Assembly: GCA_016235805.1 (NCBI GenBank)
Contig: JACRIY010000067.1
Span: forward strand, 1 to 64,000
Direction: 5' to 3'
DNA length: 64,000 nt
Source: Rhodocyclales bacterium
GTDB taxonomy: Bacteria; Pseudomonadota; Gammaproteobacteria; Burkholderiales; Rhodocyclaceae
Below are positions 1 to 64,000 of the stretch, one piece after another. A program made the translations under genes and the position numbers. The number at the start of each line of letters is the position of its first letter. Position 1 is the first letter of the stretch. The notes beneath the pieces are model-generated. The model made no database searches. It had not been told where the DNA came from and saw only the letters and a program-made list of their open reading frames with translations.

Positions 1-124
1 CAGAATTCCAACCAACCCTGAGGAGGATCCGAACTTAGAGAATACGCTACACTTATCCACAGCCATGCCTATGACAGGCGGCTTTAGCCCCTGGTCAAAA
101 TTCAATGCGCACAGCTGGTCAGTT

Positions 125-1333
125 TTAAACGCGCGCCGACAAGAAGCGATCTAATTCCTGCCGATCTAGCAATTTAATGTTGCGCTTGCGCATGGTGACC
201 GTCTCTGGCTTGCGAATCTGTAGCCCCATCGCCGCGTAGTTCGCACGCGCAGTATCATCCAGGGCAACGATATGCAGTAATCGTCCCTCACGCTCGACCG
301 CCTTCTTGGTTTCCTCGAACATGATTGAATCGTGGCGGATCGCTGAGATCTTCACTGCGCGCAACTCTCCGGTCGACCGTTGCCGGAAAACAAAAGGAGC
401 ACCGTTATTGCGGTAGCGATACAGCACCTCCTCGAAATCCTGTAGGCTGTCGGCAGCCAAGGTTGCGATCTCTGCTCCTTCGTCGACGTCGGCGCCGGTG
501 AGCGGTGAGCGCAAGCGTTCGATGACTTTCGCACATTCCTGCGCAGTCCCAGCTTGACGGAAGGCTTCGTTCATTTCTATGAGCGTCGCAATGACGCTTT
601 CGCGGATCCTAGCGGCGTCCTGAGTAGTCTGAATCGCTCCTGTGGTGGTGGTTGACAGCTTTAGCACACGGCTTGCAAAGGCATAGAGAAACTGGAAGTT
701 CGGCGTCCGCAGCTTCAGGATCTCGCTAGGCTGGACTCCTGCCTTGCCCAAGGTTGCCGCAAACCCGAGCAGCACAAAATGCGCTAGCGCCTGCACATAA
801 GCCATATAGCGGTCATGCTCCGCCGCACTTAACCAAGAAACAATCAATCCTCGCGATTCGAGCAGATCGCGCAAGGCACGATGTTTGGGGTGAAGTTCGT
901 CAAATTCCGTCAAGGCCACCAACTGCCCGACGGGTGAGCTTACCGTCGGCCCGAATAAGGGGTGGCATCCGCAAAATGAAACATCTTCTTTCACGCTCCT
1001 GGCCAGCAAGCTGGTTGGCTCCTCCTGAATCGATGACAACGTAGCTACAAGACTGCCGGGTTTAATGAGGGGTAGCAGGTCTGCGACCGTCCCCTCAAGC
1101 GCCGGCAGGGGCACAACCAGGAGGACAATATCGCCCGGCTCGAAGTTGGCCGTGTGGTCTGCCAACCCTTGTTCATGGCTCAGCGGGCACCCTGTCACTC
1201 CGGCAGCCAAAGACTCCAGAGCCTTAACGTTGGTGTCGTAGCAATACACCTTGTCAGCGACAGCAAATACCCGATCAACTAGCCAGCGTCCAATCCCGCC
1301 GCCGCCGCCTACTACATGAATTCGTTCCGGCAT
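125..1333 (-). CDS. Prephenate dehydrogenase (TyrA)-like protein, transposon cargo
   Basis: A 402-residue protein with an N-terminal NAD(P)-binding Rossmann fold (VVGGGGGIGRWL, residues about 6-17) and the TyrA signature CHPLFGP near residue 122, followed by the helical TyrA-like domain. TyrA enzymes oxidatively decarboxylate prephenate to 4-hydroxyphenylpyruvate in tyrosine synthesis. The protein carries roughly 100 residues beyond the usual TyrA core, of unknown role. It starts 215 bases downstream of the caspase-like gene on the same strand; a GAAGG ribosome site precedes the ATG. A housekeeping-type enzyme in a defence-rich transposon is unexpected. It may belong to a biosynthetic cluster left of the window, or be recruited for NAD(P)-linked chemistry. 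Family assignment is solid; substrate is inferred. Confidence 0.75.
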   Translation of the reverse strand: MPERIHVVGGGGGIGRWLVDRVFAVADKVYCYDTNVKALESLAAGVTGCPLSHEQGLADHTANFEPGDIVLLVVPLPALEGTVADLLPLIKPGSLVATLSSIQEEPTSLLARSVKEDVSFCGCHPLFGPTVSSPVGQLVALTEFDELHPKHRALRDLLESRGLIVSWLSAAEHDRYMAYVQALAHFVLLGFAATLGKAGVQPSEILKLRTPNFQFLYAFASRVLKLSTTTTGAIQTTQDAARIRESVIATLIEMNEAFRQAGTAQECAKVIERLRSPLTGADVDEGAEIATLAADSLQDFEEVLYRYRNNGAPFVFRQRSTGELRAVKISAIRHDSIMFEETKKAVEREGRLLHIVALDDTARANYAAMGLQIRKPETVTMRKRNIKLLDRQELDRFLSARV

Positions 1334-1548
1334 GATCCGTGCCCTTCTCCCAGATAAACCACCATTATGATAGTGGTTTTAGAGCGACCACCCTCCTCAG
1401 AAATGGTTCCGCAACATGGCCAGCGCGATCCCGAGGTTACGGCGCCGCCCTGGCCTGTTTATAAATTGACCGACGACATGACTATCGTTATGGCTAGTGA
1501 GGGCATACCATCAGCCAACGAAGTTGCTATGCAAGTCAAGCCACCCTA
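1334..1548. other. Intergenic region with a small inverted repeat
   Basis: This 215-base gap separates the caspase-like gene from the TyrA-like gene, both on the - strand. It contains an imperfect dyad, AAACCAC then GTGGTTT, near 1355-1380, about 25 bases upstream of the TyrA start. The dyad lacks a U-tract in either direction, so it may be an operator or attenuator rather than a terminator. A 61-codon open frame on the + strand (1367-1552) has no ribosome site or recognisable product and I do not call it a gene. Confidence 0.3.
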
Positions 1549-2247
1549 CTAGGGGTGAACTGAAAAAGGAAAGTGATTGAGTCGGCGGCCCATTTCTGCT
1601 TCAGGTGTCTGTTGGGGGGCCTTCCTTCTTAAAGTACTCGCCGCCGAATCAAAGGCATTGCGCAACGATAGGGCGTCCGGACCAGCCCAATTTTTTCCGG
1701 CCTGAATTAGCGCTTGTGTAAAATATCCGCCGGCTTTTGACTCTTGGGCGGCTTGATTGAAGGAACATCCATAGGCTCTGCAAATGCCCATCTCTGCTCG
1801 CTCCAACGCCGCGTCAAAAAGAAATCTAAACTGTACGTCGTCACCGGCGGCCTTTTTCATCACCGCCAATGCTTCAGCAAAAGCGACCTCATAAATTCCC
1901 CGGCACGAGTCCAAAATAACTGTGGCACGAGGTGAATTGGGCGTCAGTTCAATTTCCGATAGGTTTCCGCCCTGAAGACAAACCATCGTTTCTCGTGTTT
2001 GCGCGGAAACGTATCCGTGGCCAGAAAACGTGACGAAGCCATAGCCGCTAGTCATCCTCGCAATCGCTGACTTAACCTGGACTGAACTTGGATTGCGCAA
2101 CATTGAAATTTCGCTCGTACGCCAGAGTCCTCCTCGATTTGAGAGCAGAAACTCATTCCAATTGTCCGCATCTCGGCGCGCGCCAGGAAGCGGCTCCTGG
2201 CCAACAATCTCGGAGCACTCAATAATCAATGCATGGCGTTCAATCAT
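1549..2247 (-). CDS. Caspase-like (peptidase C14) protein, putative immune effector
   Basis: A 232-residue protein with the caspase/metacaspase dyad: the His motif FVTFSGHGYV around residues 72-81 and the Cys motif VILDSCRG around residues 109-116, each after a predicted hydrophobic beta strand. The N-terminal stretch ALIIECSEIVGQ plus GARRDADNW is typical of the first caspase strand and helix. In bacteria such small proteases act as effectors of abortive-infection systems, including TIR-caspase systems described as type IV Thoeris. The start overlaps the end of the membrane protein gene by 8 bases, which implies translational coupling. The TIR gene lies next upstream. I infer activation by a TIR-made nucleotide, or direct association with the membrane partner; neither is shown by sequence. 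Confidence 0.8.
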   Translation of the reverse strand: MIERHALIIECSEIVGQEPLPGARRDADNWNEFLLSNRGGLWRTSEISMLRNPSSVQVKSAIARMTSGYGFVTFSGHGYVSAQTRETMVCLQGGNLSEIELTPNSPRATVILDSCRGIYEVAFAEALAVMKKAAGDDVQFRFLFDAALERAEMGICRAYGCSFNQAAQESKAGGYFTQALIQAGKNWAGPDALSLRNAFDSAASTLRRKAPQQTPEAEMGRRLNHFPFSVHP

Positions 2248-3079
2248 CTGAGAATCCTTTACGCTTCTTAGAGGGCGGCCCCTGCATAGCCGTCACACTA
2301 CTTTCAACTTTTGCGATAAGACTTGGGACTAGGCGCTCGCTCGCACCAGCGACGATGGAAAGTGATAATAGGACCGCCAAATTACTTCCGAAGAATTTCA
2401 CGCCTGCAAGCAGAATCCCTCCCTTGTAGGCGAGTGCGACGAGCAGGGCGCCAGCAATTCCAACAACTATCCGTGCAATACCCTCTGTTACGTGAATCGT
2501 CTTCCCCGCGTTTGCGTCAAGGCTCAACTTGTTACCACGCGATATCACGGAAATCATCGCTCCGACCGACCCAATCAGACCACCAAGGACGACTTCAAGA
2601 CCTGTTCGCCCAAGATATGGCGTTATGAAGTCGCGGGAAAGCCAAACCACGCCCCATAATGCGAGGCAAGCCAATGTAAGCCCATATGCGGCGTCAAAAT
2701 ACCAACTCCAGGACGTCTTAACGTTCAACTCTCCAATTTGCGCATCAGCTAGGTCGTGAATCTGATCGGCCATCTTGACCGAAGAGTATTCGAGATATCT
2801 AGCAATACCTTCTGCGATCAAGCGCTTTATTGATTGGAGGACTTCACGTTCATTAATAAATCGTGCCTTAGCTTCCAAGTATGCTACACGATTTAGTACC
2901 AACCCGAAATCTTGATCCGTTTTAAGCTCATCAGAGTGGCTCCATTGGATATCCAAATTCGAATCAAGATAGACGATAAATTGTTCCGTCTGAAGCACTA
3001 GGAACTTGACTGTTTTTCCAAGCGATGGATCGACGTCTCCCTCACTGAGTTCCTTCATATTCGCTGACACGTTTTGCAT
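2240..3079 (-). CDS. Four-helix membrane protein, putative partner or target of the caspase-like protease
   Basis: A 279-residue protein I do not recognise as a named family. About 115 N-terminal residues are soluble and rich in charged helices. Four hydrophobic segments follow at roughly 123-148, 160-180, 203-225 and 230-250, and a basic tail (PSKKRKGF) ends the protein. It lies between a TIR gene (36 bases upstream) and a caspase-like gene (8-base overlap downstream), so all three are almost certainly co-transcribed. By analogy with other bacterial immune operons it could be a membrane-disrupting effector released by the protease, or an anchor that holds the protease at the membrane. The function is inference. 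Confidence 0.7.
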   Translation of the reverse strand: MQNVSANMKELSEGDVDPSLGKTVKFLVLQTEQFIVYLDSNLDIQWSHSDELKTDQDFGLVLNRVAYLEAKARFINEREVLQSIKRLIAEGIARYLEYSSVKMADQIHDLADAQIGELNVKTSWSWYFDAAYGLTLACLALWGVVWLSRDFITPYLGRTGLEVVLGGLIGSVGAMISVISRGNKLSLDANAGKTIHVTEGIARIVVGIAGALLVALAYKGGILLAGVKFFGSNLAVLLSLSIVAGASERLVPSLIAKVESSVTAMQGPPSKKRKGFSDD

Positions 3080-3115
3080 GGGCGGTGATCCTGTCTGTGT
3101 GCGGCAAACTCGCGC

Positions 3116-4162
3116 TTAAGAGAGCGAATTCAACCGTTGGAGGATAAACCTTGAAACGTCATCTATGCCGAAGACTCTCGCGTCGACAAAGCCATCAATG
3201 GATAGAACACCATCTATTGGAGTATCGTCGAAGCGAACGATCATGACTCTGTCGTCCGCTTTGCTTTTAATAATGTCCCGAATTGCACGCCACTCTAAAC
3301 CGCACCATTCCGCTTTGCCGTATTCGGCACAGAGGAATGCCACAATCAACTGGCTTCTATTCCGATAGATGTCTTGGAGCAGGGCATCAAGATTGGGGCG
3401 AGCCAATTGCGCCTGATAGTCATAGTCATAGAAAATCGCATCTGGGCCGAGGGCTTTCCGAAGAGCGTCAACGACTTTCGAAACGTAAGCTCTCTTCTCG
3501 CCAGGAAACGATATTGCAATCTTGAAATTGACTTCGCCGAGGCTCTGCGTGGAGCGATCAACCTTCCCAACAGCCCGATCTTCAGCAAGGCGTTCTAGAG
3601 TAAGCATGGAGAGAACGAAGGGATCCGGCTCAATCTTCTGGGCTTGTTCTCTCCCTGGATTTGTCAGAGACAAGTGATATAGCAGGAAGTTGATCCAAAT
3701 CGCGAGCGGATTGCTATTCGTGACGGCAGTCGGCTTTACTGAGGGATAAGCAGCTCTCTCGTACTGAAGTATTTCGTCCACCACGCGAAGATTGATCGTT
3801 CCAACTTCATCTTGGTCGAACAAGCTTCCAGCACGTTGAGCCATCCGGACAAATAGGCCACTTTTCTCCCCTTCGATTAGAGCAAAACATGACAGCTCTG
3901 CTCCTTTGAGTCCCCACTTGAGTTCGCTTTCCTTGAGATTGTTCATCAATGTGGCTGCATCATTTTCTGGACCAATACGGCCATAGTATTGCCACAGCAT
4001 GATGGTGTGGTTGGGTGAGATGAATTTCCGATCGATATTTGCCCCGTTCTGAGTCAGAAAATACGTGCTTAAGCTAATGTCGTGAAATTTAGAAGCCTCG
4101 TCTTCGAACGCATTGAGCAGGCGCTGAATTTCAACGGACTGGTTCTTCAGCGACATGCACAA
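3116..4162 (-). CDS. TIR-domain protein with a novel N-terminal region
   Basis: A 348-residue protein. Residues about 1-205 match nothing I recognise; they contain aromatic-rich stretches and could be a sensor. Residues about 210-345 form a TIR domain: it begins FKIAISFPGEKR, has a BB-loop-like stretch, and contains the WCGLEW motif whose Glu is the usual catalytic residue of NAD-consuming TIRs. TIR domains cleave NAD or make cyclic ADP-ribose-type signals. Two ATGs (4162 and 4156) are possible starts; neither has a strong ribosome site. It sits directly before the membrane and caspase-like genes, so it is the likely signal generator of that module. Confidence 0.8.
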   Translation of the reverse strand: MCMSLKNQSVEIQRLLNAFEDEASKFHDISLSTYFLTQNGANIDRKFISPNHTIMLWQYYGRIGPENDAATLMNNLKESELKWGLKGAELSCFALIEGEKSGLFVRMAQRAGSLFDQDEVGTINLRVVDEILQYERAAYPSVKPTAVTNSNPLAIWINFLLYHLSLTNPGREQAQKIEPDPFVLSMLTLERLAEDRAVGKVDRSTQSLGEVNFKIAISFPGEKRAYVSKVVDALRKALGPDAIFYDYDYQAQLARPNLDALLQDIYRNRSQLIVAFLCAEYGKAEWCGLEWRAIRDIIKSKADDRVMIVRFDDTPIDGVLSIDGFVDARVFGIDDVSRFILQRLNSLS

Positions 4163-4236
4163 TTCTCGTTGGATAGGGTGTAATTGCTAAATGTTGTGGA
4201 GTAGCAGTGTTATCGAGATGATTGACGGAATGCAGT

Positions 4237-5100
4237 TTAGACCGCCACATGATCGATGCCGTAGCGATTAGCGATGATATCGACATGATCGCTCTCAACA
4301 TGAGACATGGCAATGCAGCAATACTTGAACTTCTTCCCGCTTCCGCAATAGCATTGCTCGTTACGTCTCAACTTTCGATAATCCGGATTGGGACGAAATC
4401 TCTTTGAAAACTTCAGGTGGCCAAAATCCAAAATTCGGCATTGCCGGTTGGCAATAAGAGACGAGAGGTGGCGCACCAATTGAAACTGTTTTCCATCGTC
4501 CTCGTAGGAGACTACACATCGCTTGTCTCTCGGGTGAGCTACCATGGCTACATGGTCGAGCTGAACAAAGTTCCGGACAATAGCGTTTGCCATTGCGCCT
4601 CGATAGAGCTGCCCTTGAATATGTGGGCACTCCTGAGAGTCGATATTTTTTCCACAAAGGCTGCACTCAAAATATTCAACCGTCGCGCCGATAGAAAAGA
4701 ATACGTTGTAAGGATAGGCTCTCTCCAGTTCAATGACCTGGTCTTCGAAGAAGCTGATATCTAAGCGAGAAAACCGTTTAACTAGACGCAAGAGATCAAG
4801 CGCATCTTGGAGAGAACACCATGAATCGGAAAAGTGTTGATTGACGATCGACTCCCACGTCAGCCCATATTTCGAAATGAAATCGAGGTATCGATCAACG
4901 ACCCATAGATTATTGAGGTAATCGTCGCTAGCACTAGCGGATTTGTCCCTGACCAACTCAATCTGACTTTTTAGACCGCAAAGAACTTCCTGACCATCCG
5001 GAAAACATTGATCGTTGAATGCAGCGAGGGCGCAACGAATTGACGGCCTCAACTTGCCAAAGAGATCTAACGCTTCCTGCGTGCAAAGAGCATCACTCAT
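4237..5100 (-). CDS. SEC-C motif protein, unknown function
   Basis: A 287-residue protein ending in a SEC-C zinc motif (RRNEQCYCGSGKKFKYCC, about 20 residues before the C-terminus). A second cysteine group, FECSLCGKN with C-PH following, lies near residue 155. SEC-C motifs bind zinc and are found on SecA and on many uncharacterised proteins of mobile islands. I chose the ATG at 5100; a TTG one codon upstream is also possible. The start overlaps the end of the preceding gene by 8 bases, so the two are translationally coupled. The TIR gene follows after 74 bases on the same strand, which suggests one transcript, but membership in the TIR-caspase system is unproven. Confidence 0.65.
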   Translation of the reverse strand: MSDALCTQEALDLFGKLRPSIRCALAAFNDQCFPDGQEVLCGLKSQIELVRDKSASASDDYLNNLWVVDRYLDFISKYGLTWESIVNQHFSDSWCSLQDALDLLRLVKRFSRLDISFFEDQVIELERAYPYNVFFSIGATVEYFECSLCGKNIDSQECPHIQGQLYRGAMANAIVRNFVQLDHVAMVAHPRDKRCVVSYEDDGKQFQLVRHLSSLIANRQCRILDFGHLKFSKRFRPNPDYRKLRRNEQCYCGSGKKFKYCCIAMSHVESDHVDIIANRYGIDHVAV

Positions 5101-5602
5101 CAAGGAACCTGTTCAGGTCGAATCGCTTGATTGCTTTCTGAAGGGCGTCAACATCGCCATCAAAGCTAAAGCGTTTGACCTTCCCGTTTGCTTTGTCTTC
5201 AAATTCAGCGCAAAGGTGAACGCGGGCTATTTCACCTCTCAGTGCCCCTTTCATTTTTTCATAGAGGTAATTTGAGACGAGGTTGAGGTAAATAGGGAGC
5301 GCAACGTCACTAGCCAGAAAGGCGAGGGGTAGCCAAATATCACTTGAACGTAGAACAAGCCTTGGCAACTTTTCATCCATCACGACATTGAGCTCGGGCT
5401 CTTGAGTTCTCAGCCATTTGGCGAAAACTCCGGCATCCGACTTCAGAACGACATTTTTGGGTTCTCCGTATTCTTCGGCGCGCATTTCGATCCCTGAGGG
5501 GCGATTCGCAGCAAAGGCGCGGAAATCACTGTCGTCTTCAACTTCGGTAAGGTGACAGGAGTCCAGTGGCTCTATGCAGGACAAGATACTCCCCTTCGGC
5601 AA
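5093..5602 (-). CDS. Unknown cargo protein coupled to the SEC-C gene
   Basis: A 169-residue protein I do not recognise. It is acidic at the N-terminus. A hydrophobic stretch near residues 90-110 (WLPLAFLASDVALPIYLNL) is followed by a basic stretch and a strand-rich end. The first possible start is a TTG at 5602 without a clear ribosome site; internal starts downstream cannot be excluded, so the N-terminus is uncertain. Its stop overlaps the SEC-C gene start. It is the first gene of the leftward cargo run, divergent from thsB1. The pairing with a SEC-C protein may be a two-gene module of its own. Confidence 0.55.
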   Translation of the reverse strand: MPKGSILSCIEPLDSCHLTEVEDDSDFRAFAANRPSGIEMRAEEYGEPKNVVLKSDAGVFAKWLRTQEPELNVVMDEKLPRLVLRSSDIWLPLAFLASDVALPIYLNLVSNYLYEKMKGALRGEIARVHLCAEFEDKANGKVKRFSFDGDVDALQKAIKRFDLNRFLDE

Positions 5603-5861
5603 CCCAACTTACAAGCACAAAGCCCGTAACAGGTTCGCGAGATTCTTGCGATTAACGTATTCGCTGCGGCGTTCCAGTTTCTGATTGTCAACGGCATTGG
5701 CGAGTTACCATTATGTCCGTAGCCTACATATTGCGTCATAGTTTGCTAGAGATAGTTATTTTTTGCGGTAGCCCGCTATTTGCCGTTATTGCGTATGGCA
5801 TTTTTGTGCTAAATTTTGCTCAAATAACGCAGAGAGATATCTGACGCAAGAAGAATAGAAA
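5603..5861. other. A+T-rich divergent intergenic region between the two cargo operons
   Basis: This 259-base gap separates the leftward unknown/SEC-C/TIR/caspase run from the rightward Thoeris genes, so promoters for both should lie here. The right half is rich in A+T runs. I see no reading frame worth calling and no strong palindrome. A possible promoter for thsB1 is listed separately. Confidence 0.5.
5789..5815 (+). promoter_or_regulatory. Possible extended -10 promoter for the Thoeris genes
   Basis: TGC-TAAATT at 5807-5815 resembles an extended -10 element, with TTGCGT at 5789-5794 as a weak -35 at 15-base spacing. It lies about 47 bases before the thsB1 ATG. This is a visual match only. 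Confidence 0.3.
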
Positions 5862-6461
5862 ATGAAGCGCTGCAAATCAAATACAAAATCGGGCCGCCGC
5901 TGCCTAAATCACGCTCTGGTTGGTAGCGACTTTTGTGGTGTTCATCGATTTGATGTTTTCCCTGGTGCTGCACTGGCAATCGGTGCAGGTGCCTTGGTAG
6001 GTAATATTGTTGCTCCTGGCATAGGGGGTGTTGTTCTCGGTGGAATAGCTGGCGGAATAGCTCGAACTCTATTTGAAGGGGATGAAATGGCAAAGACGCG
6101 AGTATTTGTGAGCTTCGACTTCGACAATGATCGTGTCCTAAAGGATTTCATCCTGGGGCAGGCAAAATTGACTGACTCTCCATTCGATGTCATCGACCAC
6201 TCCTTGAATGAGGCGGCACCTGAACGCGATTGGGAAAGGAAGGCTAGGGCAGCGATCAGTTATGCAGAAATAGTCCTGGTAATGGTTGGCTCGATGACAC
6301 ATAAGGCTCAAGGGGTACTCAAGGAAGTCGAAATGGCTCGTGAGATGGGGGTAAAAATTGTACAGATCATCGGATACAAGGATGGTGCTTACACCCCCGT
6401 TCCAAATGCCGGACGGTTGTATTCGTGGAACTGGGATAACCTCAAGAACTTGTTGAGCTAG
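5862..6461 (+). CDS. thsB1: ThsB-like TIR protein with N-terminal zinc-finger and glycine-zipper membrane segment
   Basis: A 199-residue protein in three parts. Residues 4-28 form a C-X9-C-X10-C-X2-H zinc-finger-like motif (CKSNTKSGRRC ... FCGVH). Residues about 33-70 are a glycine-rich hydrophobic stretch that could insert in a membrane. Residues 76-199 form a ThsB-type (DUF1863/TIR-like) domain starting MAKTRVFVSFDF, with the VLVMVGS strand near residue 145. ThsB proteins sense phage infection and use NAD to make an ADP-ribose signal for ThsA. An in-frame ATG at 6087 with a GAAGGG ribosome site 6 bases upstream would give just the TIR-like part. thsA starts 24 bases downstream. The extra N-terminal part is unlike the simple ThsB at 7984. 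Confidence 0.8.
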   Translation: MKRCKSNTKSGRRCLNHALVGSDFCGVHRFDVFPGAALAIGAGALVGNIVAPGIGGVVLGGIAGGIARTLFEGDEMAKTRVFVSFDFDNDRVLKDFILGQAKLTDSPFDVIDHSLNEAAPERDWERKARAAISYAEIVLVMVGSMTHKAQGVLKEVEMAREMGVKIVQIIGYKDGAYTPVPNAGRLYSWNWDNLKNLLS

Positions 6462-6485
6462 GGAATTCTGTATAGAGAGATATCT

Positions 6486-7934
6486 TTGACAAAAGCTACC
6501 ACCCCATTTAGTCCTGACATACGTGCGTTCATCAATTCGTTCGCTAGCGATATAGCTGATGGTACAGCTGCTATCTTTGCCGGTGCAGGTCTATCAGTCG
6601 CCAGCGGCTACGTCAATTGGGCGGAGTTATTGCGGGATATAGCAGAAGAGCTGGGACTAGATGTTGACCGTGAGACGAACTTAGTTGCTGTTGCCCAATA
6701 CCACCTAAACGAGCGGCGCAACAGGACACGCATAAATCAGAAAATCATTGATGAGTTCAGTGTAGGGCACGTGCTTAACGAGAACCACAAGGTCCTTGCG
6801 CGTCTTCCCATCGCAACGTACTGGACTACTAACTATGATCTGATGATCGAGAAAGCGCTAGAAGCAGCAGGTAAAGTTGTCGATGTCAAACATACTGTCG
6901 AGCACCTGAAGAAAACCCAACGTGGTCGGCACGCGGTGGTTTACAAGATGCACGGTGACGTGAGCGATCCCGATAAGGCTGTACTCACCAAGGATGATTA
7001 CGAAGGGTATTTTCGCGACCGGGAACCCTTCGTTACCGCGCTGGCTGGCGATCTTGTAGCAAAGACGTTTCTTTTCGTAGGGTTTAGCTTTACCGACCCG
7101 AACATTGACTACGTCATGAGTCGGATTCGGGTGGTTTTGCGAAGCCAGCCAAAACAGCACTATTGCATCTTGCGGCGGGAAGCGCGCAGATCAAGAGAAA
7201 AGCTTGCCAATTTTGAGTATCGCCGCCGCCAGCAAGATTATTTTGTCAAGGACCTTGCTCGAATAGGCATTCACGCGCTGATGGTCGATGATTACGCAGA
7301 CGTTACTCGCGTCCTGCGAGCCGTTGAGATGCACTATCGTACCCATACAGTATTTATCTCAGGTAGTGCGCATGAGTTTGGGCCTTGGCGACCCGACGAC
7401 GCAGGCCGCTTCCTGGAGTTGTTAAGTGCTGATCTGATCGCGAATGGATTCAATGTTGTTACTGGATTTGGCCTTGGAGTGGGGCCATCAGTAATTGCAG
7501 GCGCCCTACAGCGAATTTTGGCGCATCCAAAGCGCCATTCGCAGAATCAGCTCCAAGCATTTCCGTTTCCGGTTGATGATGGATCTGCGCCTACTAGGCG
7601 GGCTATGTACCGACGACATCGCGAGGCCATGATCAGTAACGCGGGTATTGCAATATTCGTGTTCGGAAACAAGCGGGATGGTCGGGGGAAAATTATTTTG
7701 GCCGACGGGATGCGGTACGAACTCGAAATTGCACGCTCCATGGGACTGCAGATCATTGCGATAGGTTCGACGGGATGGATAGCCCAAGAAATCGCAGCAG
7801 ACCTTAGAAGTTCGCTTTCGGGACGGACCAAAGCATTTCTGAAAGCCTTTACGGTAGCCAATGATCCAAATGCTCCCATCGAATCAATCGTCAGGGCGAC
7901 GCTGACAATGGTGTGCGAATACAGAGACGATTGA
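6486..7934 (+). CDS. thsA: Thoeris effector ThsA (SIR2 + SLOG NADase)
   Basis: A 482-residue protein. Residues about 15-285 form a SIR2-type NADase domain: FAGAGLS (31-37), TTNYD (114-118, with Asn116) and YKMHGDV with the catalytic His156. Residues about 292-470 form a SLOG domain (VFISGSAHEFG, then VVTGFGLGVG, and a YELEIARSMGLQIIAIGS end) that binds the cyclic ADP-ribose signal made by ThsB. On activation ThsA depletes cellular NAD and blocks phage spread. Both domains are full length and the key residues are present. The start is a TTG at 6486 preceded by AGAGAGATA. It is flanked by two ThsB genes on the same strand, which makes a complete type I Thoeris locus. Confidence 0.93.
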   Translation: MTKATTPFSPDIRAFINSFASDIADGTAAIFAGAGLSVASGYVNWAELLRDIAEELGLDVDRETNLVAVAQYHLNERRNRTRINQKIIDEFSVGHVLNENHKVLARLPIATYWTTNYDLMIEKALEAAGKVVDVKHTVEHLKKTQRGRHAVVYKMHGDVSDPDKAVLTKDDYEGYFRDREPFVTALAGDLVAKTFLFVGFSFTDPNIDYVMSRIRVVLRSQPKQHYCILRREARRSREKLANFEYRRRQQDYFVKDLARIGIHALMVDDYADVTRVLRAVEMHYRTHTVFISGSAHEFGPWRPDDAGRFLELLSADLIANGFNVVTGFGLGVGPSVIAGALQRILAHPKRHSQNQLQAFPFPVDDGSAPTRRAMYRRHREAMISNAGIAIFVFGNKRDGRGKIILADGMRYELEIARSMGLQIIAIGSTGWIAQEIAADLRSSLSGRTKAFLKAFTVANDPNAPIESIVRATLTMVCEYRDD

Positions 7935-7983
7935 ACAACAACGATCAATTGCTTGGGTTAAGTTGTAGCGTTAGGGAGGGGAT

Positions 7984-8553
7984 ATGGCGAAGCGCTGTTT
8001 TTTTAGTTTCCACTATCAGGACGTGATTGATTTTCGCGCCAATGTTGTCCGAAACCATAACGTTACGAAAAATGACAATGGTGGATTCTTCGATGCATCT
8101 ATCTGGGAAAGTGCCAAGAAGAATGGTGATATCGCCCTTAAGCGATTGATAAACAGTGGGCTGGACAATACCTCAGTTACAGTGGTACTTGTCGGTTCTC
8201 AGACGTACGCACGACGTTGGGTGCAGTACGAAATCATGAAGAGCATTGAGCGCGGTCATTCAGTACTTGGCATTCACATCAACGGCATTCGCGATAAGCA
8301 AGGGATAGTCAAAGCTCAGGGGCCGAATCCGTTCGACTATTTGGGACTGCAAATTAGTGCTGATGGCTGCACTGGGACGCCAATTATCTGGAGCGGAGCC
8401 CAGTGGGTGCAATACCAAGACATCGGCAAATTTTCAATTAATGAACAATCGTACGAGAAATGTAACAAGAATTGGCAATTGAAAACTTGGCTTCCTACCT
8501 ATGACTGGATTACCGATGATGGCTTCAATAATTTTGGCGATTGGGTAGCTTGA
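7984..8553 (+). CDS. thsB2: Thoeris TIR sensor ThsB (canonical form)
   Basis: A 189-residue protein that begins MAKRCFFSFHYQDV, the hallmark start of the ThsB TIR-like family (DUF1863). It keeps the GSQTYARRWVQYEI motif (residues 71-84), with Glu83 at the expected catalytic position, and the GPNPFDYLG and WITDDG motifs later on. ThsB recognises phage infection and makes an ADP-ribose cyclic signal that activates ThsA. The ribosome site GGGAGGGG lies 3 bases before the ATG. It follows thsA after 49 bases. Having two different ThsB proteins beside one ThsA is common and widens the range of phages sensed; here the two copies differ strongly in architecture. Confidence 0.92.
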   Translation: MAKRCFFSFHYQDVIDFRANVVRNHNVTKNDNGGFFDASIWESAKKNGDIALKRLINSGLDNTSVTVVLVGSQTYARRWVQYEIMKSIERGHSVLGIHINGIRDKQGIVKAQGPNPFDYLGLQISADGCTGTPIIWSGAQWVQYQDIGKFSINEQSYEKCNKNWQLKTWLPTYDWITDDGFNNFGDWVA

Positions 8554-8905
8554 GATAGCAAACACTTCTTGTAGCGTTTTTCAAGAATGGTGTTGATATT
8601 TTCCGATCTCGGTCATTAGATTTTCAGAGTGGGCTCGTACGTCCGCAATTCGGAAATTTCGTAAAGGCGATTGGGCCATTCTGAAACGATTGCAGAAAGG
8701 CTGGCTGTGGGCAATCAGAGCGCTTCGCTATAGCAGTCGTTCACGCCTCACCATGTGAATAGGCCGTAGGTTTTACCGATGAATTTTTTGAACGACAGCA
8801 ATATGCGTTGTTGCTGTCGCTCAAGCAGCAAGTGCAATGCCGGTTCAGGCCGAAGTACTGTCTCAGGGAGGCATCCTTGGACGAGGCTCCAATCTGAAAC
8901 CGTGA
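8554..8905. other. Gap between the Thoeris cargo and the transposition genes
   Basis: This 352-base gap separates convergent thsB2 and tnsF. It holds a perfect inverted repeat at 8793-8819 (listed separately). A + strand open frame (8779-9057) runs into tnsF and has low-complexity, cysteine/serine-rich translation; I consider it a shadow. No other feature is evident. Confidence 0.5.
8793..8819. repeat. Perfect inverted repeat between convergent thsB2 and tnsF
   Basis: CGACAGCAA and TTGCTGTCG form 9-base arms around a 9-base loop. No U-tract follows on either strand, so a classic terminator is not supported. It could still end transcription weakly from both sides or be a protein-binding site. 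Confidence 0.5.
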
Positions 8906-10468
8906 CTAAGTGTCAACGCTCTGTATGTGATACAAGGCTCCCGATACGGACAAGCTGTCAGTCGACAATCGCCCTGGGAAAAGCTTCGCGGACTCGCCTG
9001 CAACCCCCAGAAGGAGTTCATCAATGGGCGCCTCAACAACCATCCACTGACCCTTGACCTGCAGTTTCGTTCCATCTGGAGATCGACGTAGACTCGTTTG
9101 GTCCAGAGACAGTACGTGTTCTAGCGAAACTCCAAAAAGTACTGAAATTAGCTTGGCAACATAGGCGCGACGCGCACCTAATGGCTCCGCCGTTCGCGCT
9201 GCGACAGTAAGGCGCCTTACCTCGTCCACAACCGATTTAATCGATGGGGCATGTTTTTGCTTACTCGGGGGAATAGTCAATTGGCGGTCGTACTTTTCCT
9301 TGATGTAGGACACAAGTGAAAAGAGTGATGCGCGATGGCCCGGCTTCGAGCGAAGGAAGCTTCGAATATGATCGTCGGCCAAATCTCCGACTCTGCGCAC
9401 TTCCGAATGGGCTAATAGCTCGACCGCCGTACGAAGATACATACGCTGGGAACGGGCACTAAGTTTTCTATTTGGGGTATTCAGATCGCTGGCATAGCTC
9501 TGGATAAAATCGCTCCACGGTCTGTTTTTCACCTCGCCAAGCACATTGCTAACTCTACGAAGTTCTGATGCCGCTGCCCGCTCGGTAGCCGACCGAACCA
9601 AAAGTTTCTTCTCCGTGAGAAACTGTGCGAACACCCCTGATCGTCGAACCTGTTCGGTAGTTAACGCACGTTCGAAAGTATCAGCCGTCAAAACGCCAGA
9701 ATAGTCGTCCGTACTCTCTATTCTTCCGAGGATTTCGACAACTCTCGACAGAGTGTCAAGTGCGTTTCGAACAGATTGCCGTTCGATCACCCATTCCGTG
9801 TACTCGTCGAGTAGTTGACGAATTTCTGCGGCTTGAAGCATCCTACCCAAAGCGTCTGCTTTCCTCCGAATTGCCCGAATCATCCCGCAAGGCAGACATG
9901 GGGCATTGGTGGATCCACCGACGGTGCCTCCGCAGTCAGGACACGAGTGAGTGGCATCTGGATTTGCCGCACAACTTTTGCAGAGCGGCTTGCCGTCAGG
10001 AGTCACCGCAAAACGATTTCGATGCTTTCCACAGACACTACAAGTCGCCCCAGTCAGCGCTCTGCGGCATTTGTCGCAAACTCCTTCAACAGTCAGTCCA
10101 ACAACCCTTGACAACGTTGTTGATAGTTTCCCACACCTCGGACACGGAACCGCTTCTCTAAAATACGGAGAGCAGCTCGGGCAAACTGGTTTCCCCTCGA
10201 AGATTAAGCCCGCAGTTGGTACAGGTCTTTCGCAGCGAAGGCAAACTCGCGCTTTCCGGCGGCACGACGCACAAATCGGCGAAGGATCTTGTGCCAAAGC
10301 ACGAACCCGACCGCCACACTTCACACATTCACGCGACTTGAACAAGCGCTGGTAGCAGCGCTGACAGAGCGCTGTACCAGAATGAATTTTGTGGGCCTTC
10401 GCCATCTCACGACCGCATTCGTCACAGCGCCGTTCCTTGGGGGTGCAAGCTTCCTGTTCCAAGTCCAT
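8906..10468 (-). CDS. tnsF: TnsF target selector: zinc-ribbon array with inactivated tyrosine recombinase
   Basis: A 520-residue protein. Residues about 14-205 hold twelve CxxC knuckles, giving about six zinc ribbons. Residues about 315-400 resemble the SAM-like core-binding domain of phage integrases (RMYLRTAVELLAH ... HIRSFLRSK). The rest looks like a decayed catalytic domain: the stretch FGVSLEHVLSL stands where active recombinases have TGLRxSEL, so the first catalytic Arg is lost, and no HxxR or Tyr motif is visible. TnsF of Tn6022-like elements has this architecture and directs insertion into comM, and comM is broken next to this element. The gene starts 7 bases after tniQ and is the last gene of the transposition operon. 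Confidence 0.85.
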   Translation of the reverse strand: MDLEQEACTPKERRCDECGREMAKAHKIHSGTALCQRCYQRLFKSRECVKCGGRVRALAQDPSPICASCRRKARVCLRCERPVPTAGLIFEGKPVCPSCSPYFREAVPCPRCGKLSTTLSRVVGLTVEGVCDKCRRALTGATCSVCGKHRNRFAVTPDGKPLCKSCAANPDATHSCPDCGGTVGGSTNAPCLPCGMIRAIRRKADALGRMLQAAEIRQLLDEYTEWVIERQSVRNALDTLSRVVEILGRIESTDDYSGVLTADTFERALTTEQVRRSGVFAQFLTEKKLLVRSATERAAASELRRVSNVLGEVKNRPWSDFIQSYASDLNTPNRKLSARSQRMYLRTAVELLAHSEVRRVGDLADDHIRSFLRSKPGHRASLFSLVSYIKEKYDRQLTIPPSKQKHAPSIKSVVDEVRRLTVAARTAEPLGARRAYVAKLISVLFGVSLEHVLSLDQTSLRRSPDGTKLQVKGQWMVVEAPIDELLLGVAGESAKLFPGRLSTDSLSVSGALYHIQSVDT

Positions 10469-10475
10469 GTACGAC

Positions 10476-11573
10476 CTATCTGGTTAAGCCCGACCGACCC
10501 AAGAGTAGTTTCGCCCTTGCCTGTCGATACGATGCGACGTTTCTGTGCGCTTTTCGAAGGCTAGCCCAAGTGATTCTTACCCTTTTGTGTTTGAAGTTCA
10601 CCGGTCCCAATGAGTAGGGAATCTGCGTCATCGCCGTCGTGATCCAGTCTGGCCACGGGCCATACTCATCCGTAAGGTAGTGTTGCGACAAACCTCGATT
10701 GGTTGCCCATGAAATCCATGAGTTTGGCCATCCATCAATCCAGGACGCTACCCTGTCCAATACTATCGCGCGGTCTTTGGTTCGCAGGAATGCCCATACG
10801 ACCCTGTTGTGGATGATCGGCTTTGGCAAGGCATCAGTTGCACGCGCAGCGAGTCTGCACAGACGATGGACTCCATCCAGGAAGTCCTGCGCCTCAATTT
10901 CAAGACCCGGCATCGCGCCAATTCGTGTTGGAGGAAGCTGATCGACACTCTCCTGCGCTCCGCGAATGGCACCGTCCAAGATCGCCAAAATGCGACTTTG
11001 CAAATCTTCAGTCAATTTTGACGGTCTATCTTGATCCCCGCCTCTTAGCAATGCACCACACGAATGACACTTCGCGGTAGTCAATGCGTGTTTGCGATGA
11101 GGGATAAATGGCGCATCGCATTCAGGACAAGAATCTCGCAGCAATATCCCGTGTTTTGGACATGCAACCATGAACTCCAGCCGCCATTGGACTCGGAGAT
11201 AGGCAGGCTTTTCATCTAGGCACATCCAGCAGTACTGCTGCCCGAACCTACGCCGAACCCTGTGATAAATACCTACGGGCAAAATTCCTCTCTGATACCC
11301 TGGTATTCGCTCCTTGAACCCAGTCGCCCTGACCATATTCCTCAGTGTCGCTTTAACCAAGACTTCCTTAGTTAGCCCGGTGATACGTGCAATCGCTTCG
11401 AGTTGGGCGTCGGATACCGTCCTATCGATGTCGCGTGTCCAAAACTGATGCTGCGGCCAGAGCAAAGTACAAAGCTCGTGGCCAGATGCGCTGTGATTTT
11501 TTGCGAGGCGTAGCAGGAGCGATGTAAGCGACTCTCCGGGTTTGACTTTTGGAACATGCGCGATATGTTTCAT
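10476..11573 (-). CDS. tniQ: TniQ/TnsD-family transposition protein
   Basis: A 365-residue protein with the TniQ fold: an N-terminal GESLTSLLLRLAKNH motif and a zinc-binding core (YCWMCL ... ACPKHG ... SCPECD ... KCHSCG, residues about 115-185). TniQ proteins link the target selector to the AAA+ regulator TnsC. Here the partner selector is most likely TnsF, encoded 7 bases downstream. At 365 residues it is shorter than Tn7 TnsD, which binds the attachment site by itself, and more like the short adaptor form. Its start overlaps the tnsC stop as ATGA. Family assignment is firm. Confidence 0.9.
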   Translation of the reverse strand: MKHIAHVPKVKPGESLTSLLLRLAKNHSASGHELCTLLWPQHQFWTRDIDRTVSDAQLEAIARITGLTKEVLVKATLRNMVRATGFKERIPGYQRGILPVGIYHRVRRRFGQQYCWMCLDEKPAYLRVQWRLEFMVACPKHGILLRDSCPECDAPFIPHRKHALTTAKCHSCGALLRGGDQDRPSKLTEDLQSRILAILDGAIRGAQESVDQLPPTRIGAMPGLEIEAQDFLDGVHRLCRLAARATDALPKPIIHNRVVWAFLRTKDRAIVLDRVASWIDGWPNSWISWATNRGLSQHYLTDEYGPWPDWITTAMTQIPYSLGPVNFKHKRVRITWASLRKAHRNVASYRQARAKLLLGRSGLTR

Positions 11574-12448
11574 TCGGACATCTCCCGCGCTCTAATTTCC
11601 TTAACTGTTTCATCCACAATGTCCTTGGTGATCTTCTCCTGCCCTGAGCGAATCGCCCTGATGGCAGAACCTTTCACAACTTTGGTGATTCCACCGATCG
11701 TGCCCTTCCCGCCACGTACGATAGGATCAAGAAGTTCTTTGCTATTCCCAAGGCCCGACGGGTTTGCCAAAGGAAGTGTTAATTCGAAGCTAGAGAGCAA
11801 ACTCCTCGTCTCATCGTTCGCTCCCCACCTTGGAAGCGACATCTTCTCAAAGCGGGTAAAGAACTGCGAATCTGTCGCCAACGCACGCAGAATGTCATTT
11901 GTTCCTGCAGCAACAAATGGAACTCTTAGCGTGTTTATCAAGCTTTTAAGGGAAGCCAAGAACTGGCGCTGACCTGATGCAGAGCCGTTCAGCATATTGT
12001 GAAACTCATCTGCCAATAGCAGACGAATCCCCAATTCGGCGAACCGTTCCAATACTTTTGCTAGCAGCTTCTCGGGCGGAGCATCCTCACGATGTGTCAC
12101 ACACAAGGCACTCAAGATTCGGCTATATAGTCTTCGTTCATCGGGAGCGGGAGGGGTTTCAAAAACCAAGACAGCCACGTGCGATTCCTCGTCGTCGCGT
12201 TCTCGCCGTGGATGTAGCTTGATACACCGTCTTAGGATCATTGTCTTACCATTGTCGGGATCACCAACGAGGGCACGACAAGGCATTCGTAGATTGCGCG
12301 GATGGTCTATTAAGTCGTCAAATTCTCGTAGCGTATTTTTGGCAGCTGAGTAGCCTATCCACCGATCTTCTAATATGAAATCGATGCGATCTTCCTGAGT
12401 TAGCAGGACAACGTTTTTGGCAGCTCCTCGAAGATGATCAAACGTCAT
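11570..12448 (-). CDS. tnsC: TnsC-like AAA+ ATPase
   Basis: A 292-residue TniB/TnsC-type ATPase. Walker A is GDPDNGKT (residues about 61-68) and Walker B is LLLADEFHN (about 138-146), followed by a sensor-1-like VAAGTND. TnsC forms ATP-dependent filaments on target DNA, receives the signal from TniQ/TnsF and activates the TnsAB transposase. It is much shorter than Tn7 TnsC (555 residues) and nearer to TniB in size. The start overlaps the tnsB stop by 4 bases, as expected for a coupled operon. Confidence 0.9.
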   Translation of the reverse strand: MTFDHLRGAAKNVVLLTQEDRIDFILEDRWIGYSAAKNTLREFDDLIDHPRNLRMPCRALVGDPDNGKTMILRRCIKLHPRRERDDEESHVAVLVFETPPAPDERRLYSRILSALCVTHREDAPPEKLLAKVLERFAELGIRLLLADEFHNMLNGSASGQRQFLASLKSLINTLRVPFVAAGTNDILRALATDSQFFTRFEKMSLPRWGANDETRSLLSSFELTLPLANPSGLGNSKELLDPIVRGGKGTIGGITKVVKGSAIRAIRSGQEKITKDIVDETVKEIRAREMSE

Positions 12449-14448
12449 ATATCGATATCCTCAAAGGGAGCTGCCGGTTTGTTGAAGATGTTGTCCGCAT
12501 CACCACCCTGAGCATCGCCTTCGGCTTTGGGATTTTTCGAACTTGCGGCCGAGGTGGCCGCGTAGCGTTCAGCTCCCGGGGCAGTGTTCTTCGGGTCCTT
12601 GTGTGCGTCCTTTGGAGCTGATCGCTTGCCACGCCCCTTTGCTTGTTGCGTCTTTTCCACCTCAGTTTGCGTTCGAAGCTTGCTACGCTGTACATAGCCC
12701 TTAATCGCCGCCTCGTCGACATGGGAGGCGCCTTCCTGCTTCATAGTACGAACATACTCGCGGTACTCTTCCCACGAGATATCAGGCCAATTGGGGTCTC
12801 GCAGAGGGATTTCGAAGTGCCGTTTAACCTCAGGGTCCCAGAACCATATAAGCCGAATGCTTCGGGGGTCATAGTGAAAGATAAACTTGCGCTTCTTACC
12901 TGAATCATCAGGATCCGGTTCGCCGATCCAACGATTGAGCACTTCGTGGTAATAAAACCGGTCAATTTCTACGCCGTACGGGTGAACCGCCCTTTTTTCA
13001 AACGGAAGAAAATCGAGGCGGAGTTTTTCAGGATTGGCCGGTATTGGCGGCAGTCCGATACCTGCGGCTTTGGAGTCCCCCAGCAACCCGCGCTCCCATT
13101 TCTTCAAGGGGGTTGTATTGAGGGATGAATGAACGGAGACGTGATAGCGATTCACTATCCAATCGACGATTTCACATTCCAGAGTTGCGAGGGTGTATGC
13201 CGCTTCGGCGGATGAGTCGTAATCCGGGCTTACATTTGGACTACGATGGACCGTCCCGGGCTTTTTGTGAAGTTGCTTATTGACGTTGCCTACCATCGAC
13301 TCAATGTAGGCACCGTACTTTGGCGTTTTGACCGGCCGCAGCTGAAGGTCGATCTGGTGTTCTTCGCAAGCCCTCTGCAGAACAGACCCCTTGAATTCCT
13401 TGGCGTTGTCCGCGAAGATTTTTCGAATCTTGCCAAACACTGGCCAGCGACCTGGCAGGCCGAGTTCCGCCAATAGATCACGCTTCGGCATCATTCCCAT
13501 ATAGAGGGCAACACCCGCCCCGAATGCTGAAGGATGCATTAGGCTAAGAAAGTAGCCGACGATCATTCGCGAGTAGCAATCGATAACTAAAGTTAGCCAT
13601 GGCCGTTTCTCGATTGTTTGCCGTGTGTCGCTATCGACAACCTTGATATCGAGTTGAACATGATCGATTTGTACGCAATCAAGCGGGTGTTTTCCATCCG
13701 GAAACTTTCCCGGTGCAGGATCGAAACGCTGCTGTGATAGCTCTGTATTTCCTCGGCTCGATATCCTTCGCTTCAACGGGATATCCGCAATGCGATTCCG
13801 TATCGTGTTTGGGTGAGGCCGAGGAAGACCTAATTCGTCAAACCGTGTTTCCAGGTCATCGATAAGGGTTGCAGGAGTGATTGCCTGGGGATCAAGGTAC
13901 TTTTCTATTTCCTCTTCAATGACCGCTTCCTGCTCTGGCGAAAGCAGTTTCGTCCCCTTCTTGCGGCCCCGCTTTGCACTTACCAAGCCTGAAACATGAC
14001 CGGTACTGGAGTAGCTGCTTATCCATTTGTAGATTGTGCTTGCGTTAACGGAGTTTGCTTTGGCAACGGCTTCTACATCTGCCCTAGTTCGTTTTGGGTT
14101 TTCAAGCAGAGGCTTAATAATTTCCAAATTCGCCTTGGCTTGCTTCCAATCTGGATCAGAGATTTCATCTAGATTCGTTTGGTTTGAAGCGGACGTCGTT
14201 TTGGCAGCAGCTTTTCCTTCGTCGCTGGCTTCGGATGAACTCCCTTTATCGGTCGGAGCCTCCACAACCGGTCGTAGTTCGGTTGGATGGACACGCTCCG
14301 TTTCGTCACCGTCAACGTATTGGATAACAACGCAATCAAGTGAAATAACGCGGCGGATTTTGCACGTTCTGCCTCCATACGAAGCATATGCACCCTGGGC
14401 GAGATTAATAAACCCGCCGGGTGTCAGCGTCGATCTAACGACGCTCAT
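12445..14448 (-). CDS. tnsB: TnsB-like DDE transposase
   Basis: A 667-residue transposase with an N-terminal helix-turn-helix region (SVNASTIYKWISSY near residue 135) and an RNase-H-like rve core. The catalytic triad is visible as the Asp of DCVQIDHV, the Asp of IFADNAKEF and the Glu of YGAYIESMVG. A Mu-C-like beta barrel follows, then a charged Lys/Ala-rich tail that probably contacts TnsC. TnsB binds the transposon ends, cuts the 3' strands and joins them to the target. The start overlaps tnsA by 14 bases. Confidence 0.93.
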   Translation of the reverse strand: MSVVRSTLTPGGFINLAQGAYASYGGRTCKIRRVISLDCVVIQYVDGDETERVHPTELRPVVEAPTDKGSSSEASDEGKAAAKTTSASNQTNLDEISDPDWKQAKANLEIIKPLLENPKRTRADVEAVAKANSVNASTIYKWISSYSSTGHVSGLVSAKRGRKKGTKLLSPEQEAVIEEEIEKYLDPQAITPATLIDDLETRFDELGLPRPHPNTIRNRIADIPLKRRISSRGNTELSQQRFDPAPGKFPDGKHPLDCVQIDHVQLDIKVVDSDTRQTIEKRPWLTLVIDCYSRMIVGYFLSLMHPSAFGAGVALYMGMMPKRDLLAELGLPGRWPVFGKIRKIFADNAKEFKGSVLQRACEEHQIDLQLRPVKTPKYGAYIESMVGNVNKQLHKKPGTVHRSPNVSPDYDSSAEAAYTLATLECEIVDWIVNRYHVSVHSSLNTTPLKKWERGLLGDSKAAGIGLPPIPANPEKLRLDFLPFEKRAVHPYGVEIDRFYYHEVLNRWIGEPDPDDSGKKRKFIFHYDPRSIRLIWFWDPEVKRHFEIPLRDPNWPDISWEEYREYVRTMKQEGASHVDEAAIKGYVQRSKLRTQTEVEKTQQAKGRGKRSAPKDAHKDPKNTAPGAERYAATSAASSKNPKAEGDAQGGDADNIFNKPAAPFEDIDI

Positions 14449-15127
14449 GCCACATACTCCAAATCGGAGACGCCATCGTAATTGTGCGTGATAGGTCGAT
14501 CTTGATTCGGCCGTCCGCCACGAGCTTCCACAAAATGCCGACTGCTTCCAGACGCCGATCGAGGCTTGAGAAGCTTGCCGCTAACAGTTCAGCTGGGGTA
14601 CTGACCTTGAGCTCGTTCATAACCCGATAAAGAATCTGCCCGATGCAGTCGTGATCCTTACGATCAAGAAACCCCCTCAGGAACTGAATACGTTCGAATC
14701 GCGGGTTCCGGATAGTTCTTTCGGTCGCGATGCGGAATCGCCAGCCTCTTTCTCTACAAAGTAGCGCCGCTCGTTGAAACCCAGGCCGCAGGTCAGTCCA
14801 CTGATCCCGGAGGTGCGAACGCAGCTTTACTTCATACAGCGCTGGCGATAACGCGGGCCTGGCTTCCTTTGGTTTGAACTTCAGCAGGAAATCTGGCGTA
14901 TATCGACGCCTCTTGTCGTCGTTGAATACCAATCGAAGCGGCTGCGCTCCTACATAGCTCGCACTTCTGGAAAAGTCTATTTGCTCAAGGAAATCACGTT
15001 CCAACTGGCCCTCGTAAGGCACAAGCCCCACCCCTGCTATGCTGGTGTAACCAGTTATAACTAGGCGGTTGGAGATCACATTGCGTACGCCCTTACGGCT
15101 AGTCGCGTCTTTTACTGTAAAATCCAT
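14435..15127 (-). CDS. tnsA: TnsA-like endonuclease
   Basis: A 230-residue protein of the TnsA family. The restriction-enzyme-like core shows the expected acidic and Lys residues: YEGQLERDF (residues about 38-46), RYTPDFLL (about 75-82) and LYEVKLRSHL (about 96-105). TnsA cuts the 5' strands at the transposon ends, so with TnsB it gives cut-and-paste movement. A winged-helix-like C-terminal part follows. It is the first gene of the operon and starts about 80 to 105 bases from the element's right end, so its promoter must overlap the end sequences bound by TnsB, a natural route to autoregulation. Confidence 0.9.
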   Translation of the reverse strand: MDFTVKDATSRKGVRNVISNRLVITGYTSIAGVGLVPYEGQLERDFLEQIDFSRSASYVGAQPLRLVFNDDKRRRYTPDFLLKFKPKEARPALSPALYEVKLRSHLRDQWTDLRPGFQRAALLCRERGWRFRIATERTIRNPRFERIQFLRGFLDRKDHDCIGQILYRVMNELKVSTPAELLAASFSSLDRRLEAVGILWKLVADGRIKIDLSRTITMASPIWSMWHERR

Positions 15128-15233
15128 ACCCAGTCTCCTATATTAATGTATGAGTCCGATAATTAATTGTAGCAATATCGAGCTAGCGTGGGCAAATTAG
15201 ACCCTACAGTCGCTTTATTTGGTGGAAGTCTCA
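15128..15233. promoter_or_regulatory. Transposon right end (TnsB-binding region and tnsA promoter)
   Basis: This short A+T-rich stretch lies between the tnsA start and the G+C-rich comM remnant. Two end points are possible. Reading leftwards from 15208 gives TGTAGGGTC, a Tn7-style TGT end. Reading from 15233 gives TGAGACTTCC and leaves GCGGC (15234-15238) as a target duplication at the comM glycine codons. Partial repeats of an ATTAAT-ATNGGA type at about 15139-15167 could be TnsB sites, but they are not clear enough to list one by one. Confidence 0.55.
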
Positions 15234-15238
15234 GCGGC
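15234..15238. other. Candidate 5-bp target-site duplication in comM
   Basis: GCGGC directly follows the candidate end at 15233 and falls in the Gly-Gly codons of the ComM motif (GG)TPRPGE. The partner copy would be at the left end, outside the window, so the duplication cannot be confirmed here. Confidence 0.4.
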
Positions 15239-15898
15239 GGCACGCCGCGGCCGGGCGAAATTTCGCTGGCCCACCATGGCACGCTGTTCCTCGACGAACT
15301 GCCCGAGTTCCAGCGCGGCGTGCTGGAGGCCCTGCGCGAACCGCTGGAAAGCGGGCAGATCCACATCGCGCGCGCCGCGCGTCGCGCCGAATTCCCGGCA
15401 CGCTTCCAGTTGGTCGCGGCGATGAATCCCTGCCCTTGCGGCTGGCTCGGCCATGCCTCCGGCAAATGCCGCTGCACGCCGGACCAGGTCGCGCGCTATC
15501 GCGGCAAGCTGTCGGGACCGCTGCTCGACCGCATCGACCTGATGCTCGACGTGCCGGCAGTAGCCGAAGCCGACCTCGCCTGCCGCGGCGACGGCGAATC
15601 CTCGGCCACCGTGCGCGCTCGCGTCGGGGCCGCGCGGGAGCGCCAGCAGCGTCGCCAGGGCAAGCCCAACGCGCTGCTGGCGCCCGACGAAATCGACATG
15701 CACTGCCTGCCCGACTGCGACGGCGCCGCCCTGCTCAAGCGCGCCATGCAACAACTCGGCTTGACCGCGCGGGCTTATCATCGCATCCTCAAGGTGGCGC
15801 GCACGATTGCGGACCTGGCCGACCTCGCCGAGGGCCTGCCGCTGTCCGCCGCGCACGTCGCCGAAGCGGTGCATTACCGCCGCGGCCTGGCCAACTGA
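15234..15898 (+). pseudogene. comM: comM, 3' half, cut by the transposon
   Basis: The translation from the junction reads [25 protein letters not shown], the Walker-B region of ComM (YifB, a Mg-chelatase-like AAA+ helicase needed in natural transformation), and continues to the normal C-terminus about 220 residues later (HYRRGLAN). The N-terminal Lon-protease-like domain and Walker A are missing because the transposon separates them. A GTG at 15188 inside the element could start a fused product, but it would lack ATP binding. The remnant is otherwise free of stops and frameshifts, which suggests a recent insertion. Loss of ComM would be expected to lower transformation with divergent DNA. The next gene starts 13 bases downstream. 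Confidence 0.92.
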
Positions 15899-15911
15899 GG
15901 AACCCAGAACG

Positions 15912-18302
<2,391 letters not shown>

Positions 18303-18390
18303 AATCCCGCGTAGCTGCCCGCAGGTCGATTCCGTCGCCGGAGCACTCCGTCCCAATCGAAAACGGGCCCTCGCGCCCAGGAGCGTCACC

Positions 18391-19029
18391 ATGAAGTACC
18401 TGGTCATCCCCGTCACCCCCTTCGAACAGAACTGCACCCTGATCTGGTGCACGGAAACCATGCAGGGCGCCTTCGTCGATCCCGGCGGCGACCTCGAACG
18501 CCTGACCGATGCCGCGTCGCGCCAGGGCGTCGCGATCGAGAAGATCCTGCTCACCCACGGCCACATCGACCATGCCGGCGGCGCCGGCGAACTCGCTGCG
18601 CGGCTCGACGTGCCGATCGAGGGTCCGCAGCGCGAGGAGAGTTTCTGGATCGACCAGCTGGCCGCCCAAAGCCGCAGCTTCGGCTTTCCGACGGCGCGAC
18701 CCTTCACGCCAGACCGCTGGCTGGAGGACGGCGACACGGTCACCGTCGGCAAGGAAACCTTGAGCGTGCTCCACACCCCGGGCCACACGCCGGGCCACGT
18801 GGTGTTCTTCCACGCCCCGTCGAAGCTCGCCCTGGTCGGCGACGTGCTGTTCGCCGGATCTATCGGGCGCACCGATTTCCCGCGCGGCAGCCACCAGGCG
18901 CTGATCGATTCGATCCGCCACAAGCTCTGGCCGCTGGGGAGCGACGTCCAGTTCATTTCCGGCCACGGGCCGATGTCCACCTTTGGCACCGAACGCCGCA
19001 GCAATCCATTCGTCGGCGACAACGCCTGA
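18391..19029 (+). CDS. MBL-fold hydrolase, YcbL/glyoxalase II-like
   Basis: A 212-residue metallo-beta-lactamase-fold protein. It has the metal motif LTHGHIDHAGG (residues about 52-62), later ligands in HTPGHTPGHV and LVGDVLFAGSIGRTDFP, and the closing ISGHGPMSTFGTE. These are hallmarks of the YcbL branch of glyoxalase II-like thiolesterases that hydrolyse S-lactoylglutathione-type thioesters. The start is the ATG at 18391, after CAGGAGCG. It stands alone between the kinase gene and a dispersed repeat. Confidence 0.85.
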   Translation: MKYLVIPVTPFEQNCTLIWCTETMQGAFVDPGGDLERLTDAASRQGVAIEKILLTHGHIDHAGGAGELAARLDVPIEGPQREESFWIDQLAAQSRSFGFPTARPFTPDRWLEDGDTVTVGKETLSVLHTPGHTPGHVVFFHAPSKLALVGDVLFAGSIGRTDFPRGSHQALIDSIRHKLWPLGSDVQFISGHGPMSTFGTERRSNPFVGDNA

Positions 19030-19070
19030 TATAGATCTAACCCTCATGGCCGCGAGAGCAACCCGCTGGT

Positions 19071-19166
19071 GATGAAAAACGTTAAAGGCGAATTGAAGGC
19101 CCGCCCCCCTTCCCCCCTCGCGGGGGGTTACTAGTCGGCGCGCTGCGCGCGCGAGTCACGGGGGGC
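19071..19166 (+). repeat. Dispersed G/C-tract repeat, copy B3
   Basis: It contains AAAGGCGAATT, a CCCGCCCCCC-type tract, a G6 run and then GC-rich arms with CGCGCTGCGCGCGCG. The same order occurs at 50885-50977 with most bases conserved. Related copies are at 40793-40985 and 62689-62812. It lies between two + strand genes. Confidence 0.65.
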
Positions 19167-19217
19167 TCCAAACAAAATGTTATATATCGTTAAGCATTCA
19201 AACAAAGGGGAGACCAC

Positions 19218-21047
19218 ATGAGCCATCAATGGAAATTCTTCCGCGCCGGCGGGTTCGACCAGGTGCGCGTCGACACTGCCGCCGATTTGCTGAACCTCAG
19301 GGAACTCGACCAGAAGCTCTGGGTCGCCCTGTCCTGCCCAACCAAGGGCATCGAGTTCGACGCGCGTACGCTGGAATTGCTCGACAGCGACGCCGACGGC
19401 CACATCCGCGCGCCGGAACTGCTGGCCGCGATCGACTGGGCGGCGGCGCGCCTGGCCGACGCCACCGTGCTCGAACAGAAGCTGGACGGCGTGCCGCTGG
19501 CCGCGATCAAGGAAGAGACCATCCTCGCCGCCGCGAAGGGCTTGCTGCCCGACGGCGGCGCCATGATCAGCGTCGCCGCCGCGAGCACCGCCGAGGCCGA
19601 ATACACGGCGCGTGCGCTAGCCGCCTGGGAAGCATCCGGCAACGCGGCGCGACCGCTGGGCGACGCCACCGAAGCGGCGTGCGCAGCGCTGGCGGCGGTC
19701 AAGGACAAGCTCGACGACTTCTTCGTGCGCTGCCGCCTCGCCGCCTTCGACGAACGTGCCGGCGACGCCATGAACGCCTCCGACGACAGCTTCAAGGCGC
19801 TCGGCGGCGTGACGCTCACCAATAGCCACTCCGACATCGCCGCGCTGCCGCTCGCAAGAGTCGGCGCTGGCTCCACGGTGCCGCTCGGCGCCGGCATCGA
19901 CTCCGGCATCAACCCGGCCTGGGCCGAACGCATCGGAGCCCTGCGCGAAGCCGTGGTGGTGCCGCTGCTCGGCGCGCGCCCCGGCCTTTCCGAAAGCGAC
20001 TGGCTGGCAGTGCAGGACCAGCTCGCCGTGTACAACGCCTGGCAGGCCGCCAAGCCCGCCGGCTTGCCACCCGAAGCCGAAGCGGTGCGCGACCTCGAAC
20101 GCCTGGCGCGCTATGTGCGCGACCTGCTGCCGCTGGCCAATAATTTCGTCGCCTTCCGTGACTTCTATACCCGCCAGGGCAAGGCGACATTCCAGATCGG
20201 CACGCTCTACCTCGACGGCCGCTCCGCCGAGCTCTGCGTCGCGGTCGCCGATGCCGGCAAACACGCCGCGCTGGCCGGCCTGTCGCGCATCTGCCTGGTG
20301 TATTGCGACTGCGTTCGCAACGGCGAAAAAATCTCCATCGCCGCCGCCTTCACCGCCGGGGATTCCGACCAATTGATGGCGCTGCGCAACGGAGTCTTCT
20401 ACGACCGCCAGGGCCGCGACTGGGACGCCACCATCACCAAGATCGTCGACCACCCCATCAGCTTGCGCCAGGCCTTCTGGTCGCCCTACAAGAAGCTGGC
20501 GCGCATGGTCGGCGAACAATTGCAGAAGCTCGCCGCCAGCAAGGCTGCCGGGGTCGAGGGCAAACTCGCCGAAGCCGCGGTCGCCACGGCGAAGAAGGCC
20601 GATGCGCCGCCCAAGCCGGCACCCGCGCAGCAGGCCTTTGATGTCGGCAAGTTCGCCGGCATCTTCGCTGCCATCGGCCTGGCGGTCGGCGCCATCGGCA
20701 CCGCCGTGGCCTCCATGCTCACCGGCCTGCTCGGCCTGCACTGGTGGCAGATTCCGATCGCGCTGGCGGGCCTGATGCTGCTCATCTCCGGCCCCGCCGT
20801 GATCCTCGCCTGGTTCAAGCTCAGGAGCCGCAACCTCGGCCCGTTGCTCGACGCCAACGGCTGGGCGGTGAATGCGCGCGCGCGCATCAACATACCCTTC
20901 GGCACCTCGCTGACGCAGATGGCGCAATTGCCCGAAGGCGCGCAACGGGCGCTCACCGATCCCTACGCGGAAAAGGAGCAGCCGTGGAAAACCTACGTCG
21001 CGTTCGCGATCATCGCCTTCGTCGCACTGCTGTATTGGACGCGGTAG
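19218..21047 (+). CDS. Unknown membrane protein with an EF-hand-like loop
   Basis: A 609-residue protein I do not recognise by function. Near residue 55 it has LDSDADGHIRAPEL, which fits an EF-hand calcium loop (D-x-D-x-D-G). Most of the protein is soluble and Ala/Leu-rich helical. An Ala/Pro/Lys-rich linker near 450-475 precedes two or three hydrophobic segments (about 480-505, 510-535) and a final one at the C-terminus (VAFAIIAFVALLYW). A strong ribosome site (AAAGGGGAG) precedes the ATG. It stands between the repeat and the acetyltransferase gene with no operon partner. Confidence 0.65.
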   Translation: MSHQWKFFRAGGFDQVRVDTAADLLNLRELDQKLWVALSCPTKGIEFDARTLELLDSDADGHIRAPELLAAIDWAAARLADATVLEQKLDGVPLAAIKEETILAAAKGLLPDGGAMISVAAASTAEAEYTARALAAWEASGNAARPLGDATEAACAALAAVKDKLDDFFVRCRLAAFDERAGDAMNASDDSFKALGGVTLTNSHSDIAALPLARVGAGSTVPLGAGIDSGINPAWAERIGALREAVVVPLLGARPGLSESDWLAVQDQLAVYNAWQAAKPAGLPPEAEAVRDLERLARYVRDLLPLANNFVAFRDFYTRQGKATFQIGTLYLDGRSAELCVAVADAGKHAALAGLSRICLVYCDCVRNGEKISIAAAFTAGDSDQLMALRNGVFYDRQGRDWDATITKIVDHPISLRQAFWSPYKKLARMVGEQLQKLAASKAAGVEGKLAEAAVATAKKADAPPKPAPAQQAFDVGKFAGIFAAIGLAVGAIGTAVASMLTGLLGLHWWQIPIALAGLMLLISGPAVILAWFKLRSRNLGPLLDANGWAVNARARINIPFGTSLTQMAQLPEGAQRALTDPYAEKEQPWKTYVAFAIIAFVALLYWTR

Positions 21048-21112
21048 GAACCCGCTGACGCGGAGGCGTCATCAGCGGCAGTACCGCCGCCTGCCGCAAA
21101 CCCAACAAAAAA

Positions 21113-23776
21113 ATGACTGTCCGCAACCTGGAATTCCTCTTTCACCCGCGTTCGGTGGCGGTCGTCGCCGAGACCGCCGAACAGGGCTGCTATGCCGACG
21201 TGGTGTTGCGCAACCTGGCGGCCGGTGGATTCACGGGGCCGATCCTTGCGGCGACGGCGAAGAAGCGTTCGCTGTTCGGCATCGGCGCCCGCATGCACAT
21301 CGACGAGCTCGACCCGGTGCCCGACCTCGCGATCGTCTGCGCGCCGTTGTGCGACGTGGCGCAGATCGTGGCCCAGCTCGGCGCGCGCGGCACGCGGGCG
21401 GCAATCATCGGGCCTTCATTGCACGAACGGATGACGCCAAGCCAGCTGCAGGAGGCGCACAAGGCCATCCTCGACGCGGCGCGGCCCTACCTGATGCGGG
21501 TGCTGGGGCCGGGCAGCGGCGGCATCGCGGTGCCGGCCCTGGGACTCGACGCCAGCGTGGCGCCGGTCGGTTCGACGGCGGGCAAGATCGGCCTGATCAC
21601 CCAGTCGGCCGCGGTGGCGGCGGCGGTGCTCGATCGTGCGCACAGCAAGGGCATCGGCTTTTCCACGGCGCTGCATCTGGGTGCCGGCATCGACGTCGAT
21701 CTGGCCGACGCGATCGACTGGCTGGCGAACGACCCGGATACGGAGGCCATCCTGGTCCAGTTCGAAACCGTCACGGCGGGGCGCAAGTTCATGTCGGCGG
21801 CACGGGCGGCGGCACGCAACCGGCCGATCGTGGTGATCCGCGGCAACCGGATCGCGACGCGCGCATCGGCGACGGCACCATTCAACACCGACGACGTGTA
21901 TGCCGCCGCGCTGCGCCGTGCCGGCTGGGTTCGCATCGGCACGCTGGAAGACATGTTCGACGCCGCCGAGGCGATGGCGCGGGTGCGGCCGATGGCCGGC
22001 GCGCGCCTGTGCATCCTGGGCAACGGCCATGGCCTGTGCCGCATCGCGGCCGACGCGCTGCTGGCGGCGGGCGGGCGGCTGGCGGCCCTCGAAGCGGGCA
22101 CGCTGAAGCGGCTCGGGGAATTGCTGCGGATCGACGTGACCAGCAATCCGCTGGCGCTGCCGGCCAACATTTCGCCGGCGGCCTGGGCCGACGCCTTGGC
22201 GGTGGTGCTCGCCGACAGCAACACCGACGCAGTGCTGACGGTCTGCTCGCCCTCGCCGTTCGCACCGGGCAATGCCGTGGCCGAAGCGATCTGCGAGGTT
22301 GCGCAGAAGGCCACGCGCAACGTATTTACCTGCTGGGTCGGTGGCAGCGCAATGCAGGAGGCGCAGCGGATCGCCGCGGCGCACGGCGTGCTGAGCCAGG
22401 ATTCGCCGGAGAAGGCCATCGCGATTTTTGTCGGCATCGTCAATTACGAACGCAACCGGAAACTGCTGGTTGAAATGCCGCCCTCGCTGGCCGAGGATTT
22501 CAGCCCGAACCCGGAGCGCGCGCGCAATGCCGTGTCCGAGGCGCTCTCGGCCGGGGTCGAACTGCTCTCCGCGCGGCAGGCGCGCCAGTTGCTGCAGGCC
22601 TACGGCATCGATGCCGAGGAACGCCCGCTGGCGGGCAGCATCGACGAAGCGATCGGCGCGGCCGCCGAGATCGGCTATCCGGTGGACATCGGCCTGGTCC
22701 TGGCCAATGCACCGGACTACCGGACGATGGCGCGTTCGCTGCGCTCGCCGGAGGAGATTCGACTGGCGGTGCGCGGCCTGCGCAACAGCGTGCGCGACGA
22801 ACGCCCGGGCAGCCGTGTCAGCGGCTACCGGCTGCGGCCCGGGGCGGCGCGCAGCGGCATCGCGGCCCTGCGCCTCGGCGTCGGCAGCGATCCGGTGTTC
22901 GGGCCGGTGATCTTCATCGCTCCGGCCGCGGGCGAGAACGGGCACGAAGGCGAGTATGCCGTTGCGCTGCCGCCGCTCAACCGCGCCCTGGCGCAGGACC
23001 TGGTCGCACGCTGCGGCTTCGCGCGGGAGGCGGCCGACACCGCAAGGGACGCGCTGGAGGCCGCGCTGGGCACGGCGCTGGTGCGCCTGTCGCAGATGCT
23101 CACCGACATCGACGAAATCGCCGGCATCGAACTCGATCCGCTGCACGTGGAAGCGACCGGGGTGGTGGCCTACGAAGCGCGCATCCGCATCGAGAAGCGC
23201 GGGCGCAAGCTGGGCTTTCGCCGCTTCGCGATTCGCCCCTACCCGCGCGAACTGGAGCAGCAGGTGGAGTGGCAGGGGCGCCGGTTGCTGATCCGGCCGA
23301 TCCGGCCGGAGGACGAGGCGACCCTGGGCGACCTGATCGCCTCGCTCGACCCGGAGGATTCGCGGATGCGTTTCTTCGGCACCATGCGCCGCCTGCCGCG
23401 TTCCAAGCTGGCGCGCTTCACGCAGATCGACTACGACCGCGAAATGGCGCTGGTGGCGATCGAACGCGATGCACAGGGCATTGAACGCTCGCTGGGCGAG
23501 GTTCGCGCGATGGCCGATCCGGACAACGCCTTCGCCGAGTTCGCCATCGTCGTCAGCTCCCAAGTCAAGGGCCTGGGGCTGGGCCGCCTGCTGCTGCAAC
23601 GCGTAATTGATTACTGTCGCAGCCGCGGCACCGGCGAATTGCGCGGCGAAACCCTGGCCGGCAACCTGCGCATGCAACACCTGGCACGCGACCTGGGATT
23701 CGAGTTGAAGTCCGGCGCCGACCCCGGCACCATCGACTTGCGCCTGCCGCTGCGCGCGCCCGCGGCGGGGAGTTAG
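21113..23776 (+). CDS. Acyl-CoA synthetase (NDP-forming)/GNAT acetyltransferase fusion, Pat-type
   Basis: An 887-residue protein. The N-terminal two thirds match the NDP-forming acyl-CoA synthetase fold: a CoA-binding Rossmann domain (LEFLFHPRSVAVVAET), a succinyl-CoA-ligase-like middle (GLITQSAAVAAAVLD) and an ATP-grasp-like part (about 480-690). The C-terminal 170 residues are a GNAT domain (RPIRPEDEATLGDLIASL, QVKGLGLGRLLLQ). This is the build of Pat/YfiQ enzymes, which acetylate and inactivate acetyl-CoA synthetase and other proteins; the synthetase part is usually regulatory. Some motif cysteines or histidines of active ligases are not obvious. The stop overlaps by 4 bases with the convergent gene downstream. 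Confidence 0.88.
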   Translation: MTVRNLEFLFHPRSVAVVAETAEQGCYADVVLRNLAAGGFTGPILAATAKKRSLFGIGARMHIDELDPVPDLAIVCAPLCDVAQIVAQLGARGTRAAIIGPSLHERMTPSQLQEAHKAILDAARPYLMRVLGPGSGGIAVPALGLDASVAPVGSTAGKIGLITQSAAVAAAVLDRAHSKGIGFSTALHLGAGIDVDLADAIDWLANDPDTEAILVQFETVTAGRKFMSAARAAARNRPIVVIRGNRIATRASATAPFNTDDVYAAALRRAGWVRIGTLEDMFDAAEAMARVRPMAGARLCILGNGHGLCRIAADALLAAGGRLAALEAGTLKRLGELLRIDVTSNPLALPANISPAAWADALAVVLADSNTDAVLTVCSPSPFAPGNAVAEAICEVAQKATRNVFTCWVGGSAMQEAQRIAAAHGVLSQDSPEKAIAIFVGIVNYERNRKLLVEMPPSLAEDFSPNPERARNAVSEALSAGVELLSARQARQLLQAYGIDAEERPLAGSIDEAIGAAAEIGYPVDIGLVLANAPDYRTMARSLRSPEEIRLAVRGLRNSVRDERPGSRVSGYRLRPGAARSGIAALRLGVGSDPVFGPVIFIAPAAGENGHEGEYAVALPPLNRALAQDLVARCGFAREAADTARDALEAALGTALVRLSQMLTDIDEIAGIELDPLHVEATGVVAYEARIRIEKRGRKLGFRRFAIRPYPRELEQQVEWQGRRLLIRPIRPEDEATLGDLIASLDPEDSRMRFFGTMRRLPRSKLARFTQIDYDREMALVAIERDAQGIERSLGEVRAMADPDNAFAEFAIVVSSQVKGLGLGRLLLQRVIDYCRSRGTGELRGETLAGNLRMQHLARDLGFELKSGADPGTIDLRLPLRAPAAGS

Positions 23777-24909
23777 GACTCCTTCGAAAAGTCGGCGCCG
23801 GCGGCACGGCGCAGGGGCGGTCCGCCGGAGAGGATTTCGAGGAACATCGGATCGGCCTCGACCCAGTCCAGGTCGCGAAACTCGCGATGGAGCGCGAGCA
23901 CCGGTTCGATGATGTCCAGGCGTGGCTGGTTGCCGCTGTAGGGGCGATTGAGGACGATGGAAAAATAGCCGTCGCGCCGATAAGGGTTGCCGCAGGGTCC
24001 TGCGCTGAGGAACCAGATCGTGTAGTTGATGCCGCCGCCCTGGCAGGAAACCGGTTCGGCGGAGAAGAGCACGCGCGCCACCGCGCCCAGCGCGAGGTGG
24101 CAATGATGGTCGTCGAAGGCGCCGATCTGCCACGACACATGGCCGTGCTCGACGTAGCGGTGCAGGCCGTCGAGTTTCTCGGTCTTGAATTCGATCAGGG
24201 CGCGGTCGCGGTAAAGCACCAGCGAGGCATCGCGCAGCCGCAGGGCCTTTTGCAGGAGATCGATGCAGGGTGGATCAAGCGGAGGCACTGCAGGTGGCGT
24301 CATGCTCGGACACAGCGCGGCGGCCAGTTCGGGCCATTGCCCGGACGGCAGGCCGCTGCGCGCGCGCAGCAGTTGCAGCAATTGCATACCTTCGGAAGTC
24401 TCGCGTACGGAAGGCTCGACGTCGAATTCGACCAGGTCGGGGCGTCGCGCGGCCTGCTCGCTGGCCAGGTCGAGGAAGCGCTGCACGCGCGCGGAATCGA
24501 GCACGCCGCGATCGTAGGGACAGGACAGCATCAGCGACACCACCCAGTGGTCGCTCGGCGCGCCGCCGGGCCCGATGACCAGCAGGCGGGCTTCGAACGA
24601 GGGCTTGAAGTCGAGGCAGACGCTGGGCGCGACGACATAGCGGATGCGATGGACGCGGCCGAAATCGATGTGCAGGTGATGGGGGGAGTCTTCCAGGCGC
24701 AGTTCGCGCACGCCGGCAAAGCAGCCTTCGTAGATTCCCGGCAGCAGGTAGCCGCGCCCCTGGGGAATCAGCTCGCCGATCGCGCCGTCGGCCCAGCGCC
24801 CGCAGGCCACGGTAATGTCGGGCTCGCGCAGCCAGTCTTCCAGCGCGCCGTGAAAAAAGCGGGATTGTTCGGACAGGCTGTCCGCGTCGAATGCGGCTTC
24901 CCTGATCAT
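23773..24909 (-). CDS. Unknown protein at the end of the thiocyanate/sulfur gene run
   Basis: A 378-residue protein I do not recognise. It has no signal peptide or membrane segment; it has Trp/His-rich stretches (DDHHCHLALGAVARVLFSAEP) and a GGGINYTIWFLSAGP stretch near the C-terminus. The ATG at 24909 is preceded by AAGGAGG, so I prefer it to an upstream start. It follows the DUF1641 gene on the same strand after a gap of about 96 bases, which makes it a possible member of the sulfur group. The last 10 codons are written by a dispersed repeat (23786-23811). Confidence 0.6.
   Translation of the reverse strand: MIREAAFDADSLSEQSRFFHGALEDWLREPDITVACGRWADGAIGELIPQGRGYLLPGIYEGCFAGVRELRLEDSPHHLHIDFGRVHRIRYVVAPSVCLDFKPSFEARLLVIGPGGAPSDHWVVSLMLSCPYDRGVLDSARVQRFLDLASEQAARRPDLVEFDVEPSVRETSEGMQLLQLLRARSGLPSGQWPELAAALCPSMTPPAVPPLDPPCIDLLQKALRLRDASLVLYRDRALIEFKTEKLDGLHRYVEHGHVSWQIGAFDDHHCHLALGAVARVLFSAEPVSCQGGGINYTIWFLSAGPCGNPYRRDGYFSIVLNRPYSGNQPRLDIIEPVLALHREFRDLDWVEADPMFLEILSGGPPLRRAAGADFSKES
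23786..23811 (+). repeat. Dispersed repeat A1 (AAAAGTCGGCGCTGGCGGCA type)
   Basis: One of at least six near-identical copies of a 25-base element. This copy lies inside the 3' end of the 378-codon gene, where it encodes the C-terminal residues. Confidence 0.65.
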
Positions 24910-25005
24910 CTCGCGTCCTCCTTGCAGATGGCTGCTGCCCGGCACCGCGCGTCGAGCCCGTGGTCCCCGCGTGCGGTGCCGTCTTGTCGCCGGGTTACCG
25001 GTAAA

Positions 25006-25431
25006 TCAGAGTCCGCGCCGATGCACCTCGCGCAGGCTCTTGCTCATGCGGGCGCCGACGAAGGCCAGCAGGCGCAAGCCCTCCTGCGTGCCCGGATCGC
25101 TCATCAGCTTGATCAGGCCGCCAATGCCGCCGGTGGACGGCGGCGCAGCCGCAAGTTCGCGACTCGCCGCGGTGAAGGCATTCGACATGCAGATCAGGAA
25201 GCGCTGGTTCTCGGCGCGGTCGAGTTCGCGCAGCAGGTGGGTGAAGCCCTCGTTGCGCGTCAGGCGATCGAGCAGCGTGATGCCTTCCGACAGGGCCGAC
25301 GCCAGCCGGTTGACCATGTCGTCGGACAGCGCATCCTGCGCCGAGGTGACGAGCTGGGCGAATTCGACCAGTCGCTGCAGGTCGCCCTCGTTGATCGACG
25401 GTGGGGGAGTTGTTTCGGTCTGGGTGCTCAT
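25006..25431 (-). CDS. DUF1641 family protein, SQR-associated
   Basis: A 141-residue helical protein with the DUF1641-type ending TQEGLRLLAFVGARMSKSL. Members are small, usually encoded beside sulfide:quinone-oxidoreductase-like flavoproteins, and their role is not established. Here it follows the SQR-like gene after 12 bases on the same strand. It has no cysteine pair or signal peptide, so a structural or accessory role with the flavoprotein is the simplest inference. Confidence 0.7.
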   Translation of the reverse strand: MSTQTETTPPPSINEGDLQRLVEFAQLVTSAQDALSDDMVNRLASALSEGITLLDRLTRNEGFTHLLRELDRAENQRFLICMSNAFTAASRELAAAPPSTGGIGGLIKLMSDPGTQEGLRLLAFVGARMSKSLREVHRRGL

Positions 25432-25443
25432 GGTGTGATCTCT

Positions 25444-26577
25444 TCAGAGTAGTCCGCGAACGCTGGTCCAGTACATCTGGTTGTAGGAAAGCTTGAACCA
25501 GTGCATGGGTTTTGACGGCGGCTTCAGGTCGGGTGGGTTCTGGTAGTTGAACATGGCATAGGTCGCGCGGTCGTGCCCCGCTTCGATGAAGCAGTACACC
25601 TTGCCATCATAGTCGCGCACTGGCGCCCCGATCTTGACGATGGAGGCGATGTTCTCGGCCAGGGTCTCGGCCTGGAAATGCGCCGCCGACCCCGTCTTGC
25701 TGACCGGCAGGTTGGTGGTGTCGCCCACCACGTAGACGTTGTCGCGCCCCTTCATGGCCAGGCTGAAGCGGTCCGTCGGTATCCAGCCTCCTTCGCCGAG
25801 GTTGTCGCGTTCGAGCACCTCCATGCCGCGATGCGCGGGAATGACGATGAGCAGGTCGTAGGGAACCTCGGTGTCTTCCTCGCTTTTCAGGATCTTGTTC
25901 TTGACGTCCACTTCCTTGATGTTGAACAGGGTCTCTGTCTCGACTCCGATGCGCGCGAATTCCGGCTTGGCCCAGATGGCGACGTTCTCGATGGTGTGGA
26001 TGCGACCGATCGGATAGTGGTACTTGAGCTGGACCTTGTCGCGGATGCCGCGCGCCGTGAAGTAGTCATGCAGCATGAACATGACCTCGACCGGCGCGAT
26101 CGGGCACTTGTGCGGCACGCCGACGGCGACCACCACCTTGCCGCCCTGGAATTCGCGCAGGCGCTTGAACATCTTGACCGCCGAGGCCTCGGTGTAGAAG
26201 AACTCGGCGCCCTCGTTGAGGCCCGGGGTTTCCTCCGGCACCATGCGCGAACCGGTGGCGATCACCAGGATGTCATAGTCATGGGTCTTGCCGCCCGCGG
26301 TCAGCACCTGGTTCTTGTCGAGGTTGAACTTGGTGACCGGATCGACATGGAAGTCGATGTTGGGTTCGAGGAGGCTGGCCTCGTCGCGATAGAGCTGGTC
26401 CGGGGTCATGTGTCCGAAGGCGACATAGAGCAGTCCCGGCTGGTACATGTGCCTGTCCGAGGCGGACAGCAGCGTGATGCGCACCTTGCCGGCGCGGGTT
26501 TCCGCGGTAAGCCGGCGCGCGAGGTTGTTGGCCACGATGGTTCCGGCCGTGCCACCACCGACTACTAAGATTCTCAT
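25444..26577 (-). CDS. SQR/FCC-like FAD-dependent oxidoreductase
   Basis: A 377-residue flavoprotein. The dinucleotide fold VVGGGTAGTIVANNLARRL opens the protein, VIATGSRMVPEETPG lies near residue 110, and a second FAD contact is VYVVGDTTNLPVSKTG near residue 290. The redox Cys of sulfide:quinone oxidoreductases is kept in VPHKCPIAP (about residue 156). A further Cys occurs near residue 332 (VYCFIEAG), but the typical second SQR Cys context is not clear. The C-terminus can form an amphipathic membrane contact (FKLSYNQMYW). It probably passes electrons from sulfide or a persulfide to quinone. It sits between TusA and DUF1641 genes downstream of thiocyanate hydrolase, whose carbonyl sulfide product yields sulfide. 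Confidence 0.8.
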   Translation of the reverse strand: MRILVVGGGTAGTIVANNLARRLTAETRAGKVRITLLSASDRHMYQPGLLYVAFGHMTPDQLYRDEASLLEPNIDFHVDPVTKFNLDKNQVLTAGGKTHDYDILVIATGSRMVPEETPGLNEGAEFFYTEASAVKMFKRLREFQGGKVVVAVGVPHKCPIAPVEVMFMLHDYFTARGIRDKVQLKYHYPIGRIHTIENVAIWAKPEFARIGVETETLFNIKEVDVKNKILKSEEDTEVPYDLLIVIPAHRGMEVLERDNLGEGGWIPTDRFSLAMKGRDNVYVVGDTTNLPVSKTGSAAHFQAETLAENIASIVKIGAPVRDYDGKVYCFIEAGHDRATYAMFNYQNPPDLKPPSKPMHWFKLSYNQMYWTSVRGLL

Positions 26578-26663
26578 TGCATTCTCCTATCCAGAATCCC
26601 CGCGCTTCCGGGGCCTATTCCCGGCCAGCCGGAATCCGACCGGCCGGCCGACGTCCGTTTCGA

Positions 26664-26894
26664 TTATTTGGCCTTGCGTACCTTGATGTGCCAGACCCCA
26701 TCGACCTGTTCGCTACTGAGCATTTCGTGCCCGACCTTCTTGATCCATTCCGGGATGTCGTTGATCGAGCCCTTGTCGGTGGAAAGCAATTCGAACTCAT
26801 CGCCGACGCTGGCGCGCTTCATGTAGCTGATCAGTTCCATCAGCGGCCCGGGGCAGAACGTGTCGCGCGCGTCTATGATCCTCATTTCACTCAT
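26664..26894 (-). CDS. TusA-family sulfur carrier protein
   Basis: A 76-residue protein of the TusA/SirA fold with the CPxP active site as FCPGPLMEL (Cys14). TusA proteins carry sulfur as a persulfide on this Cys. In sulfur oxidisers they pass it between rhodanese, DsrE and Dsr or Hdr systems. An AGGAGG site precedes the ATG at 26894. Its place between dsrE-like and SQR-like genes fits a sulfur relay rather than tRNA thiolation. Confidence 0.85.
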   Translation of the reverse strand: MSEMRIIDARDTFCPGPLMELISYMKRASVGDEFELLSTDKGSINDIPEWIKKVGHEMLSSEQVDGVWHIKVRKAK

Positions 26895-26938
26895 TGCCTG
26901 TGTCCTCCTGTTGATTCGGGGTCCGTGCGGCGATCCGC

Positions 26939-27331
26939 TCAGAATGTGAAGAGTTGCGCGCCTTCGGCGTCGCTCAGAAAGCGCGTAAGTCCGGTCGGCG
27001 GGCCGAGCACCGGATCGAGGTCTTCTTCCGACGCCTTGAGCAGATCGACCGCCATCGAACAGGGCAGCAGCTTGGCATCGCCAAGATCGGCGGCGTAGGC
27101 GAAAAGCTGCTTGAACGAAGGCACGCCCTTGTCGGCGGCCATGAGCCGTCCGAACTCCCCTTCTGCCGGGGCCTCCGTGGCGCGACCCTTGACGAAATGC
27201 AGCATGGCGTTCATCGAAAAGAACACCGTGACTTCGTCACCGGACGCGGCGGCAACCGAGGCGACCATGGCAGCCATCTGCAGCTTTTCGCGTGAATCCG
27301 ATACGCACAACACAAAAATTTTCCTGGACAT
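26939..27331 (-). CDS. DsrE-family sulfurtransferase-like protein
   Basis: A 130-residue DsrE/YchN-fold protein. The fold starts with KIFVLCVSDSREKLQMAAMVASVA and keeps the conserved Cys in DAKLLPCSMAVDLL near residue 92, which carries sulfur in this family. It is 44 bases upstream of the tusA-like gene, and DsrE-TusA pairs commonly pass persulfide sulfur in sulfur-oxidising bacteria. A GGAGAAG site precedes the ATG. Confidence 0.82.
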   Translation of the reverse strand: MSRKIFVLCVSDSREKLQMAAMVASVAAASGDEVTVFFSMNAMLHFVKGRATEAPAEGEFGRLMAADKGVPSFKQLFAYAADLGDAKLLPCSMAVDLLKASEEDLDPVLGPPTGLTRFLSDAEGAQLFTF

Positions 27332-27413
27332 TATTTACGCTTCTCCATCAGGGCCGCGTTTGCGACACGGCATGAAACTTCGAATCCGTCACACTCTGCG
27401 ACGAATGGCCGGA

Positions 27414-27614
27414 TTACCATTTCTTTCCCACCACGAGCTTCAAGGCCTGATTGCGCAGGGTCAGGTCCGCGACGGCCATCTTCAGTCGCCGATTCTCTTC
27501 CTCCAGCTGCTTCAGGTAGCTTTCCTCCACCGTCTTCCGCGCGCTGCGCTCCTCCCTCGGTACGGAGTTTTCGTCGGCCTCGGCCGGTGATGCGGTGAGC
27601 GGCGACTTTTTCAT
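27414..27614 (-). CDS. Small coiled-coil protein resembling a shortened IS3 OrfA
   Basis: A 66-residue protein. The first four residues (MKKS) and the last 34 (KQLEEENRRLKMAVADLTLR then NQALKLVVGKKW) match the start and the leucine-zipper end of IS3-family (IS407-like) OrfA proteins. The helix-turn-helix that normally lies between them is missing and replaced by about 28 low-complexity residues. No OrfB, inverted repeats or other IS remains are seen nearby. There is no clear ribosome site. It may be a decayed transposase or a small protein kept for its zipper. Confidence 0.55.
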   Translation of the reverse strand: MKKSPLTASPAEADENSVPREERSARKTVEESYLKQLEEENRRLKMAVADLTLRNQALKLVVGKKW

Positions 27615-27693
27615 GGTCCGGGCGCAGGGCCCGCGTCGCGGCGACTGCCCGCAGGGAAAATTCCGGCATGCGGAAACCGAGTTGTCGCCATGG

Positions 27694-28521
27694 TCAGCCG
27701 CGGTGCCAGCTGAAACGCTTGATCAGCATCAGAAGCGACGCATCCAGGATGTAGCCGACGGCGCCGATGACCAGGATCATGGCCATCAGGTGGTCGTATT
27801 CCAGCGACTCGCGGGCATCCTCGATGGTGTAGCCGAAGCCCGAGGTCACGCCAAGGAACTCGGCCGGAACCAGCACCACCCAGGCGACACCGACGGCAAG
27901 CCGGATGCCGGTCAGTACGTCGAAGGTGATCGCCGGCAGGATGATCTGGGTCACTACGTGCCAAGGCTTGGCGCCGAGGTTGCGCGCCACCTTGAACCAT
28001 GCCGGGTCGACCTTGGCCAATCCGGCGGCGGTGGAAAACATCACCGGCCACACGGAGGCAACCGCGATAAGGAAGATGATGGCCTGGTCCCAGCCGGCAA
28101 ACACGATAACCGCGATCGGCTCCCAGGACAGCGGGCTGATCATGCGCATCAACTGGAAGGGCGAATTGCTCAGTTCGCGGAAACGCTTGCTGCGGCCGAT
28201 CAGGATACCGACCGGCACACCGATCAGGATCGCAATCGCCAGTCCCGCGCCAAGCCGATAGCCGCTGGTCCACAAGGCCTTCGGGATCAGACCGCTCTGC
28301 CACATCTTGATCATGGCCTTGAATGCGGGAATCGGCCCGAACGCAGCCCAATGAGAAGCCTTGGGATCCAGCGTCGCCACGAAAATTGCCAGCCACCAGA
28401 GCGCGAACAGGATCACAAGTCCGGCGAAGAAATTGAACAGGCCGGTGCCCGATGCCTTGAGGGCGCGCGACGACCGGGTGCCGGTCGGAATGGCGGCGGC
28501 AGCGGCGGTATTGGCAGTCAT
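27694..28521 (-). CDS. ABC transporter permease (SsuC/NrtB-like), copy 2
   Basis: A 275-residue inner-membrane permease with six or so hydrophobic segments and the cytoplasmic EAA loop (GARPWHVV-type: VARNLGAKPWHVVTQIILPA). It belongs to the nitrate/sulfonate/taurine uptake class. It is a close paralogue of the gene just upstream, sharing long blocks such as RSKRFRELSNSPFQ/RSKRFRELSNSSFQ. I use the ATG at 28521 with a GAGGA site; a GTG at 28542 is possible. The pair probably forms a heterodimeric channel for a small anion, thiocyanate by context. Confidence 0.85.
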   Translation of the reverse strand: MTANTAAAAAIPTGTRSSRALKASGTGLFNFFAGLVILFALWWLAIFVATLDPKASHWAAFGPIPAFKAMIKMWQSGLIPKALWTSGYRLGAGLAIAILIGVPVGILIGRSKRFRELSNSPFQLMRMISPLSWEPIAVIVFAGWDQAIIFLIAVASVWPVMFSTAAGLAKVDPAWFKVARNLGAKPWHVVTQIILPAITFDVLTGIRLAVGVAWVVLVPAEFLGVTSGFGYTIEDARESLEYDHLMAMILVIGAVGYILDASLLMLIKRFSWHRG

Positions 28522-28548
28522 TGCGGGGAAATCCTCGGGCACATGGAG

Positions 28549-29376
28549 TCAGGCATCTCCGCGATGCCAGCTATAGCGCTTGACGAGCAGAGCGCAGCAA
28601 GTGTCGAGCACGTAGCCGATAACCCCGATGGTGAGCACCATCGCGGTAAGGTGGTCGTATGAGAGGGTTTCGCGTGCATCCTTGATTGCGTAACCGAGAC
28701 CGGAGGTCACACCGAGCAATTCGGCTGGCACGAGCACGACCCAGGCGATGCCCAGCGCCAGCCGGATGCCGGTAAAGATGTCGAAGCTGATCGCCGGCAG
28801 GATGATCTGGGTGAGCATCTGCACCGGCGTGGCGCCAAGGTTGCGTGCCACCTTGAACCAGGCCGGGTCGACCTTGGCGAGGCCGGCCGCGGTTGAAAAC
28901 ATTACCGGCCAGACCGAGGCGATCGCGATCAGGAAAATGATCGAGTGGTCCCAGGCAGCGAAGACGAAAACAGCGATCGGCATCCATGACAGCGGGCTGA
29001 TCATGCGCAGGAACTGGAAGGAAGAATTGCTCAGTTCCCGAAAGCGCTTGCTGCGTCCCATGATGATGCCGATCGGCACGCCGATCGCAATGGCGATCAG
29101 CATGCCCGTGCCGAGCCGGTAGCCGCTGGCAGTAATGGCGTTCTGCAGCTTGCCCAGGTTCCAAAGTTCCGGAAATGACTGCAGCGTGGGGATCAGTCCG
29201 AATCCGGCAAAACTCTGTGTTTTCGGATTGATGGAAATCATGTAGCCGCCTAGCCACCAGAGTGCGGCGAGGATCAGCAGGCCAAGGGAAAAGTTGAGGA
29301 CGCCCCGCGCCGTCGCCTCGGCGGCGCGGGAGGTCCTGGTGCCGGCCAGACCGGCGGCCGGGGCGGGGTTGCTCAT
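28549..29376 (-). CDS. ABC transporter permease (SsuC/NrtB-like), copy 1
   Basis: A 275-residue permease with the same fold as its downstream copy, including the loop VARNLGATPVQMLTQIILPA. Its start overlaps the substrate-binding protein stop (ATGA), so the two are coupled. The tandem copies have diverged mainly in the N-terminal third. With the ATPase (30776) and binding protein (29373) they make a complete importer next to thiocyanate hydrolase. The substrate is inferred to be thiocyanate or cyanate. Confidence 0.85.
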   Translation of the reverse strand: MSNPAPAAGLAGTRTSRAAEATARGVLNFSLGLLILAALWWLGGYMISINPKTQSFAGFGLIPTLQSFPELWNLGKLQNAITASGYRLGTGMLIAIAIGVPIGIIMGRSKRFRELSNSSFQFLRMISPLSWMPIAVFVFAAWDHSIIFLIAIASVWPVMFSTAAGLAKVDPAWFKVARNLGATPVQMLTQIILPAISFDIFTGIRLALGIAWVVLVPAELLGVTSGLGYAIKDARETLSYDHLTAMVLTIGVIGYVLDTCCALLVKRYSWHRGDA

Positions 29377-30710
29377 AGACTGATGGTTTCCGTGCGGACA
29401 AAGGGATCGCCGGACTTGGGCACGCTATGGTCGTTCTTCCACTTCGGATTGGCGTCGAGCGCCTTCTTGATGAAGTTGTAATTGACCAGGTCGTTGGCAA
29501 CGAACTTGGCGTCCAGTTTTTCGAGGAAGGCTGCGTCGCCGGTGATGGTGGTCTTCTTCAGGTCGTTGACCACCAGTTCCGTGGCCGAGCGGTAAGGCCA
29601 GCCCTGGAAGTTGATGCGGTCCATGCCCCAGTCCTTGTTCTTGATCGCGGCGGCGTTGCCCGGATACGGAATGTCGTAGAGCATGACGGCACGCTGTACC
29701 ACTTCCTTGGGGAAGGGCAGGTAGCCCTTGCCGTCCTTGGACAGCATTTCCGCCATGGCGGCGCGATTCTCGTGGAGGTGGATCTGCGCGGAAACAATGG
29801 CGTTGTGCACGCCCTGCGCCCAGGCGGCCCGCGCCGGGTCCATGGTGTCCGCCTCGTGCATCACCACCACACAGCAGGGATGGCCCTTCCAGACGTCGCC
29901 GGTCATGCGCAGCATCTTGCCGCCGGCGCGCAGCTCGCCCAGCGCGTTGAAAGGTTCCGCGACGCAATAGCCGTCAATCGATTTCGCTGCCAGTGCAGGC
30001 GGCATGTCGGGCGGGTTGAGCACGATGAAGTTGCACTCGTTGGGAGCCAGCTTCGCGTCCTGCGGACGGATCACCGGCGTGATGCCGGCGTCGCGCATGA
30101 TCTTCTGCGAAATGATGTTGTGGATCGAGTACCAGAACGGCACGGCGAACTGTTTGCCGCCGAAGTCCTTCGGCGAATTGATGCCGCTGTCCTTGTGCAC
30201 GATCATCCCGGATCCGTTGGTGTGGTTCCAGGCGGTGATCTTGACCGGGAACTTGTTGTTGTAGCGCATCCAGATCGGGATCGGGATCAGCATGTGGGTG
30301 AGGTTGGTGCGGTGCGAGGAGAATGCCTCGACCAGCGGAGACCAGCCGCGGATCAGCGTCGGTGCGACGGAGTCGAGGCCCTCCTTCTTGAAGAAGCCCA
30401 TTTCATGCGCCACCAGCAGTGCCGCCGCGTCGGTGATGGGGAGGTAGCCGATGCGGATCGTCGGATCCCATTTCTTTTCCTGGGCGTAGGTAGCGGCCGA
30501 CGGCACCAGGCTGCTCAACGCGCCGAGGCTGCCCATCTTGAGCAGTTCGCGACGATTTACGCTGGTACCCAGCACGCTACTGAACAGCGGGTCGTACTCG
30601 ATCACCAGGTTGGGATCGTCGATGCCGTCGCCATGCCGCTTGAAATCGAACTGCGGTTCACCATGCTCGTCGTGTGGTACCTGGACTTGATCATTGCAAA
30701 ATCTGCACAT
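29373..30710 (-). CDS. ABC substrate-binding protein (NrtA/CmpA/SsuA-like) with Tat-like signal and CxxC leader
   Basis: A 445-residue protein of the NrtA/SsuA binding fold (IRIGYLPITDAAALLVAHEMGFF ... SIDGYCVAEPFNALGE). The N-terminus is unusual. It starts MCRFCNDQ, a CxxC motif, and the twin-arginine motif NRRELLKMGSLGALSSL appears only at about residue 52, so a 50-residue leader precedes the signal. This suggests Tat export of a folded protein, possibly after binding a metal or cofactor. It is the third gene of the transporter set (ATPase, binding protein, two permeases in transcription order after the scn genes). A small linear anion such as SCN- or OCN- fits the context. Confidence 0.82.
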   Translation of the reverse strand: MCRFCNDQVQVPHDEHGEPQFDFKRHGDGIDDPNLVIEYDPLFSSVLGTSVNRRELLKMGSLGALSSLVPSAATYAQEKKWDPTIRIGYLPITDAAALLVAHEMGFFKKEGLDSVAPTLIRGWSPLVEAFSSHRTNLTHMLIPIPIWMRYNNKFPVKITAWNHTNGSGMIVHKDSGINSPKDFGGKQFAVPFWYSIHNIISQKIMRDAGITPVIRPQDAKLAPNECNFIVLNPPDMPPALAAKSIDGYCVAEPFNALGELRAGGKMLRMTGDVWKGHPCCVVVMHEADTMDPARAAWAQGVHNAIVSAQIHLHENRAAMAEMLSKDGKGYLPFPKEVVQRAVMLYDIPYPGNAAAIKNKDWGMDRINFQGWPYRSATELVVNDLKKTTITGDAAFLEKLDAKFVANDLVNYNFIKKALDANPKWKNDHSVPKSGDPFVRTETISL

Positions 30711-30775
30711 TCTCGGTCTCCTTGGGTGATGGTTTCCTGACTTGGGGTGTGGTCAGGCGTGCCGGGTAACGCTGT

Positions 30776-31588
30776 TCAAGCGGGTTCGGATGCGGTCTCT
30801 GCCTCCGCGTTCTCGGCGGGCGACCCCGCCACTTGCGCCGCCGTGTGAAAGGCATCCATGAGACGGGCGCGCATGCTTTGTACCGCCGGATCCTGGCGTT
30901 GCCGGGGATCGGTCAGATTGACTTCGAATTCATGGACGATCTTGCCGGGCGCGCCGGCCATGATCAGTGCGCGATCGGCCATCAGCACGGCTTCGTCGAT
31001 GTCGTGGGTGACGATGATCAGGTTGAACCCGAGCCGCTTGGCAATCGAGCGCACGTCGCGCTGCAGCGAGGCGCGCGTAAAGGCGTCGAGCGCGGAGAAC
31101 GGCTCGTCGAGCAGCAGCAATTCGGGCTCCATGACCAGCGAACGGGCCAGCGCCACGCGCTGCTGCTGGCCGCCGGAGAGGTCCTGCACATTGGTGTCGG
31201 CGTAGTCGGACAACTCGACCAGCTTCAGGGCCTCGGCGACGCGTTCGGCTTTTTCCTTTTCGGGCCAGCCTGCAAAACCCAGGCCGACGCCGACGTTCTG
31301 CGAGACCTTCATCCACGGAAACAGGTGCGGCGCCTGGAACATCATGACCCAGCGCGACGATGGTCCCTCGATCTTCTTGTCGTCGAAATGCATCGTGCCC
31401 TCGGTGGGACGATTCAGCCCGGCGATGATGTGCAGGAGGGTGGACTTGCCGCAACCGGAGCGGCCGATGATGGCCAGCGCCTCGCCGCGCGGCGATTCCA
31501 GCATGAGATTGCTGAAGGTCGGGTTGCCGCGGGAACTGTAGCGGTAGCCCAGTCCCTTGATGCTGATATTCACTCCGCGTATTGACAC
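30776..31588 (-). CDS. ABC transporter ATP-binding protein (SsuB/TauB/NrtD-like)
   Basis: A 270-residue ATPase with Walker A GRSGCGKST (about residues 41-49), Q-loop MFQAPHLFPW, signature LSGGQQQRVALARSL and Walker B LLLLDEPFSALD. It powers the importer encoded just downstream. The start is a GTG at 31588; another GTG five codons later is possible. A 65-base gap separates it from the binding-protein gene. The C-terminal 20 residues are Ala/Glu-rich and variable. Confidence 0.88.
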   Translation of the reverse strand: MSIRGVNISIKGLGYRYSSRGNPTFSNLMLESPRGEALAIIGRSGCGKSTLLHIIAGLNRPTEGTMHFDDKKIEGPSSRWVMMFQAPHLFPWMKVSQNVGVGLGFAGWPEKEKAERVAEALKLVELSDYADTNVQDLSGGQQQRVALARSLVMEPELLLLDEPFSALDAFTRASLQRDVRSIAKRLGFNLIIVTHDIDEAVLMADRALIMAGAPGKIVHEFEVNLTDPRQRQDPAVQSMRARLMDAFHTAAQVAGSPAENAEAETASEPA

Positions 31589-31733
31589 CGATCGTCTCTC
31601 CGTTGGCTAGATTCCGCGACTCTTCCTGCCGCGTCTGCATCGCATTTCGCGAACACCCTCCCCCGCGTGCCCCTCGGACACGCATTGGTGAATGTCGTAT
31701 TTCTCAGCGTGCCGATGACCGGGTCCCACTTTC

Positions 31734-31756
31734 GCCCCCGCCAGAAGAGCGGGGGC
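31734..31756. terminator. GC-rich hairpin between scn genes and transporter genes
   Basis: GCCCCCGC and GCGGGGGC form an 8-base stem with a 7-base loop, in the 210-base gap after the P15K-like gene. No U-tract follows on the - strand, so it may only attenuate or protect the 3' end of the scn message. Confidence 0.35.
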
Positions 31757-31798
31757 TCAGTCGCAAGGTCGGACGCCGGTCATGGCGACCAAATCCGC

Positions 31799-32254
31799 TC
31801 AGGCCGCGGTCAGCCGCTCATGCACTACTTTCATGCGAGCGGCGAGCTCGTCCGGATCGACGAGGCCACGCTTTATCAGGGAATGGGCCAGGCAGAGCAA
31901 TTGCCGCTCGGGAAACGGAACGTCCTGATACAGCGTTTCCGAAAGCTCGTCCTCTTCCCAGCGCCGTTCCAGCAGGGGCAGCGGTGAATCCAGGCTGGCG
32001 CGGTCGACCTTTCCATCCAGCCAGCGCTTCTCGGCCGCAGCCACGGAAGAACAGGAGCCAGCCGCCAGTGCCTCGCAAATTCCGTCGAGGCTGGTCTTCC
32101 ACGGAGGATCCGGATTCGTTACGCCGTACTGGCTGGCGAGGTCTTCCCAGACCCGGCCATGCTCCTTGATCTCTTCCAGCAAGGGAACGGGGGTCCAGCT
32201 CGCCGCCCCGTCCGCCGCACCGGCGGAGGCATTCATGTTCCCTGAGTCAGCCAT
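31799..32254 (-). CDS. Thiocyanate hydrolase accessory protein (P15K-like, nitrile-hydratase activator family)
   Basis: A 151-residue protein of the nitrile-hydratase accessory/beta-N-terminal fold (WEDLASQYGVTNPDPPWKTSLDGICEAL ... RRWEEDELSETLYQDVPFPERQL). In Thiobacillus thioparus the equivalent P15K delivers cobalt to the gamma subunit. It follows scnC after 10 bases with a GAGGAG ribosome site. The wide spacing to the transporter ATPase gene suggests it ends the scn part of the operon. The cobalt role is by family and context. Confidence 0.78.
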   Translation of the reverse strand: MADSGNMNASAGAADGAASWTPVPLLEEIKEHGRVWEDLASQYGVTNPDPPWKTSLDGICEALAAGSCSSVAAAEKRWLDGKVDRASLDSPLPLLERRWEEDELSETLYQDVPFPERQLLCLAHSLIKRGLVDPDELAARMKVVHERLTAA

Positions 32255-32264
32255 GGCTTGCTCC

Positions 32265-32987
32265 TCAATGGTGGCCGGGCTTGGCCGGCTTGTGGACTGG
32301 CAGCGGAATGTTGGTGGTCATGCCCGGCTTGGGCAGGGCGACGCCGATCAGGCAATCGCGGGTCACGATTTCAGTCAGCTGATCTTCCGTCCAGCCCTCG
32401 GTACCGGCGGGGCGCACCGGCATCACGATGAAGCGACATTTCTGGTTGGAATCCTCGACGCGGATCTCGACGTCCGGCGGCAGTTGCAGGCCGAATTCAG
32501 CAAGCACCGGACGCGGCCAGCGGACCAGGCGGCGGCGATAGTTCGGGGTGCGATACCACTCCGGCTGGAAGCCCAGGATGGGGCGTGGGTAGCAGGAACA
32601 AAGGGTGCACACGACGACATGATGCAGGGTCGGCGTATCTTCGAGCACGCGCAGATCGGTGTAGTCGCTCGGCGTGCCGAAGCCGGTCGGGTTCAGCCAG
32701 TCCACGCCGACGGCGAGGCTGGCCTTGATTGCATCGGTCAGGCACTGCTTCTTGTACTCCGGGTCGAGCCAGGCCTTGGCCACCATGCGGGCTGCCGGGG
32801 TAGGTCCGATGTGCTCGGCGAACTCCGTGAAGCGGCGATGGTCCTCGGCGGTAAACAAGCCCTTCTCGATGGCCAGCTCGCGGACGGCGATTTCCAGCGC
32901 CTCGAAGTCGCTGACTTCCTCGACCATCGGGCCCGGAGGATTGTGGTGGTGCCCATGCCCGTGGCTATGATCGTGATCGTTTGACAT
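32265..32987 (-). CDS. scnC: Thiocyanate hydrolase gamma subunit (cobalt-binding)
   Basis: A 240-residue subunit homologous to nitrile hydratase alpha, close to the 243 residues of the T. thioparus protein. The metal claw VVCTLCSCYPR places Cys127, Cys130 and Cys132 as cobalt ligands; CTLCSC is the cobalt-type sequence. The N-terminus is rich in histidine (HDHSHGHGHHHN), which may bind metal. The enzyme hydrolyses SCN- to carbonyl sulfide and ammonia. It is third in the scnB-scnA-scnC order, 42 bases after scnA. Confidence 0.9.
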   Translation of the reverse strand: MSNDHDHSHGHGHHHNPPGPMVEEVSDFEALEIAVRELAIEKGLFTAEDHRRFTEFAEHIGPTPAARMVAKAWLDPEYKKQCLTDAIKASLAVGVDWLNPTGFGTPSDYTDLRVLEDTPTLHHVVVCTLCSCYPRPILGFQPEWYRTPNYRRRLVRWPRPVLAEFGLQLPPDVEIRVEDSNQKCRFIVMPVRPAGTEGWTEDQLTEIVTRDCLIGVALPKPGMTTNIPLPVHKPAKPGHH

Positions 32988-33029
32988 TTGCGTTATACCT
33001 TTCTGTTCTGTCTCGGTTGGATCGGCGAA

Positions 33030-33392
33030 CTACACGGCTTCCAGCCAACGCTCGGAAAACTCGGTTTGCAGCGTGTCGTTGGCAAAGGCGGCGGGATACT
33101 CCGGCCACAGGTCCTTTTGCTTGAAACGCACGATGTAGAACCACTCGGAATGATCGACGTGTCCCCAGGCCTCATCTTCCGGTGCCGGGCTTTCATGGGT
33201 GACTACTGCCACCTCGCCGACCGCGCCACGCGTGTAGACTTGGCAACGGGTGTAGAAAACGTCCGGCAGATCCTTGATGCGCACGGTCTGGCCGACCTTG
33301 AACTTGGCGGGACCGGCGGTACCCTTGAAGCACTGGGGATCGCCCTTGCCGGTGGCGATCTTGGCGTGATGGGTTCTATCGTGCTGGCTCAT
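33030..33392 (-). CDS. scnA: Thiocyanate hydrolase alpha subunit
   Basis: A 120-residue protein matching the nitrile-hydratase beta C-terminal fold (FKVGQTVRIKDLPDVFYTRCQVYTRGAVGEV, then EWFYIVRFKQKDLWPEY). The length is close to the 126 residues of T. thioparus ScnA. It overlaps the end of scnB by 17 bases, which points to coupled translation and fixed subunit ratios. Confidence 0.88.
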   Translation of the reverse strand: MSQHDRTHHAKIATGKGDPQCFKGTAGPAKFKVGQTVRIKDLPDVFYTRCQVYTRGAVGEVAVVTHESPAPEDEAWGHVDHSEWFYIVRFKQKDLWPEYPAAFANDTLQTEFSERWLEAV

Positions 33393-33816
33393 GGCGCTTT
33401 TTCACCTCGTCTATCTTGTTGATCAGTTCCGTCAGGGTGACGTGATGTCCGTCTACCAGGATGCGCGCGGCGGACAGCAGCCAGCGCCCGTAGTAAGGCA
33501 AGCCGAGATACTGCGTCGTACCCAGATCGACGTTCTGCATGCGGCGCCGCTCTTCCGCACACCAGGCGCCACGCCAGGCCAGGCACTCGGTGGTCACGTA
33601 GGCACGGTGGCCCCACGCCTCGTGTTCCTCCTCGGTCCATTCGCAGGGAACGTCAAACTCGCCGCCGACATCATGTGGCGACCGCGTATAGGCCCGGAAC
33701 AGTTCGGGAGTGATTGCTGTGGGATATGGCGCCTTGCCGGTCTTCTGCACCGGCGGCTGCAATTCGGCGACCGCGGTCAGATGCCGCAATACCCTTTCCC
33801 TGGTAGTCGATGACAT
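33376..33816 (-). CDS. scnB: Thiocyanate hydrolase beta subunit
   Basis: A 146-residue protein matching the nitrile-hydratase beta N-terminal fold (PHDVGGEFDVPCEWTEEEHEAWGHRAYVTTECLAWRG). I chose the ATG at 33816, preceded by AAAGGAG, over upstream starts; this gives a size like the known beta subunit. It is the first gene of the scn operon. The long 436-base upstream region shared with the divergent lysR gene holds two copies of the operator-like motif. Confidence 0.87.
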   Translation of the reverse strand: MSSTTRERVLRHLTAVAELQPPVQKTGKAPYPTAITPELFRAYTRSPHDVGGEFDVPCEWTEEEHEAWGHRAYVTTECLAWRGAWCAEERRRMQNVDLGTTQYLGLPYYGRWLLSAARILVDGHHVTLTELINKIDEVKKRHEPAR

Positions 33817-34252
33817 AGCTGGACTTCTCCTTTGATGTATGACTTGCGGATTCACTGGCACGCAACCCTTGCTGCACAACAAACCGGGGGACACCCGCGA
33901 AGGCGTATTCCGGCGCCCTCGATTTCCGCTGGCGATCAACCGATGCTGCCCGTCTTGTGGGACCCCCGAAGCTTCGGCAGGTTTCAGGACACGGCACTAT
34001 TTAGTTGACGTTTAAATTTTGTATGCCTTAAGTGAAATTGTCCAAGACTATTTTCCGATCCAACCTATAGGCTTCCACTATTCAACAATGCCGCGGACGT
34101 CATCGAAATCATCGGTTGATCCAGGCTCCCCCGATCCCGCCATCGAGGACTTCGCGACTCGCCCGTGACTCGCGTTTCCGCCTCGCATGGGCTGTGGCTT
34201 TGGGCTAGAATCGATGAAGACTATCCTTCGATCGAATCTATAGGAATCGACT
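33817..34252. other. Divergent regulatory region between scnB and lysR
   Basis: This 436-base gap holds two copies of the CTAT-N15-ATAG-N7-CTAT motif (34048-34081 and 34221-34254). The first is preceded by a 26-base block (34037-34062) that recurs exactly at 37720-37745 before cbiM. On the - strand the block reads TTGGACAAT followed 16 bases on by TACAAA, a possible promoter for scnB. No reading frame of interest is seen. Confidence 0.6.
34037..34081 (+). promoter_or_regulatory. Putative LysR operator, copy 1 (scn side)
   Basis: CTAT at 34048, ATAG at 34067 and CTAT at 34078 have spacers of 15 and 7 bases. The motif starts about 220 bases upstream of scnB, the same distance as copy 2 from cbiM. 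Confidence 0.65.
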
Positions 34253-34254
34253 AT
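34221..34254 (+). promoter_or_regulatory. Putative LysR operator, copy 3 (overlaps the lysR start)
   Basis: CTAT, ATAG and CTAT occur with the same 15 and 7 base spacers. The central TAGGAATCGACTA is a T-N11-A box, the usual LysR-type site. The last bases overlap the lysR ATG at 34253, which implies autoregulation. Confidence 0.65.
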
Positions 34255-35281
34255 GGAATCAAAACTGGTGTTCCCGCGCTCGATACGTTACCTGTTCGCG
34301 GTTGCGGAACATCACAGCTTTACCCGCGCGGCCGAGGCGCTGCATGTATCGCAGCCGACGCTATCGCAGCAGATACGACTGCTGGAAGAGGCTCTCGACG
34401 TGCAATTGCTCGACCGTTCAGGCCGCAATGTGCGGCTCACCGATGCCGGTGAAGTCTATCTCCACCATGCACGCCGCGCACTTGGAGAACTGGAAGCGGG
34501 AACCCGGGCCATCCACGAGGTACAGGATCTCAGCCGCGGCTCGCTGCGCCTGGGCATGAACCCGATCACCGAATACATCACCACGCCGCTGCTGGAAGAT
34601 TTCGTGGCCCGCCATCCGGGAATCGCAATGAGTGCGGTGGAGATGTCGCAGGATGACATCGAGGCCGGGGTCGCCGAGGACCGGATCGACATCGGCATCG
34701 TCTTTTCCGACACGTTTTCCTCGGAGGGCCGCTCCGGCGAAATCGACAAGCACACGTTGTTCGTGGAAACCCTCAACCTCGCGGTCGGCAAGGGCCACCG
34801 ACTGGCCGGACGACAGACGCCCCTCAGTGCGTCCGAACTGGAAAAGGAATCCCTGGTCCTGCTCAATACGCAGTTTGCATTGCGGCGCCATTTCGACCTT
34901 TATTGCCTCGAATACCGCATTGCGCCGCACATCGCCATCGAGACCAACTCGCTGAACATGCTGGTGCAGTCGGCCAGCCTGGGCCGCCTGGTCACCATCC
35001 TGCCCAGCTCGATTTCCGAGGCGCAGTCGGGCCTGTACTCGGTGCCCCTGATGCCCCAGTTGCCGCACCATGCGATCGCCCTGATTTGCCACAAGGGCGC
35101 CTACAAGAGCGCCGCCTGCCAGGCTTTTGGGGAAATGGCCACGCAATGGAGCGCCGCCCGATACCAGGCGCTGCAACAGCGGCTGACCGAATCTGGGCTG
35201 CCGCCTGAGGTTGGGACGGGACTTGGAGCCGGCAGTTCCCGGCGCCAGGCAGCGGACGTGGATGGTGCCGCCGCGCGCTGA
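34253..35281 (+). CDS. LysR-family regulator of the thiocyanate/cyanate locus (CynR-like)
   Basis: A 342-residue regulator. Residues about 10-68 form the winged helix-turn-helix (RYLFAVAEHHSFTRAAEALH ... SQPTLSQQIRLLEEAL); the rest is a periplasmic-binding-like effector domain. It is 30-40 residues longer than usual at the C-terminus, with a Gly/Ala/Arg-rich tail. It is divergent from scnB. An operator-like motif overlaps its start codon and there is no clear ribosome site, so expression may be low and autoregulated. I infer that it responds to thiocyanate or cyanate. Confidence 0.85.
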   Translation: MESKLVFPRSIRYLFAVAEHHSFTRAAEALHVSQPTLSQQIRLLEEALDVQLLDRSGRNVRLTDAGEVYLHHARRALGELEAGTRAIHEVQDLSRGSLRLGMNPITEYITTPLLEDFVARHPGIAMSAVEMSQDDIEAGVAEDRIDIGIVFSDTFSSEGRSGEIDKHTLFVETLNLAVGKGHRLAGRQTPLSASELEKESLVLLNTQFALRRHFDLYCLEYRIAPHIAIETNSLNMLVQSASLGRLVTILPSSISEAQSGLYSVPLMPQLPHHAIALICHKGAYKSAACQAFGEMATQWSAARYQALQQRLTESGLPPEVGTGLGAGSSRRQAADVDGAAAR

Positions 35282-35334
35282 CCTTGGGTCCGAGCCGGCT
35301 ACCGAATCACTCCGGCGCTTGCCGGCCAGCGGTT

Positions 35335-36156
35335 TCAGGTGCGAGTTGCGAGATAGGTGTAATAGTTGCACGCAGCGAAGAAGCTCCCCTCCTCCATCGC
35401 CTGATGCTGCGCCGCGAGCCAGGCGTCCACCGCCGCGGCGGAGAACATTCCGGACTTGATGATATAGGGAGCATAGGTCTCGGCAAATGACTTGAAATAG
35501 CTGGCCTTGCCGATCTCGACCACGGCATCGCCCCAGGCCTGCTGCAATTGCAGGCCCAGTTGCGGCATCAATCTGGGCAGGTCGCGCATGATGTGCGGAT
35601 TATTGAAGGCGGCCGTGGTCAGGGCCACGTCCATGCGATGCCCAAGATCGTGGTCGGGCAGGGCATAGGTCATCGAGGAATAGTCGCCATCGAAGATCGC
35701 CACGATGCCGCCGGGACGTACGACGCGAACCATTTCGCGCAACACGGCCTGCGGATCCGTGACGTGGCTGATCAGCGTATGGGCGAACGCGGCGTCGAAA
35801 GTCGCATCCGGGAAATCGAGGTCGTGCGCATCGCCGACGCGAAAGTCGACGCGGTCGCCCACTCCGTGCTCGACAGCAAAGCGACGCGCGGCCTCGATGA
35901 ATGGATGGCTCTGGTCGACACCGACAGCCTTGCCGGAAAAGTCACCGCGACGGGCCAGCGAACGGGTCATGGCGCCGGTGCCGCAGCCAACCTCCAGCAC
36001 GTGCGCCGACACGCCTGGCGAGAGGTGCCCGGCGTACTTGTCGAACAGCCGGGTGAACACGACATCCTTGGCGCGGCCTTCAAGGCGGGCGATCAGGCGC
36101 TCGATGGCCGCTTCGTCGAGCTCATTGACAAAACGGTGGGGATCACGTGCCGGCAT
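35335..36156 (-). CDS. Class I SAM-dependent methyltransferase
   Basis: A 273-residue methyltransferase with motif I VLEVGCGTGAM (about residues 53-63), motif post-I GVDQS and a later VRPGGIVAIFDGD strand. It belongs to the Methyltransf_11/25 group; the substrate is unknown. It follows cynS after 74 bases on the same strand and probably shares its transcript. A (GGCGGGC)n tandem stretch lies in that gap. Methylation of thiocyanate- or sulfide-derived thiols would fit the context, but there is no direct evidence. Confidence 0.78.
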   Translation of the reverse strand: MPARDPHRFVNELDEAAIERLIARLEGRAKDVVFTRLFDKYAGHLSPGVSAHVLEVGCGTGAMTRSLARRGDFSGKAVGVDQSHPFIEAARRFAVEHGVGDRVDFRVGDAHDLDFPDATFDAAFAHTLISHVTDPQAVLREMVRVVRPGGIVAIFDGDYSSMTYALPDHDLGHRMDVALTTAAFNNPHIMRDLPRLMPQLGLQLQQAWGDAVVEIGKASYFKSFAETYAPYIIKSGMFSAAAVDAWLAAQHQAMEEGSFFAACNYYTYLATRT

Positions 36157-36230
36157 GGATCACCTTTCCTTAAATGGTTCACGGCGGGCGGCGGGCGGCG
36201 GGCGTTCCGCGCCACCCGGACCCGTGCAGG

Positions 36231-36671
36231 CTACCAGGACTTGTAGGGGAGGAACTTGCCGCTCATGGTCACCAGCACGCGGTCGCCCTTGGGGTCTTCC
36301 TGCTTGTCGATCTTCATCGTGAAGTCGATCGCGCTCATGATGCCATCACCGAACTTCTCATTGACCAGTTCCTTGATGGTCTCGCCATAAACGTTGATCA
36401 TCTCGTACCAGCGATAGATCAGGGGGTCGGTGGGCACCACCTGGGTCCAGGTCTTGAGTGGGAATGCCTGCAGGGCGGCGGATCCGTCCTTGCCGAGACC
36501 GAGCAACTTGGCGACGGCATCGGCAGGCTTCTTGTCGAGGTGGTTCATGCCCAGGCAGGCGGAACAGGTGAATTCGGCGGACAGCCCAGCGGCCTTGGCG
36601 ATGTCGTTCCAGCTCAAGCCCTTCTTCTGCTTGGCGTCGAGAATCGCTTCCTTCATTTCGGCTTTATTCAT
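36231..36671 (-). CDS. cynS: Cyanate hydratase (cyanase)
   Basis: A 146-residue protein with the cyanase signature. Catalytic Arg87, Glu90 and Ser113 are present in LIYRWYEMINVYGE and GDGIMSAIDF. Residues 1-75 form the helical (POU-like) domain. The enzyme converts cyanate and bicarbonate to ammonia and CO2 as a decamer. Length and ends match the family. It lies 154 bases after cbiM with a hairpin in between, and before the methyltransferase. Cyanate is a by-product of thiocyanate chemistry, so its placement in this regulon is logical. Confidence 0.95.
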   Translation of the reverse strand: MNKAEMKEAILDAKQKKGLSWNDIAKAAGLSAEFTCSACLGMNHLDKKPADAVAKLLGLGKDGSAALQAFPLKTWTQVVPTDPLIYRWYEMINVYGETIKELVNEKFGDGIMSAIDFTMKIDKQEDPKGDRVLVTMSGKFLPYKSW

Positions 36672-36783
36672 GAAAATCGTCCTTTCGTGGGGTCGGAAGG
36701 GCGCGCCGGGGCGGCAGGCAGCTCAGCCCGTCGAGGCCCATCCGGATCAATCGAAAACGGGGAACTAACGTCCCCCGCGAAAC

Positions 36784-36805
36784 GACTCCGGCCAGGGCCG
36801 GAGTC
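36784..36805. terminator. Strong hairpin between cbiM and cynS
   Basis: GACTCCGGC and GCCGGAGTC form a 9-base stem with a 4-base loop. On the - strand it is followed by GTTTCG rather than a U-run, so partial termination or processing between cbiM and cynS is more likely than a full stop. Confidence 0.4.
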
Positions 36806-36825
36806 TTGGGAACAGCGCGACCCGA

Positions 36826-37506
36826 TCAGGCGGCGGCGCCGTACAGGCGCGGGTTGAACACGCCGCTGGTTTCCAGGCGGTGCAGCGCCTTGGCGGCGGC
36901 CAACACACCGAGGTCCAGCACTGGCTCGATGAGGACCACGCTCATGTAGGCAACGCTGAACGTGGCGATCTCGGCGAGGTTCTCGGCACCGACGCCGGCG
37001 CCATACACGGCCCAGAAGCCGACCCAGGCCACGACGCCGCCCTGATAGGCGGTGGACAGCTTGAGCGCCTGGCCGTAAGTGACATCCTTGTAGGGCGTAT
37101 TGGCGGGGATGACGCGCTGTGCCAGGACATTGATCGCAAGCAGCGGTACCAGCAGGCTGGTCACGTTCATGCCGTATTGCGGCAGGTCGGCCGGAGCGAC
37201 CAGCAGACCTTGCGCCAGCAGGCCGATAGCCAGCCCGAGCGCGGCAGGAGCGGCGCCGAACATCAGGAATAGCGTCGAGCCGAGGATGAAATGGACCTCG
37301 GACACGCCGACCGGGTAGTGCGGCAACACCTCGAAGAAACTCAGGACCAGCAGCGCAGCCAGGACGATGCGAATGGCGAGCGGTGCGACACCGTCACGCT
37401 TGGCCATGTCCTTCGCCAGCTTGAGCGAATAGCCGACCGCGCCGGTCGCCGTGATGAAGCCGAGCGCCAGTTTCGCGCCTACAACAATACCTGGTTCGAT
37501 GTGCAT
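36826..37506 (-). CDS. CbiM-like energy-coupling-factor transport permease
   Basis: A 226-residue membrane protein beginning MHIEPGIVVGAKLAL. The N-terminal MHI-x-(D/E)-G is the Co/Ni-binding motif of CbiM/NikM proteins. About six hydrophobic segments follow. CbiM is the substrate-specific component of cobalt uptake. No cbiN, cbiQ or cbiO genes are present here, so it must share an ECF module elsewhere or act in another way. Cobalt supply would serve thiocyanate hydrolase. The ATG at 37506 has an AAGGAGG site. A shared operator-like motif lies about 220 bases upstream. Confidence 0.78.
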   Translation of the reverse strand: MHIEPGIVVGAKLALGFITATGAVGYSLKLAKDMAKRDGVAPLAIRIVLAALLVLSFFEVLPHYPVGVSEVHFILGSTLFLMFGAAPAALGLAIGLLAQGLLVAPADLPQYGMNVTSLLVPLLAINVLAQRVIPANTPYKDVTYGQALKLSTAYQGGVVAWVGFWAVYGAGVGAENLAEIATFSVAYMSVVLIEPVLDLGVLAAAKALHRLETSGVFNPRLYGAAA

Positions 37507-37856
37507 GCTTGAATCCTCCTTAATCACGCTAGCCAAGATCGAGTCGTCCGGCCAAGACCGGAGACTCCTGCATTAACCGGACAGAGTCCCTTCAACACCT
37601 GCGGCGCCCGCCTGGTTCCCGCGCGAATCGAGAAACCGGAATCGGGTGATTGCCGCACATCGCTACCGTGCGGCGCTCCGAAAGCAATTGACGATTAAAT
37701 TGTGTTGGATTGAAATAAGATTGTCCAAGACTATTTTCCGATCCATTGCATAGGAATCGGCTATGCAACGAAGAAGATCGTTCCGGGCCTGTCGCCCGGT
37801 AAGCCCGCGAATGAATTCGACGCCTGCCGCGCAGCGCTGCGCTATCGCCGACCGCG
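37507..37856. other. Upstream region of cbiM
   Basis: This 350-base gap between the cbiM start and the MFS gene end contains the operator-like copy 2 (37720-37764). I looked for a cobalamin riboswitch because of cbiM and did not find a convincing B12 box. A short CCGG-type dyad occurs near 37545-37560. No reading frame is supported. Confidence 0.5.
37720..37764 (+). promoter_or_regulatory. Putative LysR operator, copy 2 (cbiM-cynS side)
   Basis: CTAT at 37731, ATAG at 37750 and CTAT at 37761 keep the 15 and 7 base spacers of the other two copies. The first 26 bases are identical to 34037-34062. Confidence 0.65.
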
Positions 37857-39098
37857 TCAGGCCGGTCGCGTGGGCGCGCCGGTATGCAGTTCGATGCGAC
37901 CGACGAAAATCATCGCGATCGCCGTGGCGCCGACCGCCAACCAGCCGACATGGTCATAGCCGACGATGCGGCCCGATGCATCGGCGGCAATCATGGTGCC
38001 GCCGAGCCAGGCGGCGGTGCCCGACGACAATTGCTGCACGGCGCCGTTCATCGACAGGAAGGTGCCGCGCAGGCGCGGCTGCACCGCCGAAGTGACGATG
38101 GCCATGGCCGGCACCATGCGCCCCGGCACGAAAATGAAGAACACGGTCGACCAGAAAATCATGACCCACAGCGGCACCGGCCACAGGTGGGTCTGGACCA
38201 GCAGGGGCACCATCGAGCACATCGCCATCGCCCGGTACACGCGGATCTTGCCGTAGGCATCGGCCAGCCGTCCGACCAGGCGCGAGGTGAAGAAGGTCGC
38301 GCAGCCGCCGAAGAGGTAGATCAGCGGAATGTCTTCCTGGCGGATGAGTACGTTCGCGGTGACGTAAATGGTGATGTAGGGGATCACCGAGAAACCGGAA
38401 ACCATGATCAGTGCCATGAACATCAGGGCCTTGAGATGGTTGCGATCGCGCAGCACGGCGGCCATCGCCGCCAGCGGATGGGCGCGTTCGGACTCCGACA
38501 CGGTGGCGTTGGGCAGGTGCCCGCGCAAGGCCGGCAGCATCTTCCAGCCCAGCAGCAGGAATCCGGCGGAAAGCGCTGCGATGAAAATGAAGGGAAAGCG
38601 CCAGCCGAAGTGGTTGGCGAGATACAGGGAGACCGGAACGCCGGCGACGGTCGACAGCGAGAAGGCCGACATGATGGTGCCGCTGGCACGACCGCGGCGC
38701 TCGAACGGGATCAGGTCGCCGACCATGGTCTGCACCATCGACCCGAGCACACCACCGAAAGCACCGGCTGTGCCGCGCGCCACCAGCAAAGTGAGATAGC
38801 CCGGCGCCATGCCGCAGGCCAGAGTGGCGAGCGCGAACAGGCCGAACATGGTGAGCAGCAGGCGCTTGCGCTCGAAGCGGTCGACGAAGGTGGCCGCCAG
38901 CACCCCGGCAAAAGCCGCCGTAAAACTGTAGGCCGAGACCAGCAGGCCGAACTCGTGGGTGCCGACGCCCAGTTCGCGCATCAGGATCGGACCCAGCGGC
39001 ATCATGATCATGAAGTCGAGGATGTGGGCGAACTGGATCCCGGCCAGCGTCAGCAGCAGCGCGCGTTCGCGCGCGGGATCGAGGGTCTGGGGAGTCAT
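37857..39098 (-). CDS. MFS transporter
   Basis: A 413-residue major-facilitator protein with about 12 hydrophobic segments. It shows the DRFERKRLL loop between helices 2 and 3 and the ADAYGKIRVYR loop between helices 8 and 9. It resembles drug/sugar efflux (AraJ/Bcr-like) transporters; the substrate cannot be told. I start at the ATG at 39098 because the extension upstream is encoded by a dispersed repeat. A LysR gene lies just upstream on the same strand. Confidence 0.85.
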   Translation of the reverse strand: MTPQTLDPARERALLLTLAGIQFAHILDFMIMMPLGPILMRELGVGTHEFGLLVSAYSFTAAFAGVLAATFVDRFERKRLLLTMFGLFALATLACGMAPGYLTLLVARGTAGAFGGVLGSMVQTMVGDLIPFERRGRASGTIMSAFSLSTVAGVPVSLYLANHFGWRFPFIFIAALSAGFLLLGWKMLPALRGHLPNATVSESERAHPLAAMAAVLRDRNHLKALMFMALIMVSGFSVIPYITIYVTANVLIRQEDIPLIYLFGGCATFFTSRLVGRLADAYGKIRVYRAMAMCSMVPLLVQTHLWPVPLWVMIFWSTVFFIFVPGRMVPAMAIVTSAVQPRLRGTFLSMNGAVQQLSSGTAAWLGGTMIAADASGRIVGYDHVGWLAVGATAIAMIFVGRIELHTGAPTRPA

Positions 39099-39106
39099 CG
39101 GACAGG

Positions 39107-39132
39107 CAAAAGTCGGCGCTGGCGGTACGGCG
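39107..39132 (+). repeat. Dispersed repeat A2
   Basis: A copy of the AAAAGTCGGCGCTGGCGGNA element, with TA in place of CA, in the 35-base gap between the lysR gene end and the MFS start. Confidence 0.65.
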
Positions 39133-39133
39133 G

Positions 39134-40030
39134 TCAGGCTCGAGCCAGCGCGCCGGGCGCCTGCAGGCGCTCTCGCCACCACTTGCGCGCCTCGCCTTCC
39201 GCGTCGCGGTTCCAGGCCAGCCACAGCGGTTCGTTGGCGCGCGGCTCGGCGACCTCGCGCGCCACCAGTTCGCGCCGCGTCAGTGCGGCATCGATGCGGC
39301 AGCGCGGCAGGAAACCGTAACCGAGGCCGGCGATCTGCAGGGCGATCTTGGCCTCGATGTTCGACACGGTGATGCGCGACTGTCCGGACAGCACCCCGAT
39401 GCTGCGCGCAGGCAGCAGGCGCGCGCTGTCGGCTACCACGATCGCCGTATGCGCCAGGAAATCCTCAGTCGTCAACGGGCGGTCGATGCGCGCCAGCGGG
39501 TGCTGCGGCGCGACGCAGAAGATGAACTCGATGTCGTGCAGGCGCGTGGCCTGCTGCGCAAAGCCGGAAGGGGGATCGCCGACCGCCAGCACCAGGTCGG
39601 CGCGGCCTTCGCGCAGCGCTTCCCAGCTGCCGGTCATGACTTCGGTGCTGATGCGCAGGCGCGTGCCACAGCCCAGTGCTTCGAAGGCGCGGATGTCATC
39701 GACCAGCGCGGCGGTCGGCAGCAGCGAGTCGTGCACCAGTTTCAGTTCCGATTCGTAGCCGGTGGCGATGCGGCGCAGCCGCGATTCGAGGTCGGCGGCG
39801 GAACGCAACAGCCAGCGCCCCTCGTTGAGCAGTTCGCTGCCGGCCGGCGTGAGCGTCACGCGCGGGCCGCGCCGCAGGAAAAGCTGGAAGCCGAGCTGCT
39901 CCTCCAGCTTGGCCACGGTGTAGGAAATCGTCGACGGGACTTTGTGCAGCGAATCGGCCGCGGCCGCGAAGGAACCGCCACGGTCTATGGCGTCGATGAT
40001 TTCGATCGCATCGAGGGTCAACTTGAGCAT
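39134..40030 (-). CDS. LysR-family transcriptional regulator
   Basis: A 298-residue regulator with the N-terminal winged helix-turn-helix (DRGGSFAAAADSLHKVPSTISYTVAKLEEQLG) and a full effector-binding domain. It is close to the AaeR/LTTR group that controls an adjacent flavoprotein or pump. It is divergent from the flavodoxin-like gene at 40216, with a long perfect inverted repeat in between, and precedes the MFS gene on the same strand. I infer that it regulates one or both neighbours. Confidence 0.87.
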   Translation of the reverse strand: MLKLTLDAIEIIDAIDRGGSFAAAADSLHKVPSTISYTVAKLEEQLGFQLFLRRGPRVTLTPAGSELLNEGRWLLRSAADLESRLRRIATGYESELKLVHDSLLPTAALVDDIRAFEALGCGTRLRISTEVMTGSWEALREGRADLVLAVGDPPSGFAQQATRLHDIEFIFCVAPQHPLARIDRPLTTEDFLAHTAIVVADSARLLPARSIGVLSGQSRITVSNIEAKIALQIAGLGYGFLPRCRIDAALTRRELVAREVAEPRANEPLWLAWNRDAEGEARKWWRERLQAPGALARA

Positions 40031-40074
40031 GTGAAGCGATTCATGTTCGATTTTTTCGACGATAGGCCACGAAA

Positions 40075-40110
40075 AGTATCAGCGCTCTATGCCTTGCTAT
40101 CGCTGATACT
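40075..40110. promoter_or_regulatory. Perfect 10-bp inverted repeat in the lysR/flavodoxin divergent region
   Basis: AGTATCAGCG at 40075-40084 and CGCTGATACT at 40101-40110 with a 16-base spacer. Its position between divergent genes makes a regulator-binding site likely, possibly for the LysR protein or another dimer. Confidence 0.5.
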
Positions 40111-40215
40111 CACCCTTACTTGAGAAATTAATTCGGCTTTAACTCAGGTAACAACGGCAAACATTCTAGCAGCCATCATCAGCGATATCGAACCTTTCAA
40201 TCCGGAGGAAACACC

Positions 40216-40791
40216 ATGCCCCATACCGTCGTCGTCTACCACAGTGGCTATGGCCACACCCGCAAACAGGCCGAGGCCGTGCAGCAGGGCGCCGCCGGCG
40301 TGAATGGCGCCAGCGCCGAACTCGTCGAAATCAACGCCGAAGGCCAGTTGCCCGAGGGCGGCTGGGAAAAACTGGAAAAAGCTGACGCCATCGTCTTCGG
40401 CTCGCCCACCTACATGGGCGGGCCCTCATGGCAGTTCAAGCGCTTCGCCGATGCCAGCTCCAAGCCCTGGTTCGGCTCGAAGTGGAAGAACAAGGTCGCC
40501 GCCGGCTTCACCAACTCGGCCTCGATGAACGGCGACAAGCTGTCGACCCTGCACTACATGATCACCCTGTCCATGCAGCAGGGCATGGTCTGGGTCGGCA
40601 CCGGCATGATGCCGGCCAACAGCAAGGCCGCCACACGCAACGACGTAAACTGGCTCGGCTCCTTCGCCGGCGCCATGGCGCAGTCGCCGTCCGATTCCAG
40701 CCCCGAGGAAGGCCCCCTGCCCGGCGACCTGGAAACCGCGCGCCTGTTCGGCGCCCGCGTCGCCGAAAGCGCCGCGCGCTGGAACCGCTAA
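40216..40791 (+). CDS. Flavodoxin-family NAD(P)H:quinone oxidoreductase (WrbA-like)
   Basis: A 191-residue protein of the flavodoxin fold. The FMN phosphate loop is HSGYGHTRKQAEAV (residues 9-22), and FGSPTYMGGPSWQFKRFAD near residue 60 matches the NADPH-dependent FMN reductase/WrbA group. It probably reduces quinones by two electrons and protects against redox stress. A GGAGGAA site precedes the ATG. It is divergent from a LysR gene, a common arrangement for inducible quinone reductases. Confidence 0.82.
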   Translation: MPHTVVVYHSGYGHTRKQAEAVQQGAAGVNGASAELVEINAEGQLPEGGWEKLEKADAIVFGSPTYMGGPSWQFKRFADASSKPWFGSKWKNKVAAGFTNSASMNGDKLSTLHYMITLSMQQGMVWVGTGMMPANSKAATRNDVNWLGSFAGAMAQSPSDSSPEEGPLPGDLETARLFGARVAESAARWNR

Positions 40792-40792
40792 C

Positions 40793-40985
40793 TTTCATGA
40801 TGCGCTGGCTACGCCCCCGATCATGAATTTGGCGATACCAAATTGCCCCCCACCCCCGTTCCACGGCCGGCTTTGCACAGCCGGCCGGCTACGGCGGCGC
40901 AATGCTGTGCATTGCGAAACCCCGCCTTCGCCCCCCGCCCCGGGGCGGGGAACATAGTTTGCTCGCTGCGCTCGATATCACCCCG
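40793..40985 (+). repeat. Dispersed G/C-tract repeat, copy B1
   Basis: It starts with CTTTCATGATGCG, carries a C-rich tract, then CCCCGCCCCGGGGCGGGG and TTTGCTCGCTGCGCTCGATAT. The same blocks in the same order are found at 62689-62812. This copy has extra hairpin-rich sequence between the tracts (CCGGC arms near 40865-40890). Confidence 0.65.
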
Positions 40986-41033
40986 AGCGCGTTCTGTTGT
41001 CTCTCGTCACCATTCACCATAGGAGGAAAGATC

Positions 41034-41750
41034 ATGCTCGAACTGCGCAGGGCCGCCGAGCGCGGCGTGGCCAACTTCGGCTGGCTCGATTCGCGACACA
41101 CGTTTTCCTTCGGCCACTATTACGATCCGAAGCAGGTCGGCTTTTCCGACCTGCTGGTGATCAATGACGACCGCGTCGAGCCGGGGATGGGCTTCGGCAC
41201 CCACCCGCACCGCGACATGGAGATCTTCTCCTATGTGCTGGAAGGTGCGCTGGAACACAAGGACTCGATGGGCACCGGTTCTGTGATCCGTCCCGGCGAC
41301 GTGCAGATGATGAGCGCCGGCAGCGGCATCACCCACAGCGAGTTCAACCCTTCGCGCCAGGAAGGCGTGCATTTCCTGCAGATCTGGATCGTGCCCGACC
41401 GCCAGCGCGTGGCGCCGCGCTACCAGCAGAAGAACTTTTCCGCTGCCGACAAACGCGGCCGCCTGCGCCTTATCATTTCCCCTGACGCCGCGGACGGCGC
41501 GCTCGGCGTGTATCAGGATGCGCGGGTGTATGCGGGCCTGTTCGACGGCGCCGAAGCGGCGGAATTCGACTTGCCCGCGGGGCGCTACGCCTACATCCAT
41601 GTCGCGCGCGGCAGCCTGAGCGTCAATGGCACCGCAATGTCCGCCGGCGACGGCGCGCGGATTCGCGAGACCGGCGAGCTGCGCTTCGATGGCGGCGAGG
41701 ATGCCGAAGTGCTGCTGTTCGACCTGCGACCGCAGGAACGGCCGCGATAG
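41034..41750 (+). CDS. Pirin-family protein
   Basis: A 238-residue bicupin pirin. The metal-binding residues sit in FGTHPHRDMEIFSYVLEGALEHKDS (His pair, then Glu and His), followed by QMMSAGSGITHSEFNPS. The YhhW/YhaK type can act as a quercetinase; others act as redox-linked regulators. The ATG at 41034 has an AGGAGG site. It lies downstream of the quinone reductase, but a repeat stands between them, so an operon is doubtful. Confidence 0.88.
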   Translation: MLELRRAAERGVANFGWLDSRHTFSFGHYYDPKQVGFSDLLVINDDRVEPGMGFGTHPHRDMEIFSYVLEGALEHKDSMGTGSVIRPGDVQMMSAGSGITHSEFNPSRQEGVHFLQIWIVPDRQRVAPRYQQKNFSAADKRGRLRLIISPDAADGALGVYQDARVYAGLFDGAEAAEFDLPAGRYAYIHVARGSLSVNGTAMSAGDGARIRETGELRFDGGEDAEVLLFDLRPQERPR

Positions 41751-41756
41751 CGCCGC

Positions 41757-41782
41757 GAAAACTCGGCGCTAACGACACGGCG
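41757..41782 (+). repeat. Dispersed repeat A3
   Basis: A divergent copy (AAAACTCGGCGCTAACGACA) in the short gap between the convergent pirin and BtuF-like genes. Confidence 0.6.
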
Positions 41783-41784
41783 AT

Positions 41785-42579
41785 TCAGGCGAGCTGCCGC
41801 CGCAATTCCGCCAGATAGCGAAGCCCGGCTATCGCCCGGCTGCCATACCAGGAAACCATTTCGCCATCGATGCGGGTAACCGGCAGGCGCGCCAGTTCAC
41901 CGACCTCGGCCTCATCACGCACGGTGAAGGCATAGGGCTCCGACGGCAACAACACGCGCTGCGCGTCGGCCAGCCAGGGGGCATTCCAGTCGAAGGCCGG
42001 ATAGCGGCTCACGGCCTCGGCCGGTAGCGTGTCCCAGCCAGCCGCACCGAGCATCGCGGCGATGTAGGTGTCGCGGCGCACCGTCATCCAGGGCTCGCGC
42101 CAGATCGGGTAGAGCACGCGCTCGCGCGGCAGGCTCCGCGCCTGGGCGTCCAGTTCGGCGCGGGCGGCGGCAAACGCAGCGGCCAGTCGCGCGGCGAGAT
42201 GCTCGCGACGAAAGACATGGCCGAGCAGGGCGTAGAGGCCGAGGTTGTCGTCCACCGCGCGCGGATGCACGACGATGACATGGGGCACGAAACCCATGAT
42301 TTCCTCGACCACCTCACGCCGGTTCTCGTCGATCTCGGCAATCACATGGGTCGGCGCGAGTTGCCGCAGTACATCGAGCTTCACGTCCTTGGTGCCGCCA
42401 ACCTTGGAAACGCTGCGCAGAGCTTCCTTCGGGTGCACGCAGAATCCGGTGCGGCCGACCAACTGGCCGCCGAGGTCAAGGTCGCAGACCAGTTCGGTCA
42501 GGCTCGGCACCAGGCTGACGATGCGCGGCGCGCCCACGCAGGGCGGATGCTCGCGGCCCAGCGCGTCCTCCATCGACAT
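41785..42579 (-). CDS. BtuF-like helical-backbone metal receptor (cobalamin-binding type)
   Basis: A 264-residue protein of the BtuF/TroA fold: RIVSLVPSLTELVCDLDLGGQLVGRT near the start, VGGTKDVKLDVLRQLAPTHVIAE in the middle and a long connecting helix. It has no signal peptide, so it is probably cytoplasmic rather than a true vitamin B12 uptake protein. Its start overlaps the SDR gene stop as TGATG, so the two are co-translated. No btuC/D genes are nearby. Confidence 0.75.
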   Translation of the reverse strand: MSMEDALGREHPPCVGAPRIVSLVPSLTELVCDLDLGGQLVGRTGFCVHPKEALRSVSKVGGTKDVKLDVLRQLAPTHVIAEIDENRREVVEEIMGFVPHVIVVHPRAVDDNLGLYALLGHVFRREHLAARLAAAFAAARAELDAQARSLPRERVLYPIWREPWMTVRRDTYIAAMLGAAGWDTLPAEAVSRYPAFDWNAPWLADAQRVLLPSEPYAFTVRDEAEVGELARLPVTRIDGEMVSWYGSRAIAGLRYLAELRRQLA

Positions 42580-43337
42580 CAAAGATCGAGGCGGCGCGGC
42601 TTCCTGCCGGCGCGCGCGAACAGCAGGTCGAAAACCGGGTTGGGCAGCAGGCGCATCAGCTTGGCGACCACGCCCATCTGCCAGGGAATCACGGTGTAGC
42701 TGGTACCGCATTCGATGGCGCGGGCGAAGCGGCGCGCCGCCTCGTCGGCCGGCATCAGGAAGGGCATCGGATAGCGGTTGACCGCCGTCATCGGCGTGGC
42801 GATGTAGCCCGGCGCGATAGTGACCACCTTGATCCCGCTGCCGCGCAATTCGACACGCAGGGCTTCGAGGTAGGCGATGGTCGCCGCCTTCGATGCCGAA
42901 TAGGCGCCCGCGCCCGGCAAACCGCGGATGCCGGCCACCGAGGCGATGCCCACCAGGCGGCCGCTGCCGCGCGCCTTCATGGCGGCGATGAAGGGCTGGA
43001 AGGTCTGCGCCATGCCGGCCACGTTGGTGTCGAACACGCGACGCAGGGCGGCCATGTCATCGGCCTCGTGCGCCAGCGTGCCCACCGATATGCCGGCATT
43101 GGCGATGACGATGTCGGGCGTACCGCCGGCCATGAAATCCGCCGCCGCCGCGCGCATCGCCTCCGCGTCGGCCACGTCGAGCGGGTAACAAGCGTGACTG
43201 CCGGGAAGCTCCGCGGCAAGGGCCTCCAGCGTCTGCCGGCGCCGCGCCGCAAGACCGATAGTGGCTCCATTCGCCGCGTAATGGCGCGCCAGCGCGTCGC
43301 CGATGCCGCTCGATGCGCCGGTCAGGAATACACGCAC
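42579..43337 (-). CDS. Short-chain dehydrogenase/reductase
   Basis: A 252-residue SDR. The NAD(P) motif is TGASSGIG (residues 6-13), NAG is at about residue 84, and the catalytic Ser and YSASK appear near residues 136-150. The extended C-terminus (VIPWQMGVVAKLMRLLPNP) suggests membrane contact, as in YdfG/DltE-like lipid or sterol SDRs. It is 6 bases after dsbA and overlaps the BtuF-like gene. Confidence 0.87.
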   Translation of the reverse strand: MRVFLTGASSGIGDALARHYAANGATIGLAARRRQTLEALAAELPGSHACYPLDVADAEAMRAAAADFMAGGTPDIVIANAGISVGTLAHEADDMAALRRVFDTNVAGMAQTFQPFIAAMKARGSGRLVGIASVAGIRGLPGAGAYSASKAATIAYLEALRVELRGSGIKVVTIAPGYIATPMTAVNRYPMPFLMPADEAARRFARAIECGTSYTVIPWQMGVVAKLMRLLPNPVFDLLFARAGRKPRRLDL

Positions 43338-43343
43338 CGCGCG

Positions 43344-43973
43344 TTATTTGCGGCCAGCCTCGGCGCGCACGCGGGCGACCAGTTGATCGACCAGCGTGAT
43401 CAGTTCGCCATAGTTCCCGGGGGTGATCGCCTGGTAGCGGCCATGCACGACCATCGCCGGAACCCCGGTCAGGCCCGCCGCCAGAGTCAGTTCGCGTGCC
43501 TGTCGGACGCGGCTGCTGACGCCGAAGGATGACCAGGCTGCGCGGAACTTTGCGGGATCGATGCCCTTGCCGGCGACCCAGTCCAGCAGGTGCTTTTCCT
43601 CGTCGATGCGCTTGCGTTCGACATGGATCGCCTTGAACACTTCGGCATGCAGCGCGTCCACCAGGTTCATGGCTTCAAGGGTGTAATAAAGCCGTGTGCC
43701 CGGCGTCCACCTGTCGTTGGGGAACACCGCCGGCACCCGACGGAAACTGACGTCGGGCGGCAGCCTGGCGGCCCACGGTGCCAACACCGGCTCGAAATCG
43801 AAGCAGTGCGGGCATCCATACCAGAAGAATTCGGTGACCTCGATCCGGGCGCTGTCCGCCACCAGCGGCGGATCGATCACGCGAAAATCGCGCCCCGCCT
43901 GCAATTCGGCCGCGCACGCGCCGAAGCAAAGCAACGCGAGCATGGCCCCGAACAATCCGCGCCAGGTTCTCAT
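43344..43973 (-). CDS. dsbA: Thiol:disulfide interchange protein DsbA
   Basis: A 209-residue periplasmic oxidoreductase with an N-terminal signal peptide (LFGAMLALLCFGACA) and the redox motif CPHC in FFWYGCPHCFDFEP. The cis-Pro loop GVPAMVVHGRY follows. It introduces disulfide bonds into exported proteins. It sits 12 bases after the SPOR gene in an argS-SPOR-dsbA-SDR run on the - strand. Confidence 0.92.
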   Translation of the reverse strand: MRTWRGLFGAMLALLCFGACAAELQAGRDFRVIDPPLVADSARIEVTEFFWYGCPHCFDFEPVLAPWAARLPPDVSFRRVPAVFPNDRWTPGTRLYYTLEAMNLVDALHAEVFKAIHVERKRIDEEKHLLDWVAGKGIDPAKFRAAWSSFGVSSRVRQARELTLAAGLTGVPAMVVHGRYQAITPGNYGELITLVDQLVARVRAEAGRK

Positions 43974-43985
43974 GCCGCCTCCTCC

Positions 43986-44639
43986 CTATTCCTTTTGCTT
44001 GATGACGGTGCCTTGCACCCCGCTTTGGGTCAGCAATCCGCGCGCCCGGTTCATTTCTTCAGTATCGCGGAAGGGACCGACGCGCACCCGATGCATGGTG
44101 CCCTTGTCCGGAATATTGACTTCCTGCACGCTGGCGTACAGGCCGGTCAGCGCCAGCTTGGCCTTGAGGTTGTCGGCATCGGCGGCCTTCTGGAAGGAAC
44201 CGACCTGCAGGAAATAGATGTCGACCAGCGAAGGCTTGGCGTCCGCCACCGGCGCGGCGGCCGGAGTCGCAGGCGCGGGCGCGGCTGCTGCGGGTGCCGG
44301 CGCGGCCGGTCCGGCGGTGGGTTTGCCTTCGAGGATGTTGTAGAAGTCGAAGCGCTGCCGTTCGGCGGGCTTGTCGCCGGGCTTGCCCGGCAGCGCAGCC
44401 GGAGCCTTGGCGTTCGCACCGTCGACGGCCTTGTCCGCCTTGGGCGCGCCCTCGTACTTGTTCTGAAAGGGCAGCGGCGACTTGTTGAGGTACCAGACCA
44501 CGCCGAAGGCGATGCTGACCCCGATCACGAGACCGATGAACACGCCGAGCAGCGTGCCGCCGCCGCTCTTCCTCTGCGGCGCCCTGGGTTTGACCGCGGG
44601 GCGGACGCCTTTTTCTCCCGTCTTGTCGAATTTGCTCAT
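43986..44639 (-). CDS. SPOR-domain membrane protein (FtsN-like)
   Basis: A 217-residue bitopic protein. It has a short basic cytoplasmic tail, one transmembrane helix (GVFIGLVIGVSIAFGVVWYL, about 30-50), a Pro/Ala-rich periplasmic linker and a C-terminal SPOR domain (IYFLQVGSFQKAADADNLKA then VRVGPFRD). SPOR domains bind denuded septal peptidoglycan. The position between argS and dsbA is typical of betaproteobacteria. Confidence 0.88.
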   Translation of the reverse strand: MSKFDKTGEKGVRPAVKPRAPQRKSGGGTLLGVFIGLVIGVSIAFGVVWYLNKSPLPFQNKYEGAPKADKAVDGANAKAPAALPGKPGDKPAERQRFDFYNILEGKPTAGPAAPAPAAAAPAPATPAAAPVADAKPSLVDIYFLQVGSFQKAADADNLKAKLALTGLYASVQEVNIPDKGTMHRVRVGPFRDTEEMNRARGLLTQSGVQGTVIKQKE

Positions 44640-44652
44640 AGCATTCTTGGAA

Positions 44653-46419
44653 TCACATGCTCACCGGTTGCGATACGCCCAGCAGGGAAAGCCCGTTCTG
44701 CAGCACCTGCCGCGTCGCCAGCGCCAGCGCCAGGCGCGCCCGACGCACCGCCGGGTCGTCGACCAGCACCCGCTCGGCGTTGTACCAGCTGTGGAAATCG
44801 CCGGCCAGATCCTTGAGGTAGAAGGCCAGCGCATGCGGCGCATGGTCGCGCGCCGCCTGCTGGATCAGGTCGGGGAATTCGGCCAATCGAGCGCACAGGG
44901 CGAACTCGCGTTCGTTCTGCAGCGGCGACAGGTCGGCGCCCGCCAGTTCGGCGGCATCGCCGTCCCACTGGGCCAGCACCGAACAGATCCGGGCATGGGC
45001 GTACTGCACGTAGTAAACCGGGTTGTCGTTGCTCTGCGACTTGGCGAGGTCGAGGTCGAAATCCAGCGCCTGGTCGCACTTGCGCAACATGTAGAAGAAG
45101 CGGCAGGCATCGTTGCCGACTTCCGCACGCAACTGGCGCAGCGTGACGTACTCGCCGGAGCGGGTGGACATCGAGACCTTCTGCCCGTCGCGGAACAGGC
45201 TGACGAACTGCACCAAAGTGACTTCGAGCCGGCTCGCGTCGGCGCCCGCCGCCGACAGCGCGCCCCTGACGCGCGGGATGTAGCCGTGATGGTCGGCGCC
45301 CCAGACGTCGATCACCTTGTCGAAGCCGCGCTCGAACTTGTTGAGGTGGTAGGCGATGTCGGAGGCGAAGTAGGTGTAGATGCCGTTCTCGCGCTGCACC
45401 ACGCGATCCTTCTCGTCGCCGAAGGCCGTCGAGCTGAACCACTTGGCGCCGTCCTGGACATAGATGTGGCCGGATTTTTCCAGCGCCGCGACGGCGCGCG
45501 CCACCATGCCGGTGTCGTAGAGGCTGCGCTCGGAGAACCAGACGTCGAAATGCACGCCGAATTCCTCGAGGTCGGCGCGGCAGTCGGCCAGTTGCTCGGA
45601 CAGCACGTGGCTGTGCACGTAGGCCCAGTCTTCTCCGAGCAGGTCCTTGCCGGCGAGGATCAGTCCGTCGAGGCGCGCCTCGATGTCCTCGGTCTCGGGC
45701 ACGCAGGCCAGCACGGCCTCGGCCGGATGCACGTAGCGGTCGCCGTGGGCCTGCCGGATCTGCTCGGCCATCTCGCGCACGTAACCGCCCTGGTAGGCAT
45801 TGGGCGGAAAAGGCACCGGCTCGTCGAAAAGTTCCAGGTAGCGCAACCAGGCCGACACGGCGAGGATGTCCATCTGGCGGCCGGCGTCATTGACGTAATA
45901 CTCGCGCGTGACTTCGTAGCCGGCGAAGGCCAGCAGCGATGCCAGGCTGGCGCCAAAGGCGGCGCCCCGGCCATGGCCGACATGCAGCGGGCCGGTCGGA
46001 TTGGCGGAAACGAACTCGACCTGCAGGCGGCGCGCGGCACGGCCGTTGCGCACCGGGCTGCGGCCGAAATCATGTCCGGCGCCCAGCACGGCACCGACCA
46101 CGGCACAGCGGGCGGCGGCGGTCAATGTGAAATTGATGAAGCCGGCACCGGCGATCTCGACCTTCGCCACGGCCGGCGAGGCGGGCAACTCGCGCACCAG
46201 GCGCTCGGCGATCTGGCGCGGATTGGTCTTCAGTTCGCGCGCCAGTTGCATGGCGATGTTGCTGGCGAAATCGCCGTGACTGGCCTGCTTGGGGCGTTCC
46301 AGGAGTATTTCGGCCAGTCCCTGGCCGGGCGCCACGCTGGCCAGTGCCGTGCGCAGCAGGCCGGCGAGATGCTGGCGGGCGTCGAAGCCGCTACTGATTT
46401 TTTCGCTGGATGCAGCCAT
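44653..46419 (-). CDS. argS: Arginyl-tRNA synthetase
   Basis: A 588-residue class I synthetase. The HIGH motif appears as HVGHGRG in NPTGPLHVGHGRGAA near residue 139, and the ArgS-specific SMSTRSG stretch replaces KMSKS near residue 408. The N-terminal additional domain and the C-terminal anticodon-binding domain (DALRS) are present. It charges tRNA-Arg. It is complete and divergent from ubiB. Confidence 0.96.
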   Translation of the reverse strand: MAASSEKISSGFDARQHLAGLLRTALASVAPGQGLAEILLERPKQASHGDFASNIAMQLARELKTNPRQIAERLVRELPASPAVAKVEIAGAGFINFTLTAAARCAVVGAVLGAGHDFGRSPVRNGRAARRLQVEFVSANPTGPLHVGHGRGAAFGASLASLLAFAGYEVTREYYVNDAGRQMDILAVSAWLRYLELFDEPVPFPPNAYQGGYVREMAEQIRQAHGDRYVHPAEAVLACVPETEDIEARLDGLILAGKDLLGEDWAYVHSHVLSEQLADCRADLEEFGVHFDVWFSERSLYDTGMVARAVAALEKSGHIYVQDGAKWFSSTAFGDEKDRVVQRENGIYTYFASDIAYHLNKFERGFDKVIDVWGADHHGYIPRVRGALSAAGADASRLEVTLVQFVSLFRDGQKVSMSTRSGEYVTLRQLRAEVGNDACRFFYMLRKCDQALDFDLDLAKSQSNDNPVYYVQYAHARICSVLAQWDGDAAELAGADLSPLQNEREFALCARLAEFPDLIQQAARDHAPHALAFYLKDLAGDFHSWYNAERVLVDDPAVRRARLALALATRQVLQNGLSLLGVSQPVSM

Positions 46420-46543
46420 GTCGGGAGGTGGAGGCTTTCGAAAGGCTGTGAATTATACTTCCCGTTTAACTTACGGCCGCCATGCTTAACGTCGATAATG
46501 CCGACGTCGGCCCCCACTGAATCCAGGTTCCTCGCCAACCCCC

Positions 46544-48085
46544 GTGCGCATTTTCCGCCTGATCCGTATCGCCCGCGTCGCCTACCTCTACGGACTCGAC
46601 AGCCTGATCCTCGAACACGAGGTCGAACCGGGTTTGCGCACGCGCCTGCTGCTCGCGGCGCAGCGCCTGATGTTCTGGCGCGACCTGTCGGCGCCGCGCG
46701 CCGTGCGCCTGCGCCAGGCGCTTGAGGACCTGGGGCCGATCTTCGTCAAGTTCGGCCAGTTGCTATCGACCCGGCGCGACCTGCTGCCGCTGGACATCGC
46801 CGACGAGCTGGCAAAACTGCAGGACCGCGTGCCGCCCTTCCCCTCGGAACTGGCCATCACCGAACTAGAGAAAGCCTATGGCAAGCCGGTAGATCAGGTC
46901 TTCGCCGCCTTCGACCGCACGCCGGTGGCCTCGGCCTCGGTGGCGCAGGTGCATTTCGCGGTGCTGCCGGATGGCCGCGAGGTCGCGGTCAAGATCCTGC
47001 GTCCCGGCATCCAGCCGGTGATCGAGCATGACATCGCGCTGCTGCAGGTCGCCGCCAACCTTTTGGAAACCCTCTGGGCCGATGGCCGCCGCCTCAAGCC
47101 GCGGGAGGTAGTGGCGGAGTTCGACAAGTACCTCCATTACGAACTGGACCTGATGCGCGAAGCGGCCAACTGCTCGCAACTGCGGCGCAATTTCGAAGGC
47201 TCCGACCTGCTGATCCTGCCCGAAGTGCATTGGGACTGGTGCAGCACCAGCGTCATGGTCATGGAGCGCATGCACGGCACCACCATTTCGCAGATCGACG
47301 CCCTGCGCGACAAGGGGGTGGACATTCCGCGCCTGGCGCGGGCCGGCGTCGAGATCTTCTTCACGCAGGTGTTCCGCGACGGATTTTTCAACGCCGACAA
47401 GCACCCGGGCAACATCTTCGTCGCCACCGACGGCCCGCGCAAGGGCAGCTACATCGCGCTCGACTTCGGCATCGTCGGCACCCTGTCGGATGTGGACAAG
47501 AACTACCTGGCGCAAAACTTCCTCGCCTTCTTCAAGCGCGACTACAAGCGCGTGGCCGAGGCGCACATCGAATCCGGCTGGGCGCCCAAGGGCACCCGCG
47601 TCGACGAGTTCGAGGCGGCGATCCGCTCGGTCTGCGAACCCTTCTTCGACCGCCCGCTGAAGGAAATCTCGCTCGGCCGCGTGCTGCTGCGGCTGTTCCA
47701 GACCTCGCGCCAGTTCAACGTCGAAGTGCAACCGCAACTGGTGCTGCTGCAGAAGACCCTGCTCAACGTCGAGGGCCTCGGCCGCGAGCTCGACCCCGAG
47801 CTTGACCTGTGGCAAACCGCGCTGCCCTACCTGGAGCGCTGGATGAGCGAACAACTCGGCTGGCTGGCGCTGGAGAACAACATCAAGCGCGAGGCGACCA
47901 ACTGGGCCCGCCTGCTGCCGACCCTGCCGCGCCTGGTGCATCAGGCACTGACAGCCACCGCGACACCTGCGCCCAACCTGGAACTGGAAAGCCTCGCCGC
48001 CGAAGTGCGCGGCCTGCGCCAGTTGCTCTGGCTGGCATTCGCGGTCGCCGCCGGCGCGCTGACCTTCGCCTTCCTGCGCACCTGA
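46544..48085 (+). CDS. ubiB: UbiB, ubiquinone biosynthesis atypical kinase/ATPase
   Basis: A 513-residue UbiB protein. It has the KxGQ motif ([15 protein letters not shown], about 63-77), the Ala-rich loop [13 protein letters not shown] and the kinase-like Lys in [11 protein letters not shown]. The HPGN and DFG-like (ALDFGIVG) motifs are near residues 290-315, and a transmembrane end follows ([18 protein letters not shown]). It supports coenzyme Q synthesis. The start is a GTG at 46544. Confidence 0.94.
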
Positions 48086-48150
48086 CGAAAGGGATTTACG
48101 CCGCTTCGGTGCCGCATTTATACTTTGCTCACTGACTACTGATCCCTGAC

Positions 48151-49647
48151 ATGCTGCTCTGGTTCGTCGTCCTCTATCTGATGGTGTCGGTCGGCATCGG
48201 CCTGTTCGCCGCCACCCGCGTCCATAACGCCCGCGACTTCGCCGTCGCCGGCCGCAGCCTGCCGCTGCCGGTGGTCACCGCCACGGTGTTCGCCACCTGG
48301 TTCGGCGCCGAAGCGGTGTTCGGCGTCTCGGCCACCTTCGTCAAGGATGGCCTCGGCGGGGTGGTAGCCGATCCCTTCGGCTCCTCGATGTGCCTGATCA
48401 TCGCCGGCGTCATCTTCTCGCGCTACCTCTACAAGCTCAACATCATCACCCTGGGCGACTTCTACCGCATGCGCTACAACCGCACGGTCGAGGTGATCAC
48501 CACGATCTGCATCGTGCTTTCCTACCTCGGCTGGGTGGCGGCGCAGATCAAGGCCCTGGGCCTGATCTTTTTCGTCGTCACCGACGGCGCCGTATCGCAG
48601 AACGCCGGCATGATCCTCGGCGCCGCCATCGTGCTCACCTACACTGTGTTCGGCGGCATGTTCTCGGTGGCGATCCTCGACTTCGTGCAGATGGCGGTGT
48701 CGATGGGCGGCCTGCTGTTCATCGCCTGGACCGTCAGCGGAAAAGTCGGCGGTGGCGCCACGGCGGTGTTCGATCACGCCGCGGCGGCCGGCAAGCTGGA
48801 CTTCTTTCCCGCGCCCGATCCCTGGCTCTGGCTGACCTTCCTCGGCACCTGGATGACCATGATGCTGGGCTCGATCCCGCAGCAGGACGTGTTCCAACGC
48901 ATCACCTCGGCCAAGAGCGCCAACATTGCGCTGTGGGGCTCGATCCTTGGCGCCTCGATTTATTTCTGCTTCACCTTCGTGCCGATGTTCATCGCCTACT
49001 CGGCGACGCTGATCGACCCGGCGCTGTTCAACGAGCTGCTGGCCAAGGACACGCAACTGGTGCTGCCGACCCTGGTCCTGCAGCACACGCCGCTGTTCGC
49101 CCAGGTGTTGTTTTTCGGCGCCGTGCTATCGGCCATCATGAGCTGCTCGTCGGCGACTCTGCTGGCGCCCTCCGTGACCTTCGCCGAGAACGTGGTGCGC
49201 GGCTTCTACCCGAACATGGGCGACCACCAGTTCCTGCGCGTGATGCGCGGCTGCCTGGTGGTGTTCACCTGCATCGTGCTCGGCTTCGCGCTGAAGTCCG
49301 AAGCCTCGATCTTCAAGATGGTGGAGAACGCCTACAAAGTGACCCTGGCCGGCGCCTTCGTGCCGCTCGCCGCCGGCATTTTCTGGCGCCGCGCGACGAC
49401 GCAGGGCGCGCTGGCGGCGACTTTTGGCGGCCTGATCTCCTGGGTGCTGATCGAAGTGCTGATCGGCGAATCCAGCCTGGTGCCGCCGCAACTGATCGGA
49501 CTCGGTGTCTCGATCCTGGGCATGGTCGCCGGCTCCCTGCTGCCACAATGGGTCGGCCACCACCAGCCGGGCCACGACCCGCATGCGATCCTGCATCACC
49601 ACGCCGCAGCGCAGACCCACCACGCCGAACCCGAGCACAGACACTGA
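48151..49647 (+). CDS. Sodium:solute symporter (SSS family)
   Basis: A 498-residue inner-membrane protein with about 13 hydrophobic segments. It matches the SSS pattern (AATRVHNARDFAVAGRSLPLP and ATWFGAEAVFGVSATF near the start). The C-terminal tail is rich in histidine (HHQPGHDPHAILHHHAAAQ) and may bind metal. Family members carry proline, pantothenate or carboxylates; the substrate is unknown. A 25-base stretch at 48741-48765 is close to the dispersed A repeat. The next gene starts 6 bases downstream. Confidence 0.85.
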   Translation: MLLWFVVLYLMVSVGIGLFAATRVHNARDFAVAGRSLPLPVVTATVFATWFGAEAVFGVSATFVKDGLGGVVADPFGSSMCLIIAGVIFSRYLYKLNIITLGDFYRMRYNRTVEVITTICIVLSYLGWVAAQIKALGLIFFVVTDGAVSQNAGMILGAAIVLTYTVFGGMFSVAILDFVQMAVSMGGLLFIAWTVSGKVGGGATAVFDHAAAAGKLDFFPAPDPWLWLTFLGTWMTMMLGSIPQQDVFQRITSAKSANIALWGSILGASIYFCFTFVPMFIAYSATLIDPALFNELLAKDTQLVLPTLVLQHTPLFAQVLFFGAVLSAIMSCSSATLLAPSVTFAENVVRGFYPNMGDHQFLRVMRGCLVVFTCIVLGFALKSEASIFKMVENAYKVTLAGAFVPLAAGIFWRRATTQGALAATFGGLISWVLIEVLIGESSLVPPQLIGLGVSILGMVAGSLLPQWVGHHQPGHDPHAILHHHAAAQTHHAEPEHRH

Positions 49648-49653
49648 CACTTC

Positions 49654-50805
49654 GTGGCCGACAAGCAGACCCTCTACGAGCTTCTCGGCCTCAGCGACAA
49701 AGCCTCCCCGGCGGACATCCAGCAAGCCTACGCGGCCCTGCGCCTGGCGCTGGACGCGCAGCCCGAGAACGAGGAAAAACACAACCGCATCGCGATCCTG
49801 ACCGACGCCCGCGACCTGTTGCTCGACCGGCGCCAGCGAGCGGGCTACGACCGCCACCAGCGCGACCGGCGCGAAGGCGAACGACGGCAGGCTCTGCCCG
49901 CGCCGCCCACACGCTGGCTCAAGCCGACCCTGGCTTCGCTGTTGATCGCCGGCGCGGCCTATGCCGCCGGGCGCTACATGGTCCCGGCGGCGGCTCCGGG
50001 CGAACCCCGCTCCGTGGCAAACGCCGTGGCGCCGGCGCCGACTTCTCGCGTCACGAGCGCCAGCGACAGCCGGGAAGCGGATGCGCTGGCCGCCGACATC
50101 GCCGCCCAATTGCCGCCAGCAGCCGCCATGCCTGCCCAACCGGCATCAACATCGGCCAGCGCGCCGGTCGCGCAACCCGCGGCGCAAGCTGCGCCTATCG
50201 AAGCGCCGCAGCCCTCTGCGGAGCGAACCATTGCCGAATCCACCTACTTGATCATCGGCGGCGGCGGCCAGGGAACCGGCGTCGCCATCGAAAGCGACAA
50301 GCTGCTCACCAATTGCCACGTCATCGCACCCAATGTGCACAAGGGGCCGCTGCTGGCGACCAGCGCCGTCACTGGCGCGTCGACGCGAATCACCCATGCC
50401 GCCTTCCTGATTACCGAGGATGCGTGCATCGTGCATGCGCCTGGCCTCAATGCCAGACCGATAGGCATGGGCAACACGGCGCGCCTGACGCGCGGCACGC
50501 AGATCTACAACCTCGGCTTCGCCAAAGGGCGCCTGACGTTTTCGCCGGGCACCATGCTCGGCGTGATCAACCGCCGCGGCCAGAACTATCTGGTCTCGAA
50601 CAACTACTGCGACAACGGCGTCTCGGGCGGGCCGCTGGTCGATGCCAGTGGCGAACTGGTCGGCCTCACCTCGGGCGGCACGCGTGACAGAAAGTTCTGC
50701 ATTTCTCTTACCGTGGAAACCGCGCGCCGGGTTCTCGACCAGACCCTGATCGTGATCGACGGCTTCCCGACCGACTATCTGACCAACCTCCAGCGCAACT
50801 GGTAG
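49654..50805 (+). CDS. J-domain-like/trypsin-like serine protease fusion
   Basis: A 383-residue protein. Residues about 4-68 look like a DnaJ J-domain (LYELLGLSDKASPADIQQAYAAL ... GYDRHQRD), but the HPD tripeptide is absent. One transmembrane helix follows (LASLLIAGAAYAAGRYMV, about 92-110). After an Ala/Pro-rich linker, residues about 195-370 form an S1-type protease: His in LLTNCHVIAP, Asp in TEDACIV, Ser in NGVSGGPLVD. The active site would lie in the periplasm. Without HPD the J-like part cannot stimulate DnaK. The start is GTG at 49654, 6 bases after the symporter. Confidence 0.78.
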   Translation: MADKQTLYELLGLSDKASPADIQQAYAALRLALDAQPENEEKHNRIAILTDARDLLLDRRQRAGYDRHQRDRREGERRQALPAPPTRWLKPTLASLLIAGAAYAAGRYMVPAAAPGEPRSVANAVAPAPTSRVTSASDSREADALAADIAAQLPPAAAMPAQPASTSASAPVAQPAAQAAPIEAPQPSAERTIAESTYLIIGGGGQGTGVAIESDKLLTNCHVIAPNVHKGPLLATSAVTGASTRITHAAFLITEDACIVHAPGLNARPIGMGNTARLTRGTQIYNLGFAKGRLTFSPGTMLGVINRRGQNYLVSNNYCDNGVSGGPLVDASGELVGLTSGGTRDRKFCISLTVETARRVLDQTLIVIDGFPTDYLTNLQRNW

Positions 50806-50884
50806 CGAGGCTTGTCGCCCCTGCGCGAAGGGGGCAGAATCGTGTTCGTGGCCAACGCTCATGCCGGCAAGCGCCACAGGCAGA

Positions 50885-50977
50885 CGATGAAACACGCGAA
50901 AGGCGAATTAATGGCCCGCCCCCCATCCCCCCCTCACGGGGGGCTTCCGATCAGCTCGCTTCGCTCGGGTATCACCC
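50885..50977 (+). repeat. Dispersed G/C-tract repeat, copy B4
   Basis: It aligns with copy B3 (19071-19166) through GATGAAA, AAAGGCGAATT and the C-tract/G6 pair. It ends with GCTCGCTTCGCTCGGGTATCACC, related to the end of copies B1 and B2. Confidence 0.65.
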
Positions 50978-50992
50978 GTCGCTCAGAACGAG

Positions 50993-52066
50993 TTGTCGCA
51001 CGTTAGCCGCTCGCGCACCCACCTGACGCTCTACCTGACCGGCGGCTACCTGCTGCTGATCGTCTACGCCAGCCTGTACCCCCTCGCCGGCTGGCGCGAC
51101 AGTGGCGGCAATCCGCTGGATTTCCTGACCGCAGCCTGGCCGCGGTACTACACCGGTTTCGACCTGGCGACCAATGTCGCGGTGTACCTGCCCTGCGGCT
51201 TCCTTTGCGCCGCCGCGCTGCGCCGTCGACTGCCCGGCGTTCCCGCCTGGTTGCTGGCGACCCTGCTCGGAAGCGCCACCAGCCTGTCGATGGAAATCCT
51301 GCAGAACTACCTGCCCGACCGTGTCCCCTCCAATCTGGACCTGGCCTGCAACACCGCGGGGACATGGCTCGGCGCCTGGCTGGGCGCCGGCAAGGGCGGC
51401 GATCTGCTTGACGAGGGACGCCTCGCCGACTGGCGGCGACAGACCCTGATGCGCGGCTACGGCGTCGACATGGGCGTGCTGCTGGTGGCAGCCTGGCTGC
51501 TGACCCAGCTATCGCCGGAATCGCTGCTGTTCGGCAGCGGCAACCTGCGCCTGATGCTGGACCTGCCGCCGGTACAACCCTTCCTCGCGGAACGCTTCAT
51601 CAGCGTCGAAGCCACCATTGCCGCCGCCGGACTGCTGGCGGCCGGACTGGTCGTCACGCTGCTGCTGCGGCGCCACGCGCGGCCGCTGACCGTCGGCCTG
51701 CTGCTGTTTGCCGTCGTGGTCAAGGCCGCCACCCACGGCGTGCTCATGGGCCAGTCCGCGGCACTGGCCTGGATCACGCCCGGCAACAGCACCGGCATGG
51801 CGATCGGTCTGGTGTTGTGGTGGAGCGCCACCTTCCTCGGCATCGAATTGCAGCGCGCGGTGGCGGCGCTGGCTCTGCTGTTCGCCACCGTGATGGTAAA
51901 CGTCGCGCCGGAAAACCCCTACCTGCTGAACGCGCTGCACATCTGGAACCCGGGCCAGTTCCTCAACTTCAATGGCCTCACACGCCTGATTTCCTCGCTC
52001 TGGCCCTTCCTGGCGCTGCCCTGGCTGATGTCCTACCGACCGAGAAAAAATGACACCGATTACTGA
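50993..52066 (+). CDS. VanZ-family membrane protein
   Basis: A 357-residue protein with several hydrophobic segments. The N-terminal half is VanZ-like: YASLYPLAGWRD, then FDLATNVAVYLPCGFLC and SMEILQNYLPDRVPSNLDLACN, whose acidic and Asn residues are conserved. VanZ proteins give low-level teicoplanin resistance in enterococci, but the usual role is unknown. The start is uncertain: TTG at 50993 is the first choice and lies right after a dispersed repeat. It overlaps the MazG-like gene by 17 bases. Confidence 0.78.
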   Translation: MSHVSRSRTHLTLYLTGGYLLLIVYASLYPLAGWRDSGGNPLDFLTAAWPRYYTGFDLATNVAVYLPCGFLCAAALRRRLPGVPAWLLATLLGSATSLSMEILQNYLPDRVPSNLDLACNTAGTWLGAWLGAGKGGDLLDEGRLADWRRQTLMRGYGVDMGVLLVAAWLLTQLSPESLLFGSGNLRLMLDLPPVQPFLAERFISVEATIAAAGLLAAGLVVTLLLRRHARPLTVGLLLFAVVVKAATHGVLMGQSAALAWITPGNSTGMAIGLVLWWSATFLGIELQRAVAALALLFATVMVNVAPENPYLLNALHIWNPGQFLNFNGLTRLISSLWPFLALPWLMSYRPRKNDTDY

Positions 52067-52376
52067 CCTCACCACCCTGCGCGATGCGCTGCGGGCCTTC
52101 TGCGCCGCACGCGACTGGCATCGCTTCCACACCCCCAAGAACCTCGTCATGGCGCTCAGCGTCGAGGCGGCGGAACTTGTCGAGCATTTCCAGTGGGCGA
52201 CGCCCGAGGAGAGCCTGGCCCTCGCCGCCGACAAGCGCGCCGAGGTCGCCGATGAAATTGCCGACGTGCTGATCTACCTGACCGAACTTGCCGACGTGCT
52301 GGACATCGACCCGATCGCCGCAGCCCGGGAAAAGATCGTCAAGAACGCTGCCAAGTACCCCGCCCCGTCCCGGTAA
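52050..52376 (+). CDS. MazG-like nucleotide pyrophosphohydrolase
   Basis: A 108-residue all-alpha NTP pyrophosphohydrolase of the RS21-C6/dCTPase type. The metal-binding acids are in SVEAAELVEHFQW (ExxE) and EVADEIADVLIYL (ExxD). It removes non-canonical or excess (deoxy)nucleotides such as dCTP. The start overlaps the VanZ gene end. Confidence 0.87.
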   Translation: MTPITDLTTLRDALRAFCAARDWHRFHTPKNLVMALSVEAAELVEHFQWATPEESLALAADKRAEVADEIADVLIYLTELADVLDIDPIAAAREKIVKNAAKYPAPSR

Positions 52377-52411
52377 AATCCGTCTTCCGTCCCCCAGACC
52401 GACCCGCGACC

Positions 52412-52723
52412 ATGAGCCACTTCACGCACCACGTCTTCTTCTGCACCAACCAGCGCGCGGCGGGCGAAGCCTGCTGCAACGACCACGGCGCCAGCGACAT
52501 GCGCGCCTACGCCAAGGACAAGATCAAGTCGCTCGGCGACAGGATGCCGGGCAAGGTGCGCATCAACGCGGCGGGCTGCCTCGATCGCTGCGAGAAAGGG
52601 CCGGTGATGGTGATCTATCCCGAGGCGGTCTGGTACACCTACGTGGACCAGGAAGACATCGACGAGATCATCGACCAGCACCTGGTCAATGGCCGCGTGG
52701 TCGAACGGCTCAAGGTGGACTGA
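52412..52723 (+). CDS. Thioredoxin-like [2Fe-2S] ferredoxin
   Basis: A 103-residue protein of the thioredoxin-like 2Fe-2S family. Cluster ligands are probably the Cys in VFFCTNQRAAGEACC and in NAAGCLDRCEKGPVMVIYP. Members pass electrons in poorly known redox steps and often pair with hydrolases. It is 2 bases before the hydrolase gene, so the two form an operon. Confidence 0.88.
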   Translation: MSHFTHHVFFCTNQRAAGEACCNDHGASDMRAYAKDKIKSLGDRMPGKVRINAAGCLDRCEKGPVMVIYPEAVWYTYVDQEDIDEIIDQHLVNGRVVERLKVD

Positions 52724-52725
52724 CG

Positions 52726-53382
52726 GTGTCGCGCCATGAACGCGTCCTGCTGGACGGGCCCGACGGCAAGATCGAGGTCTTCGTCGAGGACCACGAAAAT
52801 CCGACCGGCATCGCCCTGATCGCGCATCCGCATCCGCTGTTCGGCGGCACCGCCGACAACAAGGTGGTGACCACGCTCGCGCGCGCCTTCCGCGAGCGCG
52901 GCTGCATTACGCTGCGGCCGAGCTTTCGCGGCGTCGGCGGCAGCGAGGGCGAGCACGACCACGGCGACGCCGAGACCGACGACGTGCTGGCGGTGCACGA
53001 CTGGGCGCGCGAACATTTCGCCGGCCGGCTCACGCCTTCCGGCATGCCGCTGCCTCTTTATCTCGCCGGGTTTTCCTTCGGCGCCTATGTCACCACGCGA
53101 CTGGCGAAACGCCTCGCTGCCGCCGGCGATCCGGCGCGCTGGCTGGTGCTGGTGGGCACTGCGGCCGGCTTCGTCGAAGGCATGCGCCGCTACGAAACCG
53201 AGGCGGTGGCGCCCGACACGCTGGTGATCCACGGCTCGGAAGACGAAACCGTGCGCCTGGCCAACGTCCTGGCCTGGGCCACGCCGCTTGACCTGCCGGT
53301 GGTGGTGATCCCTGGCGCCGACCATTTCTTCCACCGCCGCCTGCACCTGATCCGCGACCTGATCCAGCGCGCCTGGCACTGA
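52726..53382 (+). CDS. Alpha/beta hydrolase
   Basis: A 218-residue protein of the alpha/beta fold. It has HPHPLFGGTADNKVV near residue 30, the nucleophile elbow GFSFGAY with Ser near residue 110, a late Asp in VIHGSEDE and His in GADHFF. This build is common for conserved bacterial YfhR/CocE-related hydrolases of unknown substrate. The GTG at 52726 starts 2 bases after the ferredoxin stop. Confidence 0.87.
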   Translation: MSRHERVLLDGPDGKIEVFVEDHENPTGIALIAHPHPLFGGTADNKVVTTLARAFRERGCITLRPSFRGVGGSEGEHDHGDAETDDVLAVHDWAREHFAGRLTPSGMPLPLYLAGFSFGAYVTTRLAKRLAAAGDPARWLVLVGTAAGFVEGMRRYETEAVAPDTLVIHGSEDETVRLANVLAWATPLDLPVVVIPGADHFFHRRLHLIRDLIQRAWH

Positions 53383-53443
53383 CGCTCATCGCGGCGGGAA
53401 GCGCTCGCCGATGATGAAACGCACTGTTTGACGCAACTCTGGA

Positions 53444-55198
53444 TCAGTGCGGCGTGGCGTCCCAGGTCTTGCGGATCTGCTCCAGGCGGTGGTTGCCGAC
53501 GTCGCGCTGGGCGACGAAATTCAGGTAGCCCTGCATGCGATTGTTGAGGCGCTTGCGGGTGTCGGCGTCGATCGCCAGATGGCCCGAAGCGACTTCCTCG
53601 AAGCACTTGACGATGCAGGTCGCGGCATTGAGATAGACCGCGACGTTCTTGTTCGACTCGGCCAGCCGGGCGAATTCCTCCACGGCGTCGAGCAACTGGC
53701 CATGCTTGGCCATGTTGGCAGCGGCGACGTTCATCTGCCGCAGGTTCTCGCTGGCGCCTTCCGCGATTCGCGTCGCATGGGCCTCCCAGCCACCGCTGGC
53801 CATCATGGTCTTGATGCGTTCCTCGATCGACTGGTTGCCGATGTGGTCCTGGTACAGGGCCTGCGCCATCTGGCACGCCGTCGCCTCGTCGCCCATTTCG
53901 ACCGCGGCTTCGAGCACGAACATCGACTCCTCGCGATCCATCTCGTGCCCGCCCGCCTCGGTTGACTCCAGCGCCTGCCGCATCTTCTGGTAGGCGTCCT
54001 CGGCGGCCTTGCGGTCGCCCTTGGCCACGGCGGCCGCGTAGGACACCGTCTTTCCGGAAAGCGCGTAGGCAGGGTCGTTCTTGTGGAAGTCGGCGAGGTT
54101 GCCGGCGAGGCTCTCGAGCCGCTCCAGCGCTGCCTTGCTGCCGCTCTTGATCAGCATGCCGGCATAGGTGCTGAAGTCGCCCGGACGGATGAAGCTCGAC
54201 CCGCGACCATGCTGGTGCATCATCGCGTAGGCGTCGATCGCCGTCAGCGGGTCGTCGGTGGCCACCGCAATGCGCGCAATCTCGCGCTGGCGCTGAAGCG
54301 ACTTGGGGTTCTTCTGCAGCACCAGCTTGAGCAGGGCCTTGGTCGCCTCGAGGTCGCCCTTGCGTTCGTGCACCTTGGCCAGCAGGTCATGCGCGTGCAG
54401 GTAATCCGGGTTGTCGTGGATCAATTCTTCGATGATGGCCGCAGTCTCGTCGTAGCGATCGAGATGGAAGAAGGCGCGCGCCTTGCCCAGCTTGGCCCAG
54501 GGCAGCATCGGGCGACTCTCCAGGATCGACTCGAAATGATCGTAGGCTTCCTGGTAATGCTCCATCTGCAGCATGCATTCGCCTGCGATGCGCTGGAATC
54601 CGGCGGCATGCCGCGGGTTGTCCTGCGAACTATGCCGGCAGACTTCCAGTGCTTCGCTGAAACGCCCGGCATCGAACAGGTCGGTCGCCCCCTTCAGCGC
54701 CTGGCGATGGTCCCAGGCCTTGCCCAGGCGTTCGTGCAGCAGTTCCGGGGAGATGGGCTTGATCAGGTAGTCGTCGGGCGCAAGTTCGACCGCCGAAAAC
54801 ACTTGCTCGTACTTGCGCTCGCCGGTGATCATGATCCAGATGGTCGACTGCGGCAGCAGCTTCTGCCGCCTGACTTCCTCCAGCAGCTGCTGGCCGTCGC
54901 GCGTGTCGGACAGGATGTAGTCGCACAGCACCACGTCGTAGTTGCCACGGTTGCGGATCCGGTACAGCGCGTCGTGGTAGCTGTCGGAGACATCGATCTT
55001 GGTGCCGCCCGCGTTGGCGATGGTATTGCGCAACCAGACGCGCATGGTCTGCGAGTCTTCGATCAACAGGTAGGAGAGCGTGCCATACGGACAGGGCAGG
55101 AGCTTCGCGACGGGGCGCCGAACCGGGGTCGCTGCGCGCTCGTCGCCACCGCCGTCATCGTCGGCAAACAGACCATCCAGATCAGTAAGTTCAGACAT
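53444..55198 (-). CDS. Response regulator receiver protein with TPR repeats
   Basis: A 584-residue protein. After about 40 acidic residues comes a receiver domain ([16 protein letters not shown] ... phospho-Asp in [10 protein letters not shown] ... Thr/Lys in MITGERK and LIKPIS). The remaining 400 residues are helical repeats of the TPR type, for example [29 protein letters not shown]. There is no DNA-binding or enzymatic output, so it probably signals through protein contact. Similar proteins occur in flagellar and type IV pilus control. It is divergent from the ABC exporter gene. Confidence 0.85.
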
Positions 55199-55385
55199 CG
55201 CCGATATCGCCTCCCGGCAAGCACCTCGTCAAATTCGGGGAACATCGACATCCCCTTTCGTCCGTCGCCAGCGGGACGGTCGTCGCCGACCGCCGAGTTT
55301 GCCGGCGCGGACGGGTGGCGGCAGACTGTTAGAATTTTACCTTCAGGCGAAGGAACAGGAACATGCGCTGCGTCAAGGATCAACC

Positions 55386-56297
<912 letters not shown>

Positions 56298-56318
56298 GGA
56301 AATGCTGAACCAGCAACT

Positions 56319-56346
56319 GCCGTTCGGGCTGAGCCTGTCGAAGCCC
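56319..56346. repeat. Common REP-like palindromic sequence
   Basis: CGTTCGGGCTGAGCCTGTCG followed by AAGCCC holds a GGGCT/AGCCC-type dyad. This sequence is familiar as a dispersed REP in many proteobacterial genomes. It lies just after the NodI-like gene. Confidence 0.5.
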
Positions 56347-56409
56347 CTGATTTACCAGGCGGGCGTTTAGAAAAGCTCAACGCGAACTGGCTTGTTAAGT
56401 GACTCCCTA

Positions 56410-56515
56410 AAAAGTCGGCGCTGGCGACACGGCGACACGGCGACAAGACAATTTGGTTCAGCACAGCTATTGATTTCGCGCCGCATGAAACGCCGTCACG
56501 CCAGCGCCGACTCTT
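56410..56515. repeat. Inverted pair of dispersed repeat A (copies A4 and A5)
   Basis: Copy A4 (56410-56434) and copy A5 (56491-56515, opposite strand) face each other with 56 bases between, so the transcript could fold into a long hairpin. A short direct echo (ACACGGCGACACGGCGAC) follows A4. The pair lies between the NodI-like gene and the HigBA module. Confidence 0.65.
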
Positions 56516-56531
56516 GACCGGCACACGTCGT

Positions 56532-56550
56532 TGATACCAAATTGGTATCA
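56532..56550. promoter_or_regulatory. Palindromic operator at the higB start
   Basis: TGATACCAAATTGGTATCA is a perfect palindrome with 9-base arms and a one-base centre. It touches the higB ATG. HigA antitoxins bind such sites to repress their own operon. Confidence 0.75.
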
Positions 56551-56858
56551 TGTTACAGTCGCGCATGCGGATCGTTGCCCTGTCCACCTTGCGGACCTTC
56601 TGGGAAAGACACCCGGATGCCGAAACGCCTTTGCGGGCCTGGTATGCCCTGGCGAGCCGGTCGCAATGGAAGACGCCAGCCGACGTCAAGGCGGCGTATC
56701 GAAACGCCAGCTTCGTCGCCGATCGCCGGGTGGTGTTCAACATCAAGGGCAATGACTACCGGCTGGTGGTGGCGGTTCGCTACGATCGGGGGCTGATGTA
56801 TGTTCGTTTCGTCGGCAGCCATCGGCAATACGACAGAATCGACGTGGAAACAATCTAG
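56550..56858 (+). CDS. higB: HigB-type mRNA interferase toxin
   Basis: A 102-residue RelE-superfamily toxin of the HigB_toxin type (STLRTFWERHPDAETPLRAWYALAS ... VVFNIKGNDYRLVVAVRYD ... VRFVGSHRQYDRID). It cleaves mRNA at the ribosome when the antitoxin is lost. The ATG at 56550 overlaps the operator; a second ATG at 56565 (MRIVALS) matches the usual start and may be the true one. higA follows after 9 bases. Confidence 0.9.
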   Translation: MLQSRMRIVALSTLRTFWERHPDAETPLRAWYALASRSQWKTPADVKAAYRNASFVADRRVVFNIKGNDYRLVVAVRYDRGLMYVRFVGSHRQYDRIDVETI

Positions 56859-56867
56859 GAGGCCGCC

Positions 56868-57260
56868 ATGGAACTCAAGCCCATCCGCAACAAAAAGGAA
56901 TACCAGGCGGCGCTGGCCGAAGTCGAGCGCCTGTGGGACGCGCCAGCGAAGTCGGCCGAGGCTGACCGTCTCGACGTTCTGTCAATGCTGGTCGAGCGCT
57001 ACGAGCGGCAGCACTTCCCGATCGCCGATCCCGATCCCATCGAATTCCTCAATCATGTGATGGAAAGCCGCGCACTGACGCGAAAGGATCTGGAAGCCTT
57101 CATCGGGCCACGTGGCCGCGTCGCCGACATCCTGAACCGCACCCGACCGCTGACCCTGGAGATGATTCGGCGCCTTGCGGATGGCTTGCAGTTGCCGGCC
57201 GAAGTATTGATCCGGCCCTACCGCCTGCGCCGGGAAGCCGGAGAACTGGAAGCGGCGTGA
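56868..57260 (+). CDS. higA: HigA-type antitoxin
   Basis: A 130-residue antitoxin. The N-terminal half (KPIRNKKEYQAALAEVERLWD) binds and blocks the toxin. The C-terminal half is an XRE-type helix-turn-helix (LTRKDLEAFIGPRGRVADILNRTRPLTLEMIRRLADGL). An AGGAGG-like site precedes the ATG. The module stands in the middle of a two-gene ABC exporter locus. Confidence 0.9.
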   Translation: MELKPIRNKKEYQAALAEVERLWDAPAKSAEADRLDVLSMLVERYERQHFPIADPDPIEFLNHVMESRALTRKDLEAFIGPRGRVADILNRTRPLTLEMIRRLADGLQLPAEVLIRPYRLRREAGELEAA

Positions 57261-57300
57261 CTTCGGACCCGGCATCCGCCTTCCCGCTTCGGCCCCTTTC

Positions 57301-58083
57301 ATGAGCGCACAACTCCTTCTGCCGCGGCTCTCCCTGCGCGCCTTTGCCGTCTGGCGGCGCAATTTCCTGGTCTGGAAGAAGCTGGCGATCCCTTCGCTGC
57401 TGGGCAACCTGGCCGACCCGATGATCTACCTGTTCGGACTCGGCTACGGCCTGGGCGGACTCCTGCCGCAGGTCGGCGGCGTGTCCTACATCGCCTTCCT
57501 GGCGGCGGGAACGGTGTGCGCCTCGACCATGAACGCCGCCTCCTTCGAGGCGCTTTACTCGGCCTTCTCGCGCATGCACGTGCAGCGCACCTGGGAAGCG
57601 ATCATGAATGCGCCGGTGACGCTGGAGGACGTGATGGCCGGCGAATTGCTGTGGGCGGCGGCCAAGGCCACGCTGTCGGGCATCGCGATCCTGATCGTGA
57701 TCTGGGCGCTGGGCCTGATCGGATCGCCGCTCGCCTTGTGGGCGGTGCCGGTGATTTTCCTCACCGGACTGGCCTTCGCCGCGCTGGGCCTGATCGTCAC
57801 CGCGCTGGCGCCTTCCTACGACTTCTTCATGTACTACTTCACGCTGTTCATCACGCCCATGGTGCTGCTGTGCGGCGTGTTTTTCCCGCCCGACCAGCTG
57901 CCGCCGGCAGTGCAGGCGGTGGCGGCCTGGCTGCCGCTGACCCATGCCGTGGCGCTGGTGCGGCCGCTGCTGTTCGGCGAAATCCCGGCCGGCATCGTCG
58001 GCCACATCGCTGCGCTGCTGGCGGTCGCCGTGATCGCCTTCGGCATCGCCTCGGCGCTGATCCGGCGCCGCCTGCTGAAGTAA
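57301..58083 (+). CDS. ABC-2 type exporter permease (NodJ-like)
   Basis: A 260-residue ABC-2 membrane protein with six hydrophobic segments. The NodJ family stretch NLADPMIYLFGLGYGLGGLLPQV is near the start and FFPPDQLPPAVQAVAAWLPLTHAV near the end. It is the partner of the NodI-like ATPase at 55386. It lies 40 bases after higA and 9 bases before thiS, so it may now be read from the higBA transcript. Confidence 0.87.
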   Translation: MSAQLLLPRLSLRAFAVWRRNFLVWKKLAIPSLLGNLADPMIYLFGLGYGLGGLLPQVGGVSYIAFLAAGTVCASTMNAASFEALYSAFSRMHVQRTWEAIMNAPVTLEDVMAGELLWAAAKATLSGIAILIVIWALGLIGSPLALWAVPVIFLTGLAFAALGLIVTALAPSYDFFMYYFTLFITPMVLLCGVFFPPDQLPPAVQAVAAWLPLTHAVALVRPLLFGEIPAGIVGHIAALLAVAVIAFGIASALIRRRLLK

Positions 58084-58092
58084 AATTCGCGA

Positions 58093-58293
58093 ATGGAACT
58101 CATCATCAACGGCGAAGCGCAACCACTGCCGGCACCGGTTTCCGTCGCCGCGCTGCTGGAGGCGCGCGGCCTGGCCGGCAAGCGTGTCGCCGTCGAACGC
58201 AACGGCGAGATCGTGGCCAAGAGCCGCCATGCCGACACCCTGCTCGCCGACGGCGACCAGATCGAAATCGTCGTCGCCGTCGGCGGCGGCTGA
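58093..58293 (+). CDS. thiS: ThiS sulfur carrier
   Basis: A 66-residue ubiquitin-like protein ending in Gly-Gly (VVAVGGG), the site of thiocarboxylate formation. It donates sulfur to the thiazole ring in thiamine synthesis. It is directly followed by thiG, its partner. Confidence 0.92.
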   Translation: MELIINGEAQPLPAPVSVAALLEARGLAGKRVAVERNGEIVAKSRHADTLLADGDQIEIVVAVGGG

Positions 58294-58314
58294 ATTTTTC
58301 CGGAACCCGAACCC

Positions 58315-59112
58315 ATGAGCAACGATACCCTCGTCATCGCCGGCAAGACCTATGGCTCGCGCCTGCTGGTCGGCACCGGCAAGTACCAGGATTTCGCCCA
58401 GACCCGCGCCGCGATCGACGCCTCCGGTGCCGAGATCATCACGGTCGCTATCCGCCGCACCAACATCGGCCAGGAGCCCGGCCAGCCCTCGCTGCTGGAA
58501 GTCTTGCCGCCGTCGCAATTCACCATCCTGCCCAATACCGCCGGCTGCTACACGGCCGACGACGCGGTGCGCACGTTGCGCCTCGGCCGCGAGCTGCTCG
58601 ACGGCCACGCGCTGTGCAAGCTCGAAGTGCTCGGCGATCCGCAGACGCTGTTCCCCAACATGCCGGAAACCCTGAAGGCGGCCGCGACCCTGGTCAAGGA
58701 CGGCTTCCATGTCATGGTGTATTGCTCCGACGACCCGATCCAGGCGCGCATGCTGGAAGACATCGGCGTCGTCGCCGTAATGCCGCTGGCCTCGCTGATC
58801 GGCTCCGGCATGGGCATCCTGAATCCTTGGAACCTCAAGCTCATCATCGAGCAGTCGAAGGTGCCGGTGCTGGTCGATGCCGGCGTCGGTACCGCGTCCG
58901 ACGCGGCCATCGCCATGGAGCTGGGTTGCGATGGCGTGCTGATGAATACCGCGATCGCCGCGGCGAAGGATCCGGTGCTGATGGCCGGCGCCATGAGGAA
59001 GGCGGTCGAAGCCGGCCGCGAAGCGTTCCGCGCCGGACGCATGCCGAAGAAGTTCTATGCCGCGACGCCCAGTTCCCCGGTCGGCGGAATGATCGGCCAG
59101 GCAGGCGCGTGA
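58315..59112 (+). CDS. thiG: Thiazole synthase ThiG
   Basis: A 265-residue TIM-barrel enzyme. It has [15 protein letters not shown] at the N-terminus, the Schiff-base Lys in LCKLEVLGD, and the phosphate loops ([32 protein letters not shown]). It forms the thiazole phosphate of thiamine from DXP, dehydroglycine and ThiS thiocarboxylate. Its stop overlaps the next gene's GTG. Confidence 0.95.
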
Positions 59113-59675
59113 AACATTTCGTCGTTTGCGTACTCTGCATCGCCCTGCTGGCTCAGGCGCGGGCGACGGATGCCGCGCCGGAGCCGACGCCGGCAAGTAC
59201 ACCAGCAACCATCGAACTGACGCCGCGACACCAGGGCTATGCCTTCGAACAACCACGGGTGCTGTTGCGCCAGCGCCTGTTCGGATTGGCCCACGGGCTG
59301 TCCATGCTCGCTGCGGCGTGTCTCGACCTGCCGCAGCATTCTGGCCCGATCCAGGATGCCTACGCGAACTGGCATGCAAAGCAGGCCCGCGCCATCGAGG
59401 TGCTGGTGCTCGACCTCGCCCGCTACTATTTCGCCGAGCGTGCCGACCAGGCCAACTGGCCCGATCTGGCGCGCGCGCTGGGCCTCAATGACAGCATCCT
59501 GCCGGCACTGGGCAGTGTCAGCCTGGAAGATGCCTGCGCCAGCCTGCCGCAGGCGATAGCAGGCCCGCGCTACGATTTCGCGCGACTGCTGGCGGAAGCT
59601 CCCGCGACCGACACCGCGGCGGCGATGGCGATCGCCGTGCCGCCGTCGCCGACTCCTGCAAAGCCTGCCGAATGA
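59109..59675 (+). CDS. Unknown exported protein
   Basis: A 188-residue protein with an N-terminal signal peptide ([17 protein letters not shown], cut near residue 20). The mature part is mostly helical and ends in a Pro/Ala-rich tail. The GTG start overlaps the thiG stop, and the stop overlaps the trmB start, so it is tightly coupled to both. I do not recognise a family. Confidence 0.7.
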
Positions 59676-60388
59676 GCGATATCGACGACACCGACGCGGA
59701 CGGCGCAACGCCAGGCCACGGCCACATCCGCAGTTACGTGCTGCGCCAGGGCCGTGTCTCCGACGCGCAGCGCCGTTTCCACGAGGAAGGCATGCCGCGC
59801 TGGGGCATTCCCTACCAGGCGACGGCGCTCGACTTCGATGCCGTATTCGGCCGCCGCACCCACCGCATCCTCGAAATCGGCTGCGGCATGGGGGAAACCA
59901 CGGCCACCATCGCCGAACGGCACCCGCAGAACGACTACCTCGGCATCGAGGTGCACACGCCCGGCGTCGGCAGCCTGCTGAAGGAAATTTCCACGCGCGG
60001 CATCGCCAACCTGCGCGTGATCCAGCATGACGCCGTCGAAGTGGTGCGCGACATGATCGCGCCCGGATCGCTGTCCGGCATCCACATCTTCTTTCCCGAT
60101 CCCTGGCCGAAGAAGCGCCAGCAGAAGCGCCGCCTGATCCAGCCCGAATTCGTCGCGCTGCTGGCCGACCGCCTCGCGCCCAGCGGCTACCTGCATTGCG
60201 CCACCGACTGGGAGGACTATGCCAACCAGATGCTGGAAGTCCTCAATGGCGAGCGGCGGCTGCTGAACATGGCCAACGGTTTCACGCCGCGGCCGCCCTA
60301 CCGGCCGCAGACCAAGTTTGAGAGCCGCGGCCTGAAGCTCGGCCACGGCGTCTGGGATCTCGTCTTCCGGCGCGCCTCGATGCGATGA
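59672..60388 (+). CDS. trmB: tRNA (guanine-N7)-methyltransferase
   Basis: A 238-residue TrmB. The SAM motif is [16 protein letters not shown], followed by the family motifs [14 protein letters not shown] and [19 protein letters not shown]. It methylates G46 in tRNA. It overlaps its neighbours on both sides by 4 bases. Confidence 0.95.
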
Positions 60389-61521
60389 ACATCGACCCGC
60401 GCACCGTCATCCTGCTCGCCGGAGTCATGGGCGGCATGATGTCGGTGGTGCTGTTCGTCATGCGCCACAACTACCCGACGGTGATCGTCGGCCTCGGCGA
60501 GTGGGCATACGCTACGGGGCTGATCTTCGTGTCGACGCTGCTGCTCGGTGCGCGTGGCTCGATTCCCGACCTGGCCTCGGTGGTCGCCGGCAATCTGCTC
60601 CTGCTCATCGGCCTCGCGCTGTTCCACATCGGCAGCCAGCGCTTCCTCGCCCTGCGGCCCTGGACGCGAACCTGGGCGGGACTGATACTTTCCTCGCTGC
60701 CGGTGATGGTGTGGTTCACCATGGTCGACCCGCATTACGGGGTCCGCGTGCTGACGATGAGCCTGCTGATGCTCGTGCTCACCGCTGCCCACGCCTGGAC
60801 CATCGCCCGCCACGGCGTCCGCAGCCTGGCCAGCTACCTGTGCATCGCGGCCCTGCTGGTGCAGGCCATGGCGCAGGCGGTGCGCTTCGTCGCTGCTTTC
60901 GGCACCACGCCCGACAGTTCCTTGTTCATCCTGTCGCCGACGCAAACCTATTTCGTCACCACCTATGCCTTCTGCCTGCTGGTGCTGAGCATCGGCGTGG
61001 TGCTGATGGCGACTGACAAGCTGCGCGCCGAGTTCGAGCACATGGCGCGGCACGACTCGCTCACCGGCGCGCTGACGCGGCGCGCCTTTCTCGATGCCTG
61101 CGAACAGGAACTGGAGCGCGACCGGCGCAAGAATCGGGTCAGTTCGCTGCTGATCATGGACCTCGACCATTTCAAGGCCGTCAATGACAACTATGGACAC
61201 CAGGCCGGCGACCGCGTGCTGGTGGATTTCGTCGAACGGGTCGGCGGCCTGCTGCGGCGCCCGGATAAGCTGGGTCGCTTCGGCGGCGAAGAATTCGTCG
61301 CACTACTGCCGGAAACCATCCTCGACGAAGCGCTGGTGGTCGCCGAACGCATACGGGCCGGAGTCGAGCAGGCCCGCGCGCAACCGGGTTGCACGGTAAG
61401 CATCGGCGTCGCGACCAGCGTGCCCGGCGAAGGCACCATGGACACCATACTCGGGCGTGCCGACGAGGCCCTCTATCGCGCCAAGGGCGCCGGCCGCAAC
61501 TGCGTCCGCGCCGCGGTCTGA
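60385..61521 (+). CDS. Diguanylate cyclase (GGDEF) with membrane-helix sensor
   Basis: A 378-residue protein. About seven hydrophobic segments fill residues 5-215. The GGDEF domain follows, with substrate residues in [12 protein letters not shown] and the active motif GGEEF in [12 protein letters not shown]. It makes cyclic di-GMP in response to a membrane or extracellular signal. A RxxD inhibitory site upstream of GGEEF appears as RRPD (about residue 292). It overlaps trmB by 4 bases. Confidence 0.92.
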
Positions 61522-61527
61522 ACAACC

Positions 61528-62688
61528 ATGGAATTCTTCGCGCATCCGCTCTGGCTGGCCGGCTTTCGCCCCTTCTTCGCACTGGCCTTCCTCGCCGGAA
61601 TGGGCCTCCCGATGCTATGGGTCCTGGTCTACTTTGGCATCCTGCCGGCGCCCGCGTTGCCGGTGGCACCGCAGCAGTGGCATGCACATGAAATGTTCTT
61701 CGGCTTCGGCTGGGCGGTGCTCGGCGGCTTCCTGCTGACCGCGACCAAGAACTGGGTAGGTATCCGCGGCTACCACGGCGCACCGCTGGTCGTCCTCGCC
61801 GCCGCCTGGCTGTTCGAACGCGCCGGGATGTGGCTGGGCGGCGCCTGGCCGGGCTGGCTGTTCCTGCTGTCCAGTGCGGGTTTCCTCGCCGCCATCGTCG
61901 CCATGCTGCTGTGGACCCTGGTGCGCCACCGCGAGGACGACAGCTACCGCGACAACTATTTCTTCCTGCTGATCCTGCCCACCTTCCTTTTCGCCAAGCA
62001 CCTGATGCTGGACGCCGGACAGTTGCAGGCCGGCATCGCCATGGCCACCGGCCTGTTCCGCGTCGCCTTCCTGGTGATGCTGGAGCGCACCCTGACCCAG
62101 TTCATGAAGAGCATTTACCAAGTGGACATCCTGCGCCATGCTGCACTGGACCGAGCCATCAAGCTGCTCGGCCTCATCATGGTCGGCGCCGGCTGGATGG
62201 CGCCGCCACTGGCCGCCGGCCTCTCGCTGGCGCTGGCGCTGCTGCTGGCCGGCCGCCTGGCGTTCTGGCATCCCCGCCTGGCCTTGCGTCGGATCGACCT
62301 CGGCATCATGTACGCTGGTTATGTCGCCATCGTGCTGCAACTGCTGGTCGAATTCCTCGCCGTGGCGGCGCCGCCAAACTGGGTCGGCGCCTTCTCCACG
62401 CATGTGTTCGGGCTCGGCGTGATGGGCCTGATCATTCCCGCGATGCTGATCCGCATCGCCAAGGGTCACACCGGGCGCAAGGTGGTATTCGAACCGCTCG
62501 ACAAGACCGTGCTGTGGATCATGATCGGCGCCTTCCTGCTGCGCGTCCTTGCGCCGCAATTGCTGCCGGCATCCTATGCGCTATGGCTGGCACTGGCCGC
62601 CGGCGGCTGGCTGGCCGGCTTCGGGATACTTGCCTGGCGCCTGATACCGTTCCTGTTGCAGCCCAGGGTGGACGGCAAGGAGCACTGA
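61528..62688 (+). CDS. NnrS family protein
   Basis: A 386-residue protein with 11-12 hydrophobic segments. It has the NnrS features FRPFFALAFLAGMGLP near the start, QQWHAHEMFFGFGWAVLGGFLLTATKNW and HVFGLGVMGLIIPAMLIRIAKGHTGR. NnrS is a haem- and copper-binding membrane protein that protects against nitric-oxide stress in denitrifiers. It starts 6 bases after the GGDEF gene. Confidence 0.92.
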   Translation: MEFFAHPLWLAGFRPFFALAFLAGMGLPMLWVLVYFGILPAPALPVAPQQWHAHEMFFGFGWAVLGGFLLTATKNWVGIRGYHGAPLVVLAAAWLFERAGMWLGGAWPGWLFLLSSAGFLAAIVAMLLWTLVRHREDDSYRDNYFFLLILPTFLFAKHLMLDAGQLQAGIAMATGLFRVAFLVMLERTLTQFMKSIYQVDILRHAALDRAIKLLGLIMVGAGWMAPPLAAGLSLALALLLAGRLAFWHPRLALRRIDLGIMYAGYVAIVLQLLVEFLAVAAPPNWVGAFSTHVFGLGVMGLIIPAMLIRIAKGHTGRKVVFEPLDKTVLWIMIGAFLLRVLAPQLLPASYALWLALAAGGWLAGFGILAWRLIPFLLQPRVDGKEH

Positions 62689-62812
62689 CTTTCATGATGC
62701 GGGAAACATCACCCCGCACCGTGAAAGTCAGTCCTGTCTCATGGCCCCCCACCCCCTGCCCCCGCCCCGGGGCGGGGGTCGAAGTTTGCTCGCTGCGCTC
62801 GATATTGCGGGC
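62689..62812 (+). repeat. Dispersed G/C-tract repeat, copy B2
   Basis: It shares CTTTCATGATGCG, the CCCCCCACCCCC tract, CCCCGCCCCGGGGCGGGG and TTTGCTCGCTGCGCTCGATAT with copy B1 at 40793-40985. Between convergent nnrS and mlaF-like genes it may also end transcription through its strong GC hairpin. Confidence 0.65.
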
Positions 62813-62834
62813 GACCCATTCGGCCGATAACCGC

Positions 62835-63644
62835 CTACTGCCCGAGCTCCAGATCGCTGCGGTAGGGTTCGCGCGGATAGTGGAAGGCCACCGGGCCGTC
62901 CGGTTCGGCGTGGATGAATTGATGAACCGAGGGATTCGACGAGTTCAGCAGTTCGTCGGGCGTCCCGGCCGAGACCACCTTGCCGTCGTGGATGAAGTAG
63001 GCATAGTCGACCACCTTCAGCGTTTCCGATACGTCGTAGGTAACCACGATGGAGGTCGCGCCCAGCGCGTCGTTGAGGCGGCGGATCAATTGCGCGATGA
63101 CGTTGAGCGAGATCGGGTCGAGTCCGGCGAAAGGCTCGTCGTACATGGTCAGGCCGGGGTCGAGGGCTATCGCCCGGGCCAGCGCGACGCGGCGCGCCAT
63201 GCCTCCCGACAATTCGTTCGGCATCAGCTCGCTGGACCCGCGCAGGCCGACCGCATGCAGTTTCATCAGCACCAGGTCGTGGATCAGGTCGTCGGGCAGG
63301 TCGGTCAGCTCGCGCATTGGAAAGGCGATGTTTTCATAGACGGAAATATCGCTGAACAAGCCGCCGGCCTGGAACATCATGCCCATGTCGCGACGCAATT
63401 CGTAGAGACCACCTTCATCGAGCTCATGCACGACGCGGCCATCGACGCGCACCCGGCCGCGGTCGGGCCGCAACTGGCCGCCGATCAGCTTGAGGATGGT
63501 GCTCTTGCCGGCGCCGCTGACGCCGAGGATGCCGACCACCTTGCCGCGCGGCACGGCGAGCTGGATCCCCTGCAGCACCTTGTTGCTGCCGTAGGCGAAG
63601 TGCAGGTCTTCGATCTCGATCAGGTTTCCGCTGGTGCCCTTCAC
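62835..63644 (-). CDS. MlaF-like ABC transporter ATPase (lipid trafficking)
   Basis: A 269-residue ATPase with Walker A GVSGAGKST, signature NELSGGMARRVALARAI and Walker B LTMYDEPFAGLDPIS. The GMARR and EPFAGLDPI motifs mark the MlaF/Ttg2A group, which powers phospholipid transport between membranes with MlaD/MlaE. No mla partners follow on the left, as the next gene leftward is on the other strand. I use the GTG at 63644, which gives the family's usual length. Confidence 0.82.
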   Translation of the reverse strand: MKGTSGNLIEIEDLHFAYGSNKVLQGIQLAVPRGKVVGILGVSGAGKSTILKLIGGQLRPDRGRVRVDGRVVHELDEGGLYELRRDMGMMFQAGGLFSDISVYENIAFPMRELTDLPDDLIHDLVLMKLHAVGLRGSSELMPNELSGGMARRVALARAIALDPGLTMYDEPFAGLDPISLNVIAQLIRRLNDALGATSIVVTYDVSETLKVVDYAYFIHDGKVVSAGTPDELLNSSNPSVHQFIHAEPDGPVAFHYPREPYRSDLELGQ

Positions 63645-63702
63645 GCCGCTGCGTCCTTGTCCGTGGTTTGCCGGGCCGTATGGTGACACATAACGCGCAT
63701 TG

Positions 63703-64000
63703 TCAGGCCGGGCCGTCGGCGAGGAACATGCCCAGCAGCCGGTTGAGGAAGCGCCGTCCCTGCGGCGTCGGCCGCATCCAGCCGTCGACCACTTCGAGCA
63801 GCCCAGCGCGCCGTGCCGCCAGCGCCGACTTTTCGATGGCGGCCAACGGCAGGCCGGTGCGTTCGGTGAATAGCGCCAGCGGAAATCCGGCATTGAGGCG
63901 CAAGGCATTCATCATGAACTCGCCGGGCAGGTCGGCGCGATCGACGTCCTGCCGCGTGGCGATGAACTCGCCGCGCGCCGCAGCGTCCAGGTAGGCGCGC
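63703..64000 (-). CDS. hemW: HemW/coproporphyrinogen-III-oxidase-like protein, C-terminal part
   Basis: About 98 codons of the 3' end are in the window; the start is beyond the right edge. The translation (LPGEFMMNALRLNAGFPLAL then FTERTG) matches the C-terminal HemN_C domain of HemW, a radical-SAM-related haem chaperone. The final part is a winged-helix-like tail (DGWMRPTPQGRRFLNRLLGMFL). The codons for IEKSALAARR are formed by a copy of the dispersed A repeat. Confidence 0.85.
   Translation of the reverse strand, partial: RAYLDAAARGEFIATRQDVDRADLPGEFMMNALRLNAGFPLALFTERTGLPLAAIEKSALAARRAGLLEVVDGWMRPTPQGRRFLNRLLGMFLADGPA
63809..63834 (-). repeat. Dispersed repeat A6, inside hemW
   Basis: The - strand reads CGAAAAGTCGGCGCTGGCGG, nearly identical to the intergenic copies, but here it is in frame inside a conserved gene end. 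Confidence 0.6.

Follow-up and report, generated by a model that had tools for sequence, protein, structure and literature searches.

A membrane protein-caspase pair beside an extended TIR protein in a Tn7-like transposon: probably two modules rather than one system

Introduction

Do a TIR gene, a membrane-protein gene and a caspase gene that follow one another closely on one strand form a single signalling system, or do they belong to two modules that stand side by side? The question is raised by positions 1549-4162 of a 64,000-nucleotide stretch (the window, that is, the whole of the DNA analysed) of Rhodocyclales contig JACRIY010000067.1. The first-pass annotation put forward as plausible a true three-component system, resembling type IV Thoeris with an added membrane part, in which a nucleotide made by the TIR would activate the caspase, and cell death would follow once the caspase had cleaved or opened the membrane protein. 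A trio of TIR, four-helix membrane protein and caspase was not found described in the open literature searched, a body of text to which most subscription papers do not belong. Published systems cited below are characterized from excerpts of the respective papers.

Results

Gene layout

The genes are transcribed from the minus strand in the order 169-aa protein, SEC-C protein, TIR, membrane protein, caspase. By ascending coordinate, they are:

1549..2247, minus strand: caspase-family (C14) cysteine protease, 232 aa, a bare catalytic domain (Pfam PF00656 and alignment of the dyad)
2240..3079, minus strand: membrane protein, 279 aa, a soluble N-terminal part followed by about four C-terminal hydrophobic helices (hydropathy; no Pfam family)
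3116..4156, minus strand: TIR protein, 346 aa from ATG 4156, with a C-terminal TIR domain (Pfam TIR_2)
4237..5103, minus strand: SEC-C motif protein, 288 aa (Pfam SEC-C, E 4.3e-7)
5093..5602, minus strand: 169-aa protein, overlapping the SEC-C gene by 11 bases (no Pfam family)

The ORF coordinates bear out the arrangement first described: the three ORFs lie on the same strand, with 36 bases between the TIR and membrane-protein genes and an 8-base overlap between the membrane-protein and caspase genes. Given this 36-base spacing on a shared strand, with no terminator-like site, the TIR and membrane-protein genes may be co-transcribed. No such site was found on the minus strand over 1300-6000; promoter-like and terminator-like sites showed no excess over chance. 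The TIR ORF opens at TTG 4162 (3116-4162, 348 aa), and ATG 4156 is the likelier start, judging from the aligned ATG of a Bradyrhizobium relative whose annotated start lies nine codons inside that ATG.

The genes at 4237-5103 and 5093-5602, co-directional and directly upstream, are absent from the first-pass annotation. The SEC-C gene is probably part of another module. No relative of its product was seen in the loci compared, copies of the window excepted; relatives 24-32% identical occur in seven other plasmid records. The 169-aa protein had no match among the plasmids searched.

The TIR protein

Pfam TIR_2 is matched at residues 215-323 of the TIR protein (E 2.8e-9), preceded by an N-terminal extension of about 195-200 residues that carries no Pfam family. 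The glutamate of the W-x-x-x-E motif is the catalytic residue of TIR NADases. Here it is residue 288, counted from the ATG, and the position is occupied by glutamate in 19 of 19 aligned rows, the window included (13 loci that repeat others were left out beforehand). The TIR_2 match and this invariance confirm that the protein is a TIR with a catalytic-type glutamate. A model predicted from the single sequence was too poor for use (pLDDT 39), and PADLOC returned nothing for this protein at E<=0.1. With the window's own genome counted, the TIR was matched in 4 of 399 genomes of the order and 6 of 398 of the phylum; a phage search yielded one TIR-domain match, and viral contigs gave no confirmed relative.

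The sole whole-length relative found is plasmid-borne, in a single Bradyrhizobium strain represented by two records, and is 42.5-43% identical over 99% of the length, N-terminal extension included. Outside the window, the extension was matched in these Bradyrhizobium loci only. In the other relatives, the similarity is essentially confined to the TIR domain, which is joined either to a different N-terminal region or to a C-terminal part that, by reading of the sequence, is NTPase/TPR-like.

The caspase-family protease

The caspase matches Pfam Peptidase_C14 (PF00656) over residues 4-217 of 232 (E 8.5e-13), and His77 and Cys115 are invariant in the three aligned sequences, one of which is the window's, in agreement with the earlier call of a caspase-like protease with an intact His/Cys dyad. 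The nearest NCBIfam model is caspase_w_EACC1 (NF047832; E 1.4e-6, 28 bits against a cut-off of 140); matches of the caspases to this family, "caspase, EACC1-associated type", have E values of 1.4e-6, 5.3e-5 and 8.4e-5, every one below the cut-off. PADLOC gave nothing at E<=0.1. Sequence and profile searches of PDB chains returned weak rows alone, metacaspases and plant TIR domains among them.

Relatives of the protease are scarce. Including its own genome, it was matched in 1 of 399 genomes of the order and 1 of 396 of the phylum; no relative was confirmed in viral contigs, and phages yielded none. On plasmids, tblastn retrieved five Leptospira records with 28-30% identity. In both records inspected of these five, the caspase gene is preceded by one for a short predicted membrane protein (151 aa in one record, a shorter ORF in the other), in which no similarity to the membrane protein of the window was found.

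The membrane protein

By hydropathy, the membrane protein has about four hydrophobic segments, all in its C-terminal half, from residue 130 on. A model built from a two-row alignment has four long C-terminal helices, with a mean pLDDT of 47 that makes it too poor for use. The four-helix description is thus broadly upheld, by the hydrophobic stretches together with a low-confidence model. A PDB fold search with the model produced no match at E<=0.001; given this and the pLDDT of 47, the alpha-pore toxins among the top rows carry no weight. No Pfam family was matched at E<=1, the EACC1 model PF19953 included, PADLOC returned nothing at E<=0.1, and the single NCBIfam match looks like chance, its score lying far under the cut-off. 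The survey of the phylum placed the protein in 4 of 398 genomes, its own counted; the other three matches are partial and cover mainly the hydrophobic half. No plasmid match and no confirmed viral-contig relative were obtained.

Transposon context

The genes belong to the cargo of a Tn7-like transposon that has inserted into comM. The neighbouring features of the element are:

5862-6461, plus strand: ThsB-like TIR protein with an N-terminal hydrophobic segment (PADLOC ThsB-like match; hydropathy)
6486-7934, plus strand: ThsA (SIR2-STALD; PADLOC ThsA, E 1.6e-186)
7984-8553, plus strand: ThsB (PADLOC)
8906-10468, minus strand: putative TnsF-like protein, 520 aa (so labelled from its position, the comM insertion and the published description of TnsF)
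10476-11573, minus strand: TniQ (Pfam TniQ, 1.5e-24)
11570-12448, minus strand: TnsC/TniB (Pfam TniB, 1.1e-65)
12445-14448, minus strand: TnsB/TniA (Pfam Mu-transpos_C, 7.2e-5)
14435-15127, minus strand: TnsA (Pfam TnsA, 1.9e-11)
15190..15208, plus strand: probable transposon end (...GACCCTACA) at the comM junction, placed from the comM reading frame
15209..15898, plus strand: 3' part of the comM gene (Mg-chelatase family) into which the element has inserted (Pfam Mg_chelatase 1.8e-51, Mg_chelatase_C 1.1e-28)

The Mg_chelatase match of the comM fragment begins at profile position 88. The 5' part of comM was not found in the assembly, which is 80% complete, by a search for the comM N-terminal family, because the two matches to that family read as RadA and Lon. 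One transposon end is visible, and the contig begins at window base 1. The listed cargo and transposition genes have a G+C content of 45-53%, against 65% for window bases 16001-64000; a dehydrogenase-like gene at 125-1333 has 57%. The TnsF-like protein matches no family at E<=0.001, its zinc-ribbon and phage-integrase SAM matches being weak and below cut-off.

ThsA and a ThsB TIR, which type I Thoeris requires, are both encoded by the plus-strand genes at 5862..8553 of the same element, the two ThsB-like genes giving PADLOC ThsB matches with E values of 7e-59 and 4.7e-5. A Thoeris system with two ThsB-like genes about 1.7 kb away might suggest that the TIR under study supplies this ThsA with a further signal. 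We regard this as very improbable: the Thoeris genes form a separate run on the opposite strand, and at E<=1 the TIR has a match to TIR_2 and none to ThsB_TIR. Membership of this TIR in the type I Thoeris system itself is rejected, as it lacks significant similarity to either ThsB-like protein.

Separate occurrence of the pair and the TIR

A motif-seeded scan of genome contigs with the membrane protein alone, which detects close relatives only, found one close relative, 63-66% identical, in a Sideroxydans MAG. There, the membrane gene is followed by a caspase gene whose product is 64-65% identical to that of the window. Thus, membrane-protein and protease genes are adjacent in both of the two genomes with close relatives, the window's included, and the association of membrane protein with caspase that the first-pass annotation drew has the agreement of a second genome. 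The 8-base overlap is not kept, the Sideroxydans genes being separated by 55 bases if the caspase starts at ATG 6836. For both genes, window and Sideroxydans differ at a fraction of 0.63-0.64 of third codon positions against 0.16-0.32 of positions 1 and 2, figures that are not dS; this third-position excess fits what would be expected of maintained proteins.

The Sideroxydans pair has genes for a sigma-54 regulator and BrnT to one side of it and NiFe-hydrogenase genes to the other, and the locus holds no relative of the TIR, SEC-C or 169-aa proteins. A search of the rest of this MAG, which had no positive control of its own and concerns a MAG of unstated completeness, gave no TIR match. The membrane-caspase pair can therefore occur without the TIR, and a strict need of the pair for the TIR is rejected.

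Conversely, the whole-length TIR occurs in Bradyrhizobium in other company. Its gene follows one for a Cap4-SAVED nuclease at a distance of 23 bases, counted to ATG 6001, or 50 bases, counted to the annotated start, and belongs to a CBASS-type run with MPN-domain, ThiF and SMODS-domain genes, and neither the caspase nor the membrane protein has a relative in these loci. More broadly, 22 places with TIR-family genes outside the window were compared, 13 on plasmids (two pairs and one trio of which are apparently copies) and 9 in 8 genomes. Searches of the flanks by tblastn (E<=1e-3) and by profiles (E<=0.1, on ORFs of at least 60 aa) matched caspase or membrane protein at none of the 22; for three of the nine genome places each flank extended over about 1.5 kb, and in one genome (G582) the contig stops about 0.8 kb beyond the match. 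As only the window's two families were searched for, a caspase of another family would escape in the genome loci and in three Rhizobium loci that lack annotation; the remaining ten plasmid loci are annotated, and their tables name no caspase. A caspase match was also absent from all five genomes with such TIRs that were searched throughout, a search lacking a positive control of its own, with a profile that does recover the window copy in the phylum survey.

These distributions bear directly on the proposal of one three-part system. In its favour are the shared strand, the tight spacing, the lack of any terminator-like site between the genes in their direction of transcription, the intact TIR glutamate and caspase dyad, and the TIR-to-caspase signalling established in type IV Thoeris (excerpts of PMC12847820). 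Yet in the sole close relatives found, the pair occurs without the TIR and the TIR without the pair, none of the 22 TIR-family places has the pair, and the caspase is a bare catalytic domain with no ligand-binding domain evident from Pfam. The first-pass annotation had named rare co-occurrence of the three homologues as a finding that would refute its model, and this is largely what the comparison returned; the claim of one system is not sustained, and we consider it unlikely. The main weakness of the argument is that the linkage evidence consists of a single close relative for the pair and a single whole-length relative for the TIR (two records of one strain); because the sample is this small, the three-part model is only lowered in probability. 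Similarly unlikely, in our opinion, is a specific form of it, a transposon-borne, newly assembled trio in which the signal of the extended TIR would activate the bare-domain caspase and the latter would gate the four-helix membrane protein by proteolysis.

Within the pair, a gasdermin-like logic may be envisaged, in which the membrane protein would be the killer and the caspase its activator, cleavage releasing or opening a pore. This is compatible with two modules. The adjacency of the two genes in both genomes argues for it, as does the loop between hydrophobic helices 2 and 3, which is identical at 16 of 21 residues between window and Sideroxydans. On the other hand, the membrane protein resembles no known pore former, and none of the three loci with distant relatives of its helices has a relative of the window caspase nearby. 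We view this logic as tentative, and rather doubtful on balance.

Discussion

Because the pair occurs without the TIR, the whole-length TIR without the pair, and none of the 22 TIR-family places carries the pair, the locus is best explained as a defence island in which two modules, a membrane-caspase cassette and a TIR, are neighbours, to which reading we assign a probability of about 0.6. The variety of N-terminal regions found with this TIR domain, the membrane-protein gene ahead of the caspase gene on the Leptospira plasmids and the gene order of the EACC1 system also speak for it. The membrane protein and caspase look like a rare two-gene unit, and the TIR is probably a separate module. 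Gene content and order, catalytic-type residues, transposon context, the linkage of the pair in two genomes and the separate occurrence of TIR and pair are observed.

As to function, we infer all biochemical steps, and likewise an anti-phage effect, from these features. In the first module, the four-helix membrane protein, product of the first gene, would sense or transmit damage at the membrane and switch on the small caspase-like protease encoded by the second gene; the active protease would cut cell proteins, possibly the membrane protein too, and growth of the infected cell would stop. In the second module, the N-terminal domain of the TIR protein might sense a cue of infection, and its C-terminal domain would then consume NAD+ or make a signal of the cyclic ADP-ribose type.

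Several points of wider interest follow from the locus. The membrane partner of the caspase matched none of Pfam, NCBIfam and PADLOC. If the caspase is controlled by this partner, the pair would be a counterpart in bacteria of the death pathways that run through membrane-linked caspases or gasdermins. In the TIR family, for its part, a single catalytic domain is combined with a variety of N-terminal regions. The element as a whole illustrates the stacking of defence modules by a Tn7-like transposon, and it serves as a warning that genes closely spaced within a defence island need not work as one system.

Comparison with known systems

The element resembles the Tn6022-like Tn7 transposons, which target comM and whose TnsF combines zinc fingers with an inactive tyrosine-recombinase domain (excerpts of PMC10293859). 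The likeness comprises TnsA/B/C, TniQ, the insertion in comM and a putative TnsF-like protein with possible zinc ribbons; of the two ends, one is seen in the window. Tn7-like transposons with defence cargo, Thoeris included, have already been described (excerpts of PMC8649781).

Type IV Thoeris (Rousset et al. 2025) has TIR and caspase-like protease genes in one operon (excerpts of PMC12847820 and PMC13373217), and the TIR product N7-cADPR activates the caspase-like protease (excerpts of PMC12847820). The window shares with it, compared by description only, the presence of TIR and caspase-like protease genes in one co-directional run. It differs from the system as excerpted in that a membrane gene lies between the two, and in that TIR and protease are apart in the close relatives found.

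Closest in plan is EACC1-caspase, a two-gene system predicted in 2020 in which the 5' gene encodes a membrane protein and the 3' gene a caspase (excerpts of PMC7159879); EACC2-caspase has a similar two-gene arrangement (excerpts of PMC8195603). The window pair has the same order, the caspase directly following the membrane gene, and so does the Sideroxydans pair. As far as the excerpts describe it, the 5' gene of EACC1 encodes a protein with a single TM helix, whereas the membrane partner in the window has about four helices and no EACC1 match, and the EACC1-associated caspase bears a variable C-terminal effector domain, which the window caspase, matched over residues 4 to 217 of its 232, does not have. 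Assignment of the pair to the EACC1 system proper was rejected, the membrane protein being without an EACC1 match in the Pfam scan. An EACC1 search of the window's own genome, also without a match, carries no weight because none of 14 control genomes matched. On account of these two differences, in the membrane partner and at the C-terminus of the caspase, we regard the pair as a variant and not a member, and it adds a rare membrane-caspase form close in plan to the predicted EACC1 system.

Neighboring genes

Upstream of the TIR gene, two overlapping genes (window 4237-5602) encode a SEC-C protein and a 169-aa protein, which possibly constitute a further two-gene module. The ThsB-like TIR encoded at 5862-6461, which adjoins standard ThsA/ThsB, has an N-terminal region with a Cys/His motif and a Gly-rich hydrophobic segment; this protein is possibly a membrane-bound second ThsB. 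At 8906-15900, comM is interrupted by a Tn7-like transposon (genes for TnsA/B/C, TniQ, and a TnsF-like protein), one probable end of which lies at about 15208. The prephenate-dehydrogenase-like gene at 125-1333, which carries an extra C-terminal part, has a G+C content of 57%, intermediate between the low-G+C island and the host; it may be either cargo or flank of the element.

Relatives at other loci

Distant relatives of the hydrophobic half of the membrane protein, found at three loci (L006, L007, and L008) without a relative of the window caspase, carry the motif G-(F/A)-(S/A)-E close to the final helix and perhaps represent a wider membrane family. On two Leptospira plasmids (L012, 3487-4681; L013, 3495-4681), a short, predicted single-helix membrane protein, the ORF of which is shorter in L013 than in L012, precedes a caspase relative, which is followed by a DEAD/DEAH-helicase gene. 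On a Bradyrhizobium plasmid (L009, 3851-7041), a CBASS-type run includes the gene for a Cap4-SAVED nuclease, and the full-length TIR relative comes directly after this gene, possibly as an added effector.
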